Origin: Pseudalkalibacillus salsuginis
Lineage (GTDB): Bacteria > Bacillota > Bacilli > Bacillales > Fictibacillaceae
Length of the DNA: 64,000 bases
Direction of reading: 5' to 3'
Assembly (NCBI RefSeq): GCF_021646685.1
Contig: NZ_JAKJHW010000010.1
Coordinates: forward strand, 1-64,000
Shown: piece after piece, positions 1 to 64,000 of the stretch
Position numbering within the stretch: position 1 is the first letter of the stretch
Layout: every line of letters begins with the position of its first letter
Notes under the pieces: model-generated
Told to the model about the DNA's origin: nothing
Seen by the model: the letters and a program-made list of their open reading frames with translations, nothing else
The model's database searches: none
Made by a program: the position numbers and the translations under genes

Positions 1-19
1 TTTCTTCTTCCCCATAAGA

Positions 20-71
20 AAAACACCCCTATATGTCGATATTTGTTTATACGACTTAGGTGGTGTTTTTT
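20..71 (+). terminator. Putative rho-independent terminator of an upstream gene
   Basis: The arm AAACACCCCTA pairs with TAGGTGGTGTTT around a long AT-rich loop and is followed by a T run. No gene lies between it and the left edge, so it probably ends a gene outside the window. The long loop makes this uncertain. Confidence 0.4.
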
Positions 72-200
72 CCTGTCTCATTTTATTGGGTCACTCTACA
101 AAGGAAAGGCAGTTTTTTATGTTTAATTCTGTATGAATCGGTTATAGAGTATTACAAATCAAATAAGTTCAGGAAATCATTACAGAAGGAGGAATCAACT

Positions 201-614
201 ATGGCTGTCCTTCAACAGTTTATGACAGAAAACGTCAGGACCTGTAGCCCATCCGATGATATTCGAACGGTTGCTAGTGTCATGGAAGATGAAAATGTAG
301 GTATGGTTCCAGTTGAAAGTGATGGGAAATTAGTCGGTTGTGTGACGGATCGGGATATAGTGGTCAAAGGACTTGCGAGAGATGTTGGAAGCAATGAAAT
401 CCGTATAGGTGATGTCATGACAGAAAAGATCATTACCGGTAAACCTGATATGCCTGTCGAAGACGCCTCTTTACTCATGCAGGATCATCAAATCAGAAGA
501 TTGATGATTGTAGATGACGGAAAGCTGAAAGGGATTGTTTCTCTCGGAGATTTAGCAGCCTCTAAACAAGCTGATCAAGCTGCTGGTAATGCCTTAAGTG
601 AAATTTCAAAATAA
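201..614 (+). CDS. CBS-domain-pair protein
   Basis: A 137-residue protein made almost entirely of two tandem CBS motifs (about residues 7-60 and 72-125), with the typical VGMVPV...LVGCVTDRDIV and IRRLMIVDDGKLKGIVSLGDLA strands. Stand-alone CBS pairs bind adenine nucleotides and act as energy or redox sensors; the ligand and partner here are unknown. The ATG at 201 has AGAAGGAGG a few bases upstream, so the long in-frame extension toward position 60 is rejected. It resembles the general-stress YhcV-type CBS proteins of Bacillus. It stands alone ahead of a second small gene on the same strand. Confidence 0.9.
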   Translation: MAVLQQFMTENVRTCSPSDDIRTVASVMEDENVGMVPVESDGKLVGCVTDRDIVVKGLARDVGSNEIRIGDVMTEKIITGKPDMPVEDASLLMQDHQIRRLMIVDDGKLKGIVSLGDLAASKQADQAAGNALSEISK

Positions 615-736
615 AGTATTTGCTATTTCGGGAAAGTTACAGATCAAAAAACGGTGTTTATGAAGAAAAGATCCGGGTACACAGTTAAATATAGAAAGGC
701 AAGGTGCTTTTCTAAAAAAATTTGGAGGTGTTCATA

Positions 737-916
737 ATGGCAACAAATTATAAGACTGGTGAAAAGGCTCCTGAATCAGGCACGTACAAGGTAGACAAGT
801 TAGTCAATGGAAACAATTCCAATGAGGATAATACCGAAGTAAAACTTGAAGAAGGAGAACAGTTTCCCCCATCACCTTCAAGTAATGAAGCAGCTTTTTG
901 GGTGAAAGCCTCATAA
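737..916 (+). CDS. yjzC: YjzC-like small protein
   Basis: A 59-residue hydrophilic protein beginning MATNYKTGEKAPESGTYK and ending in a conserved aromatic stretch (AAFWVKAS). The pattern K-x-G-x-x-A-P-x-x-G-x-Y followed by EEGEQFPPSPS matches the YjzC family of small Bacillus proteins of unknown function. The ATG at 737 follows TTGGAGGTG, a strong ribosome-binding site, so the five-residue in-frame extension is not used. It ends just before a shared terminator with the converging alcohol dehydrogenase. Confidence 0.75.
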   Translation: MATNYKTGEKAPESGTYKVDKLVNGNNSNEDNTEVKLEEGEQFPPSPSSNEAAFWVKAS

Positions 917-949
917 ATTGGAACGAATACGAGAAAGTTTTGAACGAGA

Positions 950-981
950 GGGGCTGTGTTGAGACAGCCCCTAATTTCTTT
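950..981. terminator. Bidirectional terminator between yjzC-like and adh genes
   Basis: GGGCTGT / ACAGCCC stem with a short GTTGAG-type loop, followed by a T-rich tract on the plus strand. It sits between two convergent genes and can serve both. Confidence 0.75.
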
Positions 982-982
982 T

Positions 983-2116
983 CTAAGGCTTCAATATGAC
1001 TTTAATGCAGTCGTCTTCATGATCGTTGAATAATTTATAAGCTTTGCTTGCATCGTCCAAAGTGATTTTATGGGTGATAATGTCTGTGGGATCGAATTCT
1101 TTATCCGTGATTTTCTGTAATAACTCGGGCATATAGTGTATGACTGGTGCCTGACCCATCTTAAGATCTATATTCCGTGAGAAAAAGGCCCCTAAAGGAA
1201 AGTTATTGTAGTTACTTCCATAAACTCCCGTAATTTGAAATGTTCCGTATTTTCGTACCGCTTTTGTTGCAATCTGGATCGGGCCTATCGTCCCACCCTG
1301 AATTTTCAATTTTTGCCCAATGAATTCAAGCGGCGATTTCTTTCCATCCATCCCAACACAATCAATCACCACATCTGCCCCGCCTTGTGTGATTTCCTTC
1401 AAATGTTCGCCCATATCATCATATTGGGTAAAATCAAAAACTTCAACACGGTTCTTCTCTTTGGCATGATTTAACCGGTAACTTAAATAATCGACTGCGA
1501 TCACGCGTTTAGCACCTTTCATCCAAGCAAACTTCTGAGCCATCAATCCAACAGGTCCACACCCGAGTACGATGACTGTATCTCCATCTTTGACACCGGC
1601 ATGGTCAACGCTCCAGTAAGCTGTCGGAACGACATCACTCAAAAAGAGTAAGGCTTCATCCTCTAGCTCACAAGATTCCGGGATCACAAATGGAGTGAAG
1701 TTCCCAAAAGGGACTTTTAGGTATTCAGCTTGTCCACCAGGATGATTGCCGAATTTTTCTGTATAACCGAAATAACCTCCAGAATCATAATGAGGGTTTG
1801 AGTGATCACACTGGCTTTCCATTTCCTGCAGGCAATAGAAGCATTGACCGCAGGAGACGTTGAATGGTACGACTACCCTGTCCCCTTTTTTCACTCTTGT
1901 TACTTCGGGTCCAATCTCTTCTACGATACCCATTGGTTCATGACCGATGATATATCCCTCAGGAAGAGGCATATTCCCTTGGTATAAGTGCAAATCTGAT
2001 CCGCAGATAGCAGTTGAAGTGATCCTGACAAGGACATCATCTTTTTTCTCAATTTTCGCATCCTCAACATTTTTGACTGCCACTTTATTTGGTCCTTGAT
2101 AGGTAACTGCTTTCAT
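983..2116 (-). CDS. Zinc-dependent alcohol/formaldehyde dehydrogenase (MDR family)
   Basis: A 377-residue medium-chain dehydrogenase of the formaldehyde-dehydrogenase-like branch (B. subtilis AdhB type). Visible motifs are the catalytic zinc ligands in CGSDLHLYQG and GHEPMG, the four structural-zinc cysteines in CGQCFYCLQEMESQC, and the Rossmann motif GCGPVG in the second half. It should oxidise an alcohol or hemithioacetal with NAD(P); the substrate cannot be read from sequence. The start is the ATG at 2116. A TTG five codons upstream overlaps the Shine-Dalgarno GGAG and is rejected. It is monocistronic, ending at a bidirectional terminator. Confidence 0.92.
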   Translation of the reverse strand: MKAVTYQGPNKVAVKNVEDAKIEKKDDVLVRITSTAICGSDLHLYQGNMPLPEGYIIGHEPMGIVEEIGPEVTRVKKGDRVVVPFNVSCGQCFYCLQEMESQCDHSNPHYDSGGYFGYTEKFGNHPGGQAEYLKVPFGNFTPFVIPESCELEDEALLFLSDVVPTAYWSVDHAGVKDGDTVIVLGCGPVGLMAQKFAWMKGAKRVIAVDYLSYRLNHAKEKNRVEVFDFTQYDDMGEHLKEITQGGADVVIDCVGMDGKKSPLEFIGQKLKIQGGTIGPIQIATKAVRKYGTFQITGVYGSNYNNFPLGAFFSRNIDLKMGQAPVIHYMPELLQKITDKEFDPTDIITHKITLDDASKAYKLFNDHEDDCIKVILKP

Positions 2117-2271
2117 AACAAGACGCTCCAATCTACATTTAGGTTAAAGCGCCTTTATTGTTCATCCTGAAGATGATTTTTATACAGAAAAACCAAAGCT
2201 TCAGTTTTTATAAGTTCGAGGTCACCTTTGTCACGAATACAGTTTAAAGGGTCAATGTTTCATCTGCCCTC

Positions 2272-2427
2272 TTATTTTCCTGACAATGCTTTTTCGATCA
2301 GTACGATCCATTCTGTCTGGGCACGCTTCAGGGTATCAAGATTAACCTCTTGGAACAAGATATCCTCAAATTTTTTGAAGCGTAAACATTCTTCTGCAGT
2401 TAAATAGACCTTTATATCGGCACCCAT
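2272..2427 (-). CDS. Small hypothetical protein (51 aa)
   Basis: Not recognised. The product is predicted to be mostly helical (MGADIKVYLTAEECLRFKKF..., ending IVLIEKALSGK), with no signal peptide, membrane span or metal motif. The ATG at 2427 is preceded by TAGGAGA at good spacing, which is the main evidence that it is a gene; the ORF extends upstream in frame without such a site. It diverges from the HTH gene at 2612 with an AT-rich gap between. Confidence 0.55.
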   Translation of the reverse strand: MGADIKVYLTAEECLRFKKFEDILFQEVNLDTLKRAQTEWIVLIEKALSGK

Positions 2428-2611
2428 AAGTATTCTCCTAACTCTTAATCTGTAGTATAGTGTCACACAATAAATTTCATTTCATATGACTAATCTTTAT
2501 TTTAATCAATTCTTTTATAACTGATTATCATTTATTGTTCCCTATTACTTTTATCCATAAAGTGAGTTTGTTATAATTATAATTAGATTTATAAAGAGGA
2601 GCGTTGTCCTG

Positions 2612-2803
2612 ATGGAAGATAAATATCCTGAAATCATGACGGTTTCACAGGTTGCCGAATATTTGCAGATCAGTGAAATGACAACTTACAAACTCGTACA
2701 GGAAAAGAAAATACCGGGTTTTAAGATCGGCCGTCATTGGCGGGTAAAAAAAGAAGACCTTTCTATTTTTATTGAAAAATTGAAAAATGGTGAAAAAATC
2801 TGA
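2612..2803 (+). CDS. Excisionase-type helix-turn-helix DNA-binding protein
   Basis: A 63-residue MerR/Xis-like winged HTH of the excisionase family. The core is TVSQVAEYLQISEMTTYKLVQEKKIPGFKIGRHWRV (read as two adjoining helices), then KKEDLSIFI. Such proteins bind DNA through the recognition helix containing TTYKLVQ and the wing GRHWRV. The start follows AAAGAGGAG. There is no integrase or phage gene nearby, so it is more likely a small chromosomal regulator than part of an element. Confidence 0.85.
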   Translation: MEDKYPEIMTVSQVAEYLQISEMTTYKLVQEKKIPGFKIGRHWRVKKEDLSIFIEKLKNGEKI

Positions 2804-3326
2804 TCAAAATGATGACTATCGTGTTAAAAAAAACCGTTAAGCGCATCATCCCTGATGAGATGAGCCTGCAACAGCCATTACTTGGAACATATAGCACGTC
2901 ATTTCTTTTCCCTGCCTTAAGTAAAAGGCAGGGTTTTAGAAATTACTTTGTAGCTCAGGGGATGGTAGTCAATTCATTGCAATCAGCTCTTCTTCAATAA
3001 CAATTAGTGAATGTCCTCGATATAGGGTTGGTTAACATGATTGGAACGTTTGATACGAGCCTTAGCTGCGAAACAATTGAACATGTTCCAAATGAAAAAA
3101 CATTCATCAAGAATATATGGAATATTAAAATCTGGAGGAATGTACGAATCGTTGACCATTAACATCGTATATAAACGCCCGTTATTTACGAAAGCAAATC
3201 GGAGTATGAAAGGCTGTCCTCATTGCGATGAGACCGAGTACATACTTGAAAGAACCTGTCAATTTAAGAGTTCCAAATAGGAAAACATCAAATAATCGAG
3301 TAAAAATGAATCATGGAGGATTATAT
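2804..3326. other. Gene-poor gap before the RNase J gene
   Basis: Apart from the hairpin at 2909-2938 nothing could be supported here. Short open frames exist on the plus strand (for example from the ATG at 3037, about 41 codons), but none has a convincing ribosome-binding site or recognisable family. It could contain degraded sequence. Confidence 0.5.
2909..2938 (+). terminator. Rho-independent terminator
   Basis: CCCTGCCT / AGGCAGGG perfect 8-bp stem with an eight-base loop and a TTTT tail. It is downstream of the HTH gene, whose stop is about 100 bases before it. Confidence 0.75.
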
Positions 3327-4988
3327 ATGAATGCCACACAACCTATTAAGTTGTTTGCCCTTGGCGGTCTGGGCGAAATCGGAAAAAACATGTACGGCCT
3401 TCAGTATGAAAATGAAATGATTTTGGTCGATTGCGGGATCAAGTTTCCGGATGTAGAACTACGGGGAATAGATTATGTCATTCCTGATTTCACATTTTTA
3501 GAAAAAAATAAAGATTTGATTAAAGGTGTTTTCATCACACATGGGCATGAAGACCACATAGGATCGATCCCTTTTTTGTTGAAACGAATAAACGTACCTA
3601 TTTATGCTGGTAAATTATCAATTGGATTCATAAAAGATAAATTGCAAGAACATCGTCTTCTTGGCACCTCTATTCTAAAAACAGTTGATGAGAACTCAGT
3701 TGTGGAATTGGGGCATTTCTCAATGCGGTTTATGCGGACAAGTCATAGTATTCCTGATTCCCTGGCAATATGTATAAATACTCCATACGGAAACATTGTC
3801 CATACAGGCGATTTTAAATTCGACCTTACACCTGGTGGAGCCTCCTATGATATCGGCAAGATAGCCGAAATCGGAAATGAAGGTGTTTTCTGTTTGATGT
3901 CAGATAGTACGAACAGTGAAATCCCTGGCTTCTCTTTGTCAGAATCAGTGGTTAAAGCAACGTTATTTGATATCGTTGAACAAATCGAGGGTCGGATTAT
4001 CTTTGCGACCTTTGCCTCTAATATCTATCGATTGCAGCAAGCTATTGAAGCTTCTATCGCATTCAACCGTAAGGTAGCCATCTTCGGTAGAAGTATGGAA
4101 AGATCGATCAGGATCGGTCGGGAGTTGGGTTACATCCGTGCTCCTGAGGATACCTTCATTTCAGGACATGAAATCAATCGATACCCATCTAGTAAAATAA
4201 TGATTTTATGCACAGGGAGTCAAGGGGAACCAATGGCAGCTTTAGGAAGAATTGCGAAAGGTCTTCATCGTCAAATCCAAGTTATACCTGGTGATACAGT
4301 CATCTTTTCCTCCTCCCCTATTCCGGGAAATATAAAGCAGGTTTATAAGCTTATTGATCAGCTGGAGCGGATCGGGGCAGATGTCATACATAATAAAATG
4401 AGTGACATCCATACTTCAGGACATGGAACACAGGAAGAACAAAAATTGATGATCCGTTTATTGAAACCGAAATATTTCGTTCCAATTCATGGTGAATATC
4501 GAATGCTTATCAACCATGTGAAATTGGCAGTTGATTGTGGTGTTGTAAAAGAAAATACCTTTGTATTGGATAATGGAGACATTCTGGAATTAAATGAGGA
4601 AAGTGGAAGGGTATCGGAATCCTTTCCAGCAAATCCGGTTTATGTGGATGGAACAGGAATTGGAGATATTGGGAATATTGTTTTGAGAGATCGACGGATC
4701 CTTTCATTATGCGGAACAGTTGTTGTCACTGTTACCATCGATTCCAAGAATGCCAAGTTACTTTCAGGACCTACACTTGTGTCAAGAGGTTTTGTTTTCA
4801 TGAAAGAATCCGGAGAGTTGTTAAGTGAAGCTGAACGACTTGTTGAAAAGGAAATCAACTCCATGTTGCAAGAAGGAGTCACCAAATGGTCTGAATTGAA
4901 GAAAAAAATTTCCGACCTTCTCACATCTTATTTTTTTGAAGAAACAAAACGGAACCCAATGATTCTCCCAGTCATCATGGAAGTCTGA
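3327..4988 (+). CDS. rnjA: Ribonuclease J (RNase J1-type paralogue)
   Basis: A 553-residue beta-CASP metallo-beta-lactamase nuclease, the usual length for RNase J1. It carries the metal site THGHEDHIG, the DSTNSE and ATFASN loops, the beta-CASP motif with CTGSQGEPMAAL, SSSPIPGN, HTSGH and HGEYRM, and ends with the J1-type NPMILPVIMEV. RNase J degrades and matures RNA, with 5'-3' exonuclease plus endonuclease activity. The ATG at 3327 has TGGAGGA upstream; the longer in-frame ORF is rejected. In Bacillus the main rnjA is followed by rpoY, which is absent here, so this may be a second copy. A remnant of prfC follows 35 bases downstream. Confidence 0.9.
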   Translation: MNATQPIKLFALGGLGEIGKNMYGLQYENEMILVDCGIKFPDVELRGIDYVIPDFTFLEKNKDLIKGVFITHGHEDHIGSIPFLLKRINVPIYAGKLSIGFIKDKLQEHRLLGTSILKTVDENSVVELGHFSMRFMRTSHSIPDSLAICINTPYGNIVHTGDFKFDLTPGGASYDIGKIAEIGNEGVFCLMSDSTNSEIPGFSLSESVVKATLFDIVEQIEGRIIFATFASNIYRLQQAIEASIAFNRKVAIFGRSMERSIRIGRELGYIRAPEDTFISGHEINRYPSSKIMILCTGSQGEPMAALGRIAKGLHRQIQVIPGDTVIFSSSPIPGNIKQVYKLIDQLERIGADVIHNKMSDIHTSGHGTQEEQKLMIRLLKPKYFVPIHGEYRMLINHVKLAVDCGVVKENTFVLDNGDILELNEESGRVSESFPANPVYVDGTGIGDIGNIVLRDRRILSLCGTVVVTVTIDSKNAKLLSGPTLVSRGFVFMKESGELLSEAERLVEKEINSMLQEGVTKWSELKKKISDLLTSYFFEETKRNPMILPVIMEV

Positions 4989-5023
4989 AATCACTATGTC
5001 ATGAATATAGAAAGGCATGTCTT

Positions 5024-5218
5024 ATGAGGAAACCATCCCAACTAGAAAATGAAATCAATAAAAGAAAGACCTTCGCAATCATCTCACATCCTGATGCTAG
5101 GAAGAGTCCTAATTACTTAGTCCATGATCAATTAGGAAAACCAGTGATTATTTTCGAAAGTGATTTTGCTTTAAAATGGTTCAAAGATAAAAACCCAACT
5201 ATCGAATTATATGACTAG
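5024..5218 (+). pseudogene. prfC: Internally deleted release factor 3 (prfC) remnant
   Basis: A 64-residue ORF. Its first half (ENEINKRKTFAIISHPDA) matches the RF3 N-terminus just before the P-loop. Its second half (YLVHDQLGKPVIIF then a WFKDKNP tail) looks like the extreme C-terminus of Firmicute RF3. The GTPase, translation-factor and central domains, several hundred residues, are missing, and the P-loop AGKTT is replaced by RKSP at the junction. The frame is intact, so a deletion joined the ends in phase. A weak AGAAAGG precedes the ATG. The product cannot be a functional GTPase; whether it is translated is unknown. The C-terminal match is from memory of the family. Confidence 0.7.
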
Positions 5219-5223
5219 CAAAA

Positions 5224-5262
5224 TGGCTGGCCTGAAAATTATCCTTCAGGTCAGCCTGTTCC
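5224..5262 (+). terminator. Putative terminator after the prfC remnant
   Basis: GGCTGGCCTGAA / TTCAGGTCAGCC stem (one mismatch) with an eight-base loop. The T tract is short (TGTTCC), so termination strength is uncertain. Confidence 0.6.
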
Positions 5263-5374
5263 ATATCAAGAATCTTTGTATATACTTCACTCTTCACAAA
5301 CACCATTCGTCTCCTTAAAAATGAATTTTAAGCGCAGAGTTAAGGGGGGCGAAAAATACTTTTAAATCAGTTCT

Positions 5375-5998
5375 TCAATCAGCAACATTTCCTTCAGCAG
5401 GGATTGGATTATCCTTAAGTATTTTTGCGAGATGGATCAGGTTATAGGCCATCATCCTTGCGTTTTTTTGAGTGAACTCGTGTTTGTATCCTTCTGCCTC
5501 GATATATGATGGTCCTGGCCCGGCGTCACCGACCCAATAGGTTTCAACGTTGGGTGGAACTGTAAACCCAATGTGGGTAAGCGAATATAGGATTGACCGG
5601 CAGGCGTTTTTTGCTCCATCTTCATTCCCGGTGACAGCGACTCCACCTACTTTGTTATAATAGATCCCCTGTCCTTTATGATTCGTAAGGCTGCTCCCGC
5701 CATATAGCCTCTCGATCGCAAGTTTTGCCACGCTGCTTTTCTCACCTAACCATAATGGAGTTCCAATAAGCAGAATGTCCGTCTCTTTGATTTTCTGGAA
5801 GATTGAAGGCCATTCATCTCCTTCTCCCATGTCATCGGAGATCCCATAACGTATATTATAGTCTGCAAGCCGATAGATATCTGTATGAACCTCATTCTTT
5901 TCAAAAATTTGAACCACTTCTTCTAATAATGCTTGTGTATTAGAACTTTCTTTACTGGATTTCAATGAGCAGTTCAGCACTACCGCATTCAGGTTCAA
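5375..5998 (-). CDS. Flavodoxin-fold NAD(P)H-dependent reductase
   Basis: A 207-residue protein of the NADPH-dependent FMN reductase/flavodoxin superfamily. The N-terminal strand AVVLNCSLK followed by SSNTQALLEEV is the FMN phosphate loop. IGTPLWLGEKSS and VTGNEDGAKN form the flavin-ring loops. No iron-sulfur cysteine motif is present. It likely reduces FMN or a quinone/azo-type acceptor; the substrate is unknown. The start codon is TTG at 5998, supported by AAAGGAGAGG upstream; no closer ATG exists. Single gene. Confidence 0.85.
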   Translation of the reverse strand: MNLNAVVLNCSLKSSKESSNTQALLEEVVQIFEKNEVHTDIYRLADYNIRYGISDDMGEGDEWPSIFQKIKETDILLIGTPLWLGEKSSVAKLAIERLYGGSSLTNHKGQGIYYNKVGGVAVTGNEDGAKNACRSILYSLTHIGFTVPPNVETYWVGDAGPGPSYIEAEGYKHEFTQKNARMMAYNLIHLAKILKDNPIPAEGNVAD

Positions 5999-6154
5999 AA
6001 CGTATCCTCTCCTTTCTCTTGTACATTAACCTATTACCCTGAACGATAATAAGTTAATCTTTTAAGGCATTAGAGGAAAAAGATGAGTAAAGGATTATTA
6101 AGTTCCTATTTTTGTGAATACTAACCGTATCTCTTTTTACTGAAGGTGTGAAAT

Positions 6155-7508
6155 ATGAGGAAATATGATTGTATCATTGTTGGTGGTGGCTTAGCAGGAC
6201 TCACTTGTGCACTTGAATTATCTCTTGAAAACAAGAAAGTTGCATTATTTGAAGCACATGATTATCTTGGAGGACGGACTTCCTCCTGGAATGAAAATGG
6301 GATGTATGTAGAATCAGGATTTCACAGATATATAGGTTATTACTCGAATATGCCTAAAGTTCTTCATAAAGCAGGCATCGATTTGAACAAAATGGTAACC
6401 TGGGAGGAACAGGTCGAAATTAGGATACCTGACAAGGACGAATCTGTCGTGATGGGTGTATCACCGTTCTTTGGTCCATTGAAATTGATCAGAAGTATCC
6501 TCGGTAACAATCCCACTTTATCTACTAAGGACAAGACCTCTCTTATCTCATTTTTTATATTCGGTTTCAAAGACTATTTGTTGAATCCAGAAAAGCTTGA
6601 CAAGGTAAGTATCAGACAATATGCAGACCTTTATCATGTAAGTGATCATGCGTTCAATTATTTGATTATTCCCTTATCATCAGGTATTTTCTTCCTGCCA
6701 CCTGAGCGTTATTCAGCTTATGTTTTCTTCGGGCTTTTTATCCCTGGCATTCCCAAGTTTTATAAAATGCGGATAGGTGCTTTTCTTGGTGGGATGTCTG
6801 AGATCATGTGCAATCCGATCGGTGAGAGAATCAAGGAATGTGGGGGAGAAATTTTTTTTGAACCAACCAATCGACTCTCTTTTACTTTCAGAAGATCACA
6901 ACAAGGTTCATGGAGTTTTGAACGTGGTGGGAGAGAGAATTGAAGCTGACCATGTCGTTTGGGCTACATCTGTGGTTGCGATGAAAAATGTTTTCAGAAA
7001 TCATTTTGCCGAGACTACCTGGTTTAAAAAAATTGAAAAATTGAAAATGATGCATGCTTGCACCTTCCAAATTGAATTGACAGAACCGGTTTTGTCAAAA
7101 GATATTACGACGTTCGGTCCCAATTCATGCCTGGGAAGTTTTAGTGAACAATCAAGGTCCACATTCCAAGGATCCAAGGGCCGATTATCGATCATATTGA
7201 CACCACCTGAAAAATTCCTTGAGCTCTCTAAAGAGGAAACCTTAGAAATTGTCCTTGAAGACTTGAAAAGGGTGAAGATCCATATCGGGAGAGAACAAAT
7301 CATCGATTATCAAAAAATTGATCATCCAAACGACTTTTATAGCCTGGCTCCAGGTAATAACCAATATAGACCAAAACAAACCACTCCGATCAAGAACCTT
7401 TACCTGGCTGGTGATTATACGTTGCAGCCTTATTTCGCAACCATGGAAGGAGCCGCAACATCTGGGATGAAAGCAGCAAAGCTTGTTGAAGATGGAAATA
7501 GAAGCTGA
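6155..7508 (+). pseudogene. Frameshifted FAD-dependent carotenoid-desaturase-like oxidoreductase
   Basis: Two overlapping reading frames make one protein of about 450 residues. Frame 1 starts at 6155 with the dinucleotide-binding motif VGGGLAGLTCALEL and GGRTSSW. Frame 2 supplies the C-terminal FAD motif NLYLAGDYTLQPYFATMEGA and ends at 7508. The break falls in a T8 run at 6852-6859: removing one T gives a continuous GGEIFLNQPIDSLLLSEDHN reading. The family is phytoene/zeta-carotene desaturase and related amine oxidases (CrtP-like C-terminus). As written the gene is disrupted; a sequencing error, recent mutation or slippage at the homopolymer are all possible. No crtB-type gene is adjacent. 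Confidence 0.85.
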
Positions 7509-7531
7509 TCTTAAATTCTTTAACAATGACA

Positions 7532-7570
7532 AAAACCCATGAAAGATGAAAATTCATCATGGGTTTTCAT
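7532..7570 (+). terminator. Rho-independent terminator of the desaturase-like gene
   Basis: AAAACCCATGA / TCATGGGTTTT stem with an A-rich loop and a T-rich tail, about 25 bases after the stop codon. Confidence 0.8.
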
Positions 7571-7658
7571 TTTTGAGTATACAGGAAAAGATGGACTGGA
7601 ATTTTAAGGTCATCTATTCTATTGGCCGGGTAAAAGGCTCCTGGTTTGGAATGATATT

Positions 7659-7682
7659 AACCAAATAGGGACTCTGGTGTCC
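7659..7682. repeat. Dispersed intergenic repeat A, copy 1
   Basis: AACCAAATAGGGACTCTGGTGTCC is nearly identical (two differences) to 58480-58503. A degenerate copy follows at 7712-7739. See the finding on this repeat family. Confidence 0.6.
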
Positions 7683-7711
7683 TCTATTTTAAAAAGTATG
7701 GGGTTTTCGGC

Positions 7712-7739
7712 AAAATGAGGTCTCCTGTGTCCACTAAAA
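7712..7739. repeat. Dispersed intergenic repeat A, degenerate copy 2
   Basis: Contains GAGGTCTCCTGTGTCCACTAAAA in part. Read on the minus strand, its TTTTAGTGGACACA core is shared with 51602-51620. It lies 30 bases from copy 1. Confidence 0.4.
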
Positions 7740-7761
7740 GTTGTTGTGTAGAACTTTTTGA

Positions 7762-8604
7762 TCAGTCTGATTCATTCCCTTTGTTTTGATAGATTTTTGG
7801 GACGGCAACCTCATCAAAATGATTGACAAGATACAGCAGTTCATTCTGTAGCTGATTTCCTGACATTGGTACACCATGTCCGGTAATAGCAACAGAAGGC
7901 TTAAGCTGCTCGAGAACTTTTACGGAATTTTCTGCTTGATTCCAATCCATTGTGAAGTAGGCTGGAGGGCCATTGATCTCTTTCTTTTGTGTATATACAT
8001 TATACAAGGACTCCTGGTCTACTGTTACAAAGGCATCTCCGGCAATAAGGGCACGATCAGATTCACGGAATAAAGAGATGTGCCCTGGTGTATGGCCTGG
8101 TGTATGAACCCACTTCCACTCGGGTAAATCAGGTATTGAACCGTCAGCTGGCAGTTCATTCAATACTTCTTGGATATCAATCGAATGATTAGGAAAGAGT
8201 GGAGACATTTCACTGACCATCCCCCCATCTACCTCCGGATTTCCTTTAGGATAATCCTCTTCACCAGTTAGGTAAGGGAATTCCAATGGATGGGCATAAA
8301 CCGGAACCTCCCAGTAGATTGCCAGCTCCTCAACGCTTCCGACATGATCGAAGTGTCCGTGTGTTAAGATGACGGCTTTGGGTGGATGGTTCTGTCCAAA
8401 CTGTTTTTCAACAGCCTCTATAATTTTTTCTTTTGATTTAGGCATTCCAGCATCGACCAGAACCCAGTCATCACTTTTATTCATAACAAAAAACAAATTG
8501 ACGATTTGATTTGTATAGCTATATACATCAGGTATCACGAGACTTCCTTTACCGCTAGATACAGATGTCAACGGGAGGAATGCATCTCTTACCTCTTCAT
8601 TCAT
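7762..8604 (-). CDS. MBL-fold metallo-hydrolase
   Basis: A 280-residue metallo-beta-lactamase-fold hydrolase. It carries the THGHFDHVG zinc motif, HTPGHTPGHISLF, IAGDAF and the final GHGVPM histidine, a complete dinuclear metal site. These enzymes cleave thioesters, lactones or phosphodiesters; the substrate is not evident. The start at 8604 has TCTGGAGGTGG immediately upstream; the ten-residue in-frame extension lacks such a site. Close to YflN/YobT-type Bacillus hydrolases in organisation, but not assignable further. Confidence 0.85.
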   Translation of the reverse strand: MNEEVRDAFLPLTSVSSGKGSLVIPDVYSYTNQIVNLFFVMNKSDDWVLVDAGMPKSKEKIIEAVEKQFGQNHPPKAVILTHGHFDHVGSVEELAIYWEVPVYAHPLEFPYLTGEEDYPKGNPEVDGGMVSEMSPLFPNHSIDIQEVLNELPADGSIPDLPEWKWVHTPGHTPGHISLFRESDRALIAGDAFVTVDQESLYNVYTQKKEINGPPAYFTMDWNQAENSVKVLEQLKPSVAITGHGVPMSGNQLQNELLYLVNHFDEVAVPKIYQNKGNESD

Positions 8605-8705
8605 TCTTGTCCACCTCCAGAAGTTATATATCATACCTCATTATTCTCGAGACGAAGCAATTCTATTCTTTATCTTCCGGTTATCATTGAACAGAAAATG
8701 AAGTG

Positions 8706-8742
8706 CAAAAAAAGTGGCTGAACCTTTGAGTTCAGCCACTTA
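8706..8742 (-). terminator. Rho-independent terminator of odhAB
   Basis: On the minus strand AAGTGGCTGAAC pairs with GTTCAGCCACTT, followed by seven T residues. It lies about 60 bases past the odhB stop. Confidence 0.85.
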
Positions 8743-8782
8743 ACATTCGAACACGTAAAACCGGGTGGAAGTGCTCTATGAT
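8741..8782. repeat. Dispersed intergenic repeat B, copy 1
   Basis: The stretch containing ACATTCG, then CGGGTGGAAGTGCTCTAT is similar over about 40 bases to 52341-52384 (ACATTCG, then CGGGTGAAAGTGCTCCAT). Confidence 0.5.
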
Positions 8783-8804
8783 CGCTTTATTCTAGTTTCT
8801 CCAT

Positions 8805-10097
8805 TTATCCTTCCAATAATAAGGATTCTGGATCTTCTAACAGTTCTTTCACTTTAACGAGGAAGCGAACGGCTTCACTACCATCAACGATCCTGTGGTC
8901 ATAAGAAAGAGCGATATACATCATCGGACGGTTTTCCATCCGCTCTTCATCTATTGCGACTGGCCGCCATTGGATCTTATGCATTCCGAGTATACCTACT
9001 TGCGGAGTATTCAAGATCGGAGAAGACATTAGTGAACCGAAGACGCCACCATTTGTAATCGTAAATGTACCACCTTGAAGCTCATCAATTGTCAACTTTT
9101 TGTCCTTCGCCTTTTTGGAAAGAGATTTGATTTCCTTTTCAATTTCTGCAAAGCTCAGTTTATCCGCATCACGTACGACAGGCACGACAAGACCTTCCTC
9201 AGCTCCTACTGCAATACCGATATCGTAGAACTTTTTAAGAAGCATTTCGTCCCCTTGAATTTCTGCATTGATTCTTGGGAACTTCTTCAATGCTGCAACA
9301 ACTGCTTTCGTAAAGAAGGACATGTATCCTAACTTCACGTCATTCTGCTGTAAGAATTGTTCTTTGCGTCGTTTGCGGAGATCATTGATCGCAGTCAAAT
9401 CAACTTCATTATACGTTGTAAGCATTGCTGCTGTTTGCTGAGCCTCTACAAGTCTTTTTGCGATCGTTTGGCGTCTGCGTGACATTTTTATACGTTCAAC
9501 TGGCTTATCTGATTTTTCTTCAGCAGCCTGCTGTGTAGGACGGCTTGATTTTTCGGGTTTGGATTTCTTTGTTTCAGCCTTTTCTGTCTTTGCAGAAGAT
9601 TGATCAGCATGACTCTTTACATCTTCAGGACGGACTCGTCCGATTGGATCTTTCGTCTTTACTTCATTTAAATCAACTCCGAGTTCTCTTGCCAGCTTAC
9701 GGGCAGCAGGAGAAGCGACTGGACGATCCGTTTCTTTTTGCTCCTCTTTTGCAGGAGCTTCTTCTTTTTCAGGCTTTGCTTCTTTCTTCTCAGCCTTCTC
9801 TTCTTTTTCTTTCGGTTCTTCCTTTTCTTTATCAGAAGGACCTTCTTTTGTTGCTTCCCCGTCACCTTCACCGAGGGTTGCAATGACTTCCCCTACTTCA
9901 ACTGTGTCACCAGGTTCTCTCAACAACTCAGTGATCACGCCATCGTCTTCGGCACTAACTTGGACATTGACCTTATCGGTTTCCAATTCAACAAGATAAT
10001 CCCCTTTAGTGACTTTCTCACCTACCTTGACTAACCACTCTGAGATCGTCCCCTCTGTTATGGATTCTGCTAGTTCTGGTACTTTGATGTCGCTCAC
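8805..10097 (-). CDS. odhB: 2-oxoglutarate dehydrogenase E2, dihydrolipoyl succinyltransferase
   Basis: A 430-residue E2 enzyme that transfers the succinyl group from E1 to CoA in the TCA cycle. Domains in order: lipoyl domain (about 1-75, with the lipoylated lysine in ETDKVNVQV), a long Lys/Glu/Ala-rich linker (about 80-140), a peripheral-subunit-binding domain ([15 protein letters not shown]...GRVRPEDV), a second charged linker, then the catalytic domain ([20 protein letters not shown] to the active site [13 protein letters not shown] with its catalytic His). The start is GTG at 10097, overlapping the odhA stop in GTGA, so it is translationally coupled. A GGAGGAAAT ribosome-binding site lies inside odhA. 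Confidence 0.97.
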
Positions 10098-12973
10098 GAT
10101 ACATTTCCTCCTTCAGTGGTAACTGTGTCTGTCTTTTTCAATTTCAAGGCTTCGTTGACGATACGTTCTTGTTCTCTTTTATAAACATTCGGTTCGCCAG
10201 CAGCAGGGCTGGACCGTTCAGGTCGACCTACATAAGTCACTTTCATGTCATCTGATACCGAAGCTCTTATTTTCGGCTCGATATAAGACCACGCCCCCAT
10301 ATTCTTCGGTTCTTCTTGAACCCAAACAACCTCTTCTAAATTCTTGTATTGATCAAGCAGTTCAACCATTTCTTTTTCTGGATATGGATAAAGCTGCTCG
10401 ATTCGAAGGATATCGACCCAATCCCAATCTTGTTCATTGGCTTCCACAGCAGTATCAAGATCGATCGCAACTTTACCGCTGCATAAGACCAATCGCTTGA
10501 CTTCTTCTTTCTTCGTACCGACATTTGATGGGTTATAAACTGCCTTGAATTGCCCTTCACTGAATTCTGAAGGCGTTGATGCAACTCTTTGGTTTCGAAG
10601 CAGACTTTTCGGTGTCATGATGATCAAAGGCCGGACCTCTTCTTTAGTCGTCAACGCTGCTTGTCTACGTAAAACATGGAAATATTGTGCAGAAGTTGAC
10701 AGGTTTGCTACTGTCCAGTTATTTTCAGCTGATAACTGCAAGAAGCGTTCTAAACGTCCGCTTGAATGCTCTGGTCCTTGGCCTTCATAACCATGAGGCA
10801 GTAACAAGACGAGTCCGGATTTCTGGCCCCATTTTGCTCTTCCCGCAGAAACAAATTGATCATAGATGACCTGTGCAGCATTAGCAAAATCTCCGTATTG
10901 CGCCTCCCAAAGTACAAGTGTTTCAGGAGCAAATACATTATAACCATATTCAAAACCAACTACCGATGCTTCAGACAACGGGCTGTTATGAATGGCATAA
11001 GATGCATTCGCTTGAGGAAGCATGTGCAATGGCGAGAATGTTTCGCCGGTTTTAGGGTCATGGAGTATCAAATGCCTATGAGCAAATGTTCCACGTTCCG
11101 TATCCTGTCCTGTCAATCGAATTGGTGTTCCATCTTTCAGGATTGTAGAAAATGCGAGTGTTTCAGCTAATGCCCAATCGATTTTTCCACCTTCATTGAG
11201 AGATTTCTCGCGGCGCTTAAGGATTTTTTCCAATTTAGGATAGACGGTGAATCCTTCAGGCCATTTCAAGAGGTTCGTATTGATTTCTTCTAAGTCATTC
11301 AACGGTACTGACGTTTCAATGGCAGGCAGGCCATTGACAATTTGTTCTGGTGCTTCGATTTCATTCACACTATCATCCGGATCCTTCGAGACCCTTCCAT
11401 ATTTATCATCCAGGTTGTCTTGTATATCCTTTTCCATTTCTTTGGCCTGGTCTTTCGTCAAAACCCCATGTGCTTGTAATGCTTCAGCGTAGAGATGGCG
11501 CACTGTAGGATGGTTGTTGACTTTATCATAAAGCTGCGGATTAGTCGCAGAAGGATCATCCATCTCGTTGTGTCCAAAACGGCGATATCCGATCAGATCG
11601 ATAAGAAAGTCCTTCTGGAACTTTTTCCGATACTGGTAAGCTAGGATGATCGCAGCTAAACAAGCTTCAGGATCATCAGCGTTCACATGGACAATCGGGA
11701 TTTCAAAACCTTTTGCTAGATCACTTGCATATTTAGTTGATCTTGAGTCAGAACTTTTCGTTGTGAAACCTAAAAGGTTGTTTGCGATGATGTGAACGGT
11801 ACCACCTGTTTTGTACCCAGGAAGTTGGCTTAAATTCAAGGTTTCAGCAACAATGCCTTCTCCAGGAAAAGCGGCATCACCGTGAATCAAAATCGAAAAA
11901 GATTTGGAGACATCTTGTTTTGGATAACCTGCTGAACTTCGGTCCTCCTGGGCTGCACGTGCGTACCCTTCCACCACAGGATCGACGAATTCGAGGTGAC
12001 TCGGATTGTTTGCTAAGGTGATACATGCAGGCTCATGATTCTCTTCTTCAATTTCCCGGTCTGCTCCAAGGTGATATTTGACATCCCCTGTCCATCCATA
12101 GTTGATTCCCATTGAACCTTCGGAAGGAACAAGCTCTTTGTTTGGAGCGTGATGGAATTCAGAAAAAATCTTCTCATAAGGTTTTCCCAATACGTGAGCG
12201 AGTACATTCAATCGGCCTCTGTGAGCCATCCCGATCATGACATTTTGTGCGCCATCATGCACACCTGCATGGATGATTTCGTCAAGCATCGGAACCATTG
12301 TATCGAGACCTTCAATCGAAAAGCGTTTTTGCCCTACGAATGTTCGGTGCAAAAACTTTTCGAATCCTTCTACTTCTGTCAATCGATGCAAAAGTTCAAT
12401 CCGGTCTTCAGGAGACAGCGATGGATAGATTGCTTCGGACTCCACCATTTCATCGAGCCATTTCCGTTCTTCATCATCATGAACATGGCTGAATTCAAAT
12501 GCTAAGGACTTGGTATAGATTTGTTTAAGTTTTTCAATGGCTTCTAAACCATTGTTGATATTTTCAGGTGCGTTTTCCCAAACAACTTTAGCAGGAATCG
12601 CTTTCAAAGTTGTGTTGCTAAGTTGATAATTTTCCGGGTCAAGGAAAGGCGCATCTGTTTTCGATTTTTCCAGGGGATTGATATCGGCGGCCAAGTGTCC
12701 GTAAGTTCGTATATTCTCTGCAAGCTTGGCTGCAGCAACTACTTTCTTCATCGTTGTTGCATCACTAATCAATTGTGATGTTACGGAAGATTTGTCTGTA
12801 AGTTCATCAGTAGAAGCTGGCGGTGCCCCCCAGTTATCAAAAAGTTCCTTTACTTCTGGGTCTATAGACTTGGGATCCTCTACATATTGATCGTATAATT
12901 CGATCGCATAACCAAGGTTGGGTCCATCAAAACCCGCCCACGGCTGTCCCTTTTTGGGTTGGTTAGTACTCAT
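10094..12973 (-). CDS. odhA: 2-oxoglutarate dehydrogenase E1
   Basis: A 959-residue thiamine-diphosphate-dependent E1 that decarboxylates 2-oxoglutarate. The N-terminus has the E1o docking pattern [23 protein letters not shown]. The centre holds [20 protein letters not shown] and [19 protein letters not shown] (ThDP/Mg site), and the C-terminal transketolase half has [23 protein letters not shown] (split here as two motifs). Length is normal for the family. ATG at 12973 with GGAGGTATTG upstream. It is the first gene of odhAB; lpd is not present. An AT-rich promoter region with a possible cre-like site lies upstream. Confidence 0.97.
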
Positions 12974-13716
12974 TTGTCAATACCTCCAAAGTGCTTTTGG
13001 TGATTTTTCTGGTTTCGTTGGGTATTATAAAGAAATTTGCTGTTACTAGTGTATCGTTTTCATGCCTTTAGTACAAATAAAAAAGTGTCAAAATTTTAAA
13101 CTTGTAATGTCCGTGGAAGCTTGTGGTAATGTTGTATGGATCATCCTGTTCTTTATATACCCCAAATGTAAAAAAACGAGTCTTAAAACAGGAAAACTCA
13201 TTACATAAATGATCATATATCCAGGTTTTAGATTATATGGATGGAGGTGTTATACCAATTATCGCCATCAGAAAACTTCATAAAAAGATTGTAGTTGAGT
13301 TGCATGGCGGTTTCGAACTCATTTTCGGTTTTTTGCTGGTAGTTCTTTCGGACCGTTTCGGTAGTTAGATAGAGTTGTGGGCTATTCCTGGACTTTATCC
13401 CCCGCAGAGTACATTTCATTTTCCAATAAGTCATTTGTCAACCCTTTCATACTAATACACCTCTAGGTGCGCTTTTCGTACCCCTATCATCTGATTCCAC
13501 CTCTCTGACATTTGAAACAGCCCTAAAAACTCATTAATCGTGACCAAGAACCTTATTATCCCTTTACACTGGATGATTGTATAGATTAACTAGTCTTTAA
13601 ATCCTATCCACTATAACTTTCCGCCCCTGCTTAACGGTTTATTTTTCAGAATTTTGCTGATTTTACAGGGAGAATGTGCTATCTTGTTGGAAACAATTTG
13701 TATTGGAGGTATTATA
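12974..13716. other. Long non-coding gap between odhA and the LVIVD-repeat gene
   Basis: Divergent promoter region. A TATAAT -10 for odhA (minus strand) reads at 13024-13029. Upstream of it, at 13049-13062, TGAAAACGATACAC has a perfect left half of the CcpA cre consensus but a poor right half. Around 13230-13460 the minus strand carries short ORFs (22 and 68 codons) with no recognisable product. Nothing else could be supported. Confidence 0.4.
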
Positions 13717-15084
13717 TTGAATAAGAAAGTAGTCCTACATACTGCATTAGTTGGGATCATGAGCTTTTCTTTATTTACGCCTGGGGTGTCTGCCCATGAT
13801 AAACTAGATGATATCTCAATAGAGAAAGGCTCCCATGAGGCTGAGTTGAACGAAATACCGACACTTGAAGGATCCAAAAACCTGGATAACTGGAAAGAAG
13901 CCGCAGCAGTTCCTCTTAAGGAATACGACGGCAAAAAGAATTCAACAGCAGATGTTTACGCCCACAAAGGTTACGCTTACCTAGGGACCCATGTCTCTGG
14001 AGGAGGGAACGGCGGTGTCCGAGTATTTGATTTGAAGAATCCATCCAATCCTGTTGAAATATCAAGATTCGCAGAAGAAATACCTGGAACCTGGCAAGAA
14101 AAGGTCATCGTAAAAACGGTGAGTACACCCCACTTTAAAGGTGACCTTGCCGTTGTAAGTGTTCAGCAATTGAATCGTAATAACCCGTTGTCAAAAGGTG
14201 GTTTCCTCCTTTACGATGTAACAGATCCACATAATCCGGAGAAACTTGGCTTTTGGGAGCTTGATAAAAGGGTCCCTGGAACACATGAGTTGTATTTGAC
14301 GGTTCAAGGTAATAAACCGCTTGTGTTAACAGCGAACCCATATGCTGATTATTATACGCACGGGGAGCAGAAAGATTTTGCACTCGTTGATGTGTCTGAC
14401 CCGACAGACCCAAATACCGTCTATGAATTCGATCCAAGAATGTTAGAAGAAGTTCCTGAAGATTTCAACGGGTATCACTGGAATTCTCCTGACGGGAAGA
14501 CAAGACCTGTTTTCAACCATAGCACGATGACTGATGGGAACGGCCAGACTGCCTACCTCTCATTCTGGGATCTCGGAACGATTATTCTCGATATTTCCAA
14601 TCCAGATGATGTACAATATTTAGGGCGGACTGATTTCGCACCTGACGTTCAAGGTTCAGCACATTCAGCTGCTATTGCAAAAGGCGGAAATGTATTGATT
14701 GAAACCCGTGAAGTATATGCGCCTACCCGTGAAGGATATGAAGAGGCTTATGGTTATACACGTATCTTTGACATAAAGGATAAATCCAATCCTGAATTGT
14801 TAAGTACGTTCAAAACGGATTTAGTAGATAATGTTGAAGATGGCGTGACCTTTGCGAACACGGTGCATGATCCAAAGGTCCATGGTAACACGTTGTACCT
14901 GTCCCATTACGCTGGAGGCATTCGTGCAGTTGATATCACGGACCCATCGAACCCTGTTGAAATCGGTAAGTACGTACCAGAGCAGGCATACTTCTGGGGT
15001 GTGTTCGTAGATCGCAACTTCATTCTAGCATCTGACATGGGTCAAGGACTTAAAGTTCTTTTGAAAAACAAGGGTAAAGAATAA
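13717..15084 (+). CDS. Secreted LVIVD-repeat protein
   Basis: A 455-residue exported protein. An N-terminal signal peptide (KKVVLHTALVGIMSFSLF, cleavage near GVSA-HD) is followed by repeated beta-propeller-like blades of the type VRVFDLKNPSNPVEI, LLYDVTDPHNPEKLG, ALVDVSDPTDPNTVY, IILDISNPDDVQYLG, RIFDIKDKSNPELLS and AVDITDPSNPVEIG. That is six visible LVIVD motifs. Function is unknown; such proteins are extracytoplasmic. The start is a TTG at 13717 with TTGGAGGT at ideal spacing; the upstream in-frame extension is non-signal-like. Monocistronic, with its own terminator. Confidence 0.85.
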   Translation: MNKKVVLHTALVGIMSFSLFTPGVSAHDKLDDISIEKGSHEAELNEIPTLEGSKNLDNWKEAAAVPLKEYDGKKNSTADVYAHKGYAYLGTHVSGGGNGGVRVFDLKNPSNPVEISRFAEEIPGTWQEKVIVKTVSTPHFKGDLAVVSVQQLNRNNPLSKGGFLLYDVTDPHNPEKLGFWELDKRVPGTHELYLTVQGNKPLVLTANPYADYYTHGEQKDFALVDVSDPTDPNTVYEFDPRMLEEVPEDFNGYHWNSPDGKTRPVFNHSTMTDGNGQTAYLSFWDLGTIILDISNPDDVQYLGRTDFAPDVQGSAHSAAIAKGGNVLIETREVYAPTREGYEEAYGYTRIFDIKDKSNPELLSTFKTDLVDNVEDGVTFANTVHDPKVHGNTLYLSHYAGGIRAVDITDPSNPVEIGKYVPEQAYFWGVFVDRNFILASDMGQGLKVLLKNKGKE

Positions 15085-15092
15085 GGAAATGA

Positions 15093-15137
15093 AAAAGGAG
15101 CTGGCATCGGGATTACACCTGTGCCGCTCCTTTTTTA
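15093..15137 (+). terminator. Rho-independent terminator
   Basis: AAAGGAGC / GCTCCTTTTTT outer stem with an internal GGC...GCC helix, ending in a T run. Confidence 0.8.
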
Positions 15138-15178
15138 AAGATAAGGATAAAGGTTTTGGTTTGGGTTAAGAAAGTTCT

Positions 15179-16384
15179 TTATGTTTGCCGAACTGTTGCC
15201 GTTTTCCGAATCAAAGCGTATAACGTGATAGCGATGGCCAATACACTAACTGAAGCAAGTGTGATGAAAACCAGTTTGTCAGATGATTTTAATAATAGAG
15301 ATATGACAGGCGGACCGGCTGCTACCCCTATAAACCGCATACTGCTGTAGAAAGAGGTGATCGTCCCCCTCTCTTCTTTTTCAATGTCTTCTGTAATCAA
15401 TGCATCTAAACAGGGCAAGACGACCCCGATTCCTAACCCCGAAACAGACAGGAATAGGATGATCATCAATAGCGAGTTTGTGAACAACAATATGAATAAA
15501 GCTATCGTAGAAACTAAATTACCGACAAAAATCAAACGGTCCATAATTCGGTTATCTTTTCCGATCATTTTCCCTGTTAAATAGGAAGCGATACAAAGTG
15601 CAAGTAGTGGAATCGCTAAGTATACACCTTTAAGAACCCCTGTAATTCCAAACTTGGCTTCCAAAGAAGATGACAAATAAATGAGGAAGCCGAAGACAAC
15701 AAACATATTAATGCCGCCAATCATGAAAACCCCGTATAACCAATGACCATTTTTTTTAAAGCTCTGCTTGATCGTCTTCAAAAAAGCGTTAAACGGTAAA
15801 GGTTCGTTTTCTTCTCTTGGAGCTTTGACAAAAACCAACATCAAGATGACCGCGATAGCTGAAAACAGGGGTACAGACCAAAAAGGGATATACCAAACCC
15901 ATATGGCTAAGGCAGCTCCTAAAACCGGGCTCAGAACTTTCCCGAAAGTATTTGAAGTTTCGATAAGGCCAAGACCGGCGCTTACCTCTTCTTCCTTTTC
16001 AAACAGATCCCCCACGGTTGGTATGACAACGGGAAATGCGCCTGCAGCGCCAGCTCCTTGTAAAAATCGGCCAAACAAAATCCATGAATATGGGTTATCC
16101 GAGGAAATGGATGCCCACCCACAAACAATGCCTCCTATCCCAACGAGAATCAAGCTGGGGATAATGATTTTCTTCCGGCCGAAATGATCGGAAAGATACC
16201 CCGCAATAGGGATGAGGACGATAGCGATAATGGAGTAAATGGTGATGATCAGACTTGATTGGAAGGCCGTAATATCGATTTCCCTCTCGATGACTGGAAG
16301 GACGGGGATAAACATTGAATTCCCTAATGTCATCATTAGGGGAATCGAGGCTAAGGCCAAAAGAGCAAACTTATTCTCTTTCAT
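15179..16384 (-). CDS. MFS transporter (drug/metabolite exporter type)
   Basis: A 401-residue major facilitator with about twelve hydrophobic spans. It shows the loop 2-3 signature GYLSDHFGRKK and the antiporter-type motif C region GRFLQGAGAAGAFPV. Family members export drugs or metabolites by proton antiport; the substrate is unknown. The ATG at 16384 has GATGGAGA upstream. It stands alone, converging with the LVIVD gene. Confidence 0.88.
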   Translation of the reverse strand: MKENKFALLALASIPLMMTLGNSMFIPVLPVIEREIDITAFQSSLIITIYSIIAIVLIPIAGYLSDHFGRKKIIIPSLILVGIGGIVCGWASISSDNPYSWILFGRFLQGAGAAGAFPVVIPTVGDLFEKEEEVSAGLGLIETSNTFGKVLSPVLGAALAIWVWYIPFWSVPLFSAIAVILMLVFVKAPREENEPLPFNAFLKTIKQSFKKNGHWLYGVFMIGGINMFVVFGFLIYLSSSLEAKFGITGVLKGVYLAIPLLALCIASYLTGKMIGKDNRIMDRLIFVGNLVSTIALFILLFTNSLLMIILFLSVSGLGIGVVLPCLDALITEDIEKEERGTITSFYSSMRFIGVAAGPPVISLLLKSSDKLVFITLASVSVLAIAITLYALIRKTATVRQT

Positions 16385-16508
16385 TTTTTTGTCTCCATCA
16401 TTTTTAAAGGTTGATTAGACTAATGGATTGCACCTTGGTATTTTTAGCGTGATTTAGTCTAAATATTCACTTTCCATATGTAAGTGATTTCCTACGAATC
16501 AAATGAAT

Positions 16509-16542
16509 AAGACAGGAATCTTATACTTAAGTCCCTGTCTTT
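16509..16542 (-). terminator. Rho-independent terminator of the Cys-rich protein gene
   Basis: On the minus strand AAGACAGG pairs with CCTGTCTT around a TA-rich loop, about 10 bases after the stop codon at 16553. Confidence 0.75.
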
Positions 16543-16552
16543 CATTGGCTGT

Positions 16553-16885
16553 TCATGCGGCATGATTTCTGCATGCATCAGCACATTTGAAGCATGATTC
16601 TGCACATTTTTGACAATGGTCATGATCATGCTTTTTACATTCGTTTCCGCATGCCTCACAGATGTCAGCACATGCTTTTGCTAATTCTGCGGTAAATGGA
16701 GTTCCTCTTCCCAATGCTTGCTCGAGAAATGCACACATATCAGCACATTCTCTGTCCAGGCGGATACAATCCACCATCAATTTGACGTCATCTTCCTTTA
16801 AGCATGCGTCATAACAGTGATTACAAGCTACCATACACTCATGCAAGGTATCAATCAAGGATTGGTACTTTTCATGTGACATCAT
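16553..16885 (-). CDS. Four-helix-bundle copper-binding protein (DUF326)
   Basis: A 110-residue protein with about 15 cysteines spaced in helical patterns (CMVACNHCYDAC, CIRLDRECADMC, CADICEACGNEC, CQKCAESCFKCADAC) and a central HDHDH segment. This matches the DUF326/Csp-like four-helix bundles that store or bind copper(I), as in B. subtilis YhjQ. There is no signal peptide, so it is cytosolic. The start is one of two adjacent ATGs (16885 or 16882), with AAAGGAGGTAA upstream. Stand-alone gene. Confidence 0.88.
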   Translation of the reverse strand: MMSHEKYQSLIDTLHECMVACNHCYDACLKEDDVKLMVDCIRLDRECADMCAFLEQALGRGTPFTAELAKACADICEACGNECKKHDHDHCQKCAESCFKCADACRNHAA

Positions 16886-17052
16886 TTACCTCCTTTTCAT
16901 TAGTGGTACTATTGCAATACCCTAAACTGTTTTTCCAATAAACATAATACCTTTAAATTGTTGAAAAATTTTGTAAAATTGGCAGTTCTGAATCATAAAT
17001 ATGGTATAATATAAATAACTGAAATTTCTAAAATTTTATAAGGAGGTTTTAT

Positions 17053-17643
17053 ATGTACCAAGTAAAAGATGATGAAAAAATTTTCATTTATACCGGACCG
17101 GACGGATCAGGCCGAAAAACGTTAGCGAAGATGGTCGCTACTGTTTTTGATATGGAGACGGTAATCTCTTATACGACCAGGAGCCGCAGGCATTATGAAG
17201 TTGACGGGAAAGACTATCATTTTGTAAGCGAGGAAGCTTTCCAAACGATGCACCAGCAAAATGAATTCCTCGAAAGTGTCGATATTGATGGCTTCCATTA
17301 CGGTATACGGGAAAAGGATATTATTGACACTTTCAAAGATCATAAATTAGTCTATCTTGCTTTAAATCCTGAAGGTGCAGACAAATTAAAACACATGTAC
17401 GGTGAGAATGTGATCAGGATTTTCATCTATGCGGATCGGGACACAGTCATCAAAAGACAACAAGAACGCCAGGATGATGCTGCTGCTATCCGCCGTCATA
17501 TAAAGCATTATGATGAAACGATGAATTATTTGAATGTATGTGAACATGCCTTTGAAAATTATGATCTGCCTCAAGTGTCCTATCAGATCAGTGAACTAGT
17601 CGAATCATATTTGAACAGGGATTACATCGAATCGGAGTATTAA
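17053..17643 (+). CDS. Guanylate-kinase-like protein with altered P-loop
   Basis: A 196-residue protein with the guanylate kinase fold: P-loop region YTGPDGSGRKTLAKM, the GMP-binding SYTTRSRRHYEVDGKDYHFVSEEAF segment (here two motifs, YTTRSRR and GKDYHFV) and a C-terminal lid. In true Gmk the P-loop is GPSGVGKGT; here the invariant lysine position is Arg followed by Lys (GSGRKT). It may still bind nucleotide or may have another role. The ATG at 17053 follows AAGGAGG. The essential gmk should be elsewhere with rpoZ. A 47-codon membrane peptide gene follows 55 bases downstream. Confidence 0.75.
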   Translation: MYQVKDDEKIFIYTGPDGSGRKTLAKMVATVFDMETVISYTTRSRRHYEVDGKDYHFVSEEAFQTMHQQNEFLESVDIDGFHYGIREKDIIDTFKDHKLVYLALNPEGADKLKHMYGENVIRIFIYADRDTVIKRQQERQDDAAAIRRHIKHYDETMNYLNVCEHAFENYDLPQVSYQISELVESYLNRDYIESEY

Positions 17644-17698
17644 AAAGATCATAAGGACAAAAGGATAGCTTATATCTTTCAGTGAGGAAGTGAAAGCA

Positions 17699-17842
17699 AT
17701 GAGAGCTGTCAAAAAGGCGTTCAGAATCATTGTGATTTCGAACCTTGCAGTATTTGGTTTCATCATGTTCCTCCCTGCCCTATTGATTACAGGGGATATT
17801 GAGATCGTACAGGAGTTTATCGATTTTTTGAATAAGGATTAA
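17699..17842 (+). CDS. Small single-span membrane protein (47 aa)
   Basis: MRAVKKAFRIIVISNLAVFG begins a 47-residue protein with one hydrophobic span (about 9-31), a basic N-terminus (predicted inside) and an acidic C-terminal tail (GDIEIVQEFIDFLNKD, outside). AGGAAG precedes the ATG. It lies between the guanylate-kinase-like gene and a strong terminator, so it is probably cotranscribed with it. Family not recognised. Confidence 0.6.
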   Translation: MRAVKKAFRIIVISNLAVFGFIMFLPALLITGDIEIVQEFIDFLNKD

Positions 17843-17853
17843 CTCTAGACTTA

Positions 17854-17899
17854 GATAAAGCGTATCCTAAGAGGTATCAGGATCCGCTTTATTTTTTTT
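17854..17899 (+). terminator. Rho-independent terminator
   Basis: ATAAAGCG-ATCCT / AGGAT-CGCTTTAT stem with one mismatch and a run of eight T. Confidence 0.85.
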
Positions 17900-17999
17900 G
17901 ATTTTGTTACTTAGGGGAACCTTTAAATCATAAAGGTGTATATATTGGCAAGATTCTTCGTTATAATGAGCCATATAAGAATGACAAAGGGGTATTAGT

Positions 18000-18299
18000 A
18001 TGAATTCAAAAGAGGTGCAGGAGAAGGTCATCGAGAATTATCAACGTGATGAACAAATGATGATTCTTGTATTTGCTCAGTGGTGTATCAATCATGATCT
18101 TGATCCAGAAGAACTTTATAAAAAAGCTTATCCTAATCAAGCTTCGAATCCTGAGCTTAAGCAAGCATGGGCGCTTACAGTTCCTAAAGAGGAAGCAGGG
18201 GAAATCGGAGATCAGACCCTGCTTGCCGTCTTATCCATGTTCGGTAACGATGATCTTGCCTTTATTGTCACAGAGGAAATTGAAAAGCGCAGGACATAG
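18000..18299 (+). CDS. Hypothetical cytosolic protein (99 aa)
   Basis: Not recognised with certainty. It is a soluble, helix-rich acidic protein (CINHDLDPEELYKKAYPNQ; LLAVLSMFGNDDLAFIVTEE) without signal or membrane segments. The start at 18000 is supported by AAAGGGG upstream. Bacillus genomes carry small proteins of this style, but no function is claimed. A terminator follows. Confidence 0.75.
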   Translation: MNSKEVQEKVIENYQRDEQMMILVFAQWCINHDLDPEELYKKAYPNQASNPELKQAWALTVPKEEAGEIGDQTLLAVLSMFGNDDLAFIVTEEIEKRRT

Positions 18300-18330
18300 G
18301 AGTGAAGTTAGGTTACTACGAATAATGAGA

Positions 18331-18377
18331 ATAACTCATGGAGGAAATGAATATTCTTCCATGGGTTTTTCTATTTT
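18331..18377 (+). terminator. Rho-independent terminator
   Basis: AACTCATGGAGGAA / TTCTTCCATGGGTT stem (imperfect) followed by a T-rich tail. Confidence 0.75.
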
Positions 18378-18415
18378 TGAGTTAATTGTATATGGTTCGG
18401 GAATTTAACCTTGCT

Positions 18416-19447
18416 TTATATTAGGATCAACTCATCTTCAAGAAATTTCATGATTTTGAACGGTCCTTTACTTTTATTGGAAGAAATTGTGAGGATGATC
18501 CCAGGGTTTGGGTAGACTACTGAATGAAAGCTGACCCCTGGATCGTAGCCCATCACGTGGTATTTGGATATCTCCCCTGCCCTTTTGTTGATCCAAATTC
18601 CATACCCGTAATACACTTCTTGTTTAACTTGAATATGGGGTTCCAACAACATATTTTTAGTCGGTTCTTCCAACAGCATATTGTTGAGTAAACCTTCCCA
18701 GAATTTATTCATATCTGGAGCAGTGACATACGCCCCGCCATCTGACCCTCCTATTACAGGGATTGAGTAAACATTTGTCCTCCAGGTTCCGTCCTCCTCT
18801 TCAATGTAGCCTGAAGCAGTATTCTTAGGAAGTTGATCCATAGAGAAATACCCCGAATCATGCATATTGCACCTCTTGAAAATATTCGTTTCAATATAAT
18901 CGATAAATCGAAGTCCCGTCTTATGTTCAATAATCAACCCCAGTAAGATGAATCCGGCATTATTATAATGAAATTTCTCACCGGGATTGAACACCATGCT
19001 TTTCTCTTGGAACATAGGTACAAAATCCTTCAAATTCCGCAAAAGATACATTGGCTGCTGTTTCCATAAATCTTCAAAGTCATCCATTTCGGCTTCATCA
19101 AAGTAATCAGGAATTCCAGCACTATGTGTCAAAAGATGATGGATCGTTATGTTTGTGGCAAAGTTAGGAAACTCAATATCAAGACAGTCTTTCAAGCTGC
19201 TTTCAAACGAGATAACTCCCTTTTCCACCAGTTGACCAATTGCGACAGCTGTGAAAAGTTTACACCCGGAGGCTATTCCGAATCTTGTATTCAATTCATT
19301 CTTTTTTTCTTCTGAACGGTTCGCATAACCTGCTGCAAGAAGGATGACATCTTCCTTGTTCCTCTTCATATGGATCGTGCCGGAAAAAACTTCGTCTTCT
19401 ATGACTTGTTTTAATTTGGGTTCGATCATTATATCGTTTTTGACCAT
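18416..19447 (-). CDS. Serine hydrolase of the beta-lactamase/AmpH family
   Basis: A 343-residue penicillin-binding-fold hydrolase. SxxK is at residues 60-63 (SGCK), the YxN motif lies in FHYNNAGF, and the class-typical THSAGIPDYF follows HHLL. No signal peptide is evident, so it is probably cytosolic. Members act as D-peptidases, esterases or lactonases. The ATG at 19447 has CAGGAGGC upstream. A second, divergent homologue lies at 43443-44468. Confidence 0.88.
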   Translation of the reverse strand: MVKNDIMIEPKLKQVIEDEVFSGTIHMKRNKEDVILLAAGYANRSEEKKNELNTRFGIASGCKLFTAVAIGQLVEKGVISFESSLKDCLDIEFPNFATNITIHHLLTHSAGIPDYFDEAEMDDFEDLWKQQPMYLLRNLKDFVPMFQEKSMVFNPGEKFHYNNAGFILLGLIIEHKTGLRFIDYIETNIFKRCNMHDSGYFSMDQLPKNTASGYIEEEDGTWRTNVYSIPVIGGSDGGAYVTAPDMNKFWEGLLNNMLLEEPTKNMLLEPHIQVKQEVYYGYGIWINKRAGEISKYHVMGYDPGVSFHSVVYPNPGIILTISSNKSKGPFKIMKFLEDELILI

Positions 19448-19524
19448 TATGGCTGCCTCCTGAAAAGTAGAAATTGGTTCTCAGTTCTTTTCTACAATAG
19501 ATTGGAATTTCCTTTTGAAAAATA

Positions 19525-19557
19525 AAAACTACACCCGGTTAAAGATGTAGTTTTTGC
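19525..19557 (-). terminator. Rho-independent terminator of the ATPase-response regulator operon
   Basis: On the minus strand AAAACTACATCTTT / AACCGGGTGTAGTTTT forms a stem followed by a T-rich tail, directly after the stop at 19559. Confidence 0.8.
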
Positions 19558-19558
19558 T

Positions 19559-20416
19559 TTAGTTCATGCTTTCTCCTTCTTCGATCCGTTGTTCCAGCCA
19601 TACGTGAAGGTCACGGAAACCATCGAGGGATAGACAGATCGTCTGTTTTTCATTGGATTCGCTGCTCATTTCCAAACAGATATTTTGATCATTCTCTGTG
19701 TAAGTGAAAGCGAAATGTTTCTTCTCCCCTTGAATCTCTTCCTCCCAATTGCACATGTAACTTGTTACAAAGTTGATTTTACTGTTCCTGGCAGGCTTCC
19801 GATTCTTGAACATTTCCCTTGAATGCTCAACCACCGGTTCTGGTGACGGAACAGGGTGATCAACTTCATCCTTGGCAGCGGTATTTAGTGATACTGCTGC
19901 TTCAGATTTTGCTACCTCTGTTTCTTCTACTGCTCGATCAACAAGTGATGCTTCTTCTGATGAAACGGTTTCAGGTTCTTTTTCTTCTTCTTGTTCTACA
20001 ACTTCCGCATTTTCTTCTTCCACAGTTTCTTCAGTTTTTTCTGATCTCAATTGTGGTTCAACATATTTCTTAATGATTTCACTCATATAATCCGGTTTGA
20101 ATGGCTTCATCAAGTATCCTATTGCTCCAGCATCCAACGCTTCCTTGATCATATCTTTTTGATTGCTGGCTGAACAAACAAGGATGATTGCCTCAGCATC
20201 AAATTTCAAGATTTCTTTAATCGCCTCAATACCATTCATTTCTGGCATTGTAAGATCCATCATGACCACTTGCGGCTGGATTGCTTTGTATTTTTGTACC
20301 GCTTCCTTTCCATTGACTGCTTCACCAGCTACGATATGACCATACTGTTTAAGGCAATCAGTCGCCATTTTACGCATAAAGCTGGTATCATCCACTACTA
20401 AAAATTTATAAGACAT
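19559..20416 (-). CDS. CheY-like response regulator with acidic linker and novel C-terminal domain
   Basis: A 285-residue protein. Residues 1-120 form a receiver domain with acidic pocket D9/D10, phospho-acceptor D54 (VMMDLTMPEMNG) and K104 (MKPFKP). Residues about 120-205 are a Glu/Ser-rich disordered linker. Residues about 215-285 are a compact domain (NFVTSYMCNWEE, KHFAFTYTENDQNICLEM, LDGFRDLHVWLEQRI) with no family I recognise. The C-terminal part lacks any DNA-binding helix-turn-helix. The ATG at 20416 follows GGGGGAATAAGG; the nine-residue upstream extension is rejected. It lies 23 bases after the GspE-like gene, so both are in one riboswitch-controlled operon. Confidence 0.85.
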   Translation of the reverse strand: MSYKFLVVDDTSFMRKMATDCLKQYGHIVAGEAVNGKEAVQKYKAIQPQVVMMDLTMPEMNGIEAIKEILKFDAEAIILVCSASNQKDMIKEALDAGAIGYLMKPFKPDYMSEIIKKYVEPQLRSEKTEETVEEENAEVVEQEEEKEPETVSSEEASLVDRAVEETEVAKSEAAVSLNTAAKDEVDHPVPSPEPVVEHSREMFKNRKPARNSKINFVTSYMCNWEEEIQGEKKHFAFTYTENDQNICLEMSSESNEKQTICLSLDGFRDLHVWLEQRIEEGESMN

Positions 20417-20439
20417 CCTTATTCCCCCTATATTTTGCT

Positions 20440-22077
20440 TCAATTGACTGCTTTCAAGACTTCATCCACTGTTGTAATTCCTTCGCGAGCTTTTGACAGT
20501 CCATCATATAGCATCGTTTTGAATTCACTTTTCTTTAAATACTCATGGAATTCTTCAATCGGGCTCTTTTTCAAAATCAATTCACGCAGTTCATCATCAA
20601 CTGTCAAAATCTCATGGATGCCAGTGTAACCTTTAAATCCTGAATTGTTGCATAACTTACAACCATCCCCTTTTACAACTGCCACTTTTGAACTTTTATT
20701 CGTAGTGACGAAGGAGCGGAAATTGCCGATTTTACTTTTTTCCTTTTGATCTGATACCTCTAAAAGATTATGTGCTTCAAAAAGCTTCGACTCTTCATCT
20801 GAAGCAGGCATGCTTTTCGCACATCGCTCACAAATGCGGGGAACCAGCCTTTGGCCGATGATGCATGATAATGATGAAGCAACCAGGTATGGTTCAATCC
20901 CCATATCCAATAGGCGTCTAATGGTATGGATCGTATCATACCCGTGTATGGAGCCGACGACTAACCGGCCAGAGAGTGCGACTCTTGTTGTAACTTCTCC
21001 TGTCTCAGCATCAGGCACATCACTGACCATGACGATATTCGGGTCTTGGTTCATGATTGTCCTAAGGCCATTTGGAAATGTAAAGCCCAAAGATTCATTC
21101 ACCTCTATTTGCATGATGCCGTTGATTCTTCGCTCGACAGGACTTTCCACTGATACGATCTTCCGTTTATCTACGTTGAGATGATTCAAAATGGAATAAA
21201 GTTGAGTTGTTTTACCGCTGATTGCTGGACCGGAAATCAATATCAATCCATTATTCTTTTCCAATGCATCCTCCAATTTACGTTTGTTCTCTTCTGTAAA
21301 ACCGAAATCATCAATTTTGAAAAAGTCTTCCGAATGCTTCATCAGACTCAGGACAACACTTTCACCATCGATTGTCGGTACAGTCGAAACCCGAATGTCA
21401 AAGTCATTATTGTAAAAATCCTTATGTATGTATCCGTTCTGTGGTAGTTTTCGTTCTGAGGTGTTCATATTTGAAATCGTCTTTATTCTTCCAATGACAG
21501 CTTCTTGCAATTGTTTAGGGATCGTCTTTTGTTTTTTAAGCATATGGTTGATCCGATATCTTACAATAAGCCCCTCTTTATCAGCATCAAGGTGGATATC
21601 ACTTGCATTTTGCTGGAGACCATAATCAATGACTTCGGATAATTCTTTAACTGAATCTAATAGACCATAATGATCAATGATAGCCATCTCCAGTTCGCTA
21701 CGTGTGGCCAGGCATGGTTGAACAACCATGCCTGAAGCAACTTGTACATCTTTCATCGCCTCTTGATTCAAGGGGTCTACCATTGCTACTTTTACTCTTC
21801 CATCCTTTTGTTCGATTGGGATCATGCAGTGTTTTCGAGCGACCGATTCGTGGATCAGTTGCAATGTTGCACGGCTTGGTGCCGCTTCATCCATATTGAT
21901 TACAGGAATGCCTAGCTGGAATTCTAATGCCTCTACTAATTGCCGTTCGGTAATCATCTCTTCTTCTACGAGAATCTCACCAATTTTTTTAAACGAGTGC
22001 TTCTGTTGCTGTAGTGCTTTTTCCAGTTGTTCTTTAGTTATCAAACCATTCATGATCAAAAGTTCACCAATGCGCAT
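20440..22077 (-). CDS. Orphan GspE/PilB-like ATPase with c-di-GMP-binding MshEN domain
   Basis: A 545-residue secretion-type ATPase. Residues 1-60 contain two tandem MshEN motifs (RIGELLIMNGLITKEQLEKA and KIGEILVEEEMITERQLVEA), the 24-residue pattern known to bind cyclic di-GMP. A linker and the N2 domain (SDIHLDADKEGLIVRYRI) follow. Walker A is GPAISGKTT (283-291). The Asp box reads NQDPNIVMV and Walker B SDVPDAETG, where active GspE/PilB have RQDPDIIMVGEIRD, so the catalytic Glu is Asp and the arginine is lost. H378 is in the His box. Two CxxC pairs (CERC, CKLC) form the zinc subdomain. No GspF, pilin or PilT is adjacent. ATG at 22077 follows AAGGAGGT. Confidence 0.88.
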   Translation of the reverse strand: MRIGELLIMNGLITKEQLEKALQQQKHSFKKIGEILVEEEMITERQLVEALEFQLGIPVINMDEAAPSRATLQLIHESVARKHCMIPIEQKDGRVKVAMVDPLNQEAMKDVQVASGMVVQPCLATRSELEMAIIDHYGLLDSVKELSEVIDYGLQQNASDIHLDADKEGLIVRYRINHMLKKQKTIPKQLQEAVIGRIKTISNMNTSERKLPQNGYIHKDFYNNDFDIRVSTVPTIDGESVVLSLMKHSEDFFKIDDFGFTEENKRKLEDALEKNNGLILISGPAISGKTTQLYSILNHLNVDKRKIVSVESPVERRINGIMQIEVNESLGFTFPNGLRTIMNQDPNIVMVSDVPDAETGEVTTRVALSGRLVVGSIHGYDTIHTIRRLLDMGIEPYLVASSLSCIIGQRLVPRICERCAKSMPASDEESKLFEAHNLLEVSDQKEKSKIGNFRSFVTTNKSSKVAVVKGDGCKLCNNSGFKGYTGIHEILTVDDELRELILKKSPIEEFHEYLKKSEFKTMLYDGLSKAREGITTVDEVLKAVN

Positions 22078-22140
22078 ATGGACCTCCTTGAAATTATTAG
22101 CTATAGATAGAATCGTATTTATTTACCAAAAAAGACATAA

Positions 22141-22258
22141 AAAGCCAAGTGTCTTGAGCGGCCCGACGGTCATGCCATCCTAATCGAGATGGTTTAGATT
22201 CGTAGCTTTGCGTCCCCGACTTTCGAACGGGTTTGCCTTTTATCATTCACTTGGCTTT
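22141..22258 (-). promoter_or_regulatory. Cyclic di-GMP-I (GEMM) riboswitch enclosed in a terminator stem
   Basis: On the minus strand the core GGCAAACC, the GAAA tetraloop in TTCGAAAG, GGGACGCAAAGCTACGAA and TCTAAACC are the conserved class I c-di-GMP aptamer elements. The aptamer is flanked by AAAGCCAAGTG (22248-22258) and CACTTGGCTTT (22141-22151), a perfect 11-bp outer helix followed by TT-rich sequence. That outer helix can act as an intrinsic terminator coaxial with P1. The start codon of the MshEN ATPase is 64 bases downstream, with its ribosome-binding site outside the aptamer. Confidence 0.88.
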
Positions 22259-22444
22259 CGTGTAAAGAAGAAAAATTTGTCTAGGAAAAAATACCCTTTT
22301 GTTACATGGTTCAATTATACTTGAAAGAAAGATTTGGAAAAATAGAGCGTTATCACTAATTTCCAAAATAGTTGAAAAGAACCATTATTTTAACATTAAA
22401 GGTATTCAGACAATTCAATATAGGTCATTATTCTTATGAAATTC

Positions 22445-22480
22445 ACGAAAAATGCCGTCGAACAATGTCAACGGCTTTTG
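22445..22480 (-). terminator. Rho-independent terminator overlapping the sortase stop codon
   Basis: On the minus strand GCCGTTGA / TCGACGGC stem with a six-base loop, followed by ATTTTT. The left arm includes the sortase TGA stop, so transcription ends immediately after the gene. This separates it from the riboswitch operon. Confidence 0.8.
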
Positions 22481-23121
22481 TTTGTTTTTCCTTTCAGTTC
22501 TGCAATAAGAACATATCGTTCTGGGGCAGCACCGACAAAATCAAATGGATAACAGGTCGAGACCGTAAGCGTAGCTCGGGGTTTCGGAACTATGACGGTA
22601 CGATCGTCTTCATCCACTATCCTTACTTTTCGAACTTTATAGGTGAACTCTCCGGCTGAAGTCTTTACGATCAAAATATCGTTAACGCCAACCTCCCCTA
22701 ATTTACGAAAGACCGTATCCCGATGGCCTGCAAGGACTGAGTTGTCATTTTCTCCAGGCAGAACGCTTCCAGCAAAATGACCGACACCTCTTTCCAAGTC
22801 ATCTTCATCTGTACCATGATAGATTGGTAATGTCGCCTCAAGTTTCGGGATGACCAGTTCCCCAATCCGTTCACCCCTTTCAGGTCTCGCAGGATATAGA
22901 ACGCTCGCCTTATCATTTCGTCCGGAATCTTTTATCGACTCCTGAATTTCACTATCAGGTGAAGCTTCTACAGTTGATACTTGTCCCGTTTTAAATAAGA
23001 GGTAACCCTTTAGAAACTTATACGCATTTGTACTTGAGAGCCAGATCCCGCCTACAATCAGTCCGATAGAAAGGGAAAGAAGAACCAATTGCTTGATTCT
23101 TCCTTTGTTCATCTTCACCAT
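22468..23121 (-). CDS. Class D sortase
   Basis: A 217-residue membrane-anchored transpeptidase. One N-terminal span (about 10-29) is followed by the sortase beta-barrel with catalytic His133 (LAGHRDT), Cys190 (TVSTCYPF) and Arg202 (PERYVL). TLxTC-YPF and the size are typical of class D sortases of Bacillus, which attach LPxTA-type substrates to peptidoglycan. The start ATG overlaps the stop of the upstream surface-protein gene by one base (TAATG), so translation is coupled. The neighbour is almost certainly its substrate. Confidence 0.95.
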   Translation of the reverse strand: MVKMNKGRIKQLVLLSLSIGLIVGGIWLSSTNAYKFLKGYLLFKTGQVSTVEASPDSEIQESIKDSGRNDKASVLYPARPERGERIGELVIPKLEATLPIYHGTDEDDLERGVGHFAGSVLPGENDNSVLAGHRDTVFRKLGEVGVNDILIVKTSAGEFTYKVRKVRIVDEDDRTVIVPKPRATLTVSTCYPFDFVGAAPERYVLIAELKGKTNKSR

Positions 23122-24263
23122 TACGTAATCTTCACTTTGTACCGGCGGTATAAAATGAACCCTAACATCGCTGCGAATAAGCCAGCGACTGTATTTTCAA
23201 CGTAATTTGAAGCTGTTTTCGGAAGTTTTGCACCCTTTACTGTTTTGGTAACTGGTTTTTGAACGACTTGTTCTGTTTGTTTTAAATCACTTCCTACTTC
23301 TTTTACAAACTCCGAACCGAACATATCTGCCGTAAAGAGGAAATCAGCAAGAAATTCTCCATTCTTGTTGTAAAGTTCAATACGAAGGTCGTATCCTTGA
23401 GAGTCTTCCATGGCCATCAATGCCTTAAATGAGATTGCTTTTACTTCATCCCCTTTTACGAGATAAAATTTCACATCTAGCTCAAATAAGTCCATCAATT
23501 CGTTGAAAATATCAAGTAATTCTGCAATCTGTTCAGCAGTCAATTCTGCTGCTGTGTCAAACTCCTCAAATGCCATCATACGGTTGGCAAGGTTGTCCAA
23601 TCTCTCAAGAAAAGCAGGATCCTCATAGTCTATTGTTTCCAGGTGATTGAACAATCTCTCGAACTCATCCTCTGTAAAACCGATTTGGTTTAGAAGGTCA
23701 TCAAACTCTGCCATATCGACCTCTGGACCGTTTATATAGAACTCAAGCATGAATTCAAGGTCTTCGATTGTTTCATAGTTAGCAAGTTCATCATCATTCT
23801 CTGCTAAAAGAGATTTCAATTCTTCTCTCGTCATATCATATTGTTTTAGGAGTTCGTTTAAGCTTTCATCAGTAATCGGAGTCAATGAATAGAAATAAAG
23901 ATCACTATCCAAGTCATCTACAAATGTATAGACATCTAGAATTCCTTCTCCTTCTTCCATTTCACCATTGGCAACCAGTAGTTCAGTTGCTTCTTCAAGC
24001 GTCAATCGGTGTTCTTTTAATAACTCATTTAATAATTCTTCCGTTAGGACAGGTCCTAAGAAGTCTTTCAATTCCTCGATGTCCTTGAAATCTTCCATTG
24101 CCATCTCATAGAAATCGAGATATTCTATTAATTCTTCTTTCGTCCATCCTATTTGATCCAAATAGGTTTGGAGGTCTTTTTCTGCTGGTGAAGCAGAAGC
24201 ATAATGTGGTATTGCCGCAACACATAAAACCAGAATAAAAATTGCAGACAGTATGCGTTTCAA
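23121..24263 (-). CDS. Processed acidic surface protein with LPKTA sorting signal
   Basis: A 380-residue secreted acidic protein. The signal peptide is KRILSAIFILVLCVAAIPHY with cleavage near ASA-SP. The body has at least four copies of a helical repeat of the form LLxxxxxTxEExxxLLxxN (for example LLKEHRLTLEEATELL, LLKQYDMTREELKSLL, LLNQIGFTEDEFERLF). A distinct domain at about 270-330 follows. The C-terminus is a cell-wall sorting signal: LPKTAS, a hydrophobic span, then RRYK. This matches the family of acidic proteins with LPxTA that pairs with class D sortase. The start is TTG at 24263 with GGGGGAAAG upstream; the long N-terminal ORF extension is rejected because it would bury the signal peptide. 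Confidence 0.9.
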   Translation of the reverse strand: MKRILSAIFILVLCVAAIPHYASASPAEKDLQTYLDQIGWTKEELIEYLDFYEMAMEDFKDIEELKDFLGPVLTEELLNELLKEHRLTLEEATELLVANGEMEEGEGILDVYTFVDDLDSDLYFYSLTPITDESLNELLKQYDMTREELKSLLAENDDELANYETIEDLEFMLEFYINGPEVDMAEFDDLLNQIGFTEDEFERLFNHLETIDYEDPAFLERLDNLANRMMAFEEFDTAAELTAEQIAELLDIFNELMDLFELDVKFYLVKGDEVKAISFKALMAMEDSQGYDLRIELYNKNGEFLADFLFTADMFGSEFVKEVGSDLKQTEQVVQKPVTKTVKGAKLPKTASNYVENTVAGLFAAMLGFILYRRYKVKIT

Positions 24264-24504
24264 CTTGATCTTTCCCCCTGAAAATGTAGTAATTTCTAGA
24301 ATAGTATAATCTTGAAAAATAAAAAAAGATAGATTTATTTTTCGGCAAATATTGGCACGGAAAATTCGAATTAAAATACTATCCTCATGGGGCTTTAAGC
24401 ACTTGCAAAAAATAAAAAAACAGCTCCGTATTTTCGAACCTGTTTTCGATAATTCCATAAATTATTTTGTTATTAAAGTACAAACTTTTTTGATGGGCTC
24501 TTTC

Positions 24505-25053
24505 TCACTTTGTATATCGATTGGCATAACTTGAGGCAACCAGAGATTCTGGCTTGATTTTTGCTTCTATCCCATGCGCTTCGATCCTCGCGACCATTTC
24601 TGCGACGAACTCCCTTGTTTTATTTCGTTTTCCTTTCCCGATGTCCAGGTGCCCTTCCATTATAAAACTCGACCCTTTATACACATGGGGCAAAACAATC
24701 TGGACCAATTTATTCTTCAGTTGCTCATTGAACAGGAAAGCAACTTCTTCTGTTAAAGAAGTTTCGATAGAGATCTTCTGGTGGAGATTACGGATTGCTT
24801 CAGGGTATCGTATCCTTCGATAACAGGCCCAGGCTCCCCTGCCTACTCTTTGTATGACAAGTCCAGTGATGAAGATCGTCTCATTCTGATAAACATGTGA
24901 ATCCGTACCAATCATAAGCTTATAGTTGCCCATCGGTTCCTTTTTCATAAAGGTCACGATGTGCTGAAATACATCTTCAAAAGTCAAATACGGATAAGTA
25001 AGGTTCTTAAACGCCATTGGCTGGTCTGCAAAGAAATTGCCATTCACTTGCAT
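24505..25053 (-). CDS. ykuK: RNase H-like protein YkuK (DUF458)
   Basis: A 182-residue protein of the YkuK family, an RNase H-fold nuclease-like group. Characteristic features are YLTFEDVFQHIVTFM, the acidic IGTDSHVY strand, FITGLVIQRVGRGAW and the C-terminal EAKIKPESLVASSYANRYT. The biochemical role is unproven. The ATG at 25053 is only four bases from AGGAG; the GTG two codons later (25047) has better spacing, so the true start is uncertain by two residues. Stand-alone gene. Confidence 0.88.
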   Translation of the reverse strand: MQVNGNFFADQPMAFKNLTYPYLTFEDVFQHIVTFMKKEPMGNYKLMIGTDSHVYQNETIFITGLVIQRVGRGAWACYRRIRYPEAIRNLHQKISIETSLTEEVAFLFNEQLKNKLVQIVLPHVYKGSSFIMEGHLDIGKGKRNKTREFVAEMVARIEAHGIEAKIKPESLVASSYANRYTK

Positions 25054-25247
25054 CCATCTCCTTTTGTCGTTTTCTTGTCCTATTAAAATAACCTGACATG
25101 CCCTATATTATTTATTTTGGGTTGGTTTTTCATGTACTTGCACTATACTATTCGTCGCTTATTCAAGGGGTGAACAAGTTAAAAGGTCCTCTTTTTAATA
25201 AATGAATTTGACGAATGTATTATGCGGGATTTCTTGGAAGAAGAAAA

Positions 25248-25405
25248 TAAAGAAAAGCGCAAGCGCCCTGGTAAACCACGAAGGTCACTGGAAGACCGAC
25301 GAGGAGGCTCGAACCAAACAAAGTTCGGTTCTGCGTGGGTAAATCCTTCGATCTAAATCAATGTGTCGACCGCCGCAGGAGGACTGAAGTGATCCAAGTG
25401 GTGGT
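25248..25405. repeat. Bacillaceae-type intergenic repeat (GCGCAAGCGCC element)
   Basis: A GC-richer, non-coding segment starting GAAAAGCGCAAGCGCCCTGG, with the later GGTCACTGGAAGACCGACGA and TTCTGCGTGGG. This order resembles a repetitive element I recall in many Bacillaceae genomes, often downstream of genes. Internal inverted segments suggest a folded transcript. Only one copy is in this window, so the family assignment rests on memory. Confidence 0.5.
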
Positions 25406-25462
25406 GGGGGGAGCTAGACATTTCTTCACCGCAACCAAAATCTTTATGCTTTCTTATCCTCC

Positions 25463-25497
25463 AAAAAAACCTGAACCAAATAGTAATGATTCAGGTC
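25463..25497 (-). terminator. Rho-independent terminator of the cobamide operon
   Basis: On the minus strand ACCTGAA / TTCAGGT with a loop of about 14 bases and seven T. The left arm overlaps the cblS stop codon, so it closes the whole operon. Confidence 0.85.
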
Positions 25498-26201
25498 CGT
25501 ACAATCAAAGGATGGTATAGGATACCGGTTAAATCCCTTATGCAGGAATCAAGTTCAGGGGGGTATGAGACGATGAAGCATGTAGCAGGTCCTGCCGATT
25601 TGGCCAAATCCACATCAGATTCTATATGTACATCAAGTGACGCCCATCTTGAATTCATTTTCGACAACTCGTAACGGATCCCCTTAGAACCGACTGGCCA
25701 AACGTAAAGATCCTCTAATTCCAAGACACTGTTGAAAATAGATAACGGAGCAACCTGTTGATTTTGTGCGATCACTTCGGAACCTACTAGAGGACTTCCG
25801 ATCACAGCAGTTTGTAACTCTTCAAATCGGATTTCCTTTTCAGTATCCGTACCTCTTCCCATCACCACCACACCAACAGCAGACTGATTAAGTGAAAAAT
25901 TACTTTCCGTACTTCCTGTGACCTCCACTTGGTCCAATTCAAGTTCTGATAACCCTTTTTCAACACCCTTTTCAAGTGATCTCCATACTTCATCACCACA
26001 GAAATTGTGTATAACGACAGATATCGGGATTCCTCCAGAAGCCATACATTCCATCACGGCTACGCGAAAGGAATAATAGGACACGACATCATAAGGTACA
26101 ATGACATCATCTTGATCTTTTTCCCCTACAGATCCACTATTATCACTTGTGATGATCAGCTTTTCATCTTCATTAAAGGGGACGATAATCGCATTTCTCA
26201 T
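25491..26201 (-). CDS. cblS: Alpha-ribazole kinase, PurM/AIR-synthase-like
   Basis: A 236-residue protein with an N-terminal nucleotide-binding segment of the AIR-synthase superfamily (IITSDNSGSVGEKDQDDV, VVSYYSFRVAVMECMASGG). This is the arrangement of CblS, which phosphorylates alpha-ribazole in the CblT/CblS salvage route for the lower ligand of cobamides. It is last in the operon and overlaps cblT by four bases (ATGA). Adjacency to an ECF S-component is the strongest support. No CobT phosphoribosyltransferase is present in the window. Confidence 0.8.
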   Translation of the reverse strand: MRNAIIVPFNEDEKLIITSDNSGSVGEKDQDDVIVPYDVVSYYSFRVAVMECMASGGIPISVVIHNFCGDEVWRSLEKGVEKGLSELELDQVEVTGSTESNFSLNQSAVGVVVMGRGTDTEKEIRFEELQTAVIGSPLVGSEVIAQNQQVAPLSIFNSVLELEDLYVWPVGSKGIRYELSKMNSRWASLDVHIESDVDLAKSAGPATCFIVSYPPELDSCIRDLTGILYHPLIVRT

Positions 26202-26689
26202 CTTCCGGCCTCTTGAATGTTGTTTTTAACCACCATTGAGTGGAACCGATGGACAAGCAGAAAGGTGATAGCAGCATTGATAATTGAACCAATCAGCAAG
26301 GATGGTACGATGGCGACATAGAAAGATTGGCTGATCAAGTAGATAAATGGTAAAGGAGCGATCAGTCCATTTCCAATGATGAAAATCAAACCAGCCCACA
26401 TCCTTTTACCTTTCTCGTAAAGGGTCGCAAATGCCCATACTAAAAAAGCCATTTCCAGAGCGATTATGAAATGGAACGGACCTAACGGCATTCCCACCAA
26501 CAAGGAGGAGACGAGATGACCAACAACAGTCACCAATGCTCCTGACCAACGACCTATCATTACCGCAGCAACTAATGCTGGAAAGACATCAAGCGCAACA
26601 CTTCCTATGATAGCAGGAATTTTAATGGAAGCTCCAACAACAGAAAGTCCAGCGAAAAGCCCTGATAAGCTGATCTGCTTACTGATCAT
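26198..26689 (-). CDS. cblT: Alpha-ribazole transporter S-component (ECF type)
   Basis: A 163-residue membrane protein with about five or six hydrophobic spans, typical for an ECF-type substrate-binding (S) component. It has Gly/Ala-rich helices (LSGLFAGLSVVGASIKIP, VVGHLVSSLLVGMPLG). Position next to the AIR-synthase-like kinase matches CblT, which imports alpha-ribazole. It overlaps pduO by four bases and cblS by four bases, so translation is coupled throughout. Confidence 0.8.
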   Translation of the reverse strand: MISKQISLSGLFAGLSVVGASIKIPAIIGSVALDVFPALVAAVMIGRWSGALVTVVGHLVSSLLVGMPLGPFHFIIALEMAFLVWAFATLYEKGKRMWAGLIFIIGNGLIAPLPFIYLISQSFYVAIVPSLLIGSIINAAITFLLVHRFHSMVVKNNIQEAGR

Positions 26690-27276
26690 TTCTCCTCACT
26701 ACTCTTTCTATTTCCATTCCTGAATACCTTAGCACTTCGAGCATACTCCACATCTTTTACATTCATCCGGAAGTTGATCACTCGTCCCAGCGCAAAAAAG
26801 TAGTCGGATAACCGATTCAAAAATTGCAGAGGGATTTCCGGAACATCTTGCTCAGCCTTCATTAAACGTACCACGAGCCGTTCTGCTCTCCTTGTAACTG
26901 TTCTTGCAATGTGGATCGAGGCTGAAGGTTTAGAACCACCTGGTAGAATGAACCTTTCCAATTCAGGCGCTTCCTCGATGAATGCATCGATTTTATCCTC
27001 TAAATAAGTGATCGATTCCTTAGTCAGTTTCATGGCCCGCTTTTTTGAAACGTTCGATAAGTCTCCACCGCAATCAAATAATTCATGTTGGATTTTTTCG
27101 AGGTCTTCGAGAACATCTTGAAAAATATCTGGATCAAGCTCGGTCATGGCTTGGCCAACGAAACAATTCACTTCATCAACCGTTCCATAGGCTTCTACCC
27201 TGACATCATCTTTATCTACTCTTCCTCCAATCAAGCTTGTTTGTCCTTTATCACCTGTCCGTGTATAGATTCGCAT
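26686..27276 (-). CDS. pduO: PduO-type cob(I)alamin adenosyltransferase
   Basis: A 196-residue trimeric ATR. MRIYTRTGDKGQTSLIGG is the ATP-binding N-terminus, AYGTVDEVNCFVGQ follows, and the corrinoid-site motif is FILPGGSKPSASIHIARTV / RRAERLVV. It transfers the adenosyl group of ATP to cob(I)alamin or cobinamide. Start at 27276 with GGAGAAAAA upstream. Twelve bases separate it from the CobU-like gene. Confidence 0.95.
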   Translation of the reverse strand: MRIYTRTGDKGQTSLIGGRVDKDDVRVEAYGTVDEVNCFVGQAMTELDPDIFQDVLEDLEKIQHELFDCGGDLSNVSKKRAMKLTKESITYLEDKIDAFIEEAPELERFILPGGSKPSASIHIARTVTRRAERLVVRLMKAEQDVPEIPLQFLNRLSDYFFALGRVINFRMNVKDVEYARSAKVFRNGNRKSSEEK

Positions 27277-27288
27277 CTTTTTCTCCTC

Positions 27289-27729
27289 CTACTTGATTCG
27301 TTGATTGATTCCATACCATACCAGGTCGACACGTTCAGCTTTTTCCGCCGAATCCTGGTAACACCAACCCGTAACATCCCGCCATGTGCGTTCAGTTTTT
27401 TCCAATGGAACAATCCCTTTGGAAATATCTGTCCCGATCAGAATGATCCTGTTTAGTCTGTTCTTGTCCTCCCACCTCTGCCATTTTACTAATCTTTCAT
27501 GCCAACTTCTTCTGCTTTCATCCATATCCATTTCAAGGAGGAGTCCTTTGATCCATTGCTCAATCCCTTCAAGGAACAGAAGTTGTTTTCCAAATGTCGA
27601 GAGATCAAACGGTAATGGGTCTTGTTGATAAGCCGATACCCACTGGTAATGTGAATGACCTTCAATCTGGTAATGTTTTTTCACCCATGATTTTTTGCCA
27701 TTAAAGGCACCTCCTGTAATGAAGTGCAT
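27289..27729 (-). CDS. CobU-like protein with degenerate P-loop
   Basis: A 146-residue protein whose N-terminus HFITGGAFNGKKSWVKKHY parallels the CobU kinase/guanylyltransferase P-loop (ITGGVRSGKSNFAEK in the neighbouring cobU), but GKS is replaced by GKKS. A later ILIGTDISKGIVPLEKTERTWRD resembles the CobU IVSNEILNE strand and following helix. It is shorter than CobU (187 aa) and lacks its HxxxR region, so it may be a non-catalytic or specialised paralogue. The ATG at 27729 follows GGAGGGG and lies 49 bases inside the 3' end of the phosphatase gene. Confidence 0.7.
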   Translation of the reverse strand: MHFITGGAFNGKKSWVKKHYQIEGHSHYQWVSAYQQDPLPFDLSTFGKQLLFLEGIEQWIKGLLLEMDMDESRRSWHERLVKWQRWEDKNRLNRIILIGTDISKGIVPLEKTERTWRDVTGWCYQDSAEKAERVDLVWYGINQRIK

Positions 27730-28298
27730 CGTCCACCCCTCCTTAGGATTCCTTTTTTGAAAGTAAGCTCAAATCCGATTCCATGTGGTACATCCCATTC
27801 CCAGAACTCCTTCTGGATCGGGGCGAAATCCCTCAATAATGCCCTGATCACCCCTCCATGGGTCATGACCGCAGCCCTAGGAGCCTTGTCAGCTAGCACA
27901 TATTCCATCACTTTCCCCCATCCAGTATTGACTCGATCCTGAAATTCTGAAAAGCTTTCACCCTGGGGTGGAGAATGTTTCCAAGGATCCTTCAGCCAAT
28001 TTTCATAATCGGTATGCCCTCTCAATTCAGTATAGGTTTTTCCTTCCCACTCACCAAAGTTCATCTCTCGTAATTCGAATAAACATATCCTCTCCTTGTT
28101 TGGAAACAGGAGTTCTGCTGTTTGGACACATCTTCCGGAATCACTTGAGAAAAGAAGATCATATGACCTGGATAGAGGCTGGATGGAACTGGACTCTTCG
28201 GGACATAATGGTGAGTCGGACCAACCAAGATATCCCCTCCGTTTATTTTCTTCAGTCAGAGCATGACGGAATAATGCAATAACCATATCGTCATCCAT
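27681..28298 (-). CDS. cobC: Histidine phosphatase, probable alpha-ribazole phosphatase
   Basis: A 205-residue phosphoglycerate-mutase-superfamily phosphatase. The catalytic motif reads LFRHALTEEN, with Ala where most members have Gly (RHG). The second histidine is in MTHGGVIRALL and the intervening Glu in REMNFGEWEGKTY. In this context it should dephosphorylate alpha-ribazole-5'-phosphate or adenosylcobalamin-5'-phosphate. It overlaps cobS by 43 bases and the CobU-like gene by 49 bases, unusually long overlaps. Confidence 0.85.
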   Translation of the reverse strand: MDDDMVIALFRHALTEENKRRGYLGWSDSPLCPEESSSIQPLSRSYDLLFSSDSGRCVQTAELLFPNKERICLFELREMNFGEWEGKTYTELRGHTDYENWLKDPWKHSPPQGESFSEFQDRVNTGWGKVMEYVLADKAPRAAVMTHGGVIRALLRDFAPIQKEFWEWDVPHGIGFELTFKKGILRRGGRCTSLQEVPLMAKNHG

Positions 28299-29047
28299 AA
28301 CATCAATTCAACTCCTTCTACAGATGCACCTAAAACATCACCTGTAATGCCGCCAAACCACCTGCCTACTTTTGAACGTATGAAAACAAAACATATCGCC
28401 GTGACGATAAGCATGATCATGAAAGCTGGGAGAGCTTTCTTATCCATGAACATAAAGGCTCCGCTGACCAACAGTATATATACGCAATATATCCCGAATA
28501 ATGAGGAGTCCACAGTACTTCCGAAATGATGTGCGAGTCCCTCTTCCTTAGCGGGTTTCACCAGCACGAGAAGGATACCCATCAAGCCCCTGCTCAAGAA
28601 TGGCATGAACACGATCGCAAAATAGGATGTCAAAGTAAGTGTTGTTACAATTTCATAGATGAATAAGAATTTAGTACTTAACAAAATGATGACTGAAAGA
28701 ACACCGAAGGCTCCTATTCTCGGATCCTTCATAATCTCCAGGCGTCTTTCGATACTACAATATGAAAAATAGGCATCACTCGCATCCATCCAGCCATCCA
28801 GATGAATACCGCCTGTCAGAATGATCATCATGATCCAAAGGAAAAAGGCGATAGCAAGACTTGAAAAGGGTGTCCAATGGACGAGAATATAGACAAGGAA
28901 AGCGTATGTTAGTCCCTGGAATAAGCCTAACAGCGGGAAGGTCCTCACAGCTTTCTCCAGGTGATCATCATCCATTGGAACCTCTAACGGTATAGGAATC
29001 ATCGTGAAGAATTGCAGGTTGATGATAAACCCTTTTATATACTTCAC
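28256..29047 (-). CDS. cobS: Adenosylcobinamide-GDP ribazoletransferase
   Basis: A 263-residue integral membrane cobalamin synthase. The signature GGIHLDGWMDASDAYFS, MKDPRIGAFGV and a late GGITGDVLGASVE are the family's conserved polar loops among about seven hydrophobic segments. It joins AdoCbi-GDP to alpha-ribazole or its phosphate. It starts exactly where cobQ ends (no gap). Confidence 0.95.
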   Translation of the reverse strand: MKYIKGFIINLQFFTMIPIPLEVPMDDDHLEKAVRTFPLLGLFQGLTYAFLVYILVHWTPFSSLAIAFFLWIMMIILTGGIHLDGWMDASDAYFSYCSIERRLEIMKDPRIGAFGVLSVIILLSTKFLFIYEIVTTLTLTSYFAIVFMPFLSRGLMGILLVLVKPAKEEGLAHHFGSTVDSSLFGIYCVYILLVSGAFMFMDKKALPAFMIMLIVTAICFVFIRSKVGRWFGGITGDVLGASVEGVELMLWMTIWLLHYSVML

Positions 29048-30550
29048 CTATACCTTCTCCTTGTCGTAAATGATTGTTTTCAAAAGTGGCCAGTCGATGT
29101 TTTCATGTAAGTGAGCAGCCAGGGCATCATACCGATCTTCCTTCAAATCAGCAGCATAAATAGGAGTCCTCTTTTCTAAGCCTTTCCGTTCACGAATCAG
29201 GTTCAACCACGCATTCCTCCAACCATCATTATGGAACAGGTGATGAAGATAGGTTCCGATGACTGTTCCTGTACGATTGCAGTACCCATCAGTTTGGCCA
29301 TTTTCGAGCTGGATGAAATATTGATCGTTTTTGAAATGGACCGTCTTCCCCAAATGGATTTCATAGCCCTCGACATGTGAGGTTACCTTGAGGCCTTTGG
29401 CGCTGATAGACCCTTTGACCCTGTTCGTCTCTTTGACCGGATGGAAGATCGTTTCCGCAGGTATAAGTCCGAGCCCTTCCACTTTCTCACCAATTGAGCC
29501 GGTGTCTGTGCCAGCTTCATCAATAATGCATTCACCAAGCATTTGATAGCCTCCGCAAATTCCAATAAGGACACCGCTTTTTTCTGCAAACTCTTTAATA
29601 GGACCATCGAGTCCAGTGTCTTTTAAGTGCTTCAGGTCATTGATTGTACTCTTCGTACCTGGAATGATGACTGCATCAGGGCTTCCGAACTCAGAACTAT
29701 GTTTGATCCAGCGGACAGATACATCCGGTTCATATGTGAACGGTTCCAGGTCACTATAATTGGAGACATAGGGGAGATATATGACGGCTATGTCGATCTC
29801 ACCTTCTTGGTGTTTGTTCATTTGGTCTTGCAAGGATAAGGAGTCCTCCCCATCGATCCCGTGATGATGGATATAGGGTAAAACACCGAGAACAGGTATT
29901 CCAGTCCGTTCTTCCAGCCATTGGATGCCGTCTCGGAACAAGCCTATATCTCCTCGGAATTTATTAATGATCAATCCTCGGACTCTTTTCCGTTCCTCAA
30001 GGGGAAGTAACTCAAGTGTCCCGATAATACTCGCGAAGACTCCTCCCCGATCGATATCTGCAACCAACAAAACGGGAACATCCGCCATTTCAGCGACTTT
30101 CATGTTGACTAGTTCACGGTCTTTCAGATTGATCTCCACGGGACTGCCAGCACCTTCAATGACCAGTACATCATAGTGGCGTTCCAAATATTCAAGGGAG
30201 GAGCGGATCACTTCTATTCCTTTTTCATAAAACTGCTCCCGATAACCGCTCCCGGACATTGTTTTAGAACTTTTTCCCAGCAGGATGATCTCTGACTGTT
30301 GATCAGATCGGGGTTTCAACAAGATCGGATTCATCCAGACGGACGCTTCTGTTTTGGCAGCTTCAGCCTGAACGCCCTGAGCCCTGCCGATCTCTTCACC
30401 ATTAATGGTGACATATGAGTTATTGGACATGTTCTGTGACTTAAATGGTGTGACCTTCAAACCTTCAATAGCGAACAAACGGCATAACCCTGTTGCAACC
30501 AAGCTCTTGCCGACGTCTGAAGCTGTTCCCTGGATCATGATTCCCTTCAT
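29048..30550 (-). CDS. cobQ: Adenosylcobyric acid synthase
   Basis: A 500-residue glutamine amidotransferase. The N-terminal dethiobiotin-synthetase-like ATPase has GTASDVGKSLVATGLCR. The C-terminal class I-type GATase has the nucleophile cysteine in LIGICGGYQMLG and the His in GTYLHHLF. It amidates four carboxyl groups of adenosylcobyrinic a,c-diamide. In a salvage-only cluster it can act on imported incomplete corrinoids. Overlaps cobU by four bases. Confidence 0.96.
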   Translation of the reverse strand: MKGIMIQGTASDVGKSLVATGLCRLFAIEGLKVTPFKSQNMSNNSYVTINGEEIGRAQGVQAEAAKTEASVWMNPILLKPRSDQQSEIILLGKSSKTMSGSGYREQFYEKGIEVIRSSLEYLERHYDVLVIEGAGSPVEINLKDRELVNMKVAEMADVPVLLVADIDRGGVFASIIGTLELLPLEERKRVRGLIINKFRGDIGLFRDGIQWLEERTGIPVLGVLPYIHHHGIDGEDSLSLQDQMNKHQEGEIDIAVIYLPYVSNYSDLEPFTYEPDVSVRWIKHSSEFGSPDAVIIPGTKSTINDLKHLKDTGLDGPIKEFAEKSGVLIGICGGYQMLGECIIDEAGTDTGSIGEKVEGLGLIPAETIFHPVKETNRVKGSISAKGLKVTSHVEGYEIHLGKTVHFKNDQYFIQLENGQTDGYCNRTGTVIGTYLHHLFHNDGWRNAWLNLIRERKGLEKRTPIYAADLKEDRYDALAAHLHENIDWPLLKTIIYDKEKV

Positions 30551-31092
30551 TTAGTCACCCCTTTCATCAATATCGGTACACCCGACTCGACCAAAAATGC
30601 CTGATTTGCAGTGGATACGATATATTGGTGCAAGATCCCTAATGTCTTTTTATACGTCAAGACAAGTTCGTTATCCTGTATAGGTTCGTTTAAAATTTCG
30701 TTGCTGACGATGATCAATGTATGGCAGTTCTCCCTTAACTGTCCGATTCCATCTATGATGGAATCAATCAACCTGTCATCGGGATGTGTGTCCGGGTAAA
30801 AGAGTTCATTATTCAACAAGGTTGTCAAACAATCCAAAAGCAAGATATCACTAGCAGTAAAGTTTTCAGCGAGTTTTCCAATATTCCTCGGTTGTTCCCA
30901 CGTCTTCCAAAACTGGTTAGAATGTTGCCTGTCCCGTTCATGTTTTTCAATACGCCTCTCCATTTCCAGATCAGAACGTAACCCTGTCGCGATGTAATTG
31001 AGCTTTCCATTGCTGGCAATTGATTTTTCCGTAGCGATCTTTTCCGCAAAATTGCTTTTGCCGCTACGGACTCCACCAGTAATGAATATCAT
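30547..31092 (-). CDS. cobU: Adenosylcobinamide kinase / guanylyltransferase
   Basis: A 181-residue bifunctional CobU. P-loop FITGGVRSGKSNFAEK, the YIATG strand, the guanylyl-acceptor His in KHERDRQ, and LLLDCLTTLLNN / IVSNEILNE are all present. It phosphorylates adenosylcobinamide and transfers GMP. The ATG at 31092 is chosen because it overlaps the cobD stop as ATGA, like its neighbours, with GGAGG upstream; an in-frame ATG six codons earlier contains that site. Confidence 0.94.
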   Translation of the reverse strand: MIFITGGVRSGKSNFAEKIATEKSIASNGKLNYIATGLRSDLEMERRIEKHERDRQHSNQFWKTWEQPRNIGKLAENFTASDILLLDCLTTLLNNELFYPDTHPDDRLIDSIIDGIGQLRENCHTLIIVSNEILNEPIQDNELVLTYKKTLGILHQYIVSTANQAFLVESGVPILMKGVTK

Positions 31093-32168
31093 TGATGATG
31101 TTGCCTCCATTGCTTCAACACCTCGATCAAACGGTCATTTTCAGATGAATGTTTGATTCCAAAACGAAGCCATCTTCCATCCAATCCAGGAAAATTATAC
31201 GTATGCCTTGGTACGATTCCGTTTCTCAATAGATGACGGAGCAGCGGTAACTGATCTTCCTTATCTGTATCTTTCAATAGATAAAAGTTTGCTTTAGAAG
31301 GAGAGAACGCATAACGTTCTTTTTTGAAAAAGGTAAACAGTTTCCGTCGTTCCTCACCTATGTAATTGCTTGTTTCGACCATAAAGGGCTGTTTCTTCAA
31401 ACAGATTTCTCCTGCAGCAAGTGCAGGAACGTTTACACTCCAATGAGTCTGGTAGCCTTTGATTCGTCGGACGATCTCTGGGTGTGCGATCATATAACCT
31501 AGCCTCAGGCCTGGTATCGCGAACATCTTCGTCATCGAACGGATGATGATCAGGTTCTGGAATTCCTTTGTAAACGGGATAATCGGCTCGTAGTCCGACA
31601 CCATGTCGTAAAAGGCTTCATCCAATACGAATAGACACTCCGCTTCTTTACTGGCTTTGAGCAGCTGAATGATTGATTCAAAATGATATTGCACGCCAGT
31701 TGGGTTGTTCGGATTACATAGAAAAAGGGCATCTATTCCTTTAAGCTTATTTTGTAGCTGCTCTACATTCATTTCCCAATCGGGCGCCTCGAGGTGGTGA
31801 TAGTGGATCTTGCATCCATTTAGATGGCAGTTTTTCTCATATTCAGAGAATGTCGGTTGAATGATCAAAACGTTTTTCCCACTTAACATCCTTGACACGA
31901 GGCTGATCAGATCTGCGCCGCCATTTCCGATCAAGATCGATGGCGGCTCCACTTGTTCAATCTCAGATATGGTTTTTTTAAGTTCCGTTGCATCAGGGTC
32001 AGGGTAATCCGTGATCCTACGGAAGATTTCCATCCACCGTGCTTCCAATTCAGGTGGCGGGCCAAGCGGATTGATATTGGCACTGAAGTCGATCAATATC
32101 TCGGGCTTTGGTAAATCGAGAGCTTCATAAAGATAGTTTGGATTAGAACCATGTGATGGCCAATTCAA
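31089..32168 (-). CDS. cobD: Threonine-phosphate decarboxylase (PLP-dependent)
   Basis: A 359-residue fold-type I aminotransferase-like enzyme that makes (R)-1-aminopropan-2-yl phosphate for the nucleotide loop. Visible are DFSANINPLGPP, the LCNPNNPTG loop, VLDEAFYD and the PLP lysine in SMTKMFAIPGLRLGY. The TTG start at 32168 has GGGAGGGAC upstream and overlaps cbiB by 26 bases. Confidence 0.93.
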   Translation of the reverse strand: MNWPSHGSNPNYLYEALDLPKPEILIDFSANINPLGPPPELEARWMEIFRRITDYPDPDATELKKTISEIEQVEPPSILIGNGGADLISLVSRMLSGKNVLIIQPTFSEYEKNCHLNGCKIHYHHLEAPDWEMNVEQLQNKLKGIDALFLCNPNNPTGVQYHFESIIQLLKASKEAECLFVLDEAFYDMVSDYEPIIPFTKEFQNLIIIRSMTKMFAIPGLRLGYMIAHPEIVRRIKGYQTHWSVNVPALAAGEICLKKQPFMVETSNYIGEERRKLFTFFKKERYAFSPSKANFYLLKDTDKEDQLPLLRHLLRNGIVPRHTYNFPGLDGRWLRFGIKHSSENDRLIEVLKQWRQHHQ

Positions 32169-33108
32169 GTAAAGTCCCTCCTATCCATAAAACAAACAAA
32201 AATCCTAAAAGTGTATGTTCCATGACTGTGTTTACATGTAAGATATGACCTTTCGTCAAAGGTACGACCGCTTCCCCCATGACGTCCCGTCGGGAGATGT
32301 TCCCCCCATAATAGTTGGTGCCGCCGAGTGAAACGCCCAACAGTGCTGCCACAGCTGCTTCGCCCCAACCACTGTTAGGGCTTGGGTGCTTTTTTGCATC
32401 CCGGAAAAGCAACTTCCAGGTGGTCATTCTGTAGTGATGCTTCGGTCTATTGCATATTAACATAACAAAAGCAGTCAATCGGCTCGGAATCCAGTTAAGA
32501 ATATCATCCATCCTGGCAGAAGCCCAGCCGAATCGTCGGTATTGGTCATTCCGGTATCCAACCATAGAGTCACAGGTATTGACTGCCCTGTAGATCATGG
32601 CAAATGGAGCGCCGCCAATCAGAGCCCAGAACAATGGTGCGGTGATCCCATCACTCGTATTTTCGGCAACGGTTTCAACAGTAGCACGAGTGATTTCTCC
32701 CTCATCCAAATTATCAGTATCACGACCGACTATGTAGGAAAGTTTTTTACGAGCTTTGTCGATATTACCTTGTAAGAGTGGCTGATGGACCTCCATTGCA
32801 GCCTGCTTCAAACTCTTTCTGGCAATGGTTGTCGAGATGATCAACCCCTCTATGAATACGCCTATGAACGGATTCACTTGATAAGTAAACCATACGAACA
32901 AGAATGTGATCGTTCCGGTTGTCAATATGACAAAAAGGAGCATGAGAACTCCTTTTTGCAATCGAAATGGTACCTTATTCATTTTTATGTCCAAACAGGC
33001 TATCAATCTTCCTATCCATCGGACTGGATGCGGCCACTCTGGAGGATCACCGACTAGTGCATCAATAACCAAGGCAAGTGTAATTGCGTACAGGTGAAAG
33101 AGAATCAT
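32143..33108 (-). CDS. cbiB: Adenosylcobinamide-phosphate synthase
   Basis: A 321-residue membrane protein beginning MILFHLYAITLALVIDALVG and continuing with DPPEWPHPVRWIG, the CbiB/CobD-type N-terminus. Also present are SDGITAPLFWALIGGAP and SPNSGWGEAAVAALLGV. It attaches aminopropanol (phosphate) to cobyric acid. The ATG at 33108 overlaps the upstream stop as ATGA, with AAAGGAAA as ribosome-binding site; the longer ORF start is rejected. Confidence 0.95.
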   Translation of the reverse strand: MILFHLYAITLALVIDALVGDPPEWPHPVRWIGRLIACLDIKMNKVPFRLQKGVLMLLFVILTTGTITFLFVWFTYQVNPFIGVFIEGLIISTTIARKSLKQAAMEVHQPLLQGNIDKARKKLSYIVGRDTDNLDEGEITRATVETVAENTSDGITAPLFWALIGGAPFAMIYRAVNTCDSMVGYRNDQYRRFGWASARMDDILNWIPSRLTAFVMLICNRPKHHYRMTTWKLLFRDAKKHPSPNSGWGEAAVAALLGVSLGGTNYYGGNISRRDVMGEAVVPLTKGHILHVNTVMEHTLLGFLFVLWIGGTLLELAITWF

Positions 33109-34583
33109 GACTGTTTCCTTTTTTCGTAGTTTTGAATCGCTTCTTTCGTACATTCATAAACTGCTTTACTGATCAGTTTTCCAAGAGGTGTGATCGTACC
33201 TGCAAATTCAAGCTTTCTTCCGGTCTGGGCAGCAGCGATCAAAATACTGTCAGTGGACGTCCCTGTTGCAAATGTACAGCTTACTTTATCCGTTACCCCT
33301 TGATCATGCAACACTTTGACTTTAGCCTCTGTGGCTGTCATCATACTTTGGATAAATGCTTCTTCTGTCATTTCCCCATTGACGAATATCCATGTATTGA
33401 TGGTTCCTGGCTGGATTTGAAAGTCATGCAGGTAACTTTTAGAGGCGTCGATGGCGTTTCCTACTCCGGCTGTTATGAGGACGAAAATGGAAAATCCATC
33501 TCCTTCATAAGAACGTAATGCTGCGTCTTTCAACTGGACCGCTGTCATCATCCCGACAGTGTCAGAAGGTTCAAATCCATGACTTTTCAAATATTGGACC
33601 ATTTCCTGCTTATGGTCAGTGCAGTCATAATCAAGAGCGACATGCCTGTTGATGAAGGTCTGGTGCCAGCCTGTTCCAGATCCGACTACACCTGAAGACA
33701 TCGTTTTTAATGGAATCGGCGTACGTAGTACGATTCGTTCATCTGATATGGTAACGTTTGAGGAATCGACTCGGACTACGTTCCGTCGGTCGGACGATTG
33801 TTTTGGAAGCAGTACCATTTGAGGTGCTGGAACTTTCGGATGCGGCTGCTTTTCGATTGTCGTCTGATAAACGGATTGGATCCTTTCCTGACGCAAGACT
33901 TCGTTCGGCGTATGTTGGATATTGATAACACCTTTCTCCAATAGCAACAGCCGGTCACAGTACAATCCCGCCAGATTCAAATCATGGAAAATCGATATGA
34001 CCGTTAATCCCCGATCCTCTGTCCACTGTTTCAACAAATCCAACAGCTCTTTCTGAAAGGAGAGGTCCAAGTGATTCGTCGGTTCATCCAACAATAAGAT
34101 ATCAGGTTCTTGGGCTAAAGCTTGAGCTAAAAAAACTCGTTGACGTTCCCCACCGGAAAGAGATTGGATATTTTTATCCTGAAATTCTGTGATCCCTGTT
34201 TGCTCCATCACTTTTTTGACAATGGATTCATCTTCTATGCTCCATGACTGGAACCAGCCTTTTTGATGGGCATACCTTCCTAGAGAAACCGTTTCTTTTA
34301 CCGAATACGAAAACCCTTGATCAGAGTGCTGTGGAAGGACGGCAATGATTTTCGCCAATTCTTTTGATGAATAGCTTTCAATAGGTCTTCCTTTGACGGA
34401 AACCATGCCTTGTTGGAAGCCCAGGATCCCGCTGATCATTTTCAGCAAGGTGGTCTTTCCACTCCCATTCGGACCTAGGACACCAAACATTTCCCCCTTA
34501 TCCACTTCAAAAGTTATCTCTTTCAAAATGTCCGTTTCGCCATAACCGCCTGATAGGTTTTCTACGTATAGCAATTCAACCAC
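33105..34583 (-). CDS. btuD-cbiZ: Corrinoid ABC transporter ATPase fused to CbiZ amidohydrolase
   Basis: A 492-residue two-domain protein. Residues 1-250 are a BtuD/FepC-type ABC ATPase ([40 protein letters not shown]). Residues about 270-490 are CbiZ, adenosylcobinamide amidohydrolase, with SGVVGSGTGWHQTFINRHV (as two motifs) and the signature FATGTSTDSILIAAAQTG and EFAGTITPLGKLI. The ATPase energises corrinoid import. CbiZ cleaves the aminopropanol arm so corrinoids with foreign loops can be rebuilt. The fusion couples uptake to remodelling. Start GTG 34583, overlapping btuC by eight bases; the ribosome-binding site is weak. Confidence 0.93.
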   Translation of the reverse strand: MVELLYVENLSGGYGETDILKEITFEVDKGEMFGVLGPNGSGKTTLLKMISGILGFQQGMVSVKGRPIESYSSKELAKIIAVLPQHSDQGFSYSVKETVSLGRYAHQKGWFQSWSIEDESIVKKVMEQTGITEFQDKNIQSLSGGERQRVFLAQALAQEPDILLLDEPTNHLDLSFQKELLDLLKQWTEDRGLTVISIFHDLNLAGLYCDRLLLLEKGVINIQHTPNEVLRQERIQSVYQTTIEKQPHPKVPAPQMVLLPKQSSDRRNVVRVDSSNVTISDERIVLRTPIPLKTMSSGVVGSGTGWHQTFINRHVALDYDCTDHKQEMVQYLKSHGFEPSDTVGMMTAVQLKDAALRSYEGDGFSIFVLITAGVGNAIDASKSYLHDFQIQPGTINTWIFVNGEMTEEAFIQSMMTATEAKVKVLHDQGVTDKVSCTFATGTSTDSILIAAAQTGRKLEFAGTITPLGKLISKAVYECTKEAIQNYEKRKQS

Positions 34584-35637
34584 TTCTTTCCGTCCTGCGC
34601 TTGATTAAAATCAGTCCAAATACAGGTGCTCCTACTAGAGCTGTAATGACACCGATCGGAAGCTCAGTCGGTGAAATCACTGTCCTTGCTACAAGATCTG
34701 CAAGGATCAAGAACCCGCTTCCTGTTAATATCGACAATGGCAATAAATGTTTATGGTCCGGTCCCCATAACAACCTTGTCAAATGTGGAATGACCAAACC
34801 GACAAATCCAATCGTCCCTGAAACGGCTACTGCAGCTCCCGTCAATATCGAACCAGCAGTCAACACAATCAACTTTCTTTGTTGAACATTCACTCCAAGA
34901 TGATGAGCCCTTTCTTCACCGAATGACATTGCATTCAATTCATTTGCATTTATTAGAAGAATCGCTGAACCAATCACGAAGAATGGAAATATGATCTTTA
35001 TGTATTCCCACCCTCTCATGGAAACACTCCCTAATAGCCATCCGATGATTTGCCTCAATTCATCACCTGTCAACGCAATCATTAGGGAGATGAGCGCTCC
35101 AAGAAAGGAGCTGAAAATGATCCCTGTCAAAATGATGGTTTCGACTTTCATAGAACGTTCAATTTTTCGTGCAAAACTGATGACAAGGAAAATCGTGATA
35201 AATGAAAAGAGAATGCTCAACAAAGGCAGTGTAAAAGACCCGATGAACGGAATCGATAGTTGGAAAAAAAGAGTTATGACAGCCCCTACAGAAGCGCCTG
35301 ATGATACACCTAGCGTATATGGATCGGCTAGGGGGTTCCTTAAAAGACCTTGGAAGGCTGCACCCGCTATAGCGAGAGCAGCACCTACAAGACCAGCAAG
35401 AATCACTCTTGGAAGTCGGATATCCATGACAATGCTTGTGTACATTGAGTCGATAGCATCGATCGATAAGAACGGAAAAATTTCATGACCTACTATTTGA
35501 ATGATCATAGAGGCAGGAACAGAAACGGTACCGACTGAAATGCCTAAAATGATTGAAATGATTAGAAAAGTAATTGCAAATAGGTAAGCTAGTATTCTAT
35601 TATTTATTAAACGTTTCTGGATAAACCGCCTTTGCAA
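34576..35637 (-). CDS. btuC: Corrinoid ABC transporter permease
   Basis: A 353-residue FecCD-type permease with about ten hydrophobic segments. It has RLPRVILAGLVGAALAIAG and GLLRNPLADPYTLGVSSGAS, the hallmark loop, and late GTIGFVGLVIPHLTRLLWG. The TTG start at 35637 has GAAGGAGTAG at good spacing and lies 38 bases inside the end of btuF. Confidence 0.93.
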   Translation of the reverse strand: MQRRFIQKRLINNRILAYLFAITFLIISIILGISVGTVSVPASMIIQIVGHEIFPFLSIDAIDSMYTSIVMDIRLPRVILAGLVGAALAIAGAAFQGLLRNPLADPYTLGVSSGASVGAVITLFFQLSIPFIGSFTLPLLSILFSFITIFLVISFARKIERSMKVETIILTGIIFSSFLGALISLMIALTGDELRQIIGWLLGSVSMRGWEYIKIIFPFFVIGSAILLINANELNAMSFGEERAHHLGVNVQQRKLIVLTAGSILTGAAVAVSGTIGFVGLVIPHLTRLLWGPDHKHLLPLSILTGSGFLILADLVARTVISPTELPIGVITALVGAPVFGLILIKRRTERSG

Positions 35638-36571
35638 GTTCTTCTACTCCTTCAGCAAGCCTAGGCCCTGAGCGGGCTACAAGATCTGAATGAACGTCAT
35701 AGACTTGTTTATCTTTTATAGCCGTTACATCTTTCCATCCGTCTCTTGACAAGACTTGTTCTACTGCATTTTCAGTATAGTAGCCATACGTTGTGATAAT
35801 GACATCCGGGTTTTTCTCGACAACTGCTTCTTGATCGATTTTTGCCCAACCCTCTAAATCACCTGATGCATTTTCTGCATTGATGATGGATAACATTTCA
35901 TCCATGAATGTATTTTTTCCTGGAGTATATATTTCTGGTGCTGGAGAAACCTCAATGAACACGGATTTTTTTTGTGAAATACTTTGGGCTTTTTCTTTGA
36001 TTGCTTCTATTTCTTCTTTCATTTCACTTACGATTTGACCAGCTTCTTGTTGTTTTCCAGATGCCTTTCCGATCATTTCGATAGATTCATAGACTTGGTC
36101 GAAGTTTTGAGCTTCATTTACGACAAGTACTGGGATACCTGCGTCTTTCAATTGCTGGAATCCTTCAGTTGAATTATGTGCACTTGATGCATGGGCTAAT
36201 ACTAAGTCAGGCTTAAGAGAGATGATCTTTTCAATATTCATTTCTTGGCCGCCGATTTTCTCTTTGTCTGCCGTATCCTCTGGATAATTATCGAAGTCTG
36301 AAACCCCTACAATTTCTTCACCAAGGCCTAATTCATAGGCTATTTCCGTGTTACTGGGGATAAGCGAAACGATCCTTTCAGGCTGTTCCTCAATGATGAC
36401 TTCTTCATCAAGGGCATCCTTTATGGCTACTGGATATGCCTCACCCTGATTACTTTCTTGACTACCTTCATTAGTAGTGGTTTCATCAACTGGAGTTTTG
36501 TCATCTCCACATCCAGCTACCAATCCGATTGATAATAATAACATGAGTATGAGTGATAGTAACTTATTCAT
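35600..36571 (-). CDS. btuF: Corrinoid-binding lipoprotein
   Basis: A 323-residue periplasmic-binding-protein-like lipoprotein. The signal with lipobox LVAGC is followed by an acidic linker, then the helical-backbone fold (PERIVSLIPSNTEIAYELGLG, VGVSDFDNYPE, IISLKPDLVLAH, NPDVIITTYGYYTENAV). ATG 36571 follows AGGAGG. Membership of the cobalamin operon and the upstream riboswitch indicate cobamide or cobinamide as ligand rather than iron siderophore. Confidence 0.93.
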   Translation of the reverse strand: MNKLLSLILMLLLSIGLVAGCGDDKTPVDETTTNEGSQESNQGEAYPVAIKDALDEEVIIEEQPERIVSLIPSNTEIAYELGLGEEIVGVSDFDNYPEDTADKEKIGGQEMNIEKIISLKPDLVLAHASSAHNSTEGFQQLKDAGIPVLVVNEAQNFDQVYESIEMIGKASGKQQEAGQIVSEMKEEIEAIKEKAQSISQKKSVFIEVSPAPEIYTPGKNTFMDEMLSIINAENASGDLEGWAKIDQEAVVEKNPDVIITTYGYYTENAVEQVLSRDGWKDVTAIKDKQVYDVHSDLVARSGPRLAEGVEELAKAVYPETFNK

Positions 36572-36601
36572 TTCATAAAGCCTCCTATTGATTGATGGAA
36601 T

Positions 36602-36633
36602 AAAAAAACATCTCCACATAGAACATGGAGATG
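36602..36633 (-). terminator. Terminator of the cobalamin riboswitch expression platform
   Basis: On the minus strand CATCTCCATGTT / ATGTGGAGATG stem followed by seven T, located between the aptamer and the btuF ribosome-binding site. This arrangement predicts transcription attenuation when adenosylcobalamin binds. Confidence 0.9.
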
Positions 36634-36664
36634 CCGGGAAATAGATTTTAAATGTAAAATTAGT

Positions 36665-36845
36665 AATCTACCGGTTGACACACCCCCTATCCGCGTAGGT
36701 TTTCAGTGCATACAGATGTTGGCAGGTCTCCTGGCTCATGATCATCGTTCACTGCGCCTTCCCGTACGATAAACAGTGGCATTTTGCAGTGAACTCCCAA
36801 TTACAGTGGCGGGACCGCGTTGGAATCTAACCAACTTCCCTTTCA
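36665..36845 (-). promoter_or_regulatory. Cobalamin riboswitch
   Basis: On the minus strand, GGTCCCGCCACTG and later GAGCCAGGAGACCTGCC (B12 box) are diagnostic of the adenosylcobalamin aptamer. The element begins near GGGAAGTTGGTTAGATTCC and ends around the TACGCGGATAGGGGG segment. The adjoining terminator and the btuFCD-cob operon fit it. Confidence 0.95.
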
Positions 36846-37151
36846 AGTCTTCATTCAAAAAGACACCAACTCTGTTATATGTATGAAATTTTCCGCTATG
36901 TTTGATTATACACTACAATCGACTGCTATAGGCAAGGTCTTTCTGATAAATTTCAATATAAAAAGACATCCTCGGACTAAACCTCTTGTAAATTTAATGA
37001 CTTCAATACGATTTATAGATAAAGCTCTTACTAACACAATTATCAAAAGTATCACATATTTATAAAACAAGCTTTTTAAATTGTTATGATCAGTTTATAG
37101 GGGATGCCAAGCACCTCCCCTACCTACCCCCTTCTTATATAGATAAATTGG

Positions 37152-37179
37152 AGGGGCTGACCCATTGGGTCAGCCCCTT
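37152..37179. repeat. Perfect palindrome GGGGCTGACCC / GGGTCAGCCCC
   Basis: An 11-bp perfect inverted repeat with a four-base loop. There is no adjacent gene end in either direction close enough to assign it as a terminator. The GGCTGACCC arm resembles the end of the element at 45565-45677. Confidence 0.6.
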
Positions 37180-37397
37180 CGGAGTGGATAAGTTCCTTCT
37201 TAAGGTACGAATCGTTTTCTGAAATAGGAACTGACGAACTTTCGAAGTAAAGGTCTAGATGATGAATCTTACGAAAGCATTTGAAATATAAACAAGATCC
37301 TGAATGTAAAAACCACTTACGTTTTTTACGTGCGAATTATAAATGTGTACAACCAAAACAAAACCCGTTGCTCTTATTCTTCATTGTAGTTATTTCG

Positions 37398-37425
37398 AAA
37401 AAATAAAAACCCCTTGACAGGGGCT
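37398..37425 (-). terminator. Terminator of the PCYCGCG lipoprotein gene
   Basis: On the minus strand CCCC TGTCAA GGGG followed by TTTTTATTTTTT, directly after the stop at 37428. Confidence 0.85.
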
Positions 37426-37427
37426 TT

Positions 37428-37910
37428 TTAAACTTCAGGTGTAGGTGTCGGTTCTCCGAATCCATCCTTGTATTGTTCATCGATCATGGTACGGATTTCT
37501 TTGATCGATTTTCCGTCTTTATATTCCAATATAGATTTCACTGCGATATCCAAGCATGCTTTACACCTAGTAGCATGATCATCCCATACAAGAGAGCCAT
37601 CTTTCTTGTTTTCATGTATGAAACAATCGTAGTTGTTTTTATGGTTGGCTGATTCGCCGCAACCGCAATAGCAAGGGATATTTTCCAGGAGATCTTGATG
37701 CATGGCTGCTGCTCTATATATATTTTGCATATTCTCAGACTTGTCATCCAAAAATGTTGGAATGACTTCCGCCGATTCCGTTTGTTCCCGTAAATCACCG
37801 TTTGATGCTTGATGGACCCCATCATGATCCTTGTGTTCTTCATCAGAACAAGCACCCAAAAGCGGAAGGCTAAGGATAAATACCAAGAATAAACTGCTGT
37901 ACTTTTTCAT
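37428..37910 (-). CDS. PCYCGCG-motif lipoprotein
   Basis: A 160-residue-class lipoprotein (159 codons plus stop in the chosen frame, about 160). The signal MKKYSSLFLVFILSLPLLGAC has lipobox LLGAC; then comes a His/Asp-rich segment (EEHKDHDGVH). The conserved core is ENIPCYCGCGES, C-x-C-x-C, followed by NYDCFIHE and ATRCKACLDIA. Members are secreted Cys-rich proteins of unknown function, suspected to bind metal. The ATG at 37910 is chosen from the signal peptide; its ribosome-binding site is weak and a GTG at 37922 is possible. Confidence 0.85.
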   Translation of the reverse strand: MKKYSSLFLVFILSLPLLGACSDEEHKDHDGVHQASNGDLREQTESAEVIPTFLDDKSENMQNIYRAAAMHQDLLENIPCYCGCGESANHKNNYDCFIHENKKDGSLVWDDHATRCKACLDIAVKSILEYKDGKSIKEIRTMIDEQYKDGFGEPTPTPEV

Positions 37911-38127
37911 TTCCAAGTTCACTCCATTGTGGATTTTCACATCTATCATACCACTATCTTTTCAATAGAGGGGGATTAAAATGTTTTATCTTTGTGACAC
38001 TCGCATTATCATTTTTCAATCCCTTAGATGAGAAATTAAATTCTCTTCCCAAAGATTCCATCTCAATTTATTAAAATACGATATGGATGAAATGGAGTGA
38101 ATAGGTGCCAGTTCACTATCGTTCTAT

Positions 38128-38889
38128 CTAAAAAATTGAAATTAGCTCTTTAGTATAAGGATGGCGTTCCTCACTAAATAAATGATCGCGGTTGAATTGA
38201 TCGACAAGCTTCCCTTCTTTCATGACTATGATCCGTTGGCTCATTTGGCTGACAGCTGCCAGATCATGTGAAATAAACAAGTAAGAGAGATTTAACATTT
38301 CGCGAAGTTCTGTCAATAAAGTAAGCACTGCCCCTTGCGAGATTACATCAAGGCTTGCAGTTGGCTCATCGAGAACAATAATCTCTGGTTCAATGCTGAT
38401 AGCACGGGCAATCGTCACACGTTGACGTTGTCCACCACTTAATTCATGGGGATATCGATCAGCCAGGCCAGCCGGAAGCTCAACGGCTTCAAGAAGCTGC
38501 TTTACAAAATCATCCCTAGAGGTGTAAGAAAAATAGTTTAGATTAAGTTCCTTCCTGTACTGGGCGTAAGGATCAATCAGTGAATCCTTTATTTTAAGCT
38601 TTGGGTTTAAAGCAGCTGATGGATTTTGAAACACGATTTGAATCTTTTTCCGGTAAGGGTGCAACTGACGCTCACTAAGCTTTTCAATTGCTTCATCATT
38701 AAAATAGATCGAGCCACTGTCAATTGGTTCGATCCTCAGCAAGCAACGAGCCAAAGTACTTTTACCACAACCACTTTCACCGACGAGGCCTAGACATTCA
38801 CCCTTGTTCAGTTCAAATGAGAGATTGTTCACCGCTGTTTTTGTTTCTTGGTATGATTTTTTCAGTCGTTCAACAGTAAGCAGACTCAT
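38128..38889 (-). CDS. Peptide/nickel-type ABC transporter ATPase (second subunit)
   Basis: A 253-residue OppF/NikE/CntF-like ATPase: GESGCGKSTLARCLL, LSGGQRQRVTIARAI, IVLDEPTASLD. It ends the five-gene operon and overlaps its partner ATPase by four bases. It energises import with the SBP and permeases upstream. Zur-like boxes at the operon promoter suggest a metal or metal-chelate substrate. Confidence 0.92.
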   Translation of the reverse strand: MSLLTVERLKKSYQETKTAVNNLSFELNKGECLGLVGESGCGKSTLARCLLRIEPIDSGSIYFNDEAIEKLSERQLHPYRKKIQIVFQNPSAALNPKLKIKDSLIDPYAQYRKELNLNYFSYTSRDDFVKQLLEAVELPAGLADRYPHELSGGQRQRVTIARAISIEPEIIVLDEPTASLDVISQGAVLTLLTELREMLNLSYLFISHDLAAVSQMSQRIIVMKEGKLVDQFNRDHLFSEERHPYTKELISIF

Positions 38890-39686
38890 ACGTTTTCAAC
38901 CTCTTTTAACCCAGATGGAAGGTCGTGTCCTATCCTGGGTGCAGCTTGGATCAACTGCTTGGTATATTCATGCTGCGGATGGTCAAGTATACGATGCTTA
39001 CCGCCGGATTCAACGATTTTCCCCTCCTTCATGACAGCTAGACGAGTCCCATAGCGTCTGACATGGCGCCAATCATGGGTGATGAATAAAATCGTACAGC
39101 CTGTTTCCTTTTGCCGCTTTGCAAGCAATTCTAGAATCCTGTGGCCGGAGACGCTGTCAAGTGCTGTGGTTATCTCATCTGCAATCAATAAATCAGGTGA
39201 CAGCAAAAGTGCCATAGCAATCGAAACCCGCTGAAGTTGCCCCCCGCTTAATTGAAAAGGGTATCGATTATACAAAGCTTCATCTAACCCAACTGAGTCA
39301 AGTGCTTCCATTGAATTTATTTGCTGGTCTTTGGTATCGGGAATACCATGGGCTTTCTGATATTCTTCAAAATGTTGTGCGATAGTTCTAAACGGTGTAA
39401 AAGAGCCTTGATAATCTTGGAAAACATAAGACAATTTTTGGCCACGGAATGACCTCATCCGTTTTGGAGATAACGATAGTAAATCTTCATCTTTAAAAAG
39501 AATCTTTCCCTCAACCTGCAAATTAGGTGAAAGCATTCTTCCAATTGCCTGTGAAAGTAAGCTTTTGCCGCTTCCACTTTGTCCAACCAGCGCATACCAT
39601 TCTCCTTCACGAATAGAGAGTGATACATTATCGATAATTTTCTTTTCTTTGCTGCTGATGGATAATTGTTCAATTGATAAAATCAT
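38886..39686 (-). CDS. Peptide/nickel-type ABC transporter ATPase (first subunit)
   Basis: A 266-residue OppD/NikD/CntD-like ATPase: GQSGSGKSLLSQAIG, LSGGQLQRVSIAMAL, LLIADEITTALD. It overlaps both neighbours by four bases. The A-loop and D-loop are intact, so it should be active. Confidence 0.92.
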   Translation of the reverse strand: MILSIEQLSISSKEKKIIDNVSLSIREGEWYALVGQSGSGKSLLSQAIGRMLSPNLQVEGKILFKDEDLLSLSPKRMRSFRGQKLSYVFQDYQGSFTPFRTIAQHFEEYQKAHGIPDTKDQQINSMEALDSVGLDEALYNRYPFQLSGGQLQRVSIAMALLLSPDLLIADEITTALDSVSGHRILELLAKRQKETGCTILFITHDWRHVRRYGTRLAVMKEGKIVESGGKHRILDHPQHEYTKQLIQAAPRIGHDLPSGLKEVENV

Positions 39687-40537
39687 TGCTGCACCTCTTT
39701 CTTCACATCATAATGGTCACGTAAATAATCTCCCAGCATATTCGTTAACAGCACAACAACCATAATAGCTAAACCTGGATATATCATTAATTCAGGTCTT
39801 GACTGAAAATATGGACGAGAATCATTCAGCATTGCCCCCCATTCAGGAACTGGGGGCTGTGCTCCAAGTCCAATGTATGAAAAGGCAGAAATGAGCAAAA
39901 TAATTTTGCCTAGATCAAGACTTGCGAGTACAAAAACATGCCCCATAATGTGAGGAAATAAATGCTTACGCATAATTTCACTTGAAGGTAGGCCATTAAT
40001 ACGGGCAATCAGCACATAATCTTTTTGGGATTCTGATAAAACCGTGCTACGGACAAGACGGGCATAATTTACCCATTTGACCATCACAATAGCAAGCACG
40101 AGGTTACCGATGCCCGGTCCAAGTAGACCACTTAGAACAATGGCGACAATCGTATCCGGAAAGGCTAAAAATCCATCGGCAATCCGCATGAATATCCGGT
40201 CTACCAACCCGCGTTTATACCCGGAAATAAGACCAAAGGGGATCCCGATGATAAGGGCGACAATCAGCGCCAGCAAGCTATAACCGATTGTTTGCTGACC
40301 ACCCAGTAAGAGTCTGGTCAGTACGTCCCGACCGAGCTGATCTGTCCCAAGAGGATGTTGAAGGCTCATATCCTGAAGTCGATGATCGAGATTTGTTAAT
40401 GTGGGATCATGCCGTAAATAAAAAAAAGCGTATACGGCGACTACAAAAACAAAGATAACACATATCACCGCCATAAGCCCTTGCCAACTGTGTTTTTTTA
40501 CCTTTGGCAAACCTATACCTACAGACAATCCTTTCAT
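39683..40537 (-). CDS. Peptide/nickel-type ABC transporter permease (second)
   Basis: A 284-residue DppC/NikC/CntC-type permease. MKGLSVGIGLPKVKKHSWQG leads into the first span; HPLGTDQLGRDVLTRLLLGG is the family signature and GLGAQPPVPEWGAML the EAA-adjacent loop. The ATG at 40537 (GGGAG upstream) overlaps the previous stop as TGATG; the ORF extends 22 codons further without a site. Confidence 0.92.
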   Translation of the reverse strand: MKGLSVGIGLPKVKKHSWQGLMAVICVIFVFVVAVYAFFYLRHDPTLTNLDHRLQDMSLQHPLGTDQLGRDVLTRLLLGGQQTIGYSLLALIVALIIGIPFGLISGYKRGLVDRIFMRIADGFLAFPDTIVAIVLSGLLGPGIGNLVLAIVMVKWVNYARLVRSTVLSESQKDYVLIARINGLPSSEIMRKHLFPHIMGHVFVLASLDLGKIILLISAFSYIGLGAQPPVPEWGAMLNDSRPYFQSRPELMIYPGLAIMVVVLLTNMLGDYLRDHYDVKKEVQQ

Positions 40538-41481
40538 CAGTTGGTCTCCCTTTCTTTTAGTTTCATCTCGGGATTTAAATATCTGTAAGATAAATCCACA
40601 CATGTATTTACAAAGAAAACAATGATCGCCATGATTAAAATATACCCTTGTATAAGGGGATAATCACGTTGACGTATCGCATCAACGACAAGCTTTCCTA
40701 TCCCTGGATACGCAAATAAAACTTCAATCACTACAACACCGCCAATCAGACTTCCTAAACTGACTCCAAATACGGTAATAACAGGAGGAAGGCTGTGTCG
40801 AAATGCATGGGTCAGAAAAATTCGCCTTTCCGACAACCCACGTGCTCTCGCTGCACGGATAAATTCCTGGCTAAGCGAATCCAGCAAGCTGGAACGAAGC
40901 AAACGGACATACACGCTTGAAATGGCCAGACCAAGTGTCAATGAGGGTAAGATCAATGAGACGAAGCCATCCCTCCCCATGGTTGGCAGCCAGTTGAAAC
41001 GTACACCGAATAAATTAATAAAAATAAGGCCAAGCCAAAAACTTGGGATGGCCGCACCAAGAATAGATAGAATTCTGCTCACTTGATCAATCCAGCTATT
41101 ACGATAAAGAGCAGATAGCGATCCTAATGGAATTGATACGACCAGCATGACAACCAACGAACCAAAGGCTAATTCCATAGTGGCAGGCAACCCCATTACA
41201 ATCATATCCATTACAGGTTGGCCAGTGACATAAGACACCCCAAAATCAAGCTGGATAAATTTAAGCAGCCAAAGTCCGTACTGGACGAACAATGGCTTGT
41301 TAAATCCCATTTCCTCTCGTAATTCCTCCACTTGCTCCTGACTAACCGACAGCTCATCAACATTCAAAATTGTCAAAACAGGATCCCCAGGTGCTAGCCG
41401 AACAAACAAAAAACTAACAAATGTGATAAATAACATGAAAAATAGAACTTCAAAGAATTTCCGAGCAAGAATCTGAACCAT
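40537..41481 (-). CDS. Peptide/nickel-type ABC transporter permease (first)
   Basis: A 314-residue DppB/NikB/CntB-type permease with six spans. It shows FVRLAPGDPVLTIL near the N-terminus, EFIRAARARGLSERRIFLTH (EAA loop) and a C-terminal ending in YLNPEMKLKERE. One base separates it from the SBP gene. Confidence 0.92.
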   Translation of the reverse strand: MVQILARKFFEVLFFMLFITFVSFLFVRLAPGDPVLTILNVDELSVSQEQVEELREEMGFNKPLFVQYGLWLLKFIQLDFGVSYVTGQPVMDMIVMGLPATMELAFGSLVVMLVVSIPLGSLSALYRNSWIDQVSRILSILGAAIPSFWLGLIFINLFGVRFNWLPTMGRDGFVSLILPSLTLGLAISSVYVRLLRSSLLDSLSQEFIRAARARGLSERRIFLTHAFRHSLPPVITVFGVSLGSLIGGVVVIEVLFAYPGIGKLVVDAIRQRDYPLIQGYILIMAIIVFFVNTCVDLSYRYLNPEMKLKERETN

Positions 41482-43047
41482 TTACTTCACATCCAGCTCG
41501 TTGGTGATCATGTAATATTCACTTCGTGTCGTCACCCAATTTTTAACTTTGTTTTCGTTATACGCAACAATGGTGGAAGGATGCAAGACAAATGAATTGA
41601 TCATATTGTCATGAACATAATCAGCCGCCTGCTCTGCAAGAACAGCTCGTTCTTCTTGACTGACCGTTTGATTGAGCTTGTCAATGATTTCAGTCAGTTC
41701 AGGCTCATGAGCGCCGCTAAAATTGAGAGCACCAGTAGGGTGATAGGTTGCATTCAAATAATAACCAGCATCACCACGCGGGGCTGTTAAATTACTGTAC
41801 GTAGCCAAATCCCAGCCACGGTTTGTGGCCATATATTCCTCAGGGATGTCGATTTGGCGAATTTTAACATCAATTCCGATCCCTTTTGCGGTCGATTGAA
41901 AAACTTGAGCGATTAATGGCAAGTCTGCTCTTGCGCTATAAGTTAAAAGGGTAAATTCAAGAGGCTCTCCATCTTTTTGCATCACCCCGTTTTCAAGTGA
42001 ATAGCCCGCCTCCTCCAAGTATTTGACAGCTATATCCGTTCCTGATTCCTTCTTCTCATATGATGGGGCAAACGGCAGTGATGGCAAAAATGGCCCAACA
42101 GCAGGTTCAGCATACCCTAAAAGAATTGAATCAACAATCTTCTCGCGGTCAATCAAGGCATCAACAGCGCGACGCACATTGACATCTTGTAAACTTTCGC
42201 GATCCATATTCATTGTCATTTGATGTACACGGAATGTCGCTGTCGATTCAACTTCAATCCCATCTTGTGTTCGTAACGATTCCAAGCTTACCACCTCTGG
42301 ACGATAAACAATATCCACCTGCCCAGATTGAAGCGCAAGCGTACGAGCATTAGCATCCTCATTAAAAGCGAATGTTACTGAATCAAGGTTTGAAGCCCCA
42401 TCCCAATAATCAGCATAGCGCTCGAGTTCAAGCTTGCTTCCAGGTGTAAACGACTTCAATGCAAATGGTCCTGTACCGACCGGTTTGTTGACTATGTCCT
42501 CCTCTGTTACGTCAATGATCGAAACATTTGGATTGACAAGCTCCGAAACGAATTCCGGAAAAGGTTCCTTTGTTGTGATATGTAATGTATAGCCATCTGC
42601 TTCAATCTTATCGATTTTAAGTGCATTTTGAATCGCAACATTCTCTTTCAGGGCTCGTTCAAGGGAGGCTTTCACTGCTTCAGCATCCATTTTATTTCCA
42701 TTTTGAAATGTGACATCTTTACGGAGGTTAATCGTCCAATGTTGCCCATCCTCACCCTCCCAGCTTTCCGCTAGCCATGGGGCAATGGTTAAATTATCTT
42801 CATCTAGTCGGACTAGCGTTTCAGTTATCCCCGCTCTTAACGGTACATAACTTGAATCAACATGAGGATCTAGAGAATTAGTAGAGAAATTATAGAGAAA
42901 GCTGATGTGCTTGTCTTCTGCTTTTTTCTCACCTGTACTTCCTGTTGATTGCGTACAAGCACTTAACAAACTGACACAGACCAATAAAATCGCCATTTTA
43001 ATCCTTTTGAAACTGATGTAGCTTTGCCAATACTTATTTGTTATCAT
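41482..43047 (-). CDS. Nickel/metallophore-type ABC transporter substrate-binding lipoprotein
   Basis: A 521-residue SBP_bac_5 family lipoprotein (NikA/CntA branch). Lipobox LLSAC follows a basic signal peptide. The N-lobe has FLYNFSTNSLDPHVDSSY, RAGITETLVRLDEDNL, then APWLAESWEG and DGQHWTINLRKDVTFQNG. NikA-like proteins bind Ni, or metal-chelate complexes as in CntA-staphylopine. Start ATG 43047 follows GGGGAG; the nine-residue upstream extension is rejected. First gene of the operon, directly behind a promoter with two Zur-like boxes. No opine-metallophore synthase is nearby. Confidence 0.9.
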   Translation of the reverse strand: MITNKYWQSYISFKRIKMAILLVCVSLLSACTQSTGSTGEKKAEDKHISFLYNFSTNSLDPHVDSSYVPLRAGITETLVRLDEDNLTIAPWLAESWEGEDGQHWTINLRKDVTFQNGNKMDAEAVKASLERALKENVAIQNALKIDKIEADGYTLHITTKEPFPEFVSELVNPNVSIIDVTEEDIVNKPVGTGPFALKSFTPGSKLELERYADYWDGASNLDSVTFAFNEDANARTLALQSGQVDIVYRPEVVSLESLRTQDGIEVESTATFRVHQMTMNMDRESLQDVNVRRAVDALIDREKIVDSILLGYAEPAVGPFLPSLPFAPSYEKKESGTDIAVKYLEEAGYSLENGVMQKDGEPLEFTLLTYSARADLPLIAQVFQSTAKGIGIDVKIRQIDIPEEYMATNRGWDLATYSNLTAPRGDAGYYLNATYHPTGALNFSGAHEPELTEIIDKLNQTVSQEERAVLAEQAADYVHDNMINSFVLHPSTIVAYNENKVKNWVTTRSEYYMITNELDVK

Positions 43048-43064
43048 GTGTGAACTCCCCTTTG

Positions 43065-43079
43065 GCGTAATCATTCCGA
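43065..43079 (-). promoter_or_regulatory. Zur-like box, proximal
   Basis: On the minus strand TCGGAATGATTACGC matches the Bacillus Zur 7-1-7 consensus TCGTAAT-N-ATTACGA at all but two positions. It lies between the distal box and the SBP ribosome-binding site. Confidence 0.65.
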
Positions 43080-43090
43080 TTTATAGTATA

Positions 43091-43105
43091 TCGTAATCAT
43101 TTCGA
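43091..43105 (-). promoter_or_regulatory. Zur-like box, distal
   Basis: On the minus strand TCGAAATGATTACGA matches TCGTAAT-N-ATTACGA with one difference, and the 5' flank continues as AAA of the longer 9-1-9 form. Centre-to-centre spacing to the proximal box is 26 bp. It begins just downstream of the -10 element. Confidence 0.75.
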
Positions 43106-43112
43106 TTTATAT

Positions 43113-43139
43113 ATTATAGGAATGCTTCTAATTTGACAA
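43113..43139 (-). promoter_or_regulatory. Sigma-A-type promoter of the metal ABC operon
   Basis: On the minus strand TTGTCA (43134-43139) and TATAAT (43113-43118) with a 15-bp spacer, slightly short. Zur-like boxes sit immediately downstream, an arrangement expected for repression by promoter or start-site occlusion. Confidence 0.6.
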
Positions 43140-43269
43140 GGAAAAACATAGGTTCTGATCCAAACGTTTTTCACCAGCTTAATTACTTAAGCTTCACACC
43201 TGGCAATTCAATGTGTCCCTGATATGTAATACTTTGATGCAACCCTTGACAATATGCTCTTTGACAAAC

Positions 43270-43301
43270 AAAAAACACCTCATCTAAACAGAAGAGGTGC
43301 T
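43270..43301 (-). terminator. Terminator downstream of serine hydrolase gene
   Basis: On the minus strand CACCTC / GAGGTG stem with a 12-base loop and TTTTTT tail, 140 bases past the stop at 43443. Confidence 0.7.
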
Positions 43302-43442
43302 CTTTATGAAGGAGTATAATGAACGATACGAATTGACTGCCAAGCCGATTTTAAATCAAATTTAATGAACTACAAATGTTTAAACAGTAAAAAAGTAGAG
43401 CTTCCCGATTGTTTTAATGAAAATGATTCCAATAGTAAACGA

Positions 43443-44468
43443 TCACTTTTTGTGAATTTTTATAATTTTCATCATTAGTTTTGCTGCTATTCTATGTCCG
43501 AAAAACTGATTAACGGTTCCAGAAAAGTAAAGATCAGTCTTGGGGTGATAAAAGGCATATGAACCAGATTGACCCCAGTGCCCTATTAGTCCGTCCTTTA
43601 ACTCTAACAATGAGATTGGCTGGCTTGCAATACCAGTCCCATAATAAAATAATCCAGGACCAAAAAGAAGTTTCCAACTTTTCAGCTCATTGAAAGCTTC
43701 TTTCGGAAAGAAGCACCCACTAAAAAAAGCTTTCAGGAAGATCATAGTCTCTTCTGCGGTGGAGACAATACCACCTTCAGGCCCTATAGATGACATATAC
43801 ACCGGTAAATGCAGCTCCTTATCTTTGAAAAATAACGGAGCTGGTCTAGAATCATTTACATCTTCATATAAATATGTTTTTACTAAATTCAGTTCATTAA
43901 ATATATGTTCCTTGAAGACTGTGTTTATATCTTTTTTTGTTATTATTTCTATGATTTTTCCTAAAAGTTGAAAGTTTGTATCGGAATACTGAGCCTTTTT
44001 TCCCGGTACAAATTTTGGTTTCTTCCGTTTTGCATGAGTAATCGTTTTATCGAAGCCCCATTTTTGGTCTTTCCCTGCAGTTAATTCAGAAACAGCATTG
44101 GCTGAAAAATAATCTGGAATCCCTGATGTATTTGACATTAGATGTTTAATTGTAATTTCCTTGGAGTAATCAACACCTCTATAGACATGAAGTTTATGGA
44201 GGATATCATCTGAGAGATAACTGGAAATTTTGTCTTCTAATTGAAGTTGATTTTCAGTTCTTAATTTTAGTAAAACAGCTGTAACGTATAATTTCGTTAC
44301 ACTTGCAATAAAAAAGGGTTGGTCTGCAGTCAAATTACCTGCATTACTTATAAGAGATAAAGAGCCATCACCTTTCTCTACACAAATTACTGTACCAAAA
44401 ATGTTTTTTTTAGATACAGCATTTGACGTAATGTCATCAAGATAGGATTGGTCAATTATATTTGACAA
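43443..44468 (-). CDS. Serine hydrolase of the beta-lactamase family (second)
   Basis: A 341-residue PBP-fold hydrolase with SxxK at 56-59 (SVTK), YSDTN as YxN motif, HLMSNTSGIPDYFSA and late HWGQSGSYAFYHP. No signal peptide. Base composition is a little more AT-rich than neighbours. The TTG start at 44468 follows GGGGG. It is 30 bases downstream of fabH on the same strand, so possibly cotranscribed; a role in lipid or ester metabolism is only a guess. Confidence 0.85.
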   Translation of the reverse strand: MSNIIDQSYLDDITSNAVSKKNIFGTVICVEKGDGSLSLISNAGNLTADQPFFIASVTKLYVTAVLLKLRTENQLQLEDKISSYLSDDILHKLHVYRGVDYSKEITIKHLMSNTSGIPDYFSANAVSELTAGKDQKWGFDKTITHAKRKKPKFVPGKKAQYSDTNFQLLGKIIEIITKKDINTVFKEHIFNELNLVKTYLYEDVNDSRPAPLFFKDKELHLPVYMSSIGPEGGIVSTAEETMIFLKAFFSGCFFPKEAFNELKSWKLLFGPGLFYYGTGIASQPISLLELKDGLIGHWGQSGSYAFYHPKTDLYFSGTVNQFFGHRIAAKLMMKIIKIHKK

Positions 44469-44498
44469 CCTGATATCCCCCGTTTCAATGAAAATAAA

Positions 44499-45479
44499 TT
44501 AAACCGTCCATTTAATAATCTGGCCAGCATAGGCTAATCCTCCGCCGAATCCATATAGCAGAACGGTTTGGTCCGGGAGCAATAAACCCTCTCGAACTCC
44601 CATATCCAGAGACAGCGGTATTGTAGCTGATGAAGTATTCCCATAATACTCAAGGCTGTACAAAGTGTTTTCAATGGGTATATTACTTTTATCACATATG
44701 GATTCAATAATTCTTAAGTTGGCACTATGGGGAACAAACCAGTCAATATCCCCCAACTGGATCCTTGATTTCTCCAATAAAGTGTTTATTCCTTCAGGTA
44801 CCGTATTGACTGCCCATTTATATACTTCTCTTCCATTTTGAACGATGTAGCCGCTATCCTTCAATTGTTCATCAAACATGTTGTTGGATAGGTCAGTACA
44901 ATATAAACTGTCGCCCATTTCCCCTTCGGATCCAGCGTGGGCAGAAATAAAAGATGGACTCTTTTCGTCATATTCGATAAGGACAGCACCTGCGCCGTCA
45001 CCAAATAATACACACGTTGTCCGATCACTATAATCGGTAATCTTTGAAAGTGTTTCTGCTCCAATCACTAAGATTTTCTTGTTTAGACCAGACGTTATCA
45101 AACCATTCGCCACATATAATCCATATGTAAATCCAGCACAAGCAGCGTTTAGGTCAATGGCTCCAGCATTTTTGATACCCAGCTTGGCTTGAACTAATGA
45201 AGCTGTGCTAGGTGTTTTAAAATCAGGAGTTAACGTACAACAGATAATCATATCTACATCTTCTACTTGTTTATCATACCGTTTAATCAAATTTTTTACA
45301 GCTTTCACACTTAGATCACTTGTATATTCATTTTCATCCGCTATTCTGCGTTCTCTCATTCCGGTGCGTTTAACAATCCATTCGTCATTTGTATCAACCA
45401 GTTCCTCTAAATCTCGATTTGTAAGCCTCTTCTCAGGTACATAGGATCCTATAGCCTTGATAGATGCTTTTGACATCAT
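44499..45479 (-). CDS. fabH: 3-oxoacyl-ACP synthase III
   Basis: A 326-residue ketosynthase III with the catalytic triad visible: Cys in NAACAGFTYG, His in VPHSANLRI, Asn in YYGNTSSATIP. It starts with IKAIGSYVPEKRLTN and closes with LYGFGGGLAYAGQII. It condenses acyl-CoA with malonyl-ACP; with no fab genes adjacent, it is likely a secondary FabH (FabHB type) or specialised. The ATG at 45479 follows GGGAGGAAT. The longer ORF start is rejected. Confidence 0.92.
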   Translation of the reverse strand: MMSKASIKAIGSYVPEKRLTNRDLEELVDTNDEWIVKRTGMRERRIADENEYTSDLSVKAVKNLIKRYDKQVEDVDMIICCTLTPDFKTPSTASLVQAKLGIKNAGAIDLNAACAGFTYGLYVANGLITSGLNKKILVIGAETLSKITDYSDRTTCVLFGDGAGAVLIEYDEKSPSFISAHAGSEGEMGDSLYCTDLSNNMFDEQLKDSGYIVQNGREVYKWAVNTVPEGINTLLEKSRIQLGDIDWFVPHSANLRIIESICDKSNIPIENTLYSLEYYGNTSSATIPLSLDMGVREGLLLPDQTVLLYGFGGGLAYAGQIIKWTV

Positions 45480-45564
45480 ATTCGATTCCTCCCTTTTTAA
45501 GATTCTATTCATATTTTAACACTAACTATTAATACCAGGTACTAATTAAACACAAAAAAATAAT

Positions 45565-45677
45565 AGGCTGACCCAAAACAATCGTGTTTGATACCACCAA
45601 AATAATATTTGTATAAAACCATGCTTTTTCTCTACATGTTGTTAGTAACGGTGAGAACCTGACTTATGGGACAGCCT
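45565..45677. mobile_element. Possible MITE-like element with IS1182-like ends
   Basis: AGGCTGACCCA at the left end and TGGGACAGCCT at the right are inverted repeats with one mismatch, 113 bp apart, around AT-rich non-coding DNA. The termini (GGCTGACCCAAAAC; GACTTATGGGACAGCC) resemble the ends of IS1182-type elements as I recall them. No transposase is inside, and target-site duplication is unclear. Confidence 0.35.
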
Positions 45678-45794
45678 CTTCGTTTTTATGGGAAAACGAA
45701 GGTGATTTCGTGTGTGTATTTGTACTGCGTGCCTTTCAAAAATTGAACCTGTTACCAACAGGAGAAGGGTTAATTGACGGTTTGAAAGTTGGTT

Positions 45795-47678
45795 TTATCC
45801 GGTGAACTTTTTTTGATAATTGCTTAATGTGAGCAATGGCCAGATATATCTATAGCTGTGGTAGTGTATATAGAACCCGCCTGCCATCCCTTGGCCTTTC
45901 GGATATCGGGTCGTCCAGTCGTCTTTTCCGCCATTTCTGATCAAGAATACTATTCCCTTTTCAATTTCGGCTGTACTTTCATCCGTAACTGCAATTAACG
46001 CATCTAATGCCCATGCCGTTTGTGTCAGTGTACTTTCACCTAATGGGATATACTTTCTTTCAATGTCGCTTTTGCATGATTCCCCCCATCCCCCATCGCT
46101 ATTCTGGATCGAATGAAGCCATTCTACTGCCTTCTGGACAGATTGGTCGTGTAATGTTTTTCCGGCAGCAGCCATGCCAGTCAAAGCCGCCCATGTACCA
46201 TATATATAGCAGATCCCCCATCGCCCATACCATGATCCTTCCTCTCGTTGGTTATTCTTCAACCAATTCACACCTTTTTTCATTATGGGTGAATCTTTAT
46301 TTAATGAAGTATAATTCCCTAGGAACTCAAGCGTCCTCCCTGTCAAGTCCGATGTGGATGGGTCTAGTAACAAATGTTCAGCACCCTGGATCGGAGCGAC
46401 TGCCAACCATTTTTTGTTGACGCCACGCTCGAAAGCGGGCCACCCCCCATCGTCATTCTGCATTGATAATACCCATCTGATTCCTCTAGTCCAGCCTTGT
46501 TGATAGGCGGGTTCAATTTCAACAAGCTCACAAATCGATCGGAGGCTGGCCGTCGAGTCATCCACATCAGGGTTGATCGTATTGATATTGGAAAATCCCC
46601 AACCACCAGGCATGGTATTCGGATTCCTCAATACCCAGTCTCCGAACCGGGTATGCTGGCGAGACAACAAATAGTGATTGGCACGCTGTATCGCGGCATT
46701 TTTACTGGGTAAACCTGCATCTTGCAGCACATGGGAAATCAGTGCTGTGTTCCAAACATTTGCCGTTGTATATTGCATATGAATAGCGTCGTCAATCCTG
46801 ATAGCCATGGATCTTAATCCGTCAATAGCATTCCTGATCAAAGGATCATCGAGCTTATATCCGAGAGCATTCAGTGCAAAAATCATCAAGAAGGTTGAAC
46901 TGAAATAGCTTAATAGAGTACCATCAGGCTCAATACGTTTGAGTATATATTGCTTAGCGGAGCTTACTGCCTTCTTTTTTATTTCTGCTGGTTTAGTGGT
47001 CAGTTTTTGTAGTTGATCCTTCATAAAGCTTAGCAAATTACGCCATTCTTCATTCCTTTTACCGGGTTGACCCGTCATGTGGTTGACATACAGATCAGAA
47101 AGATCGGGAGTATGAGAGGTTTTTCGATGATAACGGAAATGAGAAAGGATGAGAATGGGTGCTATGTTGGCTCTCCCGAAAACAGAGAAGTCATAGAAGT
47201 TGAGCGGGGAACTCTGTGGGAACAACATGATTTCAATCGGTAATGGAACGAGTGAGTCCCATGAATATTGACCCGTTATCGCCAAAAGGGTTTTGGTGAA
47301 AGTCTCTGCTCTCTCAATACCCCCTTGTTCAATGATAAAGTTTTTCGCTGCTATGATACGCGGGTCATTTTTATCGAGATATCCTGAATACAATAATGCG
47401 TAATAGGCTTGTATGGTAGATGACAAGTCTCCTTCTCCCGCATCATGAAATAACTTCCATCCACCGTTCTCCTCCTGATTATTGATTATTCTTCTGATAA
47501 GTGCTTGGATCAACCTTTCATCATTTATTTTAAATGATCGTAATAATATGATCATATAGGAATCTGTTGCAATTCCTGTTTCAAATGCATAATTCCATGA
47601 ACCGTCACGGGTCTGATCTCTTAACAAGATTGAAATAAGTCGATTCATCTCACGCTCAATACCATCTTTCAAGTTCAT
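45795..47678 (-). CDS. sqhC: Squalene-hopene / tetraprenyl-curcumene cyclase
   Basis: A 627-residue class II triterpene cyclase. The catalytic acid motif DVDD (INPDVDDSTAS) is intact. Multiple QW repeats such as QTRDGSWNYAF, QEENGGWKLF, QNDDGGWPAF, QREEGSWYGRW and QNSDGGWGES are spread through the sequence, and CYIYGTWAALTG is near the C-terminus. Length fits SHC/SqhC. Bacilli use this enzyme to make sesquarterpenes or hopanoids. Start choice among TTG 47681, ATG 47678 and TTG 47672 is ambiguous around GGGAGG. It diverges from the DUF2515 gene. Confidence 0.95.
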   Translation of the reverse strand: MNLKDGIEREMNRLISILLRDQTRDGSWNYAFETGIATDSYMIILLRSFKINDERLIQALIRRIINNQEENGGWKLFHDAGEGDLSSTIQAYYALLYSGYLDKNDPRIIAAKNFIIEQGGIERAETFTKTLLAITGQYSWDSLVPLPIEIMLFPQSSPLNFYDFSVFGRANIAPILILSHFRYHRKTSHTPDLSDLYVNHMTGQPGKRNEEWRNLLSFMKDQLQKLTTKPAEIKKKAVSSAKQYILKRIEPDGTLLSYFSSTFLMIFALNALGYKLDDPLIRNAIDGLRSMAIRIDDAIHMQYTTANVWNTALISHVLQDAGLPSKNAAIQRANHYLLSRQHTRFGDWVLRNPNTMPGGWGFSNINTINPDVDDSTASLRSICELVEIEPAYQQGWTRGIRWVLSMQNDDGGWPAFERGVNKKWLAVAPIQGAEHLLLDPSTSDLTGRTLEFLGNYTSLNKDSPIMKKGVNWLKNNQREEGSWYGRWGICYIYGTWAALTGMAAAGKTLHDQSVQKAVEWLHSIQNSDGGWGESCKSDIERKYIPLGESTLTQTAWALDALIAVTDESTAEIEKGIVFLIRNGGKDDWTTRYPKGQGMAGGFYIHYHSYRYIWPLLTLSNYQKKFTG

Positions 47679-47746
47679 CAACCTCCCATACTACAACCAT
47701 ACATATTCGTTTCATGTTATTAGAATTCATATGAGAGGAGCAGGTC

Positions 47747-48913
47747 ATGATTTACAAATTCATCAAGAAAAATTCTTTTCATCAAACGATTCCTGGATAT
47801 CTACTGCTCCTGCAAGAAGAACTTGAAGATAACCTGTCAAATCAGCCATATTCATCGGGTCTTACAAATTCAAAATTATCAAAATTTGAAAGGATGATTA
47901 TGGAAGACATAAATACAAGAACAAGAGATTTTAATTTAAACAATGTTACCAGAACGCAGGCTTACCTTGATTTTTATTTGCGGAATCCAGAAATTCACTG
48001 GGCCTTTTTAGGGCATATGGTCTCCCGTAACGGTGGGTGGAATATGACGGATTTGAAAGGTGAGTTCCTTTCCCGGCTTCTGACCGAGAGGGAACAGCAG
48101 GATTTCTTTCTTTTTTTGGAACGAGGAAATTGGTTGATTTTCCAGGATGTTTTTCCGCAGCTGCTTCTTTATGAAAAAAGCAGACAGCTTGAGCGGCCTT
48201 TATTTCATCTCCTGCCATGCCTTTCGGTTTCCGTATTTATGAAGACGGTTTGGGATTTTTTCTGGCGATGGGGAGATCGTCCTTTGTTGGCTGTTTCATT
48301 GATTATCAATGAGCAAAGTTATTTGGAAGAAAAATTGCTGAAGGATGGACACTATACGAATGTTCTTCATACGATCGAGTTCAGCCTCCAGGATGTATTA
48401 AGCCTGAACCACATCCTTTTCCCCTTTGCTCGGAATGGTAAGACAAAATTAATGGGACAAACATTGCACCAATTCACTTCTCTTCACGAAAGAATAGAGC
48501 TAGGTAAACGAATGTACACATTATTATTTTCCGATGCAACGAAATATGCCGATTTTCTTCAATGGGCCACAGATCATCCACACACCGGATCGAGAAGTGA
48601 TTATTGGTCCAACCTTTTCAAAAAGGTAAAGGAAACGATTCCTGGACGGCTTTACAATCCACAAATTAAAGATTGCAATCTTAAACAAGGAGCAAGCCAT
48701 TTGTACAGCCCTCCACTTCAATTTGCGTGGGGTGATATCAAGCATAATGGACCCTCCCAGGGGGATTGGTGCAAGGATAGCAAGACAATCAATCATCTGA
48801 TCAATATTCCAGATAGAGTGAATGGAGAGATTCAGCATGCCTATTGTAAATCGCTTGAAAAACTCGCCTTTACGATCTTTACAAAGAAGGCGATCTTTCT
48901 CAGGAAGGGGTAA
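47747..48913 (+). CDS. yppC: DUF2515 family protein (YppC-like)
   Basis: A 388-residue protein of the Bacillus DUF2515 family: NVTRTQAYLDFYLRNPEIHW, LGHMVSRNGGWNMTDLKG and FLERGNWLIFQDVFPQLLLY are recognisable. Function is unknown. The ATG at 47747 follows AGGAGCAGG. Its 3' end overlaps the next gene by 77 bases in another frame. Confidence 0.85.
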   Translation: MIYKFIKKNSFHQTIPGYLLLLQEELEDNLSNQPYSSGLTNSKLSKFERMIMEDINTRTRDFNLNNVTRTQAYLDFYLRNPEIHWAFLGHMVSRNGGWNMTDLKGEFLSRLLTEREQQDFFLFLERGNWLIFQDVFPQLLLYEKSRQLERPLFHLLPCLSVSVFMKTVWDFFWRWGDRPLLAVSLIINEQSYLEEKLLKDGHYTNVLHTIEFSLQDVLSLNHILFPFARNGKTKLMGQTLHQFTSLHERIELGKRMYTLLFSDATKYADFLQWATDHPHTGSRSDYWSNLFKKVKETIPGRLYNPQIKDCNLKQGASHLYSPPLQFAWGDIKHNGPSQGDWCKDSKTINHLINIPDRVNGEIQHAYCKSLEKLAFTIFTKKAIFLRKG

Positions 48914-49301
48914 AAATATTATCCCTTATATTGTTGTGGTATTAACCAGCGCTTTGTCATGCACTTATCTGGAATTGCTTTTTACAGGGCTTGGCTTTTA
49001 TTCTTTTCCGCAACGTCCCTTCCCTCAACTATTCCCGATCGATATCCGTTTTACATTGATTGGTGTCCCGGTAGTGACCTCTTTAGTCCTTTTTGCTTTA
49101 ACTATATTGGAAAAACAAGCAAGGATCGTTTTTCTGTTTGTTACCTCTTTCATTATGATGGTCGGTGAAATGATCAGCGATAATATCGGTTTACTAGTAC
49201 ATAGCCCTCAGTGGTCCCATGCATTTTCCTTTTTCGGATATATGCTTTTCTTTATGATGATTTGGACCATATTCAAGTGGACAGCAAGAAAAACCTCGTA
49301 A
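48837..49301 (+). CDS. Hypothetical integral membrane protein (154 aa)
   Basis: A basic N-terminus of about 30 residues is followed by four hydrophobic segments (PYIVVVLTSALSCTYLELLF, FTLIGVPVVTSLVLFAL, IVFLFVTSFIMMVGEMI, FGYMLFFMMIWTIF). The arrangement of short four-helix topology with a mid-sequence GE resembles the CBO0543-type Bacillus membrane proteins. The ATG at 48837 has GGAGAG nine bases upstream; an ATG at 48822 is also in frame. It overlaps the DUF2515 gene, so expression is probably coupled. Confidence 0.75.
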   Translation: MPIVNRLKNSPLRSLQRRRSFSGRGKNIIPYIVVVLTSALSCTYLELLFTGLGFYSFPQRPFPQLFPIDIRFTLIGVPVVTSLVLFALTILEKQARIVFLFVTSFIMMVGEMISDNIGLLVHSPQWSHAFSFFGYMLFFMMIWTIFKWTARKTS

Positions 49302-49430
49302 ACACCTCATTTGAATCTCAGACTTTCGAATGAGAAAATCTTCAACTTATGAAGGATTTCGCTTATTGATAATTAATTTAAAGTAGTAGGTGAGAAGTAC
49401 GGATAATCGAAAAAAAGGAGAGTGTATTCC

Positions 49431-51194
49431 ATGGCAGAATCAATCCTTGTTGGTCCACTTGAGAAGTTGAAAATGGATGGTGCGAAAATCGTAAAAGATG
49501 GGAACCTTGGCATTGCTGTGTTTTTTCATGAAGGAGAGCTTCACGCAGTCGATAACCGGTGTCCTCATATGGGCTTTCCTCTACATATGGGCAGCCTTTG
49601 TGACGGTATCTTAACTTGTCACTGGCACCATGCACGATTCGATGTAAAAAGCGGCGGGACGTTAGATCCTTGGGCGGATGATGTACCTACCTATCCTGTA
49701 GAAGTGAAGAATGGTGAAGTTTGGGTCCACACTGTACCACATCAAAAAGTCACCGTTGAGAAATTACGACGACGCCTTCGAGAAGGCCTTGAACAGAGTT
49801 TAAGCCTGGTAATCGCAAAAGCGGTCGTTGGATTGGTTGAGGCAGGCATAGTACCAGGTGAAATTGCAAAAGTCGGTGTGGAATTCGGTACGAAGCACCG
49901 GCAAAGCGGATGGCGATCAGGACTCACGATTTTGACAGCAATGACGAATATTTTACCCAAACTTGATAAAACCGGCCAGATTCTTGCGTTGTATCAGGGG
50001 CTTGTCCATGTGGCAAGGGAAAGTTCAGGGATGGGAACGCGATTCCTACTAGGCTCGCTTCCAGGGTCGGATGAAATGGAAACACAATCTGTTGAAACGT
50101 TGACGAAATGGTACCGTCATTGTGTAGAAGTCCGTGATTCACAAGGTGCTGAAAGAGTTTTGCTTACCGCGATTAGATCTGGATGGTCAGAGGATCAACT
50201 AGCGGATATGATGATGACCGCAGTTACTGATCATTTTTATATTAATGCTGGTCATACCCTCGATTTCCATAATAAGGCCTTTGAAGTGCTGGGACATGTC
50301 GGGAATGATTATCGATCTTATGTGCTTACGTCATTACTTCCCGGAATATCGGATGTCTCACGAAGTGAAGAATCCCACAGTTGGCAATCACCCGTGGACT
50401 TAGTCACTCCATTAAAAAAAGCTTTTGAAAAGTTGCCAGACATCATTAGCAGAAAAAACGTGATAGATGGAAAAACGTTTGATGAAGAAGCATTCGTCGA
50501 ACAGTTATTGTCTGATCAGCCCGTCAAAACGGTTGATAGGATGATGGATGCCTTGGAGTCAGGAGTCTCTCCGGTACGGTTATCACAGTTGGTCGCTTTG
50601 GCGGCTGCCGAAAGAATTGCACGATTTCACACCCAGAATGATTTCAGTGATTGGATCACAGTCCTTCACACTTTTACACACGCACATGCTGTACACCAAA
50701 GTTTAAGACGTTCTACAACGGTTGAATTGACAAGGGCAGTTTTCCATGGGGCGATGAGTGTCTATCTCGATCGGTTCTTGAATATGCCAGCTGCACGAAA
50801 ACCTCAACCAGTTGAAGGAATAACCGAACCCCAAGATCCATCCGAATTGCTCAATCTCATGAACAAACAACAACAGGTAGCAGAAAGTGCTCGTTGGGTG
50901 GTGACTTATTTGGGCAGCGGGGGCGAAAAAGGAGCGCTCTTTAATACGCTGGGCCATGCCCTGTTAAGAGAAGATGCTGAGTTCCATTCATTCCAAATGT
51001 ATGAAGCTGGGATTGTGGAACATGATTACTGGGCTAAGGATGATTCGCCATTATCGGAACGAGCACAAGAAACGCTGATCCTTGCCATTACCAGGTATTT
51101 AGCTGGGCATGCTCCCACAGCACGGGAAATGCCACATACAGCTCGTATTGCAATGAGACTACACAAAGGTGAAAAACTTTTTGAGGAAGATTGA
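49431..51194 (+). CDS. Rieske [2Fe-2S] protein with large helical C-terminal domain
   Basis: A 587-residue protein. Residues 1-110 are a Rieske domain with the cluster ligands C44-P-H46 and C63-H-W-H66, of the ferredoxin/dioxygenase type rather than bc1 type. The remaining ~470 residues are predicted all-helical, with many His residues (THAHAVHQSLRRS, HALLREDAEFHSF) and no oxygenase iron-site motif. I recall similar Rieske-containing proteins without known function in Gram-positives. ATG 49431 follows AAGGAGAG. Stand-alone. An electron-transfer or oxygenase-like role is inference. Confidence 0.8.
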   Translation: MAESILVGPLEKLKMDGAKIVKDGNLGIAVFFHEGELHAVDNRCPHMGFPLHMGSLCDGILTCHWHHARFDVKSGGTLDPWADDVPTYPVEVKNGEVWVHTVPHQKVTVEKLRRRLREGLEQSLSLVIAKAVVGLVEAGIVPGEIAKVGVEFGTKHRQSGWRSGLTILTAMTNILPKLDKTGQILALYQGLVHVARESSGMGTRFLLGSLPGSDEMETQSVETLTKWYRHCVEVRDSQGAERVLLTAIRSGWSEDQLADMMMTAVTDHFYINAGHTLDFHNKAFEVLGHVGNDYRSYVLTSLLPGISDVSRSEESHSWQSPVDLVTPLKKAFEKLPDIISRKNVIDGKTFDEEAFVEQLLSDQPVKTVDRMMDALESGVSPVRLSQLVALAAAERIARFHTQNDFSDWITVLHTFTHAHAVHQSLRRSTTVELTRAVFHGAMSVYLDRFLNMPAARKPQPVEGITEPQDPSELLNLMNKQQQVAESARWVVTYLGSGGEKGALFNTLGHALLREDAEFHSFQMYEAGIVEHDYWAKDDSPLSERAQETLILAITRYLAGHAPTAREMPHTARIAMRLHKGEKLFEED

Positions 51195-51360
51195 TGTAAC
51201 GAAGAAAATTCTTGGCTGATCCTGCTTAAATTAGGTCTATGTTTACGAGACAAGTATTCAGATGCCTATTTTTAGGGTTTTTCGTCCAAATATGTAGACT
51301 ATCATTTTTTATCCACATATATTGCTATTGTGTCGATTAACTTTTAGGAGGATGAAAAAT

Positions 51361-51564
51361 ATGAGTGGTAAAGGATTTGGCCATGGACGTATTTTTGCGT
51401 TGATTGTCGTTTTATTCATCTTGTTGGTGATCATCGGAGCTACAGCATGTGGTTATGGTGGTTACGGTGGCGGTCATGGCGGTTACGGTGACGGCTATGG
51501 CGGTGGCTATGGTGGCAGTCATGGCGGCTATGGTGGCTGCTGCGACGGAGGATATGGCTACTAA
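51361..51564 (+). CDS. YjcZ-like small protein with Gly/Tyr-rich tail
   Basis: A 67-residue protein. The N-terminal 30 residues ([19 protein letters not shown]) match the hydrophobic core of the YjcZ-type sporulation-associated miniproteins. The C-terminal half is built of [11 protein letters not shown] repeats ending in CCDGGYGY. Typical YjcZ proteins have the Gly-rich part before the span and are shorter. The ATG at 51361 has TTAGGAGGATG upstream. Confidence 0.8.
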
Positions 51565-51601
51565 AATACTTGTTCGGAGGGCTTCGTTATCAGAGGTCCT
51601 C

Positions 51602-51625
51602 TTTTTAGTGGACACACCAGTAGAT
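51602..51625. repeat. Dispersed intergenic repeat A, degenerate copy 3
   Basis: TTTTAGTGGACACACCAG matches the minus-strand reading of 7712-7739 over the TTTTAGTGGACACA core. Confidence 0.35.
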
Positions 51626-51797
51626 GTTCAGCATTTTTTCAGCAACCGTGATCACTCCTTTCAGCCTTATAAATATTTTTAAAATTATAAAAAATTAAAA
51701 TCTTTATGGAAAATGGAACATATACTGAATGTAATATCAATCATTCACTAACCTGTAAAAATAAGACAGGTTATAATTCTAAAAAGGAGTGATGCCT

Positions 51798-52124
51798 ATG
51801 AAAAACGCCCCTAATTATGGCGAGTTCTATCAGAGATCATTAGTGTTGATTGGTGAAGATGACTCCCTATCAGTCCAGGAAAAACCGGAGAGTGAATTTT
51901 TCACTCACTGGCTCATTGCCCTTGAAGGAACTGAAATAGATAAAGTAACGGGTGCATACCAATGGAATGTCTTTGTCTTCCCTTCCAAAAAATGCGGAGG
52001 ATTCAACTACCATCAACCATTCTATGTATCTAAATGCTTCCAATCGATACATGAAGCTATTGATTACACCGTTCAGCTCGAAAAGAAAGCAAAAGAAGAT
52101 CAACTATGTAAGATTGCCAATTAA
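51798..52124 (+). CDS. Hypothetical protein (108 aa)
   Basis: Not recognised. A soluble protein with aromatic and charged residues (NYGEFYQRSLVLIGEDDS, EFFTHWLIALEGTEID, WNVFVFPSKKCGGFNYHQP) and an amphipathic C-terminal helix. Two GTG/ATG codons precede in frame, but the ATG at 51798 is best spaced from AAAGGAG. A strong terminator follows. Confidence 0.75.
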   Translation: MKNAPNYGEFYQRSLVLIGEDDSLSVQEKPESEFFTHWLIALEGTEIDKVTGAYQWNVFVFPSKKCGGFNYHQPFYVSKCFQSIHEAIDYTVQLEKKAKEDQLCKIAN

Positions 52125-52125
52125 A

Positions 52126-52163
52126 AAAAGAGAAAAAAATCTGAACTAATTTTCTCTCTTTTT
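52126..52163 (+). terminator. Rho-independent terminator
   Basis: AAAAAGAGA / TCTCTTTTT stem with AT-rich loop, two bases past the stop codon; the right arm doubles as the T tract. Confidence 0.75.
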
Positions 52164-52340
52164 GATCACATATGTGAAACAATGTACAAAGTAAGACGGA
52201 TACATAACTCTCCTTGATCCCCTCTTTCATCCCCAGGTATTCCTCCATATAAAATTATATCAAGGTCTTACATAACATAGTTAAATACAATGTATATGAA
52301 TTTTACACCACTTAATGGACCTGACTCTATGAATACTCAA

Positions 52341-52425
52341 TACGGACATTCGTAGCGAGAAAAATCGGGTGAAAGTGCTCCATAAATGCTCTATACGGAC
52401 ATTCGACCACGCTGAACCTGGGAGG
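52341..52425. repeat. Dispersed intergenic repeat B, two tandem copies
   Basis: TACGGACATTCG occurs at 52341 and 52394. The first copy continues with CGGGTGAAAGTGCTCCAT, similar to 8741-8782; the second copy diverges after the core. The gap 52164-52547 contains no gene that I could support. Confidence 0.5.
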
Positions 52426-52547
52426 CCACACACACAATTACCTCGTGTGACTGATTTTATCGGTTCGAAAATGTGCTGTAACAAAAACTGCACTCTATAC
52501 AAAATAAAACATGTGAGAACCGAATGCTCGCTCTCACATGCCTTCCC

Positions 52548-52847
52548 TTATCCCAGCCTGAAGATGATTCCATGGCCACCTTTCGGATAGACCCAGTCGA
52601 TGTTTTCGTGCGGACATCCGATCCGGCAGCTGCCACATTCGTGACAGCCTTCATAACCGATATGCATCCTGATGTCTTCCCATTTGTAGATTTCAGCCGG
52701 GCAGAAAATCGTACAAATTTTATCGGGGCAATCGGTCATGCAGATTTCTGGATTTTTTACATGAAGATGGGATTTTGTATCAGCGTTGAAACGGACAAGG
52801 TATTGTTTTTCCTCGATTGACTGTCCCTTTTTCTTCTCTTCACTCAT
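52548..52847 (-). CDS. fixX: Ferredoxin-like protein FixX
   Basis: A 99-residue ferredoxin-like protein: CPDKICTIFCPAEIYKWE and the cluster motif GCHECGSCRIGCPHENIDWVYP. It passes electrons from the FixAB flavoprotein through FixC to quinone. The ATG at 52847 overlaps the fixC stop (TAATG). Last gene of fixABCX. Confidence 0.94.
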   Translation of the reverse strand: MSEEKKKGQSIEEKQYLVRFNADTKSHLHVKNPEICMTDCPDKICTIFCPAEIYKWEDIRMHIGYEGCHECGSCRIGCPHENIDWVYPKGGHGIIFRLG

Positions 52848-54142
52848 TATTTCATCACCCTCCAAGCCCGATAAGCGTCTCGAGCAATTTTGATTTTCTC
52901 CCGAGGTGACCCGATGTCCTTCCAGATTTTCTTTTGTTTTTCCCATTTTGATTTTCCATCTACAGTGAACATTTGACTTGCAGCACGGTTCATCATCGGG
53001 ATATATTGATCAAAGTACTGTGGGAACTTATCGAAGTGATGGGTAGAATCTTTATATTTTTTCATATCTTGACCTACGAAACTATTCATCAATTTTACAC
53101 GGTACCGGTCCAGTAACGCCTCTGAAAAATCACCAGCTTGCATGGCTAAAAGAATCGTTTCCGCAGCAATACGTCCCGATGTCATGGCTAGATTGGAACC
53201 TTCACGGTGGATGGCATTGACAAGCTGAGCAGCATCTCCAACAACAATCACACCATCTCCGACAACCTTACCCATCGATTTGTAACCGCCTTCGGGAATG
53301 AGGTGAGCCAAATATTCCTGCTGCTCGCTGCCTTGTAGATAAGGGCGGATCATCGGATGATCCTTGACATATTCCAAAAGTTCGTATGGTCTGATTTTAT
53401 GCTTGATGAGCCCGGATAGTAACGTACCCACTCCTATGCTTAACGAGTCTTTATTCGTATAGAGGAAACCGGTCCCGAGGATTCCTTTGGTCGCATCACC
53501 GAATAACTCGATTGTACATCCCTGATTCGGTTCAAGGTTGAACCGGTCTTCGATAACTTTTTTATCTAATTTTAAAATTTCCATTGTTGCAAGGGCGACT
53601 TCATCTGGTCTGTACTCTTTATGAAAACCGAGTGATTTCGCCAATAATGAATTGACTCCGTCAGCAAGCACCACAACATCAGCATATACCTCACCATCAG
53701 GGCGATCCGTCCGGACACCGACCACCCTTCCCTCTTCAACGATACATTCTGTTACAACCGTTTCATTGATCAGTAAAGCACCTTGTTCAACCGCTTTGGA
53801 AGCAAACCACTGGTCGAACTTAGCCCGCAATACGGTAAAATTGTTGTAAGGCTCCTTCCCCCATTCCATTCCTTTATATCCGAATGTGACGGCGGATTCT
53901 TTATCCATCATCATGAATCGCTGTTCGACGATCGGACGTTCTAAAGGAGCCTCTTGATAAAATCCTGGGATGACGTCCTCCATCATTTGTCGGTAGAGGA
54001 CACCTCCCATGACGTTTTTGGAGCCTGGATATTCCCCGCGTTCTATGAGGACCACCTTCGCACCGCCTTTGGCAAGCTCATACGCACAGGCGATTCCGGC
54101 TGGGCCTGCTCCGACAACGATACAATCAAACCTCTCCGACAT
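52847..54142 (-). CDS. fixC: Electron-transfer-flavoprotein:quinone oxidoreductase FixC
   Basis: A 431-residue FAD enzyme. CIVVGAGPAGIACAYELAKG is the Rossmann motif, followed by VIERGEYPGSKNVMGG; GVIVVGDAAQLVNAIHREGSNLAM is the second FAD loop. It accepts electrons from the ETF and reduces quinone with FixX. Overlaps fixB by 17 bases. Confidence 0.95.
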   Translation of the reverse strand: MSERFDCIVVGAGPAGIACAYELAKGGAKVVLIERGEYPGSKNVMGGVLYRQMMEDVIPGFYQEAPLERPIVEQRFMMMDKESAVTFGYKGMEWGKEPYNNFTVLRAKFDQWFASKAVEQGALLINETVVTECIVEEGRVVGVRTDRPDGEVYADVVVLADGVNSLLAKSLGFHKEYRPDEVALATMEILKLDKKVIEDRFNLEPNQGCTIELFGDATKGILGTGFLYTNKDSLSIGVGTLLSGLIKHKIRPYELLEYVKDHPMIRPYLQGSEQQEYLAHLIPEGGYKSMGKVVGDGVIVVGDAAQLVNAIHREGSNLAMTSGRIAAETILLAMQAGDFSEALLDRYRVKLMNSFVGQDMKKYKDSTHHFDKFPQYFDQYIPMMNRAASQMFTVDGKSKWEKQKKIWKDIGSPREKIKIARDAYRAWRVMK

Positions 54143-55163
54143 GGTTGACCTCCTCTTTTGCTATAGCTCGACTGAATTGTTCAACTAAAAGTGGTATGAT
54201 TTCGAAGGCGTCCCCGACGATTCCATAGTGGCAAGCTTCGAAAATCGGAGCATCAGGGTCTTTATTGATCGCAATGATCATAGTGGCGTTTTTCATTCCG
54301 ACAAGGTGTTGGATCGCCCCGGAGATGCCGATTGCAAAATATATCTTTGGTGTAACGGTGACCCCTGTCTGACCAACCTGATGATGATGCTCGATCCACC
54401 CAGCTTCGACGACATCCCGACTGGCGCCGACAGCTCCTCCCAGGGTCTCTGCCAACCGGTGGATCAGCTGGAATCCTTCAGCACTTCCCAACCCTTTACC
54501 ACCAGCGACAACGATGTCAGCTTCGTCTATCCTGACTTTTTTTGTGGTTGCCCGAACGATTTCCAACACCTTCGTCCGGATATCGTCTTCTTTTATATTA
54601 ATCTGTTCTTCTATCAATTTCCCTGTCCTTCCAGGTTCCTTTTCGAGTGCTTTCATGACTTTTGGTCTTACGGTAGCCATTTGTGGACGGTATTTTTTAC
54701 AAAGGATCGTCGCCATGATGTTTCCCCCGAATGCAGGTCTGCTCGCAAGTAACAAGCCCGTATCTTCTTCGACATCCAATTCCGTCGTATCAGCGGTCAA
54801 TCCAGTCGGGAGATCAGTTGCTACTGCGCTTGCCAGGTCTTTTCCCGTAGAAGTCGCCCCGAATAAAATGATTTCAGGCTTATATGTTTCACAACAATGC
54901 AGGAGTGCTTTCATATAGGATTCAGTACGATAATCCTTGAAAATCGGTTGGTCGTAAACATAGACGACATCTGCTCCATACTCGAATACTGTTGAGGCAA
55001 GGGTTGTCACTTGACTGCCGATGATCACACCAGCAAGCTCTACCCCCCGTTTATCGGCCAACTGCCTTCCAGCTCCTAACAACTCTAGCGAAACGGGGGC
55101 GATTGTATTTTCCTGTTCCTCTATAAAAACCCATACGCCATGATACTCCTCGAGATTCATCAT
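54126..55163 (-). CDS. fixB: Electron transfer flavoprotein alpha subunit FixB
   Basis: A 345-residue ETF alpha. The C-terminal FAD domain is clear: IVVAGGKGLGSAEGFQLIHR, GAVGASRDVVEAGW, QVGQTGVTVTPKIYFAIGIS, GAIQHLVGMKNA. The N-terminal half matches the FixB branch (ILFGATSTGKDLASAVATDL). Start ATG 55163 or the next codon, with GGGGGATC upstream; four-base overlap with fixA. Confidence 0.95.
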   Translation of the reverse strand: MMNLEEYHGVWVFIEEQENTIAPVSLELLGAGRQLADKRGVELAGVIIGSQVTTLASTVFEYGADVVYVYDQPIFKDYRTESYMKALLHCCETYKPEIILFGATSTGKDLASAVATDLPTGLTADTTELDVEEDTGLLLASRPAFGGNIMATILCKKYRPQMATVRPKVMKALEKEPGRTGKLIEEQINIKEDDIRTKVLEIVRATTKKVRIDEADIVVAGGKGLGSAEGFQLIHRLAETLGGAVGASRDVVEAGWIEHHHQVGQTGVTVTPKIYFAIGISGAIQHLVGMKNATMIIAINKDPDAPIFEACHYGIVGDAFEIIPLLVEQFSRAIAKEEVNHVGEV

Positions 55164-55987
55164 GATCCCCCTTTCGCTTGAAATAATTCTTTCTTTTCTA
55201 ATATGACCGAGAGAATTTGATCAACTTGATCGTGTGGACTCCCCTCCAACATTTTTCCACCTTCAGGTTTCGGCGGCGCCCAGACTTTTGCCACAATGGT
55301 TGGGGAACCTTTCAGTCCGAGCTGTTTGATGTCTACATCTTCAAGATCATCAACTGACCAGATTACAGGATCGTACCTGGCAGCTTTGATCATATTCGGG
55401 AATGAGGAGTAAGGAACTTCATTGATTTCTTTTTCAACCGATAGTAAGCATGGAAGGGTTGATTGGATCACTTCATGGCCGTCTTCGATCTTACGGTGAA
55501 CGATGATATGTCCCTCTTCTTGATGAACAGACTCTACTTTTTTCACCGATGTAAGCGGTGGAATATCCAGACGCCGCGCGATACCGGGTCCAACTTGTCC
55601 AGTATCACCATCAATGGTCATTTTTCCGCATAAAATGAGATCCACTGGTCGGCTTTTCTGGATCTTATCCAAAGCTTTGGTAAGGGCATAGCTGGTCGCG
55701 AGTGTATCTGCCCCCGCAAACCTTCGATCTGAGATCATGTACCCCTCATCTGCTCCGATTTCGATGCATTTCTTGATAGCTTTAACTGCTGGCGGCGGCC
55801 CCATTGTCAAAACCGAAACGATTCCGCCATACTTCTTTTTAATCCGTACCGCTTCCTCAACGGCATGTGCATCATAAGGATTCAAAATCGCAGGTGCACT
55901 TGCCCGATCCATTGTGTTCGTCTTAGGATTCATCTTGATGATTTTCGTATCAGGCACTTGCTTGATGCAAGCGATGATATGAAGCAT
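55160..55987 (-). CDS. fixA: Electron transfer flavoprotein beta subunit FixA
   Basis: A 275-residue ETF beta: MLHIIACIKQVPDTKIIKMN, NPYDAHAVEEAVRIK, LCGKMTIDGDTGQVGPGIAR. In the Fix system this subunit carries the bifurcating FAD that lets NADH reduce both quinone and ferredoxin. AAAGGAGAGG precedes the start; first gene of the operon. Confidence 0.95.
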   Translation of the reverse strand: MLHIIACIKQVPDTKIIKMNPKTNTMDRASAPAILNPYDAHAVEEAVRIKKKYGGIVSVLTMGPPPAVKAIKKCIEIGADEGYMISDRRFAGADTLATSYALTKALDKIQKSRPVDLILCGKMTIDGDTGQVGPGIARRLDIPPLTSVKKVESVHQEEGHIIVHRKIEDGHEVIQSTLPCLLSVEKEINEVPYSSFPNMIKAARYDPVIWSVDDLEDVDIKQLGLKGSPTIVAKVWAPPKPEGGKMLEGSPHDQVDQILSVILEKKELFQAKGGS

Positions 55988-56268
55988 TTGACACCTCTCC
56001 TTTACTACGAAAATCGCTTTTTTGTAAAATGCTAAGTATGCCTATCTACTCCTACTATATTGAAGGATTTGAAGATAAATGCTGATTTTTAATAAGAATC
56101 CCCCTATAATGCCCTATTTTTATAAACCCATCCAGAGGATGTAAGAATGGTAGATTAAAATATACCCTTCATAATATTTTGAACTTTCAAATAACTATTG
56201 TATAATTTCTAGTAAATAAAGAAATGGTAGGGCTTTCATGTCGATATGTTGCTTAAAGGGGGTGATCG

Positions 56269-56328
56269 ATGGAAAGTCATAGTCACTGGAATCAGGCCTT
56301 TTTGTCACGGAATGATGTATGGAGGTGA
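56269..56328 (+). CDS. 19-codon leader ORF before the symporter operon
   Basis: An ORF with a near-perfect ribosome-binding site (AAAGGGGGTG, six bases before ATG) encodes MESHSHWNQAFLSRNDVWR. Its TGA stop is embedded in the ribosome-binding site TGGAGGTGA of the next gene, whose ATG is six bases later. This suggests translational coupling or a leader-peptide role. No terminator or antiterminator structure was obvious. Confidence 0.5.
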   Translation: MESHSHWNQAFLSRNDVWR

Positions 56329-56334
56329 AATATC

Positions 56335-56661
56335 ATGAAGGAAACACAGCAGGATTTGACACGTAAGCAGAAAGAATATTGGAAGAAAAATACGCGATTG
56401 ATCCGAGTTTTACTTGTAATCTGGGCACTTGTTTCTTTAGTTGCTGCGATTATCCTTGCAAAACCTCTTAGTGGTATACAATTCTTTGGTATTCCATTAT
56501 CATTTTGGTTTGCCCAACAAGGATCGATCATCATATTCTTATTTTTGATTTTTTATTATGCGATAAGGATGGATAAACTGGATAAGGAATATGACGTCCA
56601 AGAAGTAATTTTGACGGAAGAACCTTCATCTAAGGACAAGGACAAGGGGGTATCGACATGA
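56335..56661 (+). CDS. DUF4212 small subunit of sodium:solute symporter
   Basis: A 108-residue membrane protein with two spans (LIRVLLVIWALVSLVAAIIL and GSIIIFLFLIFYYAI) linked by the conserved FFGIPLSFWFAQQGS. DUF4212 proteins accompany a subgroup of SSS symporters and are presumed a second subunit. GGAGGTGA precedes the ATG. Overlaps the symporter gene by four bases. Confidence 0.9.
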   Translation: MKETQQDLTRKQKEYWKKNTRLIRVLLVIWALVSLVAAIILAKPLSGIQFFGIPLSFWFAQQGSIIIFLFLIFYYAIRMDKLDKEYDVQEVILTEEPSSKDKDKGVST

Positions 56662-58343
56662 GTGTTGAAGCTCTGACGCTGACCCTCGTTGTGATTACAT
56701 TTGCGATCTATTTGTATATCGGATGGCGTTCGAAAGTAAAAGATACGAGTAACTTTTTCGTAGCCGGAAATGATATTCCTGCAGCAGCGAATGGTGCGGC
56801 GATTGCAGCAGATTGGATGTCAGCAGCATCATTCATTTCGATGGCTGGTCTGATTTCATTCTTAGGATACGACGGCACGATCTATCTCATGGGCTGGACA
56901 GGCGGTTATGTCCTTCTTGCCCTTTTGCTTGCACCTTATCTTCGTAAGTTCGGTCGCTATACGGTACCCGATTTTATTGGAGATCGTTATTACTCGAATG
57001 GTGCACGAGCGGTTGCAGCAGTCGCAACGCTTTTTATCTCCCTTACATACGTAGCGGGTCAGATGCGTGGTGTGGGAATTGTTTTCAGCCGTTATTTACA
57101 AGTTGATATCATTGTCGGCGTATTGATAGGTATGGCGATTGTAGCCTTCTTCGCCGTACTTGGCGGTATGAAAGGAATCACTTGGACGCAAGTTGTCCAG
57201 TATACGATCCTGATCGTTGCCTTTTTGATCCCGGCGATTGCCATTTCATTAAAATTGACCGGGAATCCAGTGCCGCAGTTAGCATTGACCTTCAGTGATA
57301 TTGCTAAAGAGCTGAGTGTTTTGCAGGTTGAATTAGGCTTGACGGAGTATGTGGCACCATTTACAAACATGTCGGCACTGAATGTATTTGCTGTCACCCT
57401 TGCACTTATGATCGGTACTGCAGGACTGCCACACGTGATCATCCGTTTCTATACGGTGAAAAATGTCCGTGCGGCACGCTGGTCAGCTGGCTGGGCCTTA
57501 CTCTTTATCGCCCTCCTTTATACAACAGCACCTGCGATCGGAGTATTTGCGAAATACAACCTGATCAACAGCTTCAATGATCAATCAATTGAACAAGTCC
57601 GTGAAGAGGCATGGGTAACCAAATGGGAGGAAACAGGACTCCTGTCATTGGAAGATAAAAATGGTGATGGGGTATTGGCCTTCTCTTCCGATGCTGCTGT
57701 TAATGAAGTGGTCATCGACCCTGATATCATCGTCCTCTCCACTCCTGAAGTAGCTGAGCTTGCCCCATTCGTCATTGCATTGGTGGCTGCCGGTGGGCTT
57801 GCAGCAGCGCTTTCGACCGCTTCTGGTCTTCTGCTGGCGATGTCCAGCGCAGTTTCGCACGACATCTATTATCGGATCTATAGGCCAAATGCAACTGAAC
57901 AGCAGCGGTTAAAAGTTGGCCGGATCATGATTTTTCTTGCGGTTATTGTCGCTGGGTATTTTGGTATCAATCCACCGGGATTCGTCGGTGAGGTTGTTGC
58001 ATTTGCATTCGGATTGGCGGCTGCGAGCTTATTCCCAGCTATTCTCCTGGGAATTTTTGACCAGAGGATGAATCGTGAAGGAGCGATCTGGGGAATATCG
58101 GTTGGCTTGGCGTTCACAGTGATTATGATTCTACTCATGCGATCACCACAAGTTTTCGGAACAGAAACACCAGTGATCGAGAGCTTCCTTGGTATTAATG
58201 CACAAGGAGTCGGTGTCGTCGGAGCACTTCTGAACTTTGTTATTTCATTCATCGTGTCGAGGCGTACTGCAGCTCCACCTGAGGAAATCCAACAAATGGT
58301 TGAAGATATCCGTGTACCTAAAGTGATAAATAAAACAGGTTAA
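56658..58343 (+). CDS. Sodium:solute symporter (VC_2705/ActP-like)
   Basis: A 561-residue SSS-family transporter with about thirteen spans. It has AAADWMSAASFISMAGL-type helix 1 (AADWMSAASF), RMGV-like GQMRGVGIVF, GTAGLPHVIIRFYTV, and an extramembrane insert with an EF-hand-like EDKNGDGVLAF around residue 335. Members import acetate or related monocarboxylates with sodium. The insert and DUF4212 partner fit the VC_2705 subfamily. A terminator follows. Confidence 0.9.
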   Translation: MSVEALTLTLVVITFAIYLYIGWRSKVKDTSNFFVAGNDIPAAANGAAIAADWMSAASFISMAGLISFLGYDGTIYLMGWTGGYVLLALLLAPYLRKFGRYTVPDFIGDRYYSNGARAVAAVATLFISLTYVAGQMRGVGIVFSRYLQVDIIVGVLIGMAIVAFFAVLGGMKGITWTQVVQYTILIVAFLIPAIAISLKLTGNPVPQLALTFSDIAKELSVLQVELGLTEYVAPFTNMSALNVFAVTLALMIGTAGLPHVIIRFYTVKNVRAARWSAGWALLFIALLYTTAPAIGVFAKYNLINSFNDQSIEQVREEAWVTKWEETGLLSLEDKNGDGVLAFSSDAAVNEVVIDPDIIVLSTPEVAELAPFVIALVAAGGLAAALSTASGLLLAMSSAVSHDIYYRIYRPNATEQQRLKVGRIMIFLAVIVAGYFGINPPGFVGEVVAFAFGLAAASLFPAILLGIFDQRMNREGAIWGISVGLAFTVIMILLMRSPQVFGTETPVIESFLGINAQGVGVVGALLNFVISFIVSRRTAAPPEEIQQMVEDIRVPKVINKTG

Positions 58344-58364
58344 TAGCACATCCCTATAAAAGAG

Positions 58365-58406
58365 GAAAACCCACGGAGAAAGTGTAACTTTCTCCATGGG
58401 TTTATC
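58365..58406 (+). terminator. Rho-independent terminator
   Basis: AAAACCCACGGAGAAAG / CTTTCTCCATGGGTTT stem with five-base loop, 20 bases past the symporter stop. Confidence 0.85.
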
Positions 58407-58472
58407 CTTTTGGGTTATATAAGTATTCAAGAAAAATTAGAGGATATCTGATGAGAAGATGCTGTTTTTTGG

Positions 58473-58511
58473 TGAATTCAACCAAATAAGGACCCTGGTG
58501 TCCCGCTACTA
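58473..58511. repeat. Dispersed intergenic repeat A, copy 4
   Basis: AACCAAATAAGGACCCTGGTGTCC (58480-58503) differs from 7659-7682 at two positions. Both copies lie just downstream of a terminator. Confidence 0.6.
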
Positions 58512-58579
58512 ATTCAGGGAGTTAAGCTTATCTCCATACATATGCGTTTTGGCTAAGTATTTATACAGGAGGATTTTTT

Positions 58580-59032
58580 ATGACAACTTTTTTCGGAATC
58601 CTAACGTTAGGACTTTACATGTTCCAACCTTATTTAGATTTGAAAGTGATGCGTAAAGCACTGGGAATTGCTCTTTTCTTAGAATTGTTTTATTTGATCG
58701 GACACTTCCTTGCAGGCTGGCCATTCCCTACTCCTACAGTCATCTTTCAGATCATTATCGTCACCGCACTTGGAGTGGCTTTAGGGGTGATTTTTTCAAG
58801 GATCTGGCCACTTCCCCGGAATAAAGGGTTTGAACGGATCATGCGTACGTTCTTGATTGTCATACCTTCTTTAGGTATAGGAGTTGGACTTCAATTGGTC
58901 CTCCAGGGAAACCATCCGACACAAGCCATCTACCTCATGTTTGCTTTTTCGGCATGGTTGGGATCGGGACATTTTATCAAAAATGAATCCAAAGAAACCC
59001 GCTCAGGGGTAGGCAATACAGCCCTGAAATAA
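58580..59032 (+). CDS. Hypothetical membrane protein (150 aa)
   Basis: Four hydrophobic spans (LTLGLYMFQPYL, LGIALFLELFYLIGHFLAG, IFQIIIVTALGVALGVIF, TFLIVIPSLGIGVGLQLVL), short loops, and a soluble C-terminal tail. The family is not recognised. ATG 58580 has ACAGGAGGA upstream. Stand-alone. Confidence 0.75.
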   Translation: MTTFFGILTLGLYMFQPYLDLKVMRKALGIALFLELFYLIGHFLAGWPFPTPTVIFQIIIVTALGVALGVIFSRIWPLPRNKGFERIMRTFLIVIPSLGIGVGLQLVLQGNHPTQAIYLMFAFSAWLGSGHFIKNESKETRSGVGNTALK

Positions 59033-59652
59033 AGACTGGCTTTTCAAAGGTTGAAATGATGCTTATAAATCTTATTCAAATATAGATACCTGTAATTATA
59101 CACTTTTCATAACTATGATCCATCGTTTTGAAGTTGACCGAAGTAATTTGAATCATTTATCAGAGCCGTTTTTGTCAGGACACCCGCCAATAGCTCGGAA
59201 TCTTTAATCCAATATTAAGGCGATTTTTAACTGTCGGAAACTTGTTCGAATGGTGGCAAGGAGTCCGTGAAGATTGTCCACTCCTCCTCCAAATAAAGGT
59301 TTTCCTGATAAACAGCGTGAACGCATTTACCTTATTGTTCGTTATCATTCATACCCAAAGCCAAAAGCTTCAAGCAAATAGAAAACACGGGGTTTCTTGT
59401 ATGCTCGGCTATTTGCAGGGGTTTAGGGATGATTACAATAAGTTGTTTAAGTTTAATACTTCCAACATGCATACCCCCGTCCTGTTTTGGATGGGGGTAA
59501 AATAAAGTTGTAAAATTTTTTAATAAGGATACCTTAGCAATTAAAGATAATATTCATTAGTTTTCCCTACTTTCACAGCGCTTTTAGATGGTAGGATAAT
59601 AACTCAAACCTTCAATCGACTCAAAAAGATGCTTTAATCTTTGTACTATCCA
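59033..59652. other. Gene-poor gap
   Basis: One open frame of 87 codons on the plus strand (59242-59505) has no ribosome-binding site or recognisable family. A TACCCCC / GGGGGTA hairpin at about 59471-59499 lacks a T tract. No other feature supported. Confidence 0.5.
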
Positions 59653-60519
59653 TTAGTGTCGATTGATCCGTTTATCTAGAAATTCTTTGATTAAAAATGA
59701 ACTTACTTCCAAATGTTCTTCAAGCGGAAAATGCCCTGTATTTAGTAAATGTACTTCGACATCTTCAAGATCTTTTTGATAAGCTAATGCTCCGTCATGT
59801 CCATAGAACATATCATTTTTTCCCCAAGCAATTAAAGCAGGAGGTTGATATGTGCGGAAAAATTCCTGCCATTTCGGGAATTCCTTGAGATTATTACGAT
59901 AATCATAGAATAAAGCCATTTGAATCTCCCTATTTCCTTCTCTATCTAAACCAATTTGATCCATATTCCACGAATCAGGGTTTATTTGATCTGGATTGCG
60001 GGTTCCATTTACATATTGAAATTTGGTATAATCTGCCTGCAAGAGACTGTACAAGTTATTCTTATTTTCTTCACTAGGATCTTTCCATACCGCACGAAAT
60101 GGTGCCCAAGATGGTAATATTCCCTCTTCATATGCATTTCCATTTTGCGAAATAATTGCTTCAATTCGATCAGGATATTTTACAGCTAAACGGAAACCAA
60201 TTGGTGCGCCATAATCATGAACGTAAATGCTGTATTTTTCCAATTTCAGTTTGTCGACGAAGTCGATAATTACGTTCGCTAAATTTTCAAATGTATACTC
60301 GAATTCGGACATAGAAGGCTGATCACTGTAGCCAAAACCGAAATAATCAGGTGCTATTACATGATATCTATCTGCAAGTTTATGGATCAAATTTCTAAAC
60401 ATGTGAGAAGAAGATGGAAAACCATGTAATAGCAAAATGGTTGGATTGTCTTTGTTTCCTGCTTCCCGATAAAATAAATTGTAACCATTAATATTTATTG
60501 TTGAATAATTTACGTACAT
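59653..60519 (-). CDS. Alpha/beta hydrolase, haloalkane-dehalogenase/epoxide-hydrolase type
   Basis: A 288-residue hydrolase. The HGFPSSSHMFRNL oxyanion loop, the nucleophile-elbow HDYGAPIGFRLA with Asp102 as nucleophile (not Ser), a cap domain, WGKNDMFYG and final TGHFPLEEH give the Asp-based catalytic set. That points to dehalogenase/epoxide-hydrolase chemistry rather than esterase, but the substrate is unknown. ATG 60519 with GAGGTGAT upstream; the GTG at 60528 overlaps that site. The upstream TetR regulator may control it. Confidence 0.88.
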   Translation of the reverse strand: MYVNYSTININGYNLFYREAGNKDNPTILLLHGFPSSSHMFRNLIHKLADRYHVIAPDYFGFGYSDQPSMSEFEYTFENLANVIIDFVDKLKLEKYSIYVHDYGAPIGFRLAVKYPDRIEAIISQNGNAYEEGILPSWAPFRAVWKDPSEENKNNLYSLLQADYTKFQYVNGTRNPDQINPDSWNMDQIGLDREGNREIQMALFYDYRNNLKEFPKWQEFFRTYQPPALIAWGKNDMFYGHDGALAYQKDLEDVEVHLLNTGHFPLEEHLEVSSFLIKEFLDKRINRH

Positions 60520-60897
60520 TTCTATCACCTCATATTTGTGTTAATTAAAAAAACTCTACTTACCAAGACACCTAATCACCCAAGATCATGTGCTATTCCT
60601 AGTCCAATGTCCTTTGTATCTCTGTAATAAGAGCAATGTTCCCCTTTAAATTTTAGGTGGATGTCATCATAATTCTTCTCATTAATAAAAAGTGATCAAG
60701 TCACATATATTTGTTTTTGGTAACACTAAACAGCGTGTAAAAAAAGTCGTACTTTATTCTAAACACAATAAAGATCTGCTTCTCGTTAATTCATCTCCTT
60801 TTTCAATGATTAAGCTAAATCAAAAAGGTTGAACGAATATTAACAAGAAAAGAAGTTTTTGAGAACGATCATTCTAATTGCATTAAAAAAATATGAT
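60520..60897. other. Gap with possible TetR operator
   Basis: Non-coding region upstream of the hydrolase. Contains AGAACGATCATTCT at 60862-60875; no other structure was supported. Confidence 0.5.
60862..60875. promoter_or_regulatory. Candidate TetR operator near the tetR 3' end
   Basis: AGAACGATCATTCT is a 14-bp near-palindrome (one symmetric mismatch pair). The half-site AGAACGATC recurs upstream of tetR at 61515. It lies between tetR and the hydrolase on the same strand. Confidence 0.4.
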
Positions 60898-61479
60898 TTA
60901 ATTCTCATCCAAAATTTTCATAGACAAATCAGCGATGCGTCGAAGCTTTTCTTTTGATGCAGAAGTTCTCCCCATTACTCTTAATCCTACCAATGTATTG
61001 TGAAGGCATTCTGCGAGTTCTTTCGCATCGCGATTAGAAGAGAATTCACCATCCTGCTGTCCCCAATGAATAATATCAGCGATTAGCTGCTCAGCCTTTG
61101 TGAAACCTTCCGTTGTTTTTGTATCAGCATCAATATCACGTGAAGCAAGTTCTATCGCAGTGTTTACAAATAGACAGCTAAAAGGGAGATCTTGATCGCC
61201 TTCAATCACATAGTCAAAAATAAAGCGTATTGCTTTCTTAGCGGATTTGGAACGTTTAACACCTTGCGCAAGATTGGCATCGAGCAATTTTGCGTAACGA
61301 TCCATAGCTTTGAGAAACAAGGTATGCTTATCAATAAAAGTGTCGTAAAGACTCCTTCGATGAATTCCCATCTGTTCTACAAGCTCAGACATCGATGTTT
61401 TTTCATACCCTTGTTCCAAAAATAATAACATAGCTTTTTGGAGAACAGCGTTCTCATCAAATTCTTTCCTTCTAGCCAT
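60898..61479 (-). CDS. TetR/AcrR family transcriptional regulator
   Basis: A 193-residue repressor. The HTH covers residues 10-55 (AVLQKAMLLFLEQGYEKTSM, ELVEQMGIHRRSLYDTFIDK, HTLFLKAM). The C-terminal ligand domain is of the TetR_C type with CLFVNTAIELASRDID. Start ATG 61479 with CAAGGAGGAA upstream. An AGAACGATC motif sits about 35 bases upstream of the start, fitting autoregulation. The likely target is the downstream hydrolase. Confidence 0.92.
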   Translation of the reverse strand: MARRKEFDENAVLQKAMLLFLEQGYEKTSMSELVEQMGIHRRSLYDTFIDKHTLFLKAMDRYAKLLDANLAQGVKRSKSAKKAIRFIFDYVIEGDQDLPFSCLFVNTAIELASRDIDADTKTTEGFTKAEQLIADIIHWGQQDGEFSSNRDAKELAECLHNTLVGLRVMGRTSASKEKLRRIADLSMKILDEN

Positions 61480-61513
61480 TTCCATTTCCTCCTTGTCGAT
61501 ATAATATCATTAT

Positions 61514-61527
61514 GAGAACGATCGGTA
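61514..61527. promoter_or_regulatory. Candidate TetR operator in tetR promoter
   Basis: GAGAACGATCGGTA shares nine bases with the near-palindrome at 60862-60875. Right half is degenerate. Location upstream of tetR fits autoregulation. Confidence 0.4.
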
Positions 61528-61719
61528 AAGAATTTTCTTTTGAAAAGCTATTTTTCAACTGTTTTCTCATGGTTTGTGTTTCAAACCAAAATTCGCGTGT
61601 AATTTTGATGGTACTACCACCGCTCGGGACGTTTTAAAATCGCTTAGAAGGGGTAGTACCAACGAAGCTGTCACTATCCCAAATCGGCTGATTTTTTTAA
61701 CAAAACGTATTGGAATTGA

Positions 61720-61752
61720 AAAAAAACCCCTCCATTTTGATAATGAAGGAGC
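61720..61752 (-). terminator. Terminator downstream of COG0523 remnant
   Basis: On the minus strand CTCCTTCATTATCAAAATGGAG pairs through CTCC(TTCATT) arms and is followed by GGGG and eight T. It lies about 55 bases past the stop at 61808. Confidence 0.6.
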
Positions 61753-61807
61753 ATCACGTATACTCATGGTAATTTCCATTTCAAAAATTGGCATTAGGCT
61801 TTTTCGT

Positions 61808-62029
61808 TCACTTTCCGAAAAGACGATCGAAGAAGCCCTTTTTTTGTTCAGGTTTCCGGCTGAATCCTCCCTGTTTGACCATTGTTGCATTGATGTTCAC
61901 TTCGCTCATATCATTTACGATGACAGCGATTTTCTTATCTTGTTTGTTATGAAGCAAATGATTCAATAATGTTGTTTTGCCTGAACCAAGATAACCGCTC
62001 AGTACTGTAACCGGAATCTTTTTCTTCAA
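61808..62029 (-). pseudogene. Truncated COG0523 (CobW/ZagA-type) GTPase
   Basis: A 73-residue [23 protein letters not shown] is the COG0523 P-loop, followed by [20 protein letters not shown]. After about 55 residues, where full proteins have the metal-binding CxCC and the switch regions, the sequence ends with a short basic tail ([15 protein letters not shown]). Full members have 300-400 residues. Normally these are zinc chaperones or metallochaperones. TTG start at 62029 with GGGAGG upstream. A Zur-like box lies in the promoter. Either a remnant or a dedicated mini-protein; the rest of the gene is not found downstream. Confidence 0.75.
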
Positions 62030-62066
62030 AGTGGTCTGCCTCCCTGGATTTTTGATAAAATAAAAA

Positions 62067-62087
62067 ACAAACCGTAAAGATTACGAT
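62067..62087 (-). promoter_or_regulatory. Zur-like box upstream of COG0523 remnant
   Basis: On the minus strand AAATCGTAATCTTTACGGTTT matches the 9-1-9 Bacillus Zur consensus AAATCGTAAT-N-ATTACGATTT at all but two positions. A TATAAT (62096-62101 on the plus coordinates) lies just upstream, so the box covers the expected transcription start. Confidence 0.8.
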
Positions 62088-62307
62088 TTGCGGAATAATT
62101 ATATATCCTTCCTTTTCTTTTGTAAACCTAAAATGTTAAAACATCAACAATGAAGAGTTACAAAGCCTTATGATCAATAGGCCAACCTTATTTATTACGA
62201 CTGAGTGATTGCAAAAATGAAACATCCATCGGAATTATGATAAATAATCCAAATAATTATGGTGAAAATAGGGATGAACCGACTTTCTAAACAAAGGAGA
62301 AATCTAC

Positions 62308-62781
62308 TTGAATATAAGACATATTGTTGCTTTGCTATCAAAGTTTCTGGTTGTTTCCTGTATTGCTTTTGTAACATTGACTGTCTTTTACGGAGTACCG
62401 ATTGGAAATATACTATGGATGTCTGCGTTGATCACAGTTGTTGGATATGCTATAGGGGACTTATTCATTTTGAAGAAGTTAGGTAATTTTATTGCTACGA
62501 TCATGGATTTCGGATTGTTTTTTTTCGTATTTTGGTTGTTCGCAGACCAATATATTGAAACACCAGCAAATCAATTATTCGGTGCTGCAATTGCTGCCTT
62601 CTTCATTGCGGTTTCAGAGTTCGTATTTCACATTCTTATTGAAGTTTCGAATCCATTGCGAATTTCCAAAGCGGATATTACGGATCCAAACGGGCAAAAA
62701 TTTGCTGCTGAAGCCGGTGAAGAAATCACTCCTGCCGAAGATGACTTAATGAACGAAAACCGGAATGAAAAGAACAAGTGA
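62308..62781 (+). CDS. DUF2512 membrane protein (YndM family)
   Basis: A 157-residue protein with four hydrophobic spans and a hydrophilic C-terminal tail rich in acidic residues. NILWMSALITVVGYAIGDLF and FIATIMDFGLFFFVFWLF are typical of Bacillus DUF2512 proteins of unknown function. The TTG at 62308 has AAAGGAGAA upstream. A shared terminator follows. Confidence 0.88.
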   Translation: MNIRHIVALLSKFLVVSCIAFVTLTVFYGVPIGNILWMSALITVVGYAIGDLFILKKLGNFIATIMDFGLFFFVFWLFADQYIETPANQLFGAAIAAFFIAVSEFVFHILIEVSNPLRISKADITDPNGQKFAAEAGEEITPAEDDLMNENRNEKNK

Positions 62782-62806
62782 CGGATGTTTTCACTTGTTC
62801 TTTTCG
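62766..62806. terminator. Bidirectional terminator
   Basis: AAAAGAACAAGTG / CACTTGTTCTTTT perfect 13-bp stem between converging genes. Confidence 0.9.
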
Positions 62807-63567
62807 AGACTTATATTAAATGTAAAATGGGCCATGGAGATTTCCCCATCTATCAAACTGCGTTCCGTGAAATCAACCATCCTGTGTTTATCGACGGTCA
62901 TGACTGTTGATGACCGAGTCCCATATTGATCCGTTTCAATGAATATGGACGAAAGCTTTTCTTCCCAATCCAATCCGATGCCTGTATCAGGAAGTTCATT
63001 TCTGATTGCCCGATCCCTGTTAGCCAGAAGTTGGAACAGACAATCTTTATGTATGGAATTTGATGTATCAATACATCGCTTCAGATCCTCTTTTCCTCTT
63101 TCTACTTTCGGCCATGGAGTGTCGAGAAAATGATTGCTCAATCCGTATATCCCTGGGGTCAACTCTTTGATTTCATCCTGGATGTTTGAGTAATACCACA
63201 GTGCATCTACATTTCCTAATACAAGGTTGAATCCCTGATAGCTTGTCCGATGTTCTTTTAACTTGTGTAAGAATGTTTCACTGTCTTTATTTGAAGATAA
63301 ATAATCCTGGATGATCTGGCCTCTTGAGACCTTCTTTCCGGTTGATTCCTTAGGATCACGATAATTTGTCAATGCAGCAAATCGTCCATCCATCGAGACA
63401 CCCAACCACGTCCCCATTTGCATCAAGTCCCTCCCAGCTAAAATCGTCGGCTCGTCCTCCCAAAAATGGGCCGGTGCTGTAGGTCGTTCATAATTTTCAT
63501 CGCGATTCGCTGCTACGATAAGGGGATATTCAGATTGTTTTTTAAAAGCGAAAAATAAGACGCACAT
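62791..63567 (-). CDS. NRDE family protein (NTN-hydrolase-like)
   Basis: A 258-residue protein starting MCVLFFAFKKQSEYPLIVAA with the namesake NRDE in AANRDENYERPTAPAHFW. Cys2 is the expected N-terminal nucleophile, so the ATG at 63567 (AAAGGAAA upstream) is chosen although the ORF extends further. GTWLGVSMDGRFAALTNYRD follows as conserved core. Function unproven; homologues occur from bacteria to animals (TANGO2). Convergent with the DUF2512 gene. Confidence 0.9.
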   Translation of the reverse strand: MCVLFFAFKKQSEYPLIVAANRDENYERPTAPAHFWEDEPTILAGRDLMQMGTWLGVSMDGRFAALTNYRDPKESTGKKVSRGQIIQDYLSSNKDSETFLHKLKEHRTSYQGFNLVLGNVDALWYYSNIQDEIKELTPGIYGLSNHFLDTPWPKVERGKEDLKRCIDTSNSIHKDCLFQLLANRDRAIRNELPDTGIGLDWEEKLSSIFIETDQYGTRSSTVMTVDKHRMVDFTERSLIDGEISMAHFTFNISLEKNK

Positions 63568-63621
63568 CGGTTTGTTTCCTTTCAGTATCATAAGTTCTAT
63601 CATTTTTTTCAGGTAGACATG

Positions 63622-64000
63622 TTACGTTGTTAAAAAATAATAAAAGTGCTCTATATCTTTCTTGTATCCCACTTTCTCATAAAGTTGTTGAGCACTTATA
63701 TTGTCTTCTGCCGTCTCTAAAAGGATACCTGCTGAACCAGATTGGTAAGAAAGTTCTTTGGCTTTAGATAGTAGTTTTTCTCCTATACCTTGCCTTCTGG
63801 ACCTCTTATCCACATATAGATCATTCAATAACCACTGCCTTTTTAAACCTACGGATGAAAATATCGGATATAATTGGACAAATCCTATAGCTGTCATGGA
63901 TTCATCCTTATCTAAAGCTAAATAGATCACCGACTCTTCCTTTTCCAACCGTTCTTTTAGGAATGCTTTGCCAGCTTCATAGTCAGATGGTTTACCGTAA
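63622..64000 (-). CDS. GNAT-family N-acetyltransferase, truncated by window edge
   Basis: The frame stays open to the right edge (YGKPSDYEAGKAFLKE upstream of the internal TTG at 63948), so the start lies outside. The visible 125 residues contain the acetyl-CoA pyrophosphate loop DKRSRRQGIGEKLLSKA and IEHFYYFL at the end. Substrate unknown. Confidence 0.88.
   Translation of the reverse strand, partial: YGKPSDYEAGKAFLKERLEKEESVIYLALDKDESMTAIGFVQLYPIFSSVGLKRQWLLNDLYVDKRSRRQGIGEKLLSKAKELSYQSGSAGILLETAEDNISAQQLYEKVGYKKDIEHFYYFLTT

Follow-up and report, generated by a model that had tools for sequence, protein, structure and literature searches.

A putatively Zur-repressed operon of Pseudalkalibacillus salsuginis, filed as a nickel transporter, probably imports a zinc chelate made by others

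In Staphylococcus aureus, the binding proteins of Opp/NikA permeases that fall in cluster C are described as metal-chelate binders, and CntABCDF is presented as a zincophore importer under Zur and Fur control that takes up zinc with staphylopine and is derepressed without Zur (as given in PMC5666155). Opine zincophore clusters with dipeptide-type importers are described in PMC7438024, for example in Paenibacillus mucilaginosus, and the Corynebacterium diphtheriae loci DIP2162-2165 and DIP2125-2128 appear in PMC6711530 as zinc-/Zur-regulated NikA/OppA-like transporters, without a proven metallophore in that account. No report of Zur control of the NikA/Opp5A clade considered here was found in the open-access literature, and an earlier prediction may exist. 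Older comparative work on zinc regulons, RegPrecise and papers on S. aureus NikA are possible places for it.

The window, a 64 kb stretch of the P. salsuginis genome, contains five overlapping or abutting genes of this transporter class, led by the binding-protein gene. We read them as probably encoding an importer, repressed by Zur and annotated as a nickel transporter, for a zinc chelate that others produce. The operon, with a possible sixth gene, is as follows.

41482..43047, minus strand: substrate-binding lipoprotein, Opp5A/NikA family (NF045468, 740 bits, cut-off 600; in-frame alternative start at 43074)
40537..41481, minus strand: permease, Opp2B/NikB type (NF045470, 446 bits, cut-off 350)
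39683..40534, minus strand: permease, Opp2C/NikC type (NF045474, 357 bits, cut-off 300; open frame to 40603)
38886..39686, minus strand: ATP-binding protein, NikD/CntD-like (best models below their cut-offs)
38128..38889, minus strand: ATP-binding protein, NikE/DppF-like (best models below their cut-offs)
37428..37949, minus strand: PCYCGC-motif lipoprotein, possible sixth operon gene (PF13798, 216 bits)

Homology leads to the annotation as nickel uptake that the initial annotation had anticipated: NF045468 is named nickel ABC transporter substrate-binding protein, the NikA/Opp5A-Opp2 nickel family models were matched above their curated cut-offs by the binding protein and both permeases, and the nearest solved structures and nearest named model are called nickel-binding (the 3t66 protein is close in sequence, at 857 bits). 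Each of the 11 NCBIfam models that the binding protein matched is either of the Opp/Nik/Dpp binding-protein class or SgrR; these models did not place it among the ZnuA-type (cluster A-I) proteins, and the CntA model reached 143 bits against a cut-off of 800. Both ATPases matched nickel, Cnt and dipeptide-type models, all below cut-off, and the AlphaFold model of the binding protein (16 rows) was poor, with a mean pLDDT of 71. The PCYCGC-motif lipoprotein gene starts 178 bp after the fifth gene, with no terminator-like site between 38128 and 37949 on the minus strand and a terminator-like stem behind it (37428-37405), and may belong to the operon; the gap carries a weak promoter-like match (38034-38005, 9/12) at the chance level for the region, and a homologue lies near the operon in one of the 80 named loci (the best 80 of 276 relatives from named genomes), L138 (95%). 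Downstream of the operon, a cobalamin riboswitch (36704-36885, minus strand, 120 bits) precedes genes that by eye resemble cobalamin uptake and synthesis genes.

The initial annotation had placed two Zur-like boxes, with one and two mismatches and 26 bp apart, immediately after a -10 TATAAT. Both boxes were confirmed on the minus strand by scoring against the 7-1-7 sequence TCGTAATNATTACGA (14 positions), which we take to be the Zur consensus and which was then borne out by zinc genes bearing the same box in the same genome. The promoter region reads as follows.

43134..43139, minus strand: -35 hexamer TTGTCA, in a register kept in relatives
43117..43131, minus strand: possible decayed Zur box, TTAGAAGCATTCCTA, in the promoter spacer (6 of 14 positions mismatched)
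43111..43116, minus strand: -10 hexamer TAATAT, in a 17-bp register with TTGTCA that is conserved in relatives
43091..43105, minus strand: predicted Zur box 1, TCGAAATGATTACGA (1 mismatch of 14; identical in relatives L025 and L138)
43065..43079, minus strand: predicted Zur box 2, TCGGAATGATTACGC (2 mismatches of 14; final base different in L025 and L138)

Boxes 1 and 2 are separated by 26 bp, start to start, and lie 43 and 17 bp before the binding-protein ATG (43047), respectively. The window has three matches at no more than 2 mismatches, whereas shuffled sequence averages 0.30 (three matches turned up in 1 of 100 shuffles), and the third match, at 62072, lies ahead of a broken COG0523 gene. 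The TATAAT hexamer is present (43118-43113), but its spacing to TTGTCA is 15 bp, and the -10 conserved in relatives is TAATAT at 17 bp; this TTGTCA-17 bp-TAATAT register places box 1 over the expected transcription start. The stretch with six mismatches (43131-43117) shares the 26-bp register with both intact boxes and may be a decayed first box, one more 26-bp repeat unit in the window promoter. Fur or PerR control of the operon was rejected, both consensus sequences fitting worse than Zur: the 450 bp upstream held nothing below 3 mismatches to either, and the best match (3 mismatches) lay elsewhere, at -427.

The genome-wide motif scan that had been proposed returned a coherent regulon, with zinc genes behind most of the best sites. 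Matching WTCGTAATNATTACGAW with up to 3 mismatches, and its reversed pattern as control, gave 164 and 99 places, respectively. At no more than 1 mismatch there were seven places, six upstream of zinc genes or the operon and one inside an unrelated ORF; they belong to an AdcA-ZinT-like gene (by eye), two ZnuA-type genes (PF01297), an S14 paralogue (two sites), the operon and the ORF, and five of the six best sites other than that of the operon precede zinc genes. One of the three FUR-family genes in this genome (G000) follows znuB at G000:C7:369175, and we take it to resemble B. subtilis Zur. The zur gene likewise follows znuB in the B. anthracis znu operon (as described in PMC6336718), and the B. 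subtilis Zur regulon is listed as including znuACB, zinT, yciC and rpsNB (PMC5007448).

Elsewhere in the genome, the pattern matches C15:266234 and C17:24770 lie inside ORFs and were taken as chance, and the Zur-like sites C2:90096, C7:299904, C7:304329, C7:223077 and C15:286783 have by eye no zinc gene beside them; the inspected 2-mismatch sites exclude C15:311622, C15:419617, C18:224994 and C19:234104. At L197 (G000:C17), a 2-mismatch Zur-like box (1751-1765) stands 22 bp before a PF01497 periplasmic-binding-protein gene (1788-3701); the next gene is, by eye, a FecCD-like permease, and the pair may be an additional zinc-chelate importer of a different type. At L013/L014 (G000:C15:296785-298364), two Zur boxes precede the S14 paralogue and then a FAD/NAD-binding, lysine-monooxygenase-like gene, homologues of which neighbour the transporter at 5 of the 80 named loci (best 80 of 276).

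The strong part of the evidence is that the box is conserved among homologues. It was found within 250 bp in 77 of the 80 named loci (best 80 of 276), 66 of them with a box at no more than 1 mismatch and 58 with two or more boxes, whereas 50 control palindromes of the same letters averaged 0.12 and never exceeded 2 of the 80; a second tally gave 76, because the frame of L135 is broken and its start was misplaced there. In a relatives set of 60 genomes, the window's own among them, the 20 best matches (approximately 41% identity or more, window included) were read, and 18 carry a box at no more than 2 mismatches (17 of the 19 others), L030 and L033 being without one; none of 10 distant paralogues (about 25-31% identity) is boxed. 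A class-wide sample of 200 genomes (own included) yielded 41 with a homologue at 1e-90, and 23 of the 29 loci inspected above 590 bits were boxed. Over all 146 rows, in which six genomes stand twice, boxes accompany 117 of 131 homologues at 590 bits or more and 0 of 15 below, or 111 of 125 (window included) and 0 of 15 once the six repeats are removed. Among the 14 of these 125 distinct homologues that score as unboxed, L135 counts as boxed in the tally of 77, L134 has only 50 bp upstream, L108 carries its boxes ahead of an upstream gene and the boxes of L156 sit more than 300 bp upstream. The available DNA of L030, L166, L167, L169, L170, L175 and both L195 genes has no box at 2 mismatches or fewer, and the boxes of L079 have 3 mismatches.

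A promoter register accompanies the box. The first box of 67 of the 77 boxed named loci (drawn from the best 80 of 276) has a -35-like hexamer 8 bp ahead of it, the next-best offset being shared by 7, and the same 67 have a -10-like hexamer 15 bp after the box start, so that in the relatives the box fills the 17-bp spacer. At no more than 2 mismatches the -10-like hexamer is about equally frequent at other offsets (70 at +15, 67 at +10, 65 at +1), and thus the telling evidence is confined to the -35 offset and, for the -10, to the stricter count at 1 mismatch (41 at +15, 19 at the next-best offset). In the boxed named loci, the next box is spaced at 26 bp in 29 pairs and at 38 bp in 20. That the boxes arose by chance, or serve another Fur-family regulator while the operon answers to something else, is extremely unlikely: the region has no excess of promoter-like matches (19 vs 18.8 in shuffles), as such a reading would have it, but the recurrence in 77 of the 80 named loci (best 80 of 276) against a control maximum of 2, the poorer Fur and PerR fits and the same box before zinc genes all argue against it. 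With the regulon and a zur gene in the same genome, the predicted Zur control of the operon has about as much support as sequence evidence by itself can give.

The Staphylococcus-type NikA homologues differ in this respect. This set comprises eight loci from one genus of the sample with 2.3-2.7 Mb genomes, probably Staphylococcus, and no box was found within 300 bp of any of the eight or of the seven other low-scoring homologues, in which the binding-protein gene may not lead the operon. Five Staphylococcus-type genomes hold 3-7 boxes each at no more than 1 mismatch (0-2 for the reversed-pattern control), and some of seven box sites inspected precede adcA-like and COG0523-like genes. A quick maximum-likelihood tree of 118 rows (midpoint root, long branches flagged, 3 repeats left out, 28 near-copies merged, and the window protein represented by its 96% relative L025) grouped the eight Staphylococcus-type rows together (SH-aLRT 100), beside a 100-row group that holds the window protein (SH-aLRT 91) and has 86 boxed rows; the window protein fell outside the SaNikA-type clade in this tree. 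Box labels must change 13 times on it vs 28 in shuffles, so boxes were lost or gained several times. L182 matched 4ofj at 635 bits and 3t66 at 290 bits. SaNikA presumably serves nickel, as its PDB name has it, and NF045468, as its name suggests, would rest on a Staphylococcus protein whose relatives' promoters are without the Zur switch.

Genes near the operon were also compared. A COG0523 gene (zinc chaperone type) was detected by tblastn in the flanks of 12 of the 80 named loci (best 80 of 276); ten of the 12 have at least 59% identity and lie within 3.4 kb, and a Zur-like box stands directly before the gene in seven of these ten (L064, L065, L068, L083, L107, L108 and L114). The window has a broken copy (62029-61808, minus strand), 76% alike over its first 62 residues before the frame ends early, preceded by a Zur-like box (62072-62086, 2 mismatches); no other PF02492 match in the genome scores as high (62.7 bits), and four weaker ones pass the cut-off (37.1 to 21.4 bits). 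At L108 (Neobacillus sp. DY30), the operon promoter is unboxed and ZnuA-type and COG0523 genes lie upstream in a region with three 2-mismatch Zur-like boxes, the COG0523 gene running in the direction of the operon, as if the operon were under the COG0523 promoter. A MATE-like efflux gene (by eye) follows the operon, approximately 5 kb past the binding-protein start, in 10 of the 80 named loci (best 80 of 276), including L066.

The source of a ligand was approached through opine synthesis. A cntKLM-like opine synthase elsewhere in the genome had been suggested as something to look for, and no cntM-type opine dehydrogenase was found (PF10100, 0 matches in a 99.6% complete genome), nor was there an opine dehydrogenase match in G005, G046 or G052. 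A home-made staphylopine-like ligand is therefore unlikely, and a Cnt system in this genome was rejected on the same ground. Among homologues, 9 of 146 binding-protein genes have an opine dehydrogenase approximately 1.4 kb upstream, in both main branches of the boxed clade, a count limited by the 1.5 kb flank available for most loci outside the named set; one of the 80 named loci (best 80 of 276) has one in its flanks, 9.7 kb away. In a census of 50 of the 80 close-clade genomes, 14 encode a full-length opine dehydrogenase (one with an internal stop) and 36 do not, while a fifteenth match that passed the cut-off is a fragment of 24 positions. Of the same 50, 20 have urease and 30 gave no urease match at 1e-20; 22 have neither enzyme, so the importer is more often an orphan than not. 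It is very unlikely that the operon serves uptake in a Cnt-type system for which the same cell makes the opine metallophore through an unrecognised synthase; the nine adjoining opine dehydrogenases and the 14 genomes with a full-length enzyme speak for such a system, and the missing PF10100 match here, the 36 of 50 close-clade genomes without a full-length enzyme, the single flanking gene among the 80 named loci (best 80 of 276) and the low CntA score speak against it.

The cargo is a separate matter, as conservation of the box shows control and not cargo, and a cell short of zinc could take up cobalt or nickel in its place. The proposal that zinc or a zinc complex is carried, made in the initial annotation, is supported by four results: Staphylococcus-type NikA is unboxed, a COG0523 gene stands near the operon in 10 of the 80 named relatives (best 80 of 276), an opine dehydrogenase adjoins some homologues, and this genome has no urease above the cut-off (one match, 3.6e-4, 22.5 bits) and no NiFe hydrogenase match. 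The nickel-enzyme search covered urease and NiFe hydrogenase, other nickel enzymes and nickel/cobalt importers being outside its scope. The operon might instead be Zur-regulated yet import nickel or cobalt, as replacement metals or through joint chelate entry, with zinc not the main cargo. This we consider unlikely, even though the best-matching family models and the closest solved structures are those of nickel-binding proteins, the cobalamin riboswitch and cobalamin genes lie just downstream, the ureases of 20 of 50 close-clade genomes make nickel use possible there, and the earliest report on S. aureus Cnt described nickel/cobalt import under zinc-depleted conditions (as cited in PMC5666155). 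Against it stand the lack of urease above the cut-off and of NiFe hydrogenase in this genome, the 30 of 50 close-clade genomes without urease at 1e-20 and the eight unboxed Staphylococcus-type homologues; of the 30 neighbour clusters that recur most often around the 80 named loci (best 80 of 276), only one is possibly a cobalamin member, a FecCD/BtuC-like permease at 6 loci.

On the preferred reading, a zinc chelate from outside, ample zinc would keep Zur-Zn dimers on the 26-bp-spaced boxes over the transcription start, blocking transcription; when zinc drops, Zur would release and the lipoprotein, two permeases and two ATPases would be produced. Since the lipoprotein belongs to the Opp/Nik class, a binder of metal chelates, the cargo would most likely be zinc with a small ligand from outside, either an amino-acid complex (zinc-histidine) or an opine-type metallophore of neighbours. 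The orphan state of the importer and the precedents of S. aureus Cnt and the C. diphtheriae loci, as described in PMC5666155 and PMC6711530, are the grounds for placing the ligand outside the cell. Zur binding and repression, zinc as the metal, its chelated form and the outside origin are what we infer.

Members of the boxed clade may, on a more tentative view that we hold with rather less than even confidence, be a widespread group of zinc importers in Bacillaceae and Paenibacillaceae using chelates of others, with a Zur-controlled ancestor, some lines having kept or gained an opine synthase and most being receivers. If the boxed clade imports zinc chelates, many annotations in these families name the wrong metal and metabolic models carry a wrong uptake step. 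Zinc receivers that lack a synthase would then form a common class open to testing, and zincophore uptake would be far commoner than production, a shared good or theft among soil bacteria.

Compared with S. aureus CntABCDF as PMC5666155 describes it, the window operon is alike in being an Opp/Nik-class transporter under zinc control with a presumed chelate cargo, and differs in its CntA score (143 of 800 bits), in having no opine dehydrogenase in its genome and in showing no Fur box below 3 mismatches. The opine clusters of the P. mucilaginosus type, as presented in PMC7438024, resemble those members of the window clade that lie approximately 1.4 kb from an opine dehydrogenase, whereas the window genome is without this gene and 1 of 80 named relatives (best 80 of 276) has one flanking. 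The C. diphtheriae loci belong to another phylum, one of them beside NRPS/PKS genes, and are likened here by the description in PMC6711530 rather than by sequence; they share with the window a NikA/OppA-like importer under Zur and, in that account, a ligand not established. S. aureus NikA/Opp5A with Opp2BCDF is alike in its family models, which the binding protein and both permeases of the window match above cut-off, and the profile of the window protein's clade matches the SaNikA chains at 439 bits; Staphylococcus-type NikA forms its own clade with Zur boxes at 0 of 8 loci, whereas the clade of the window protein is mostly boxed.
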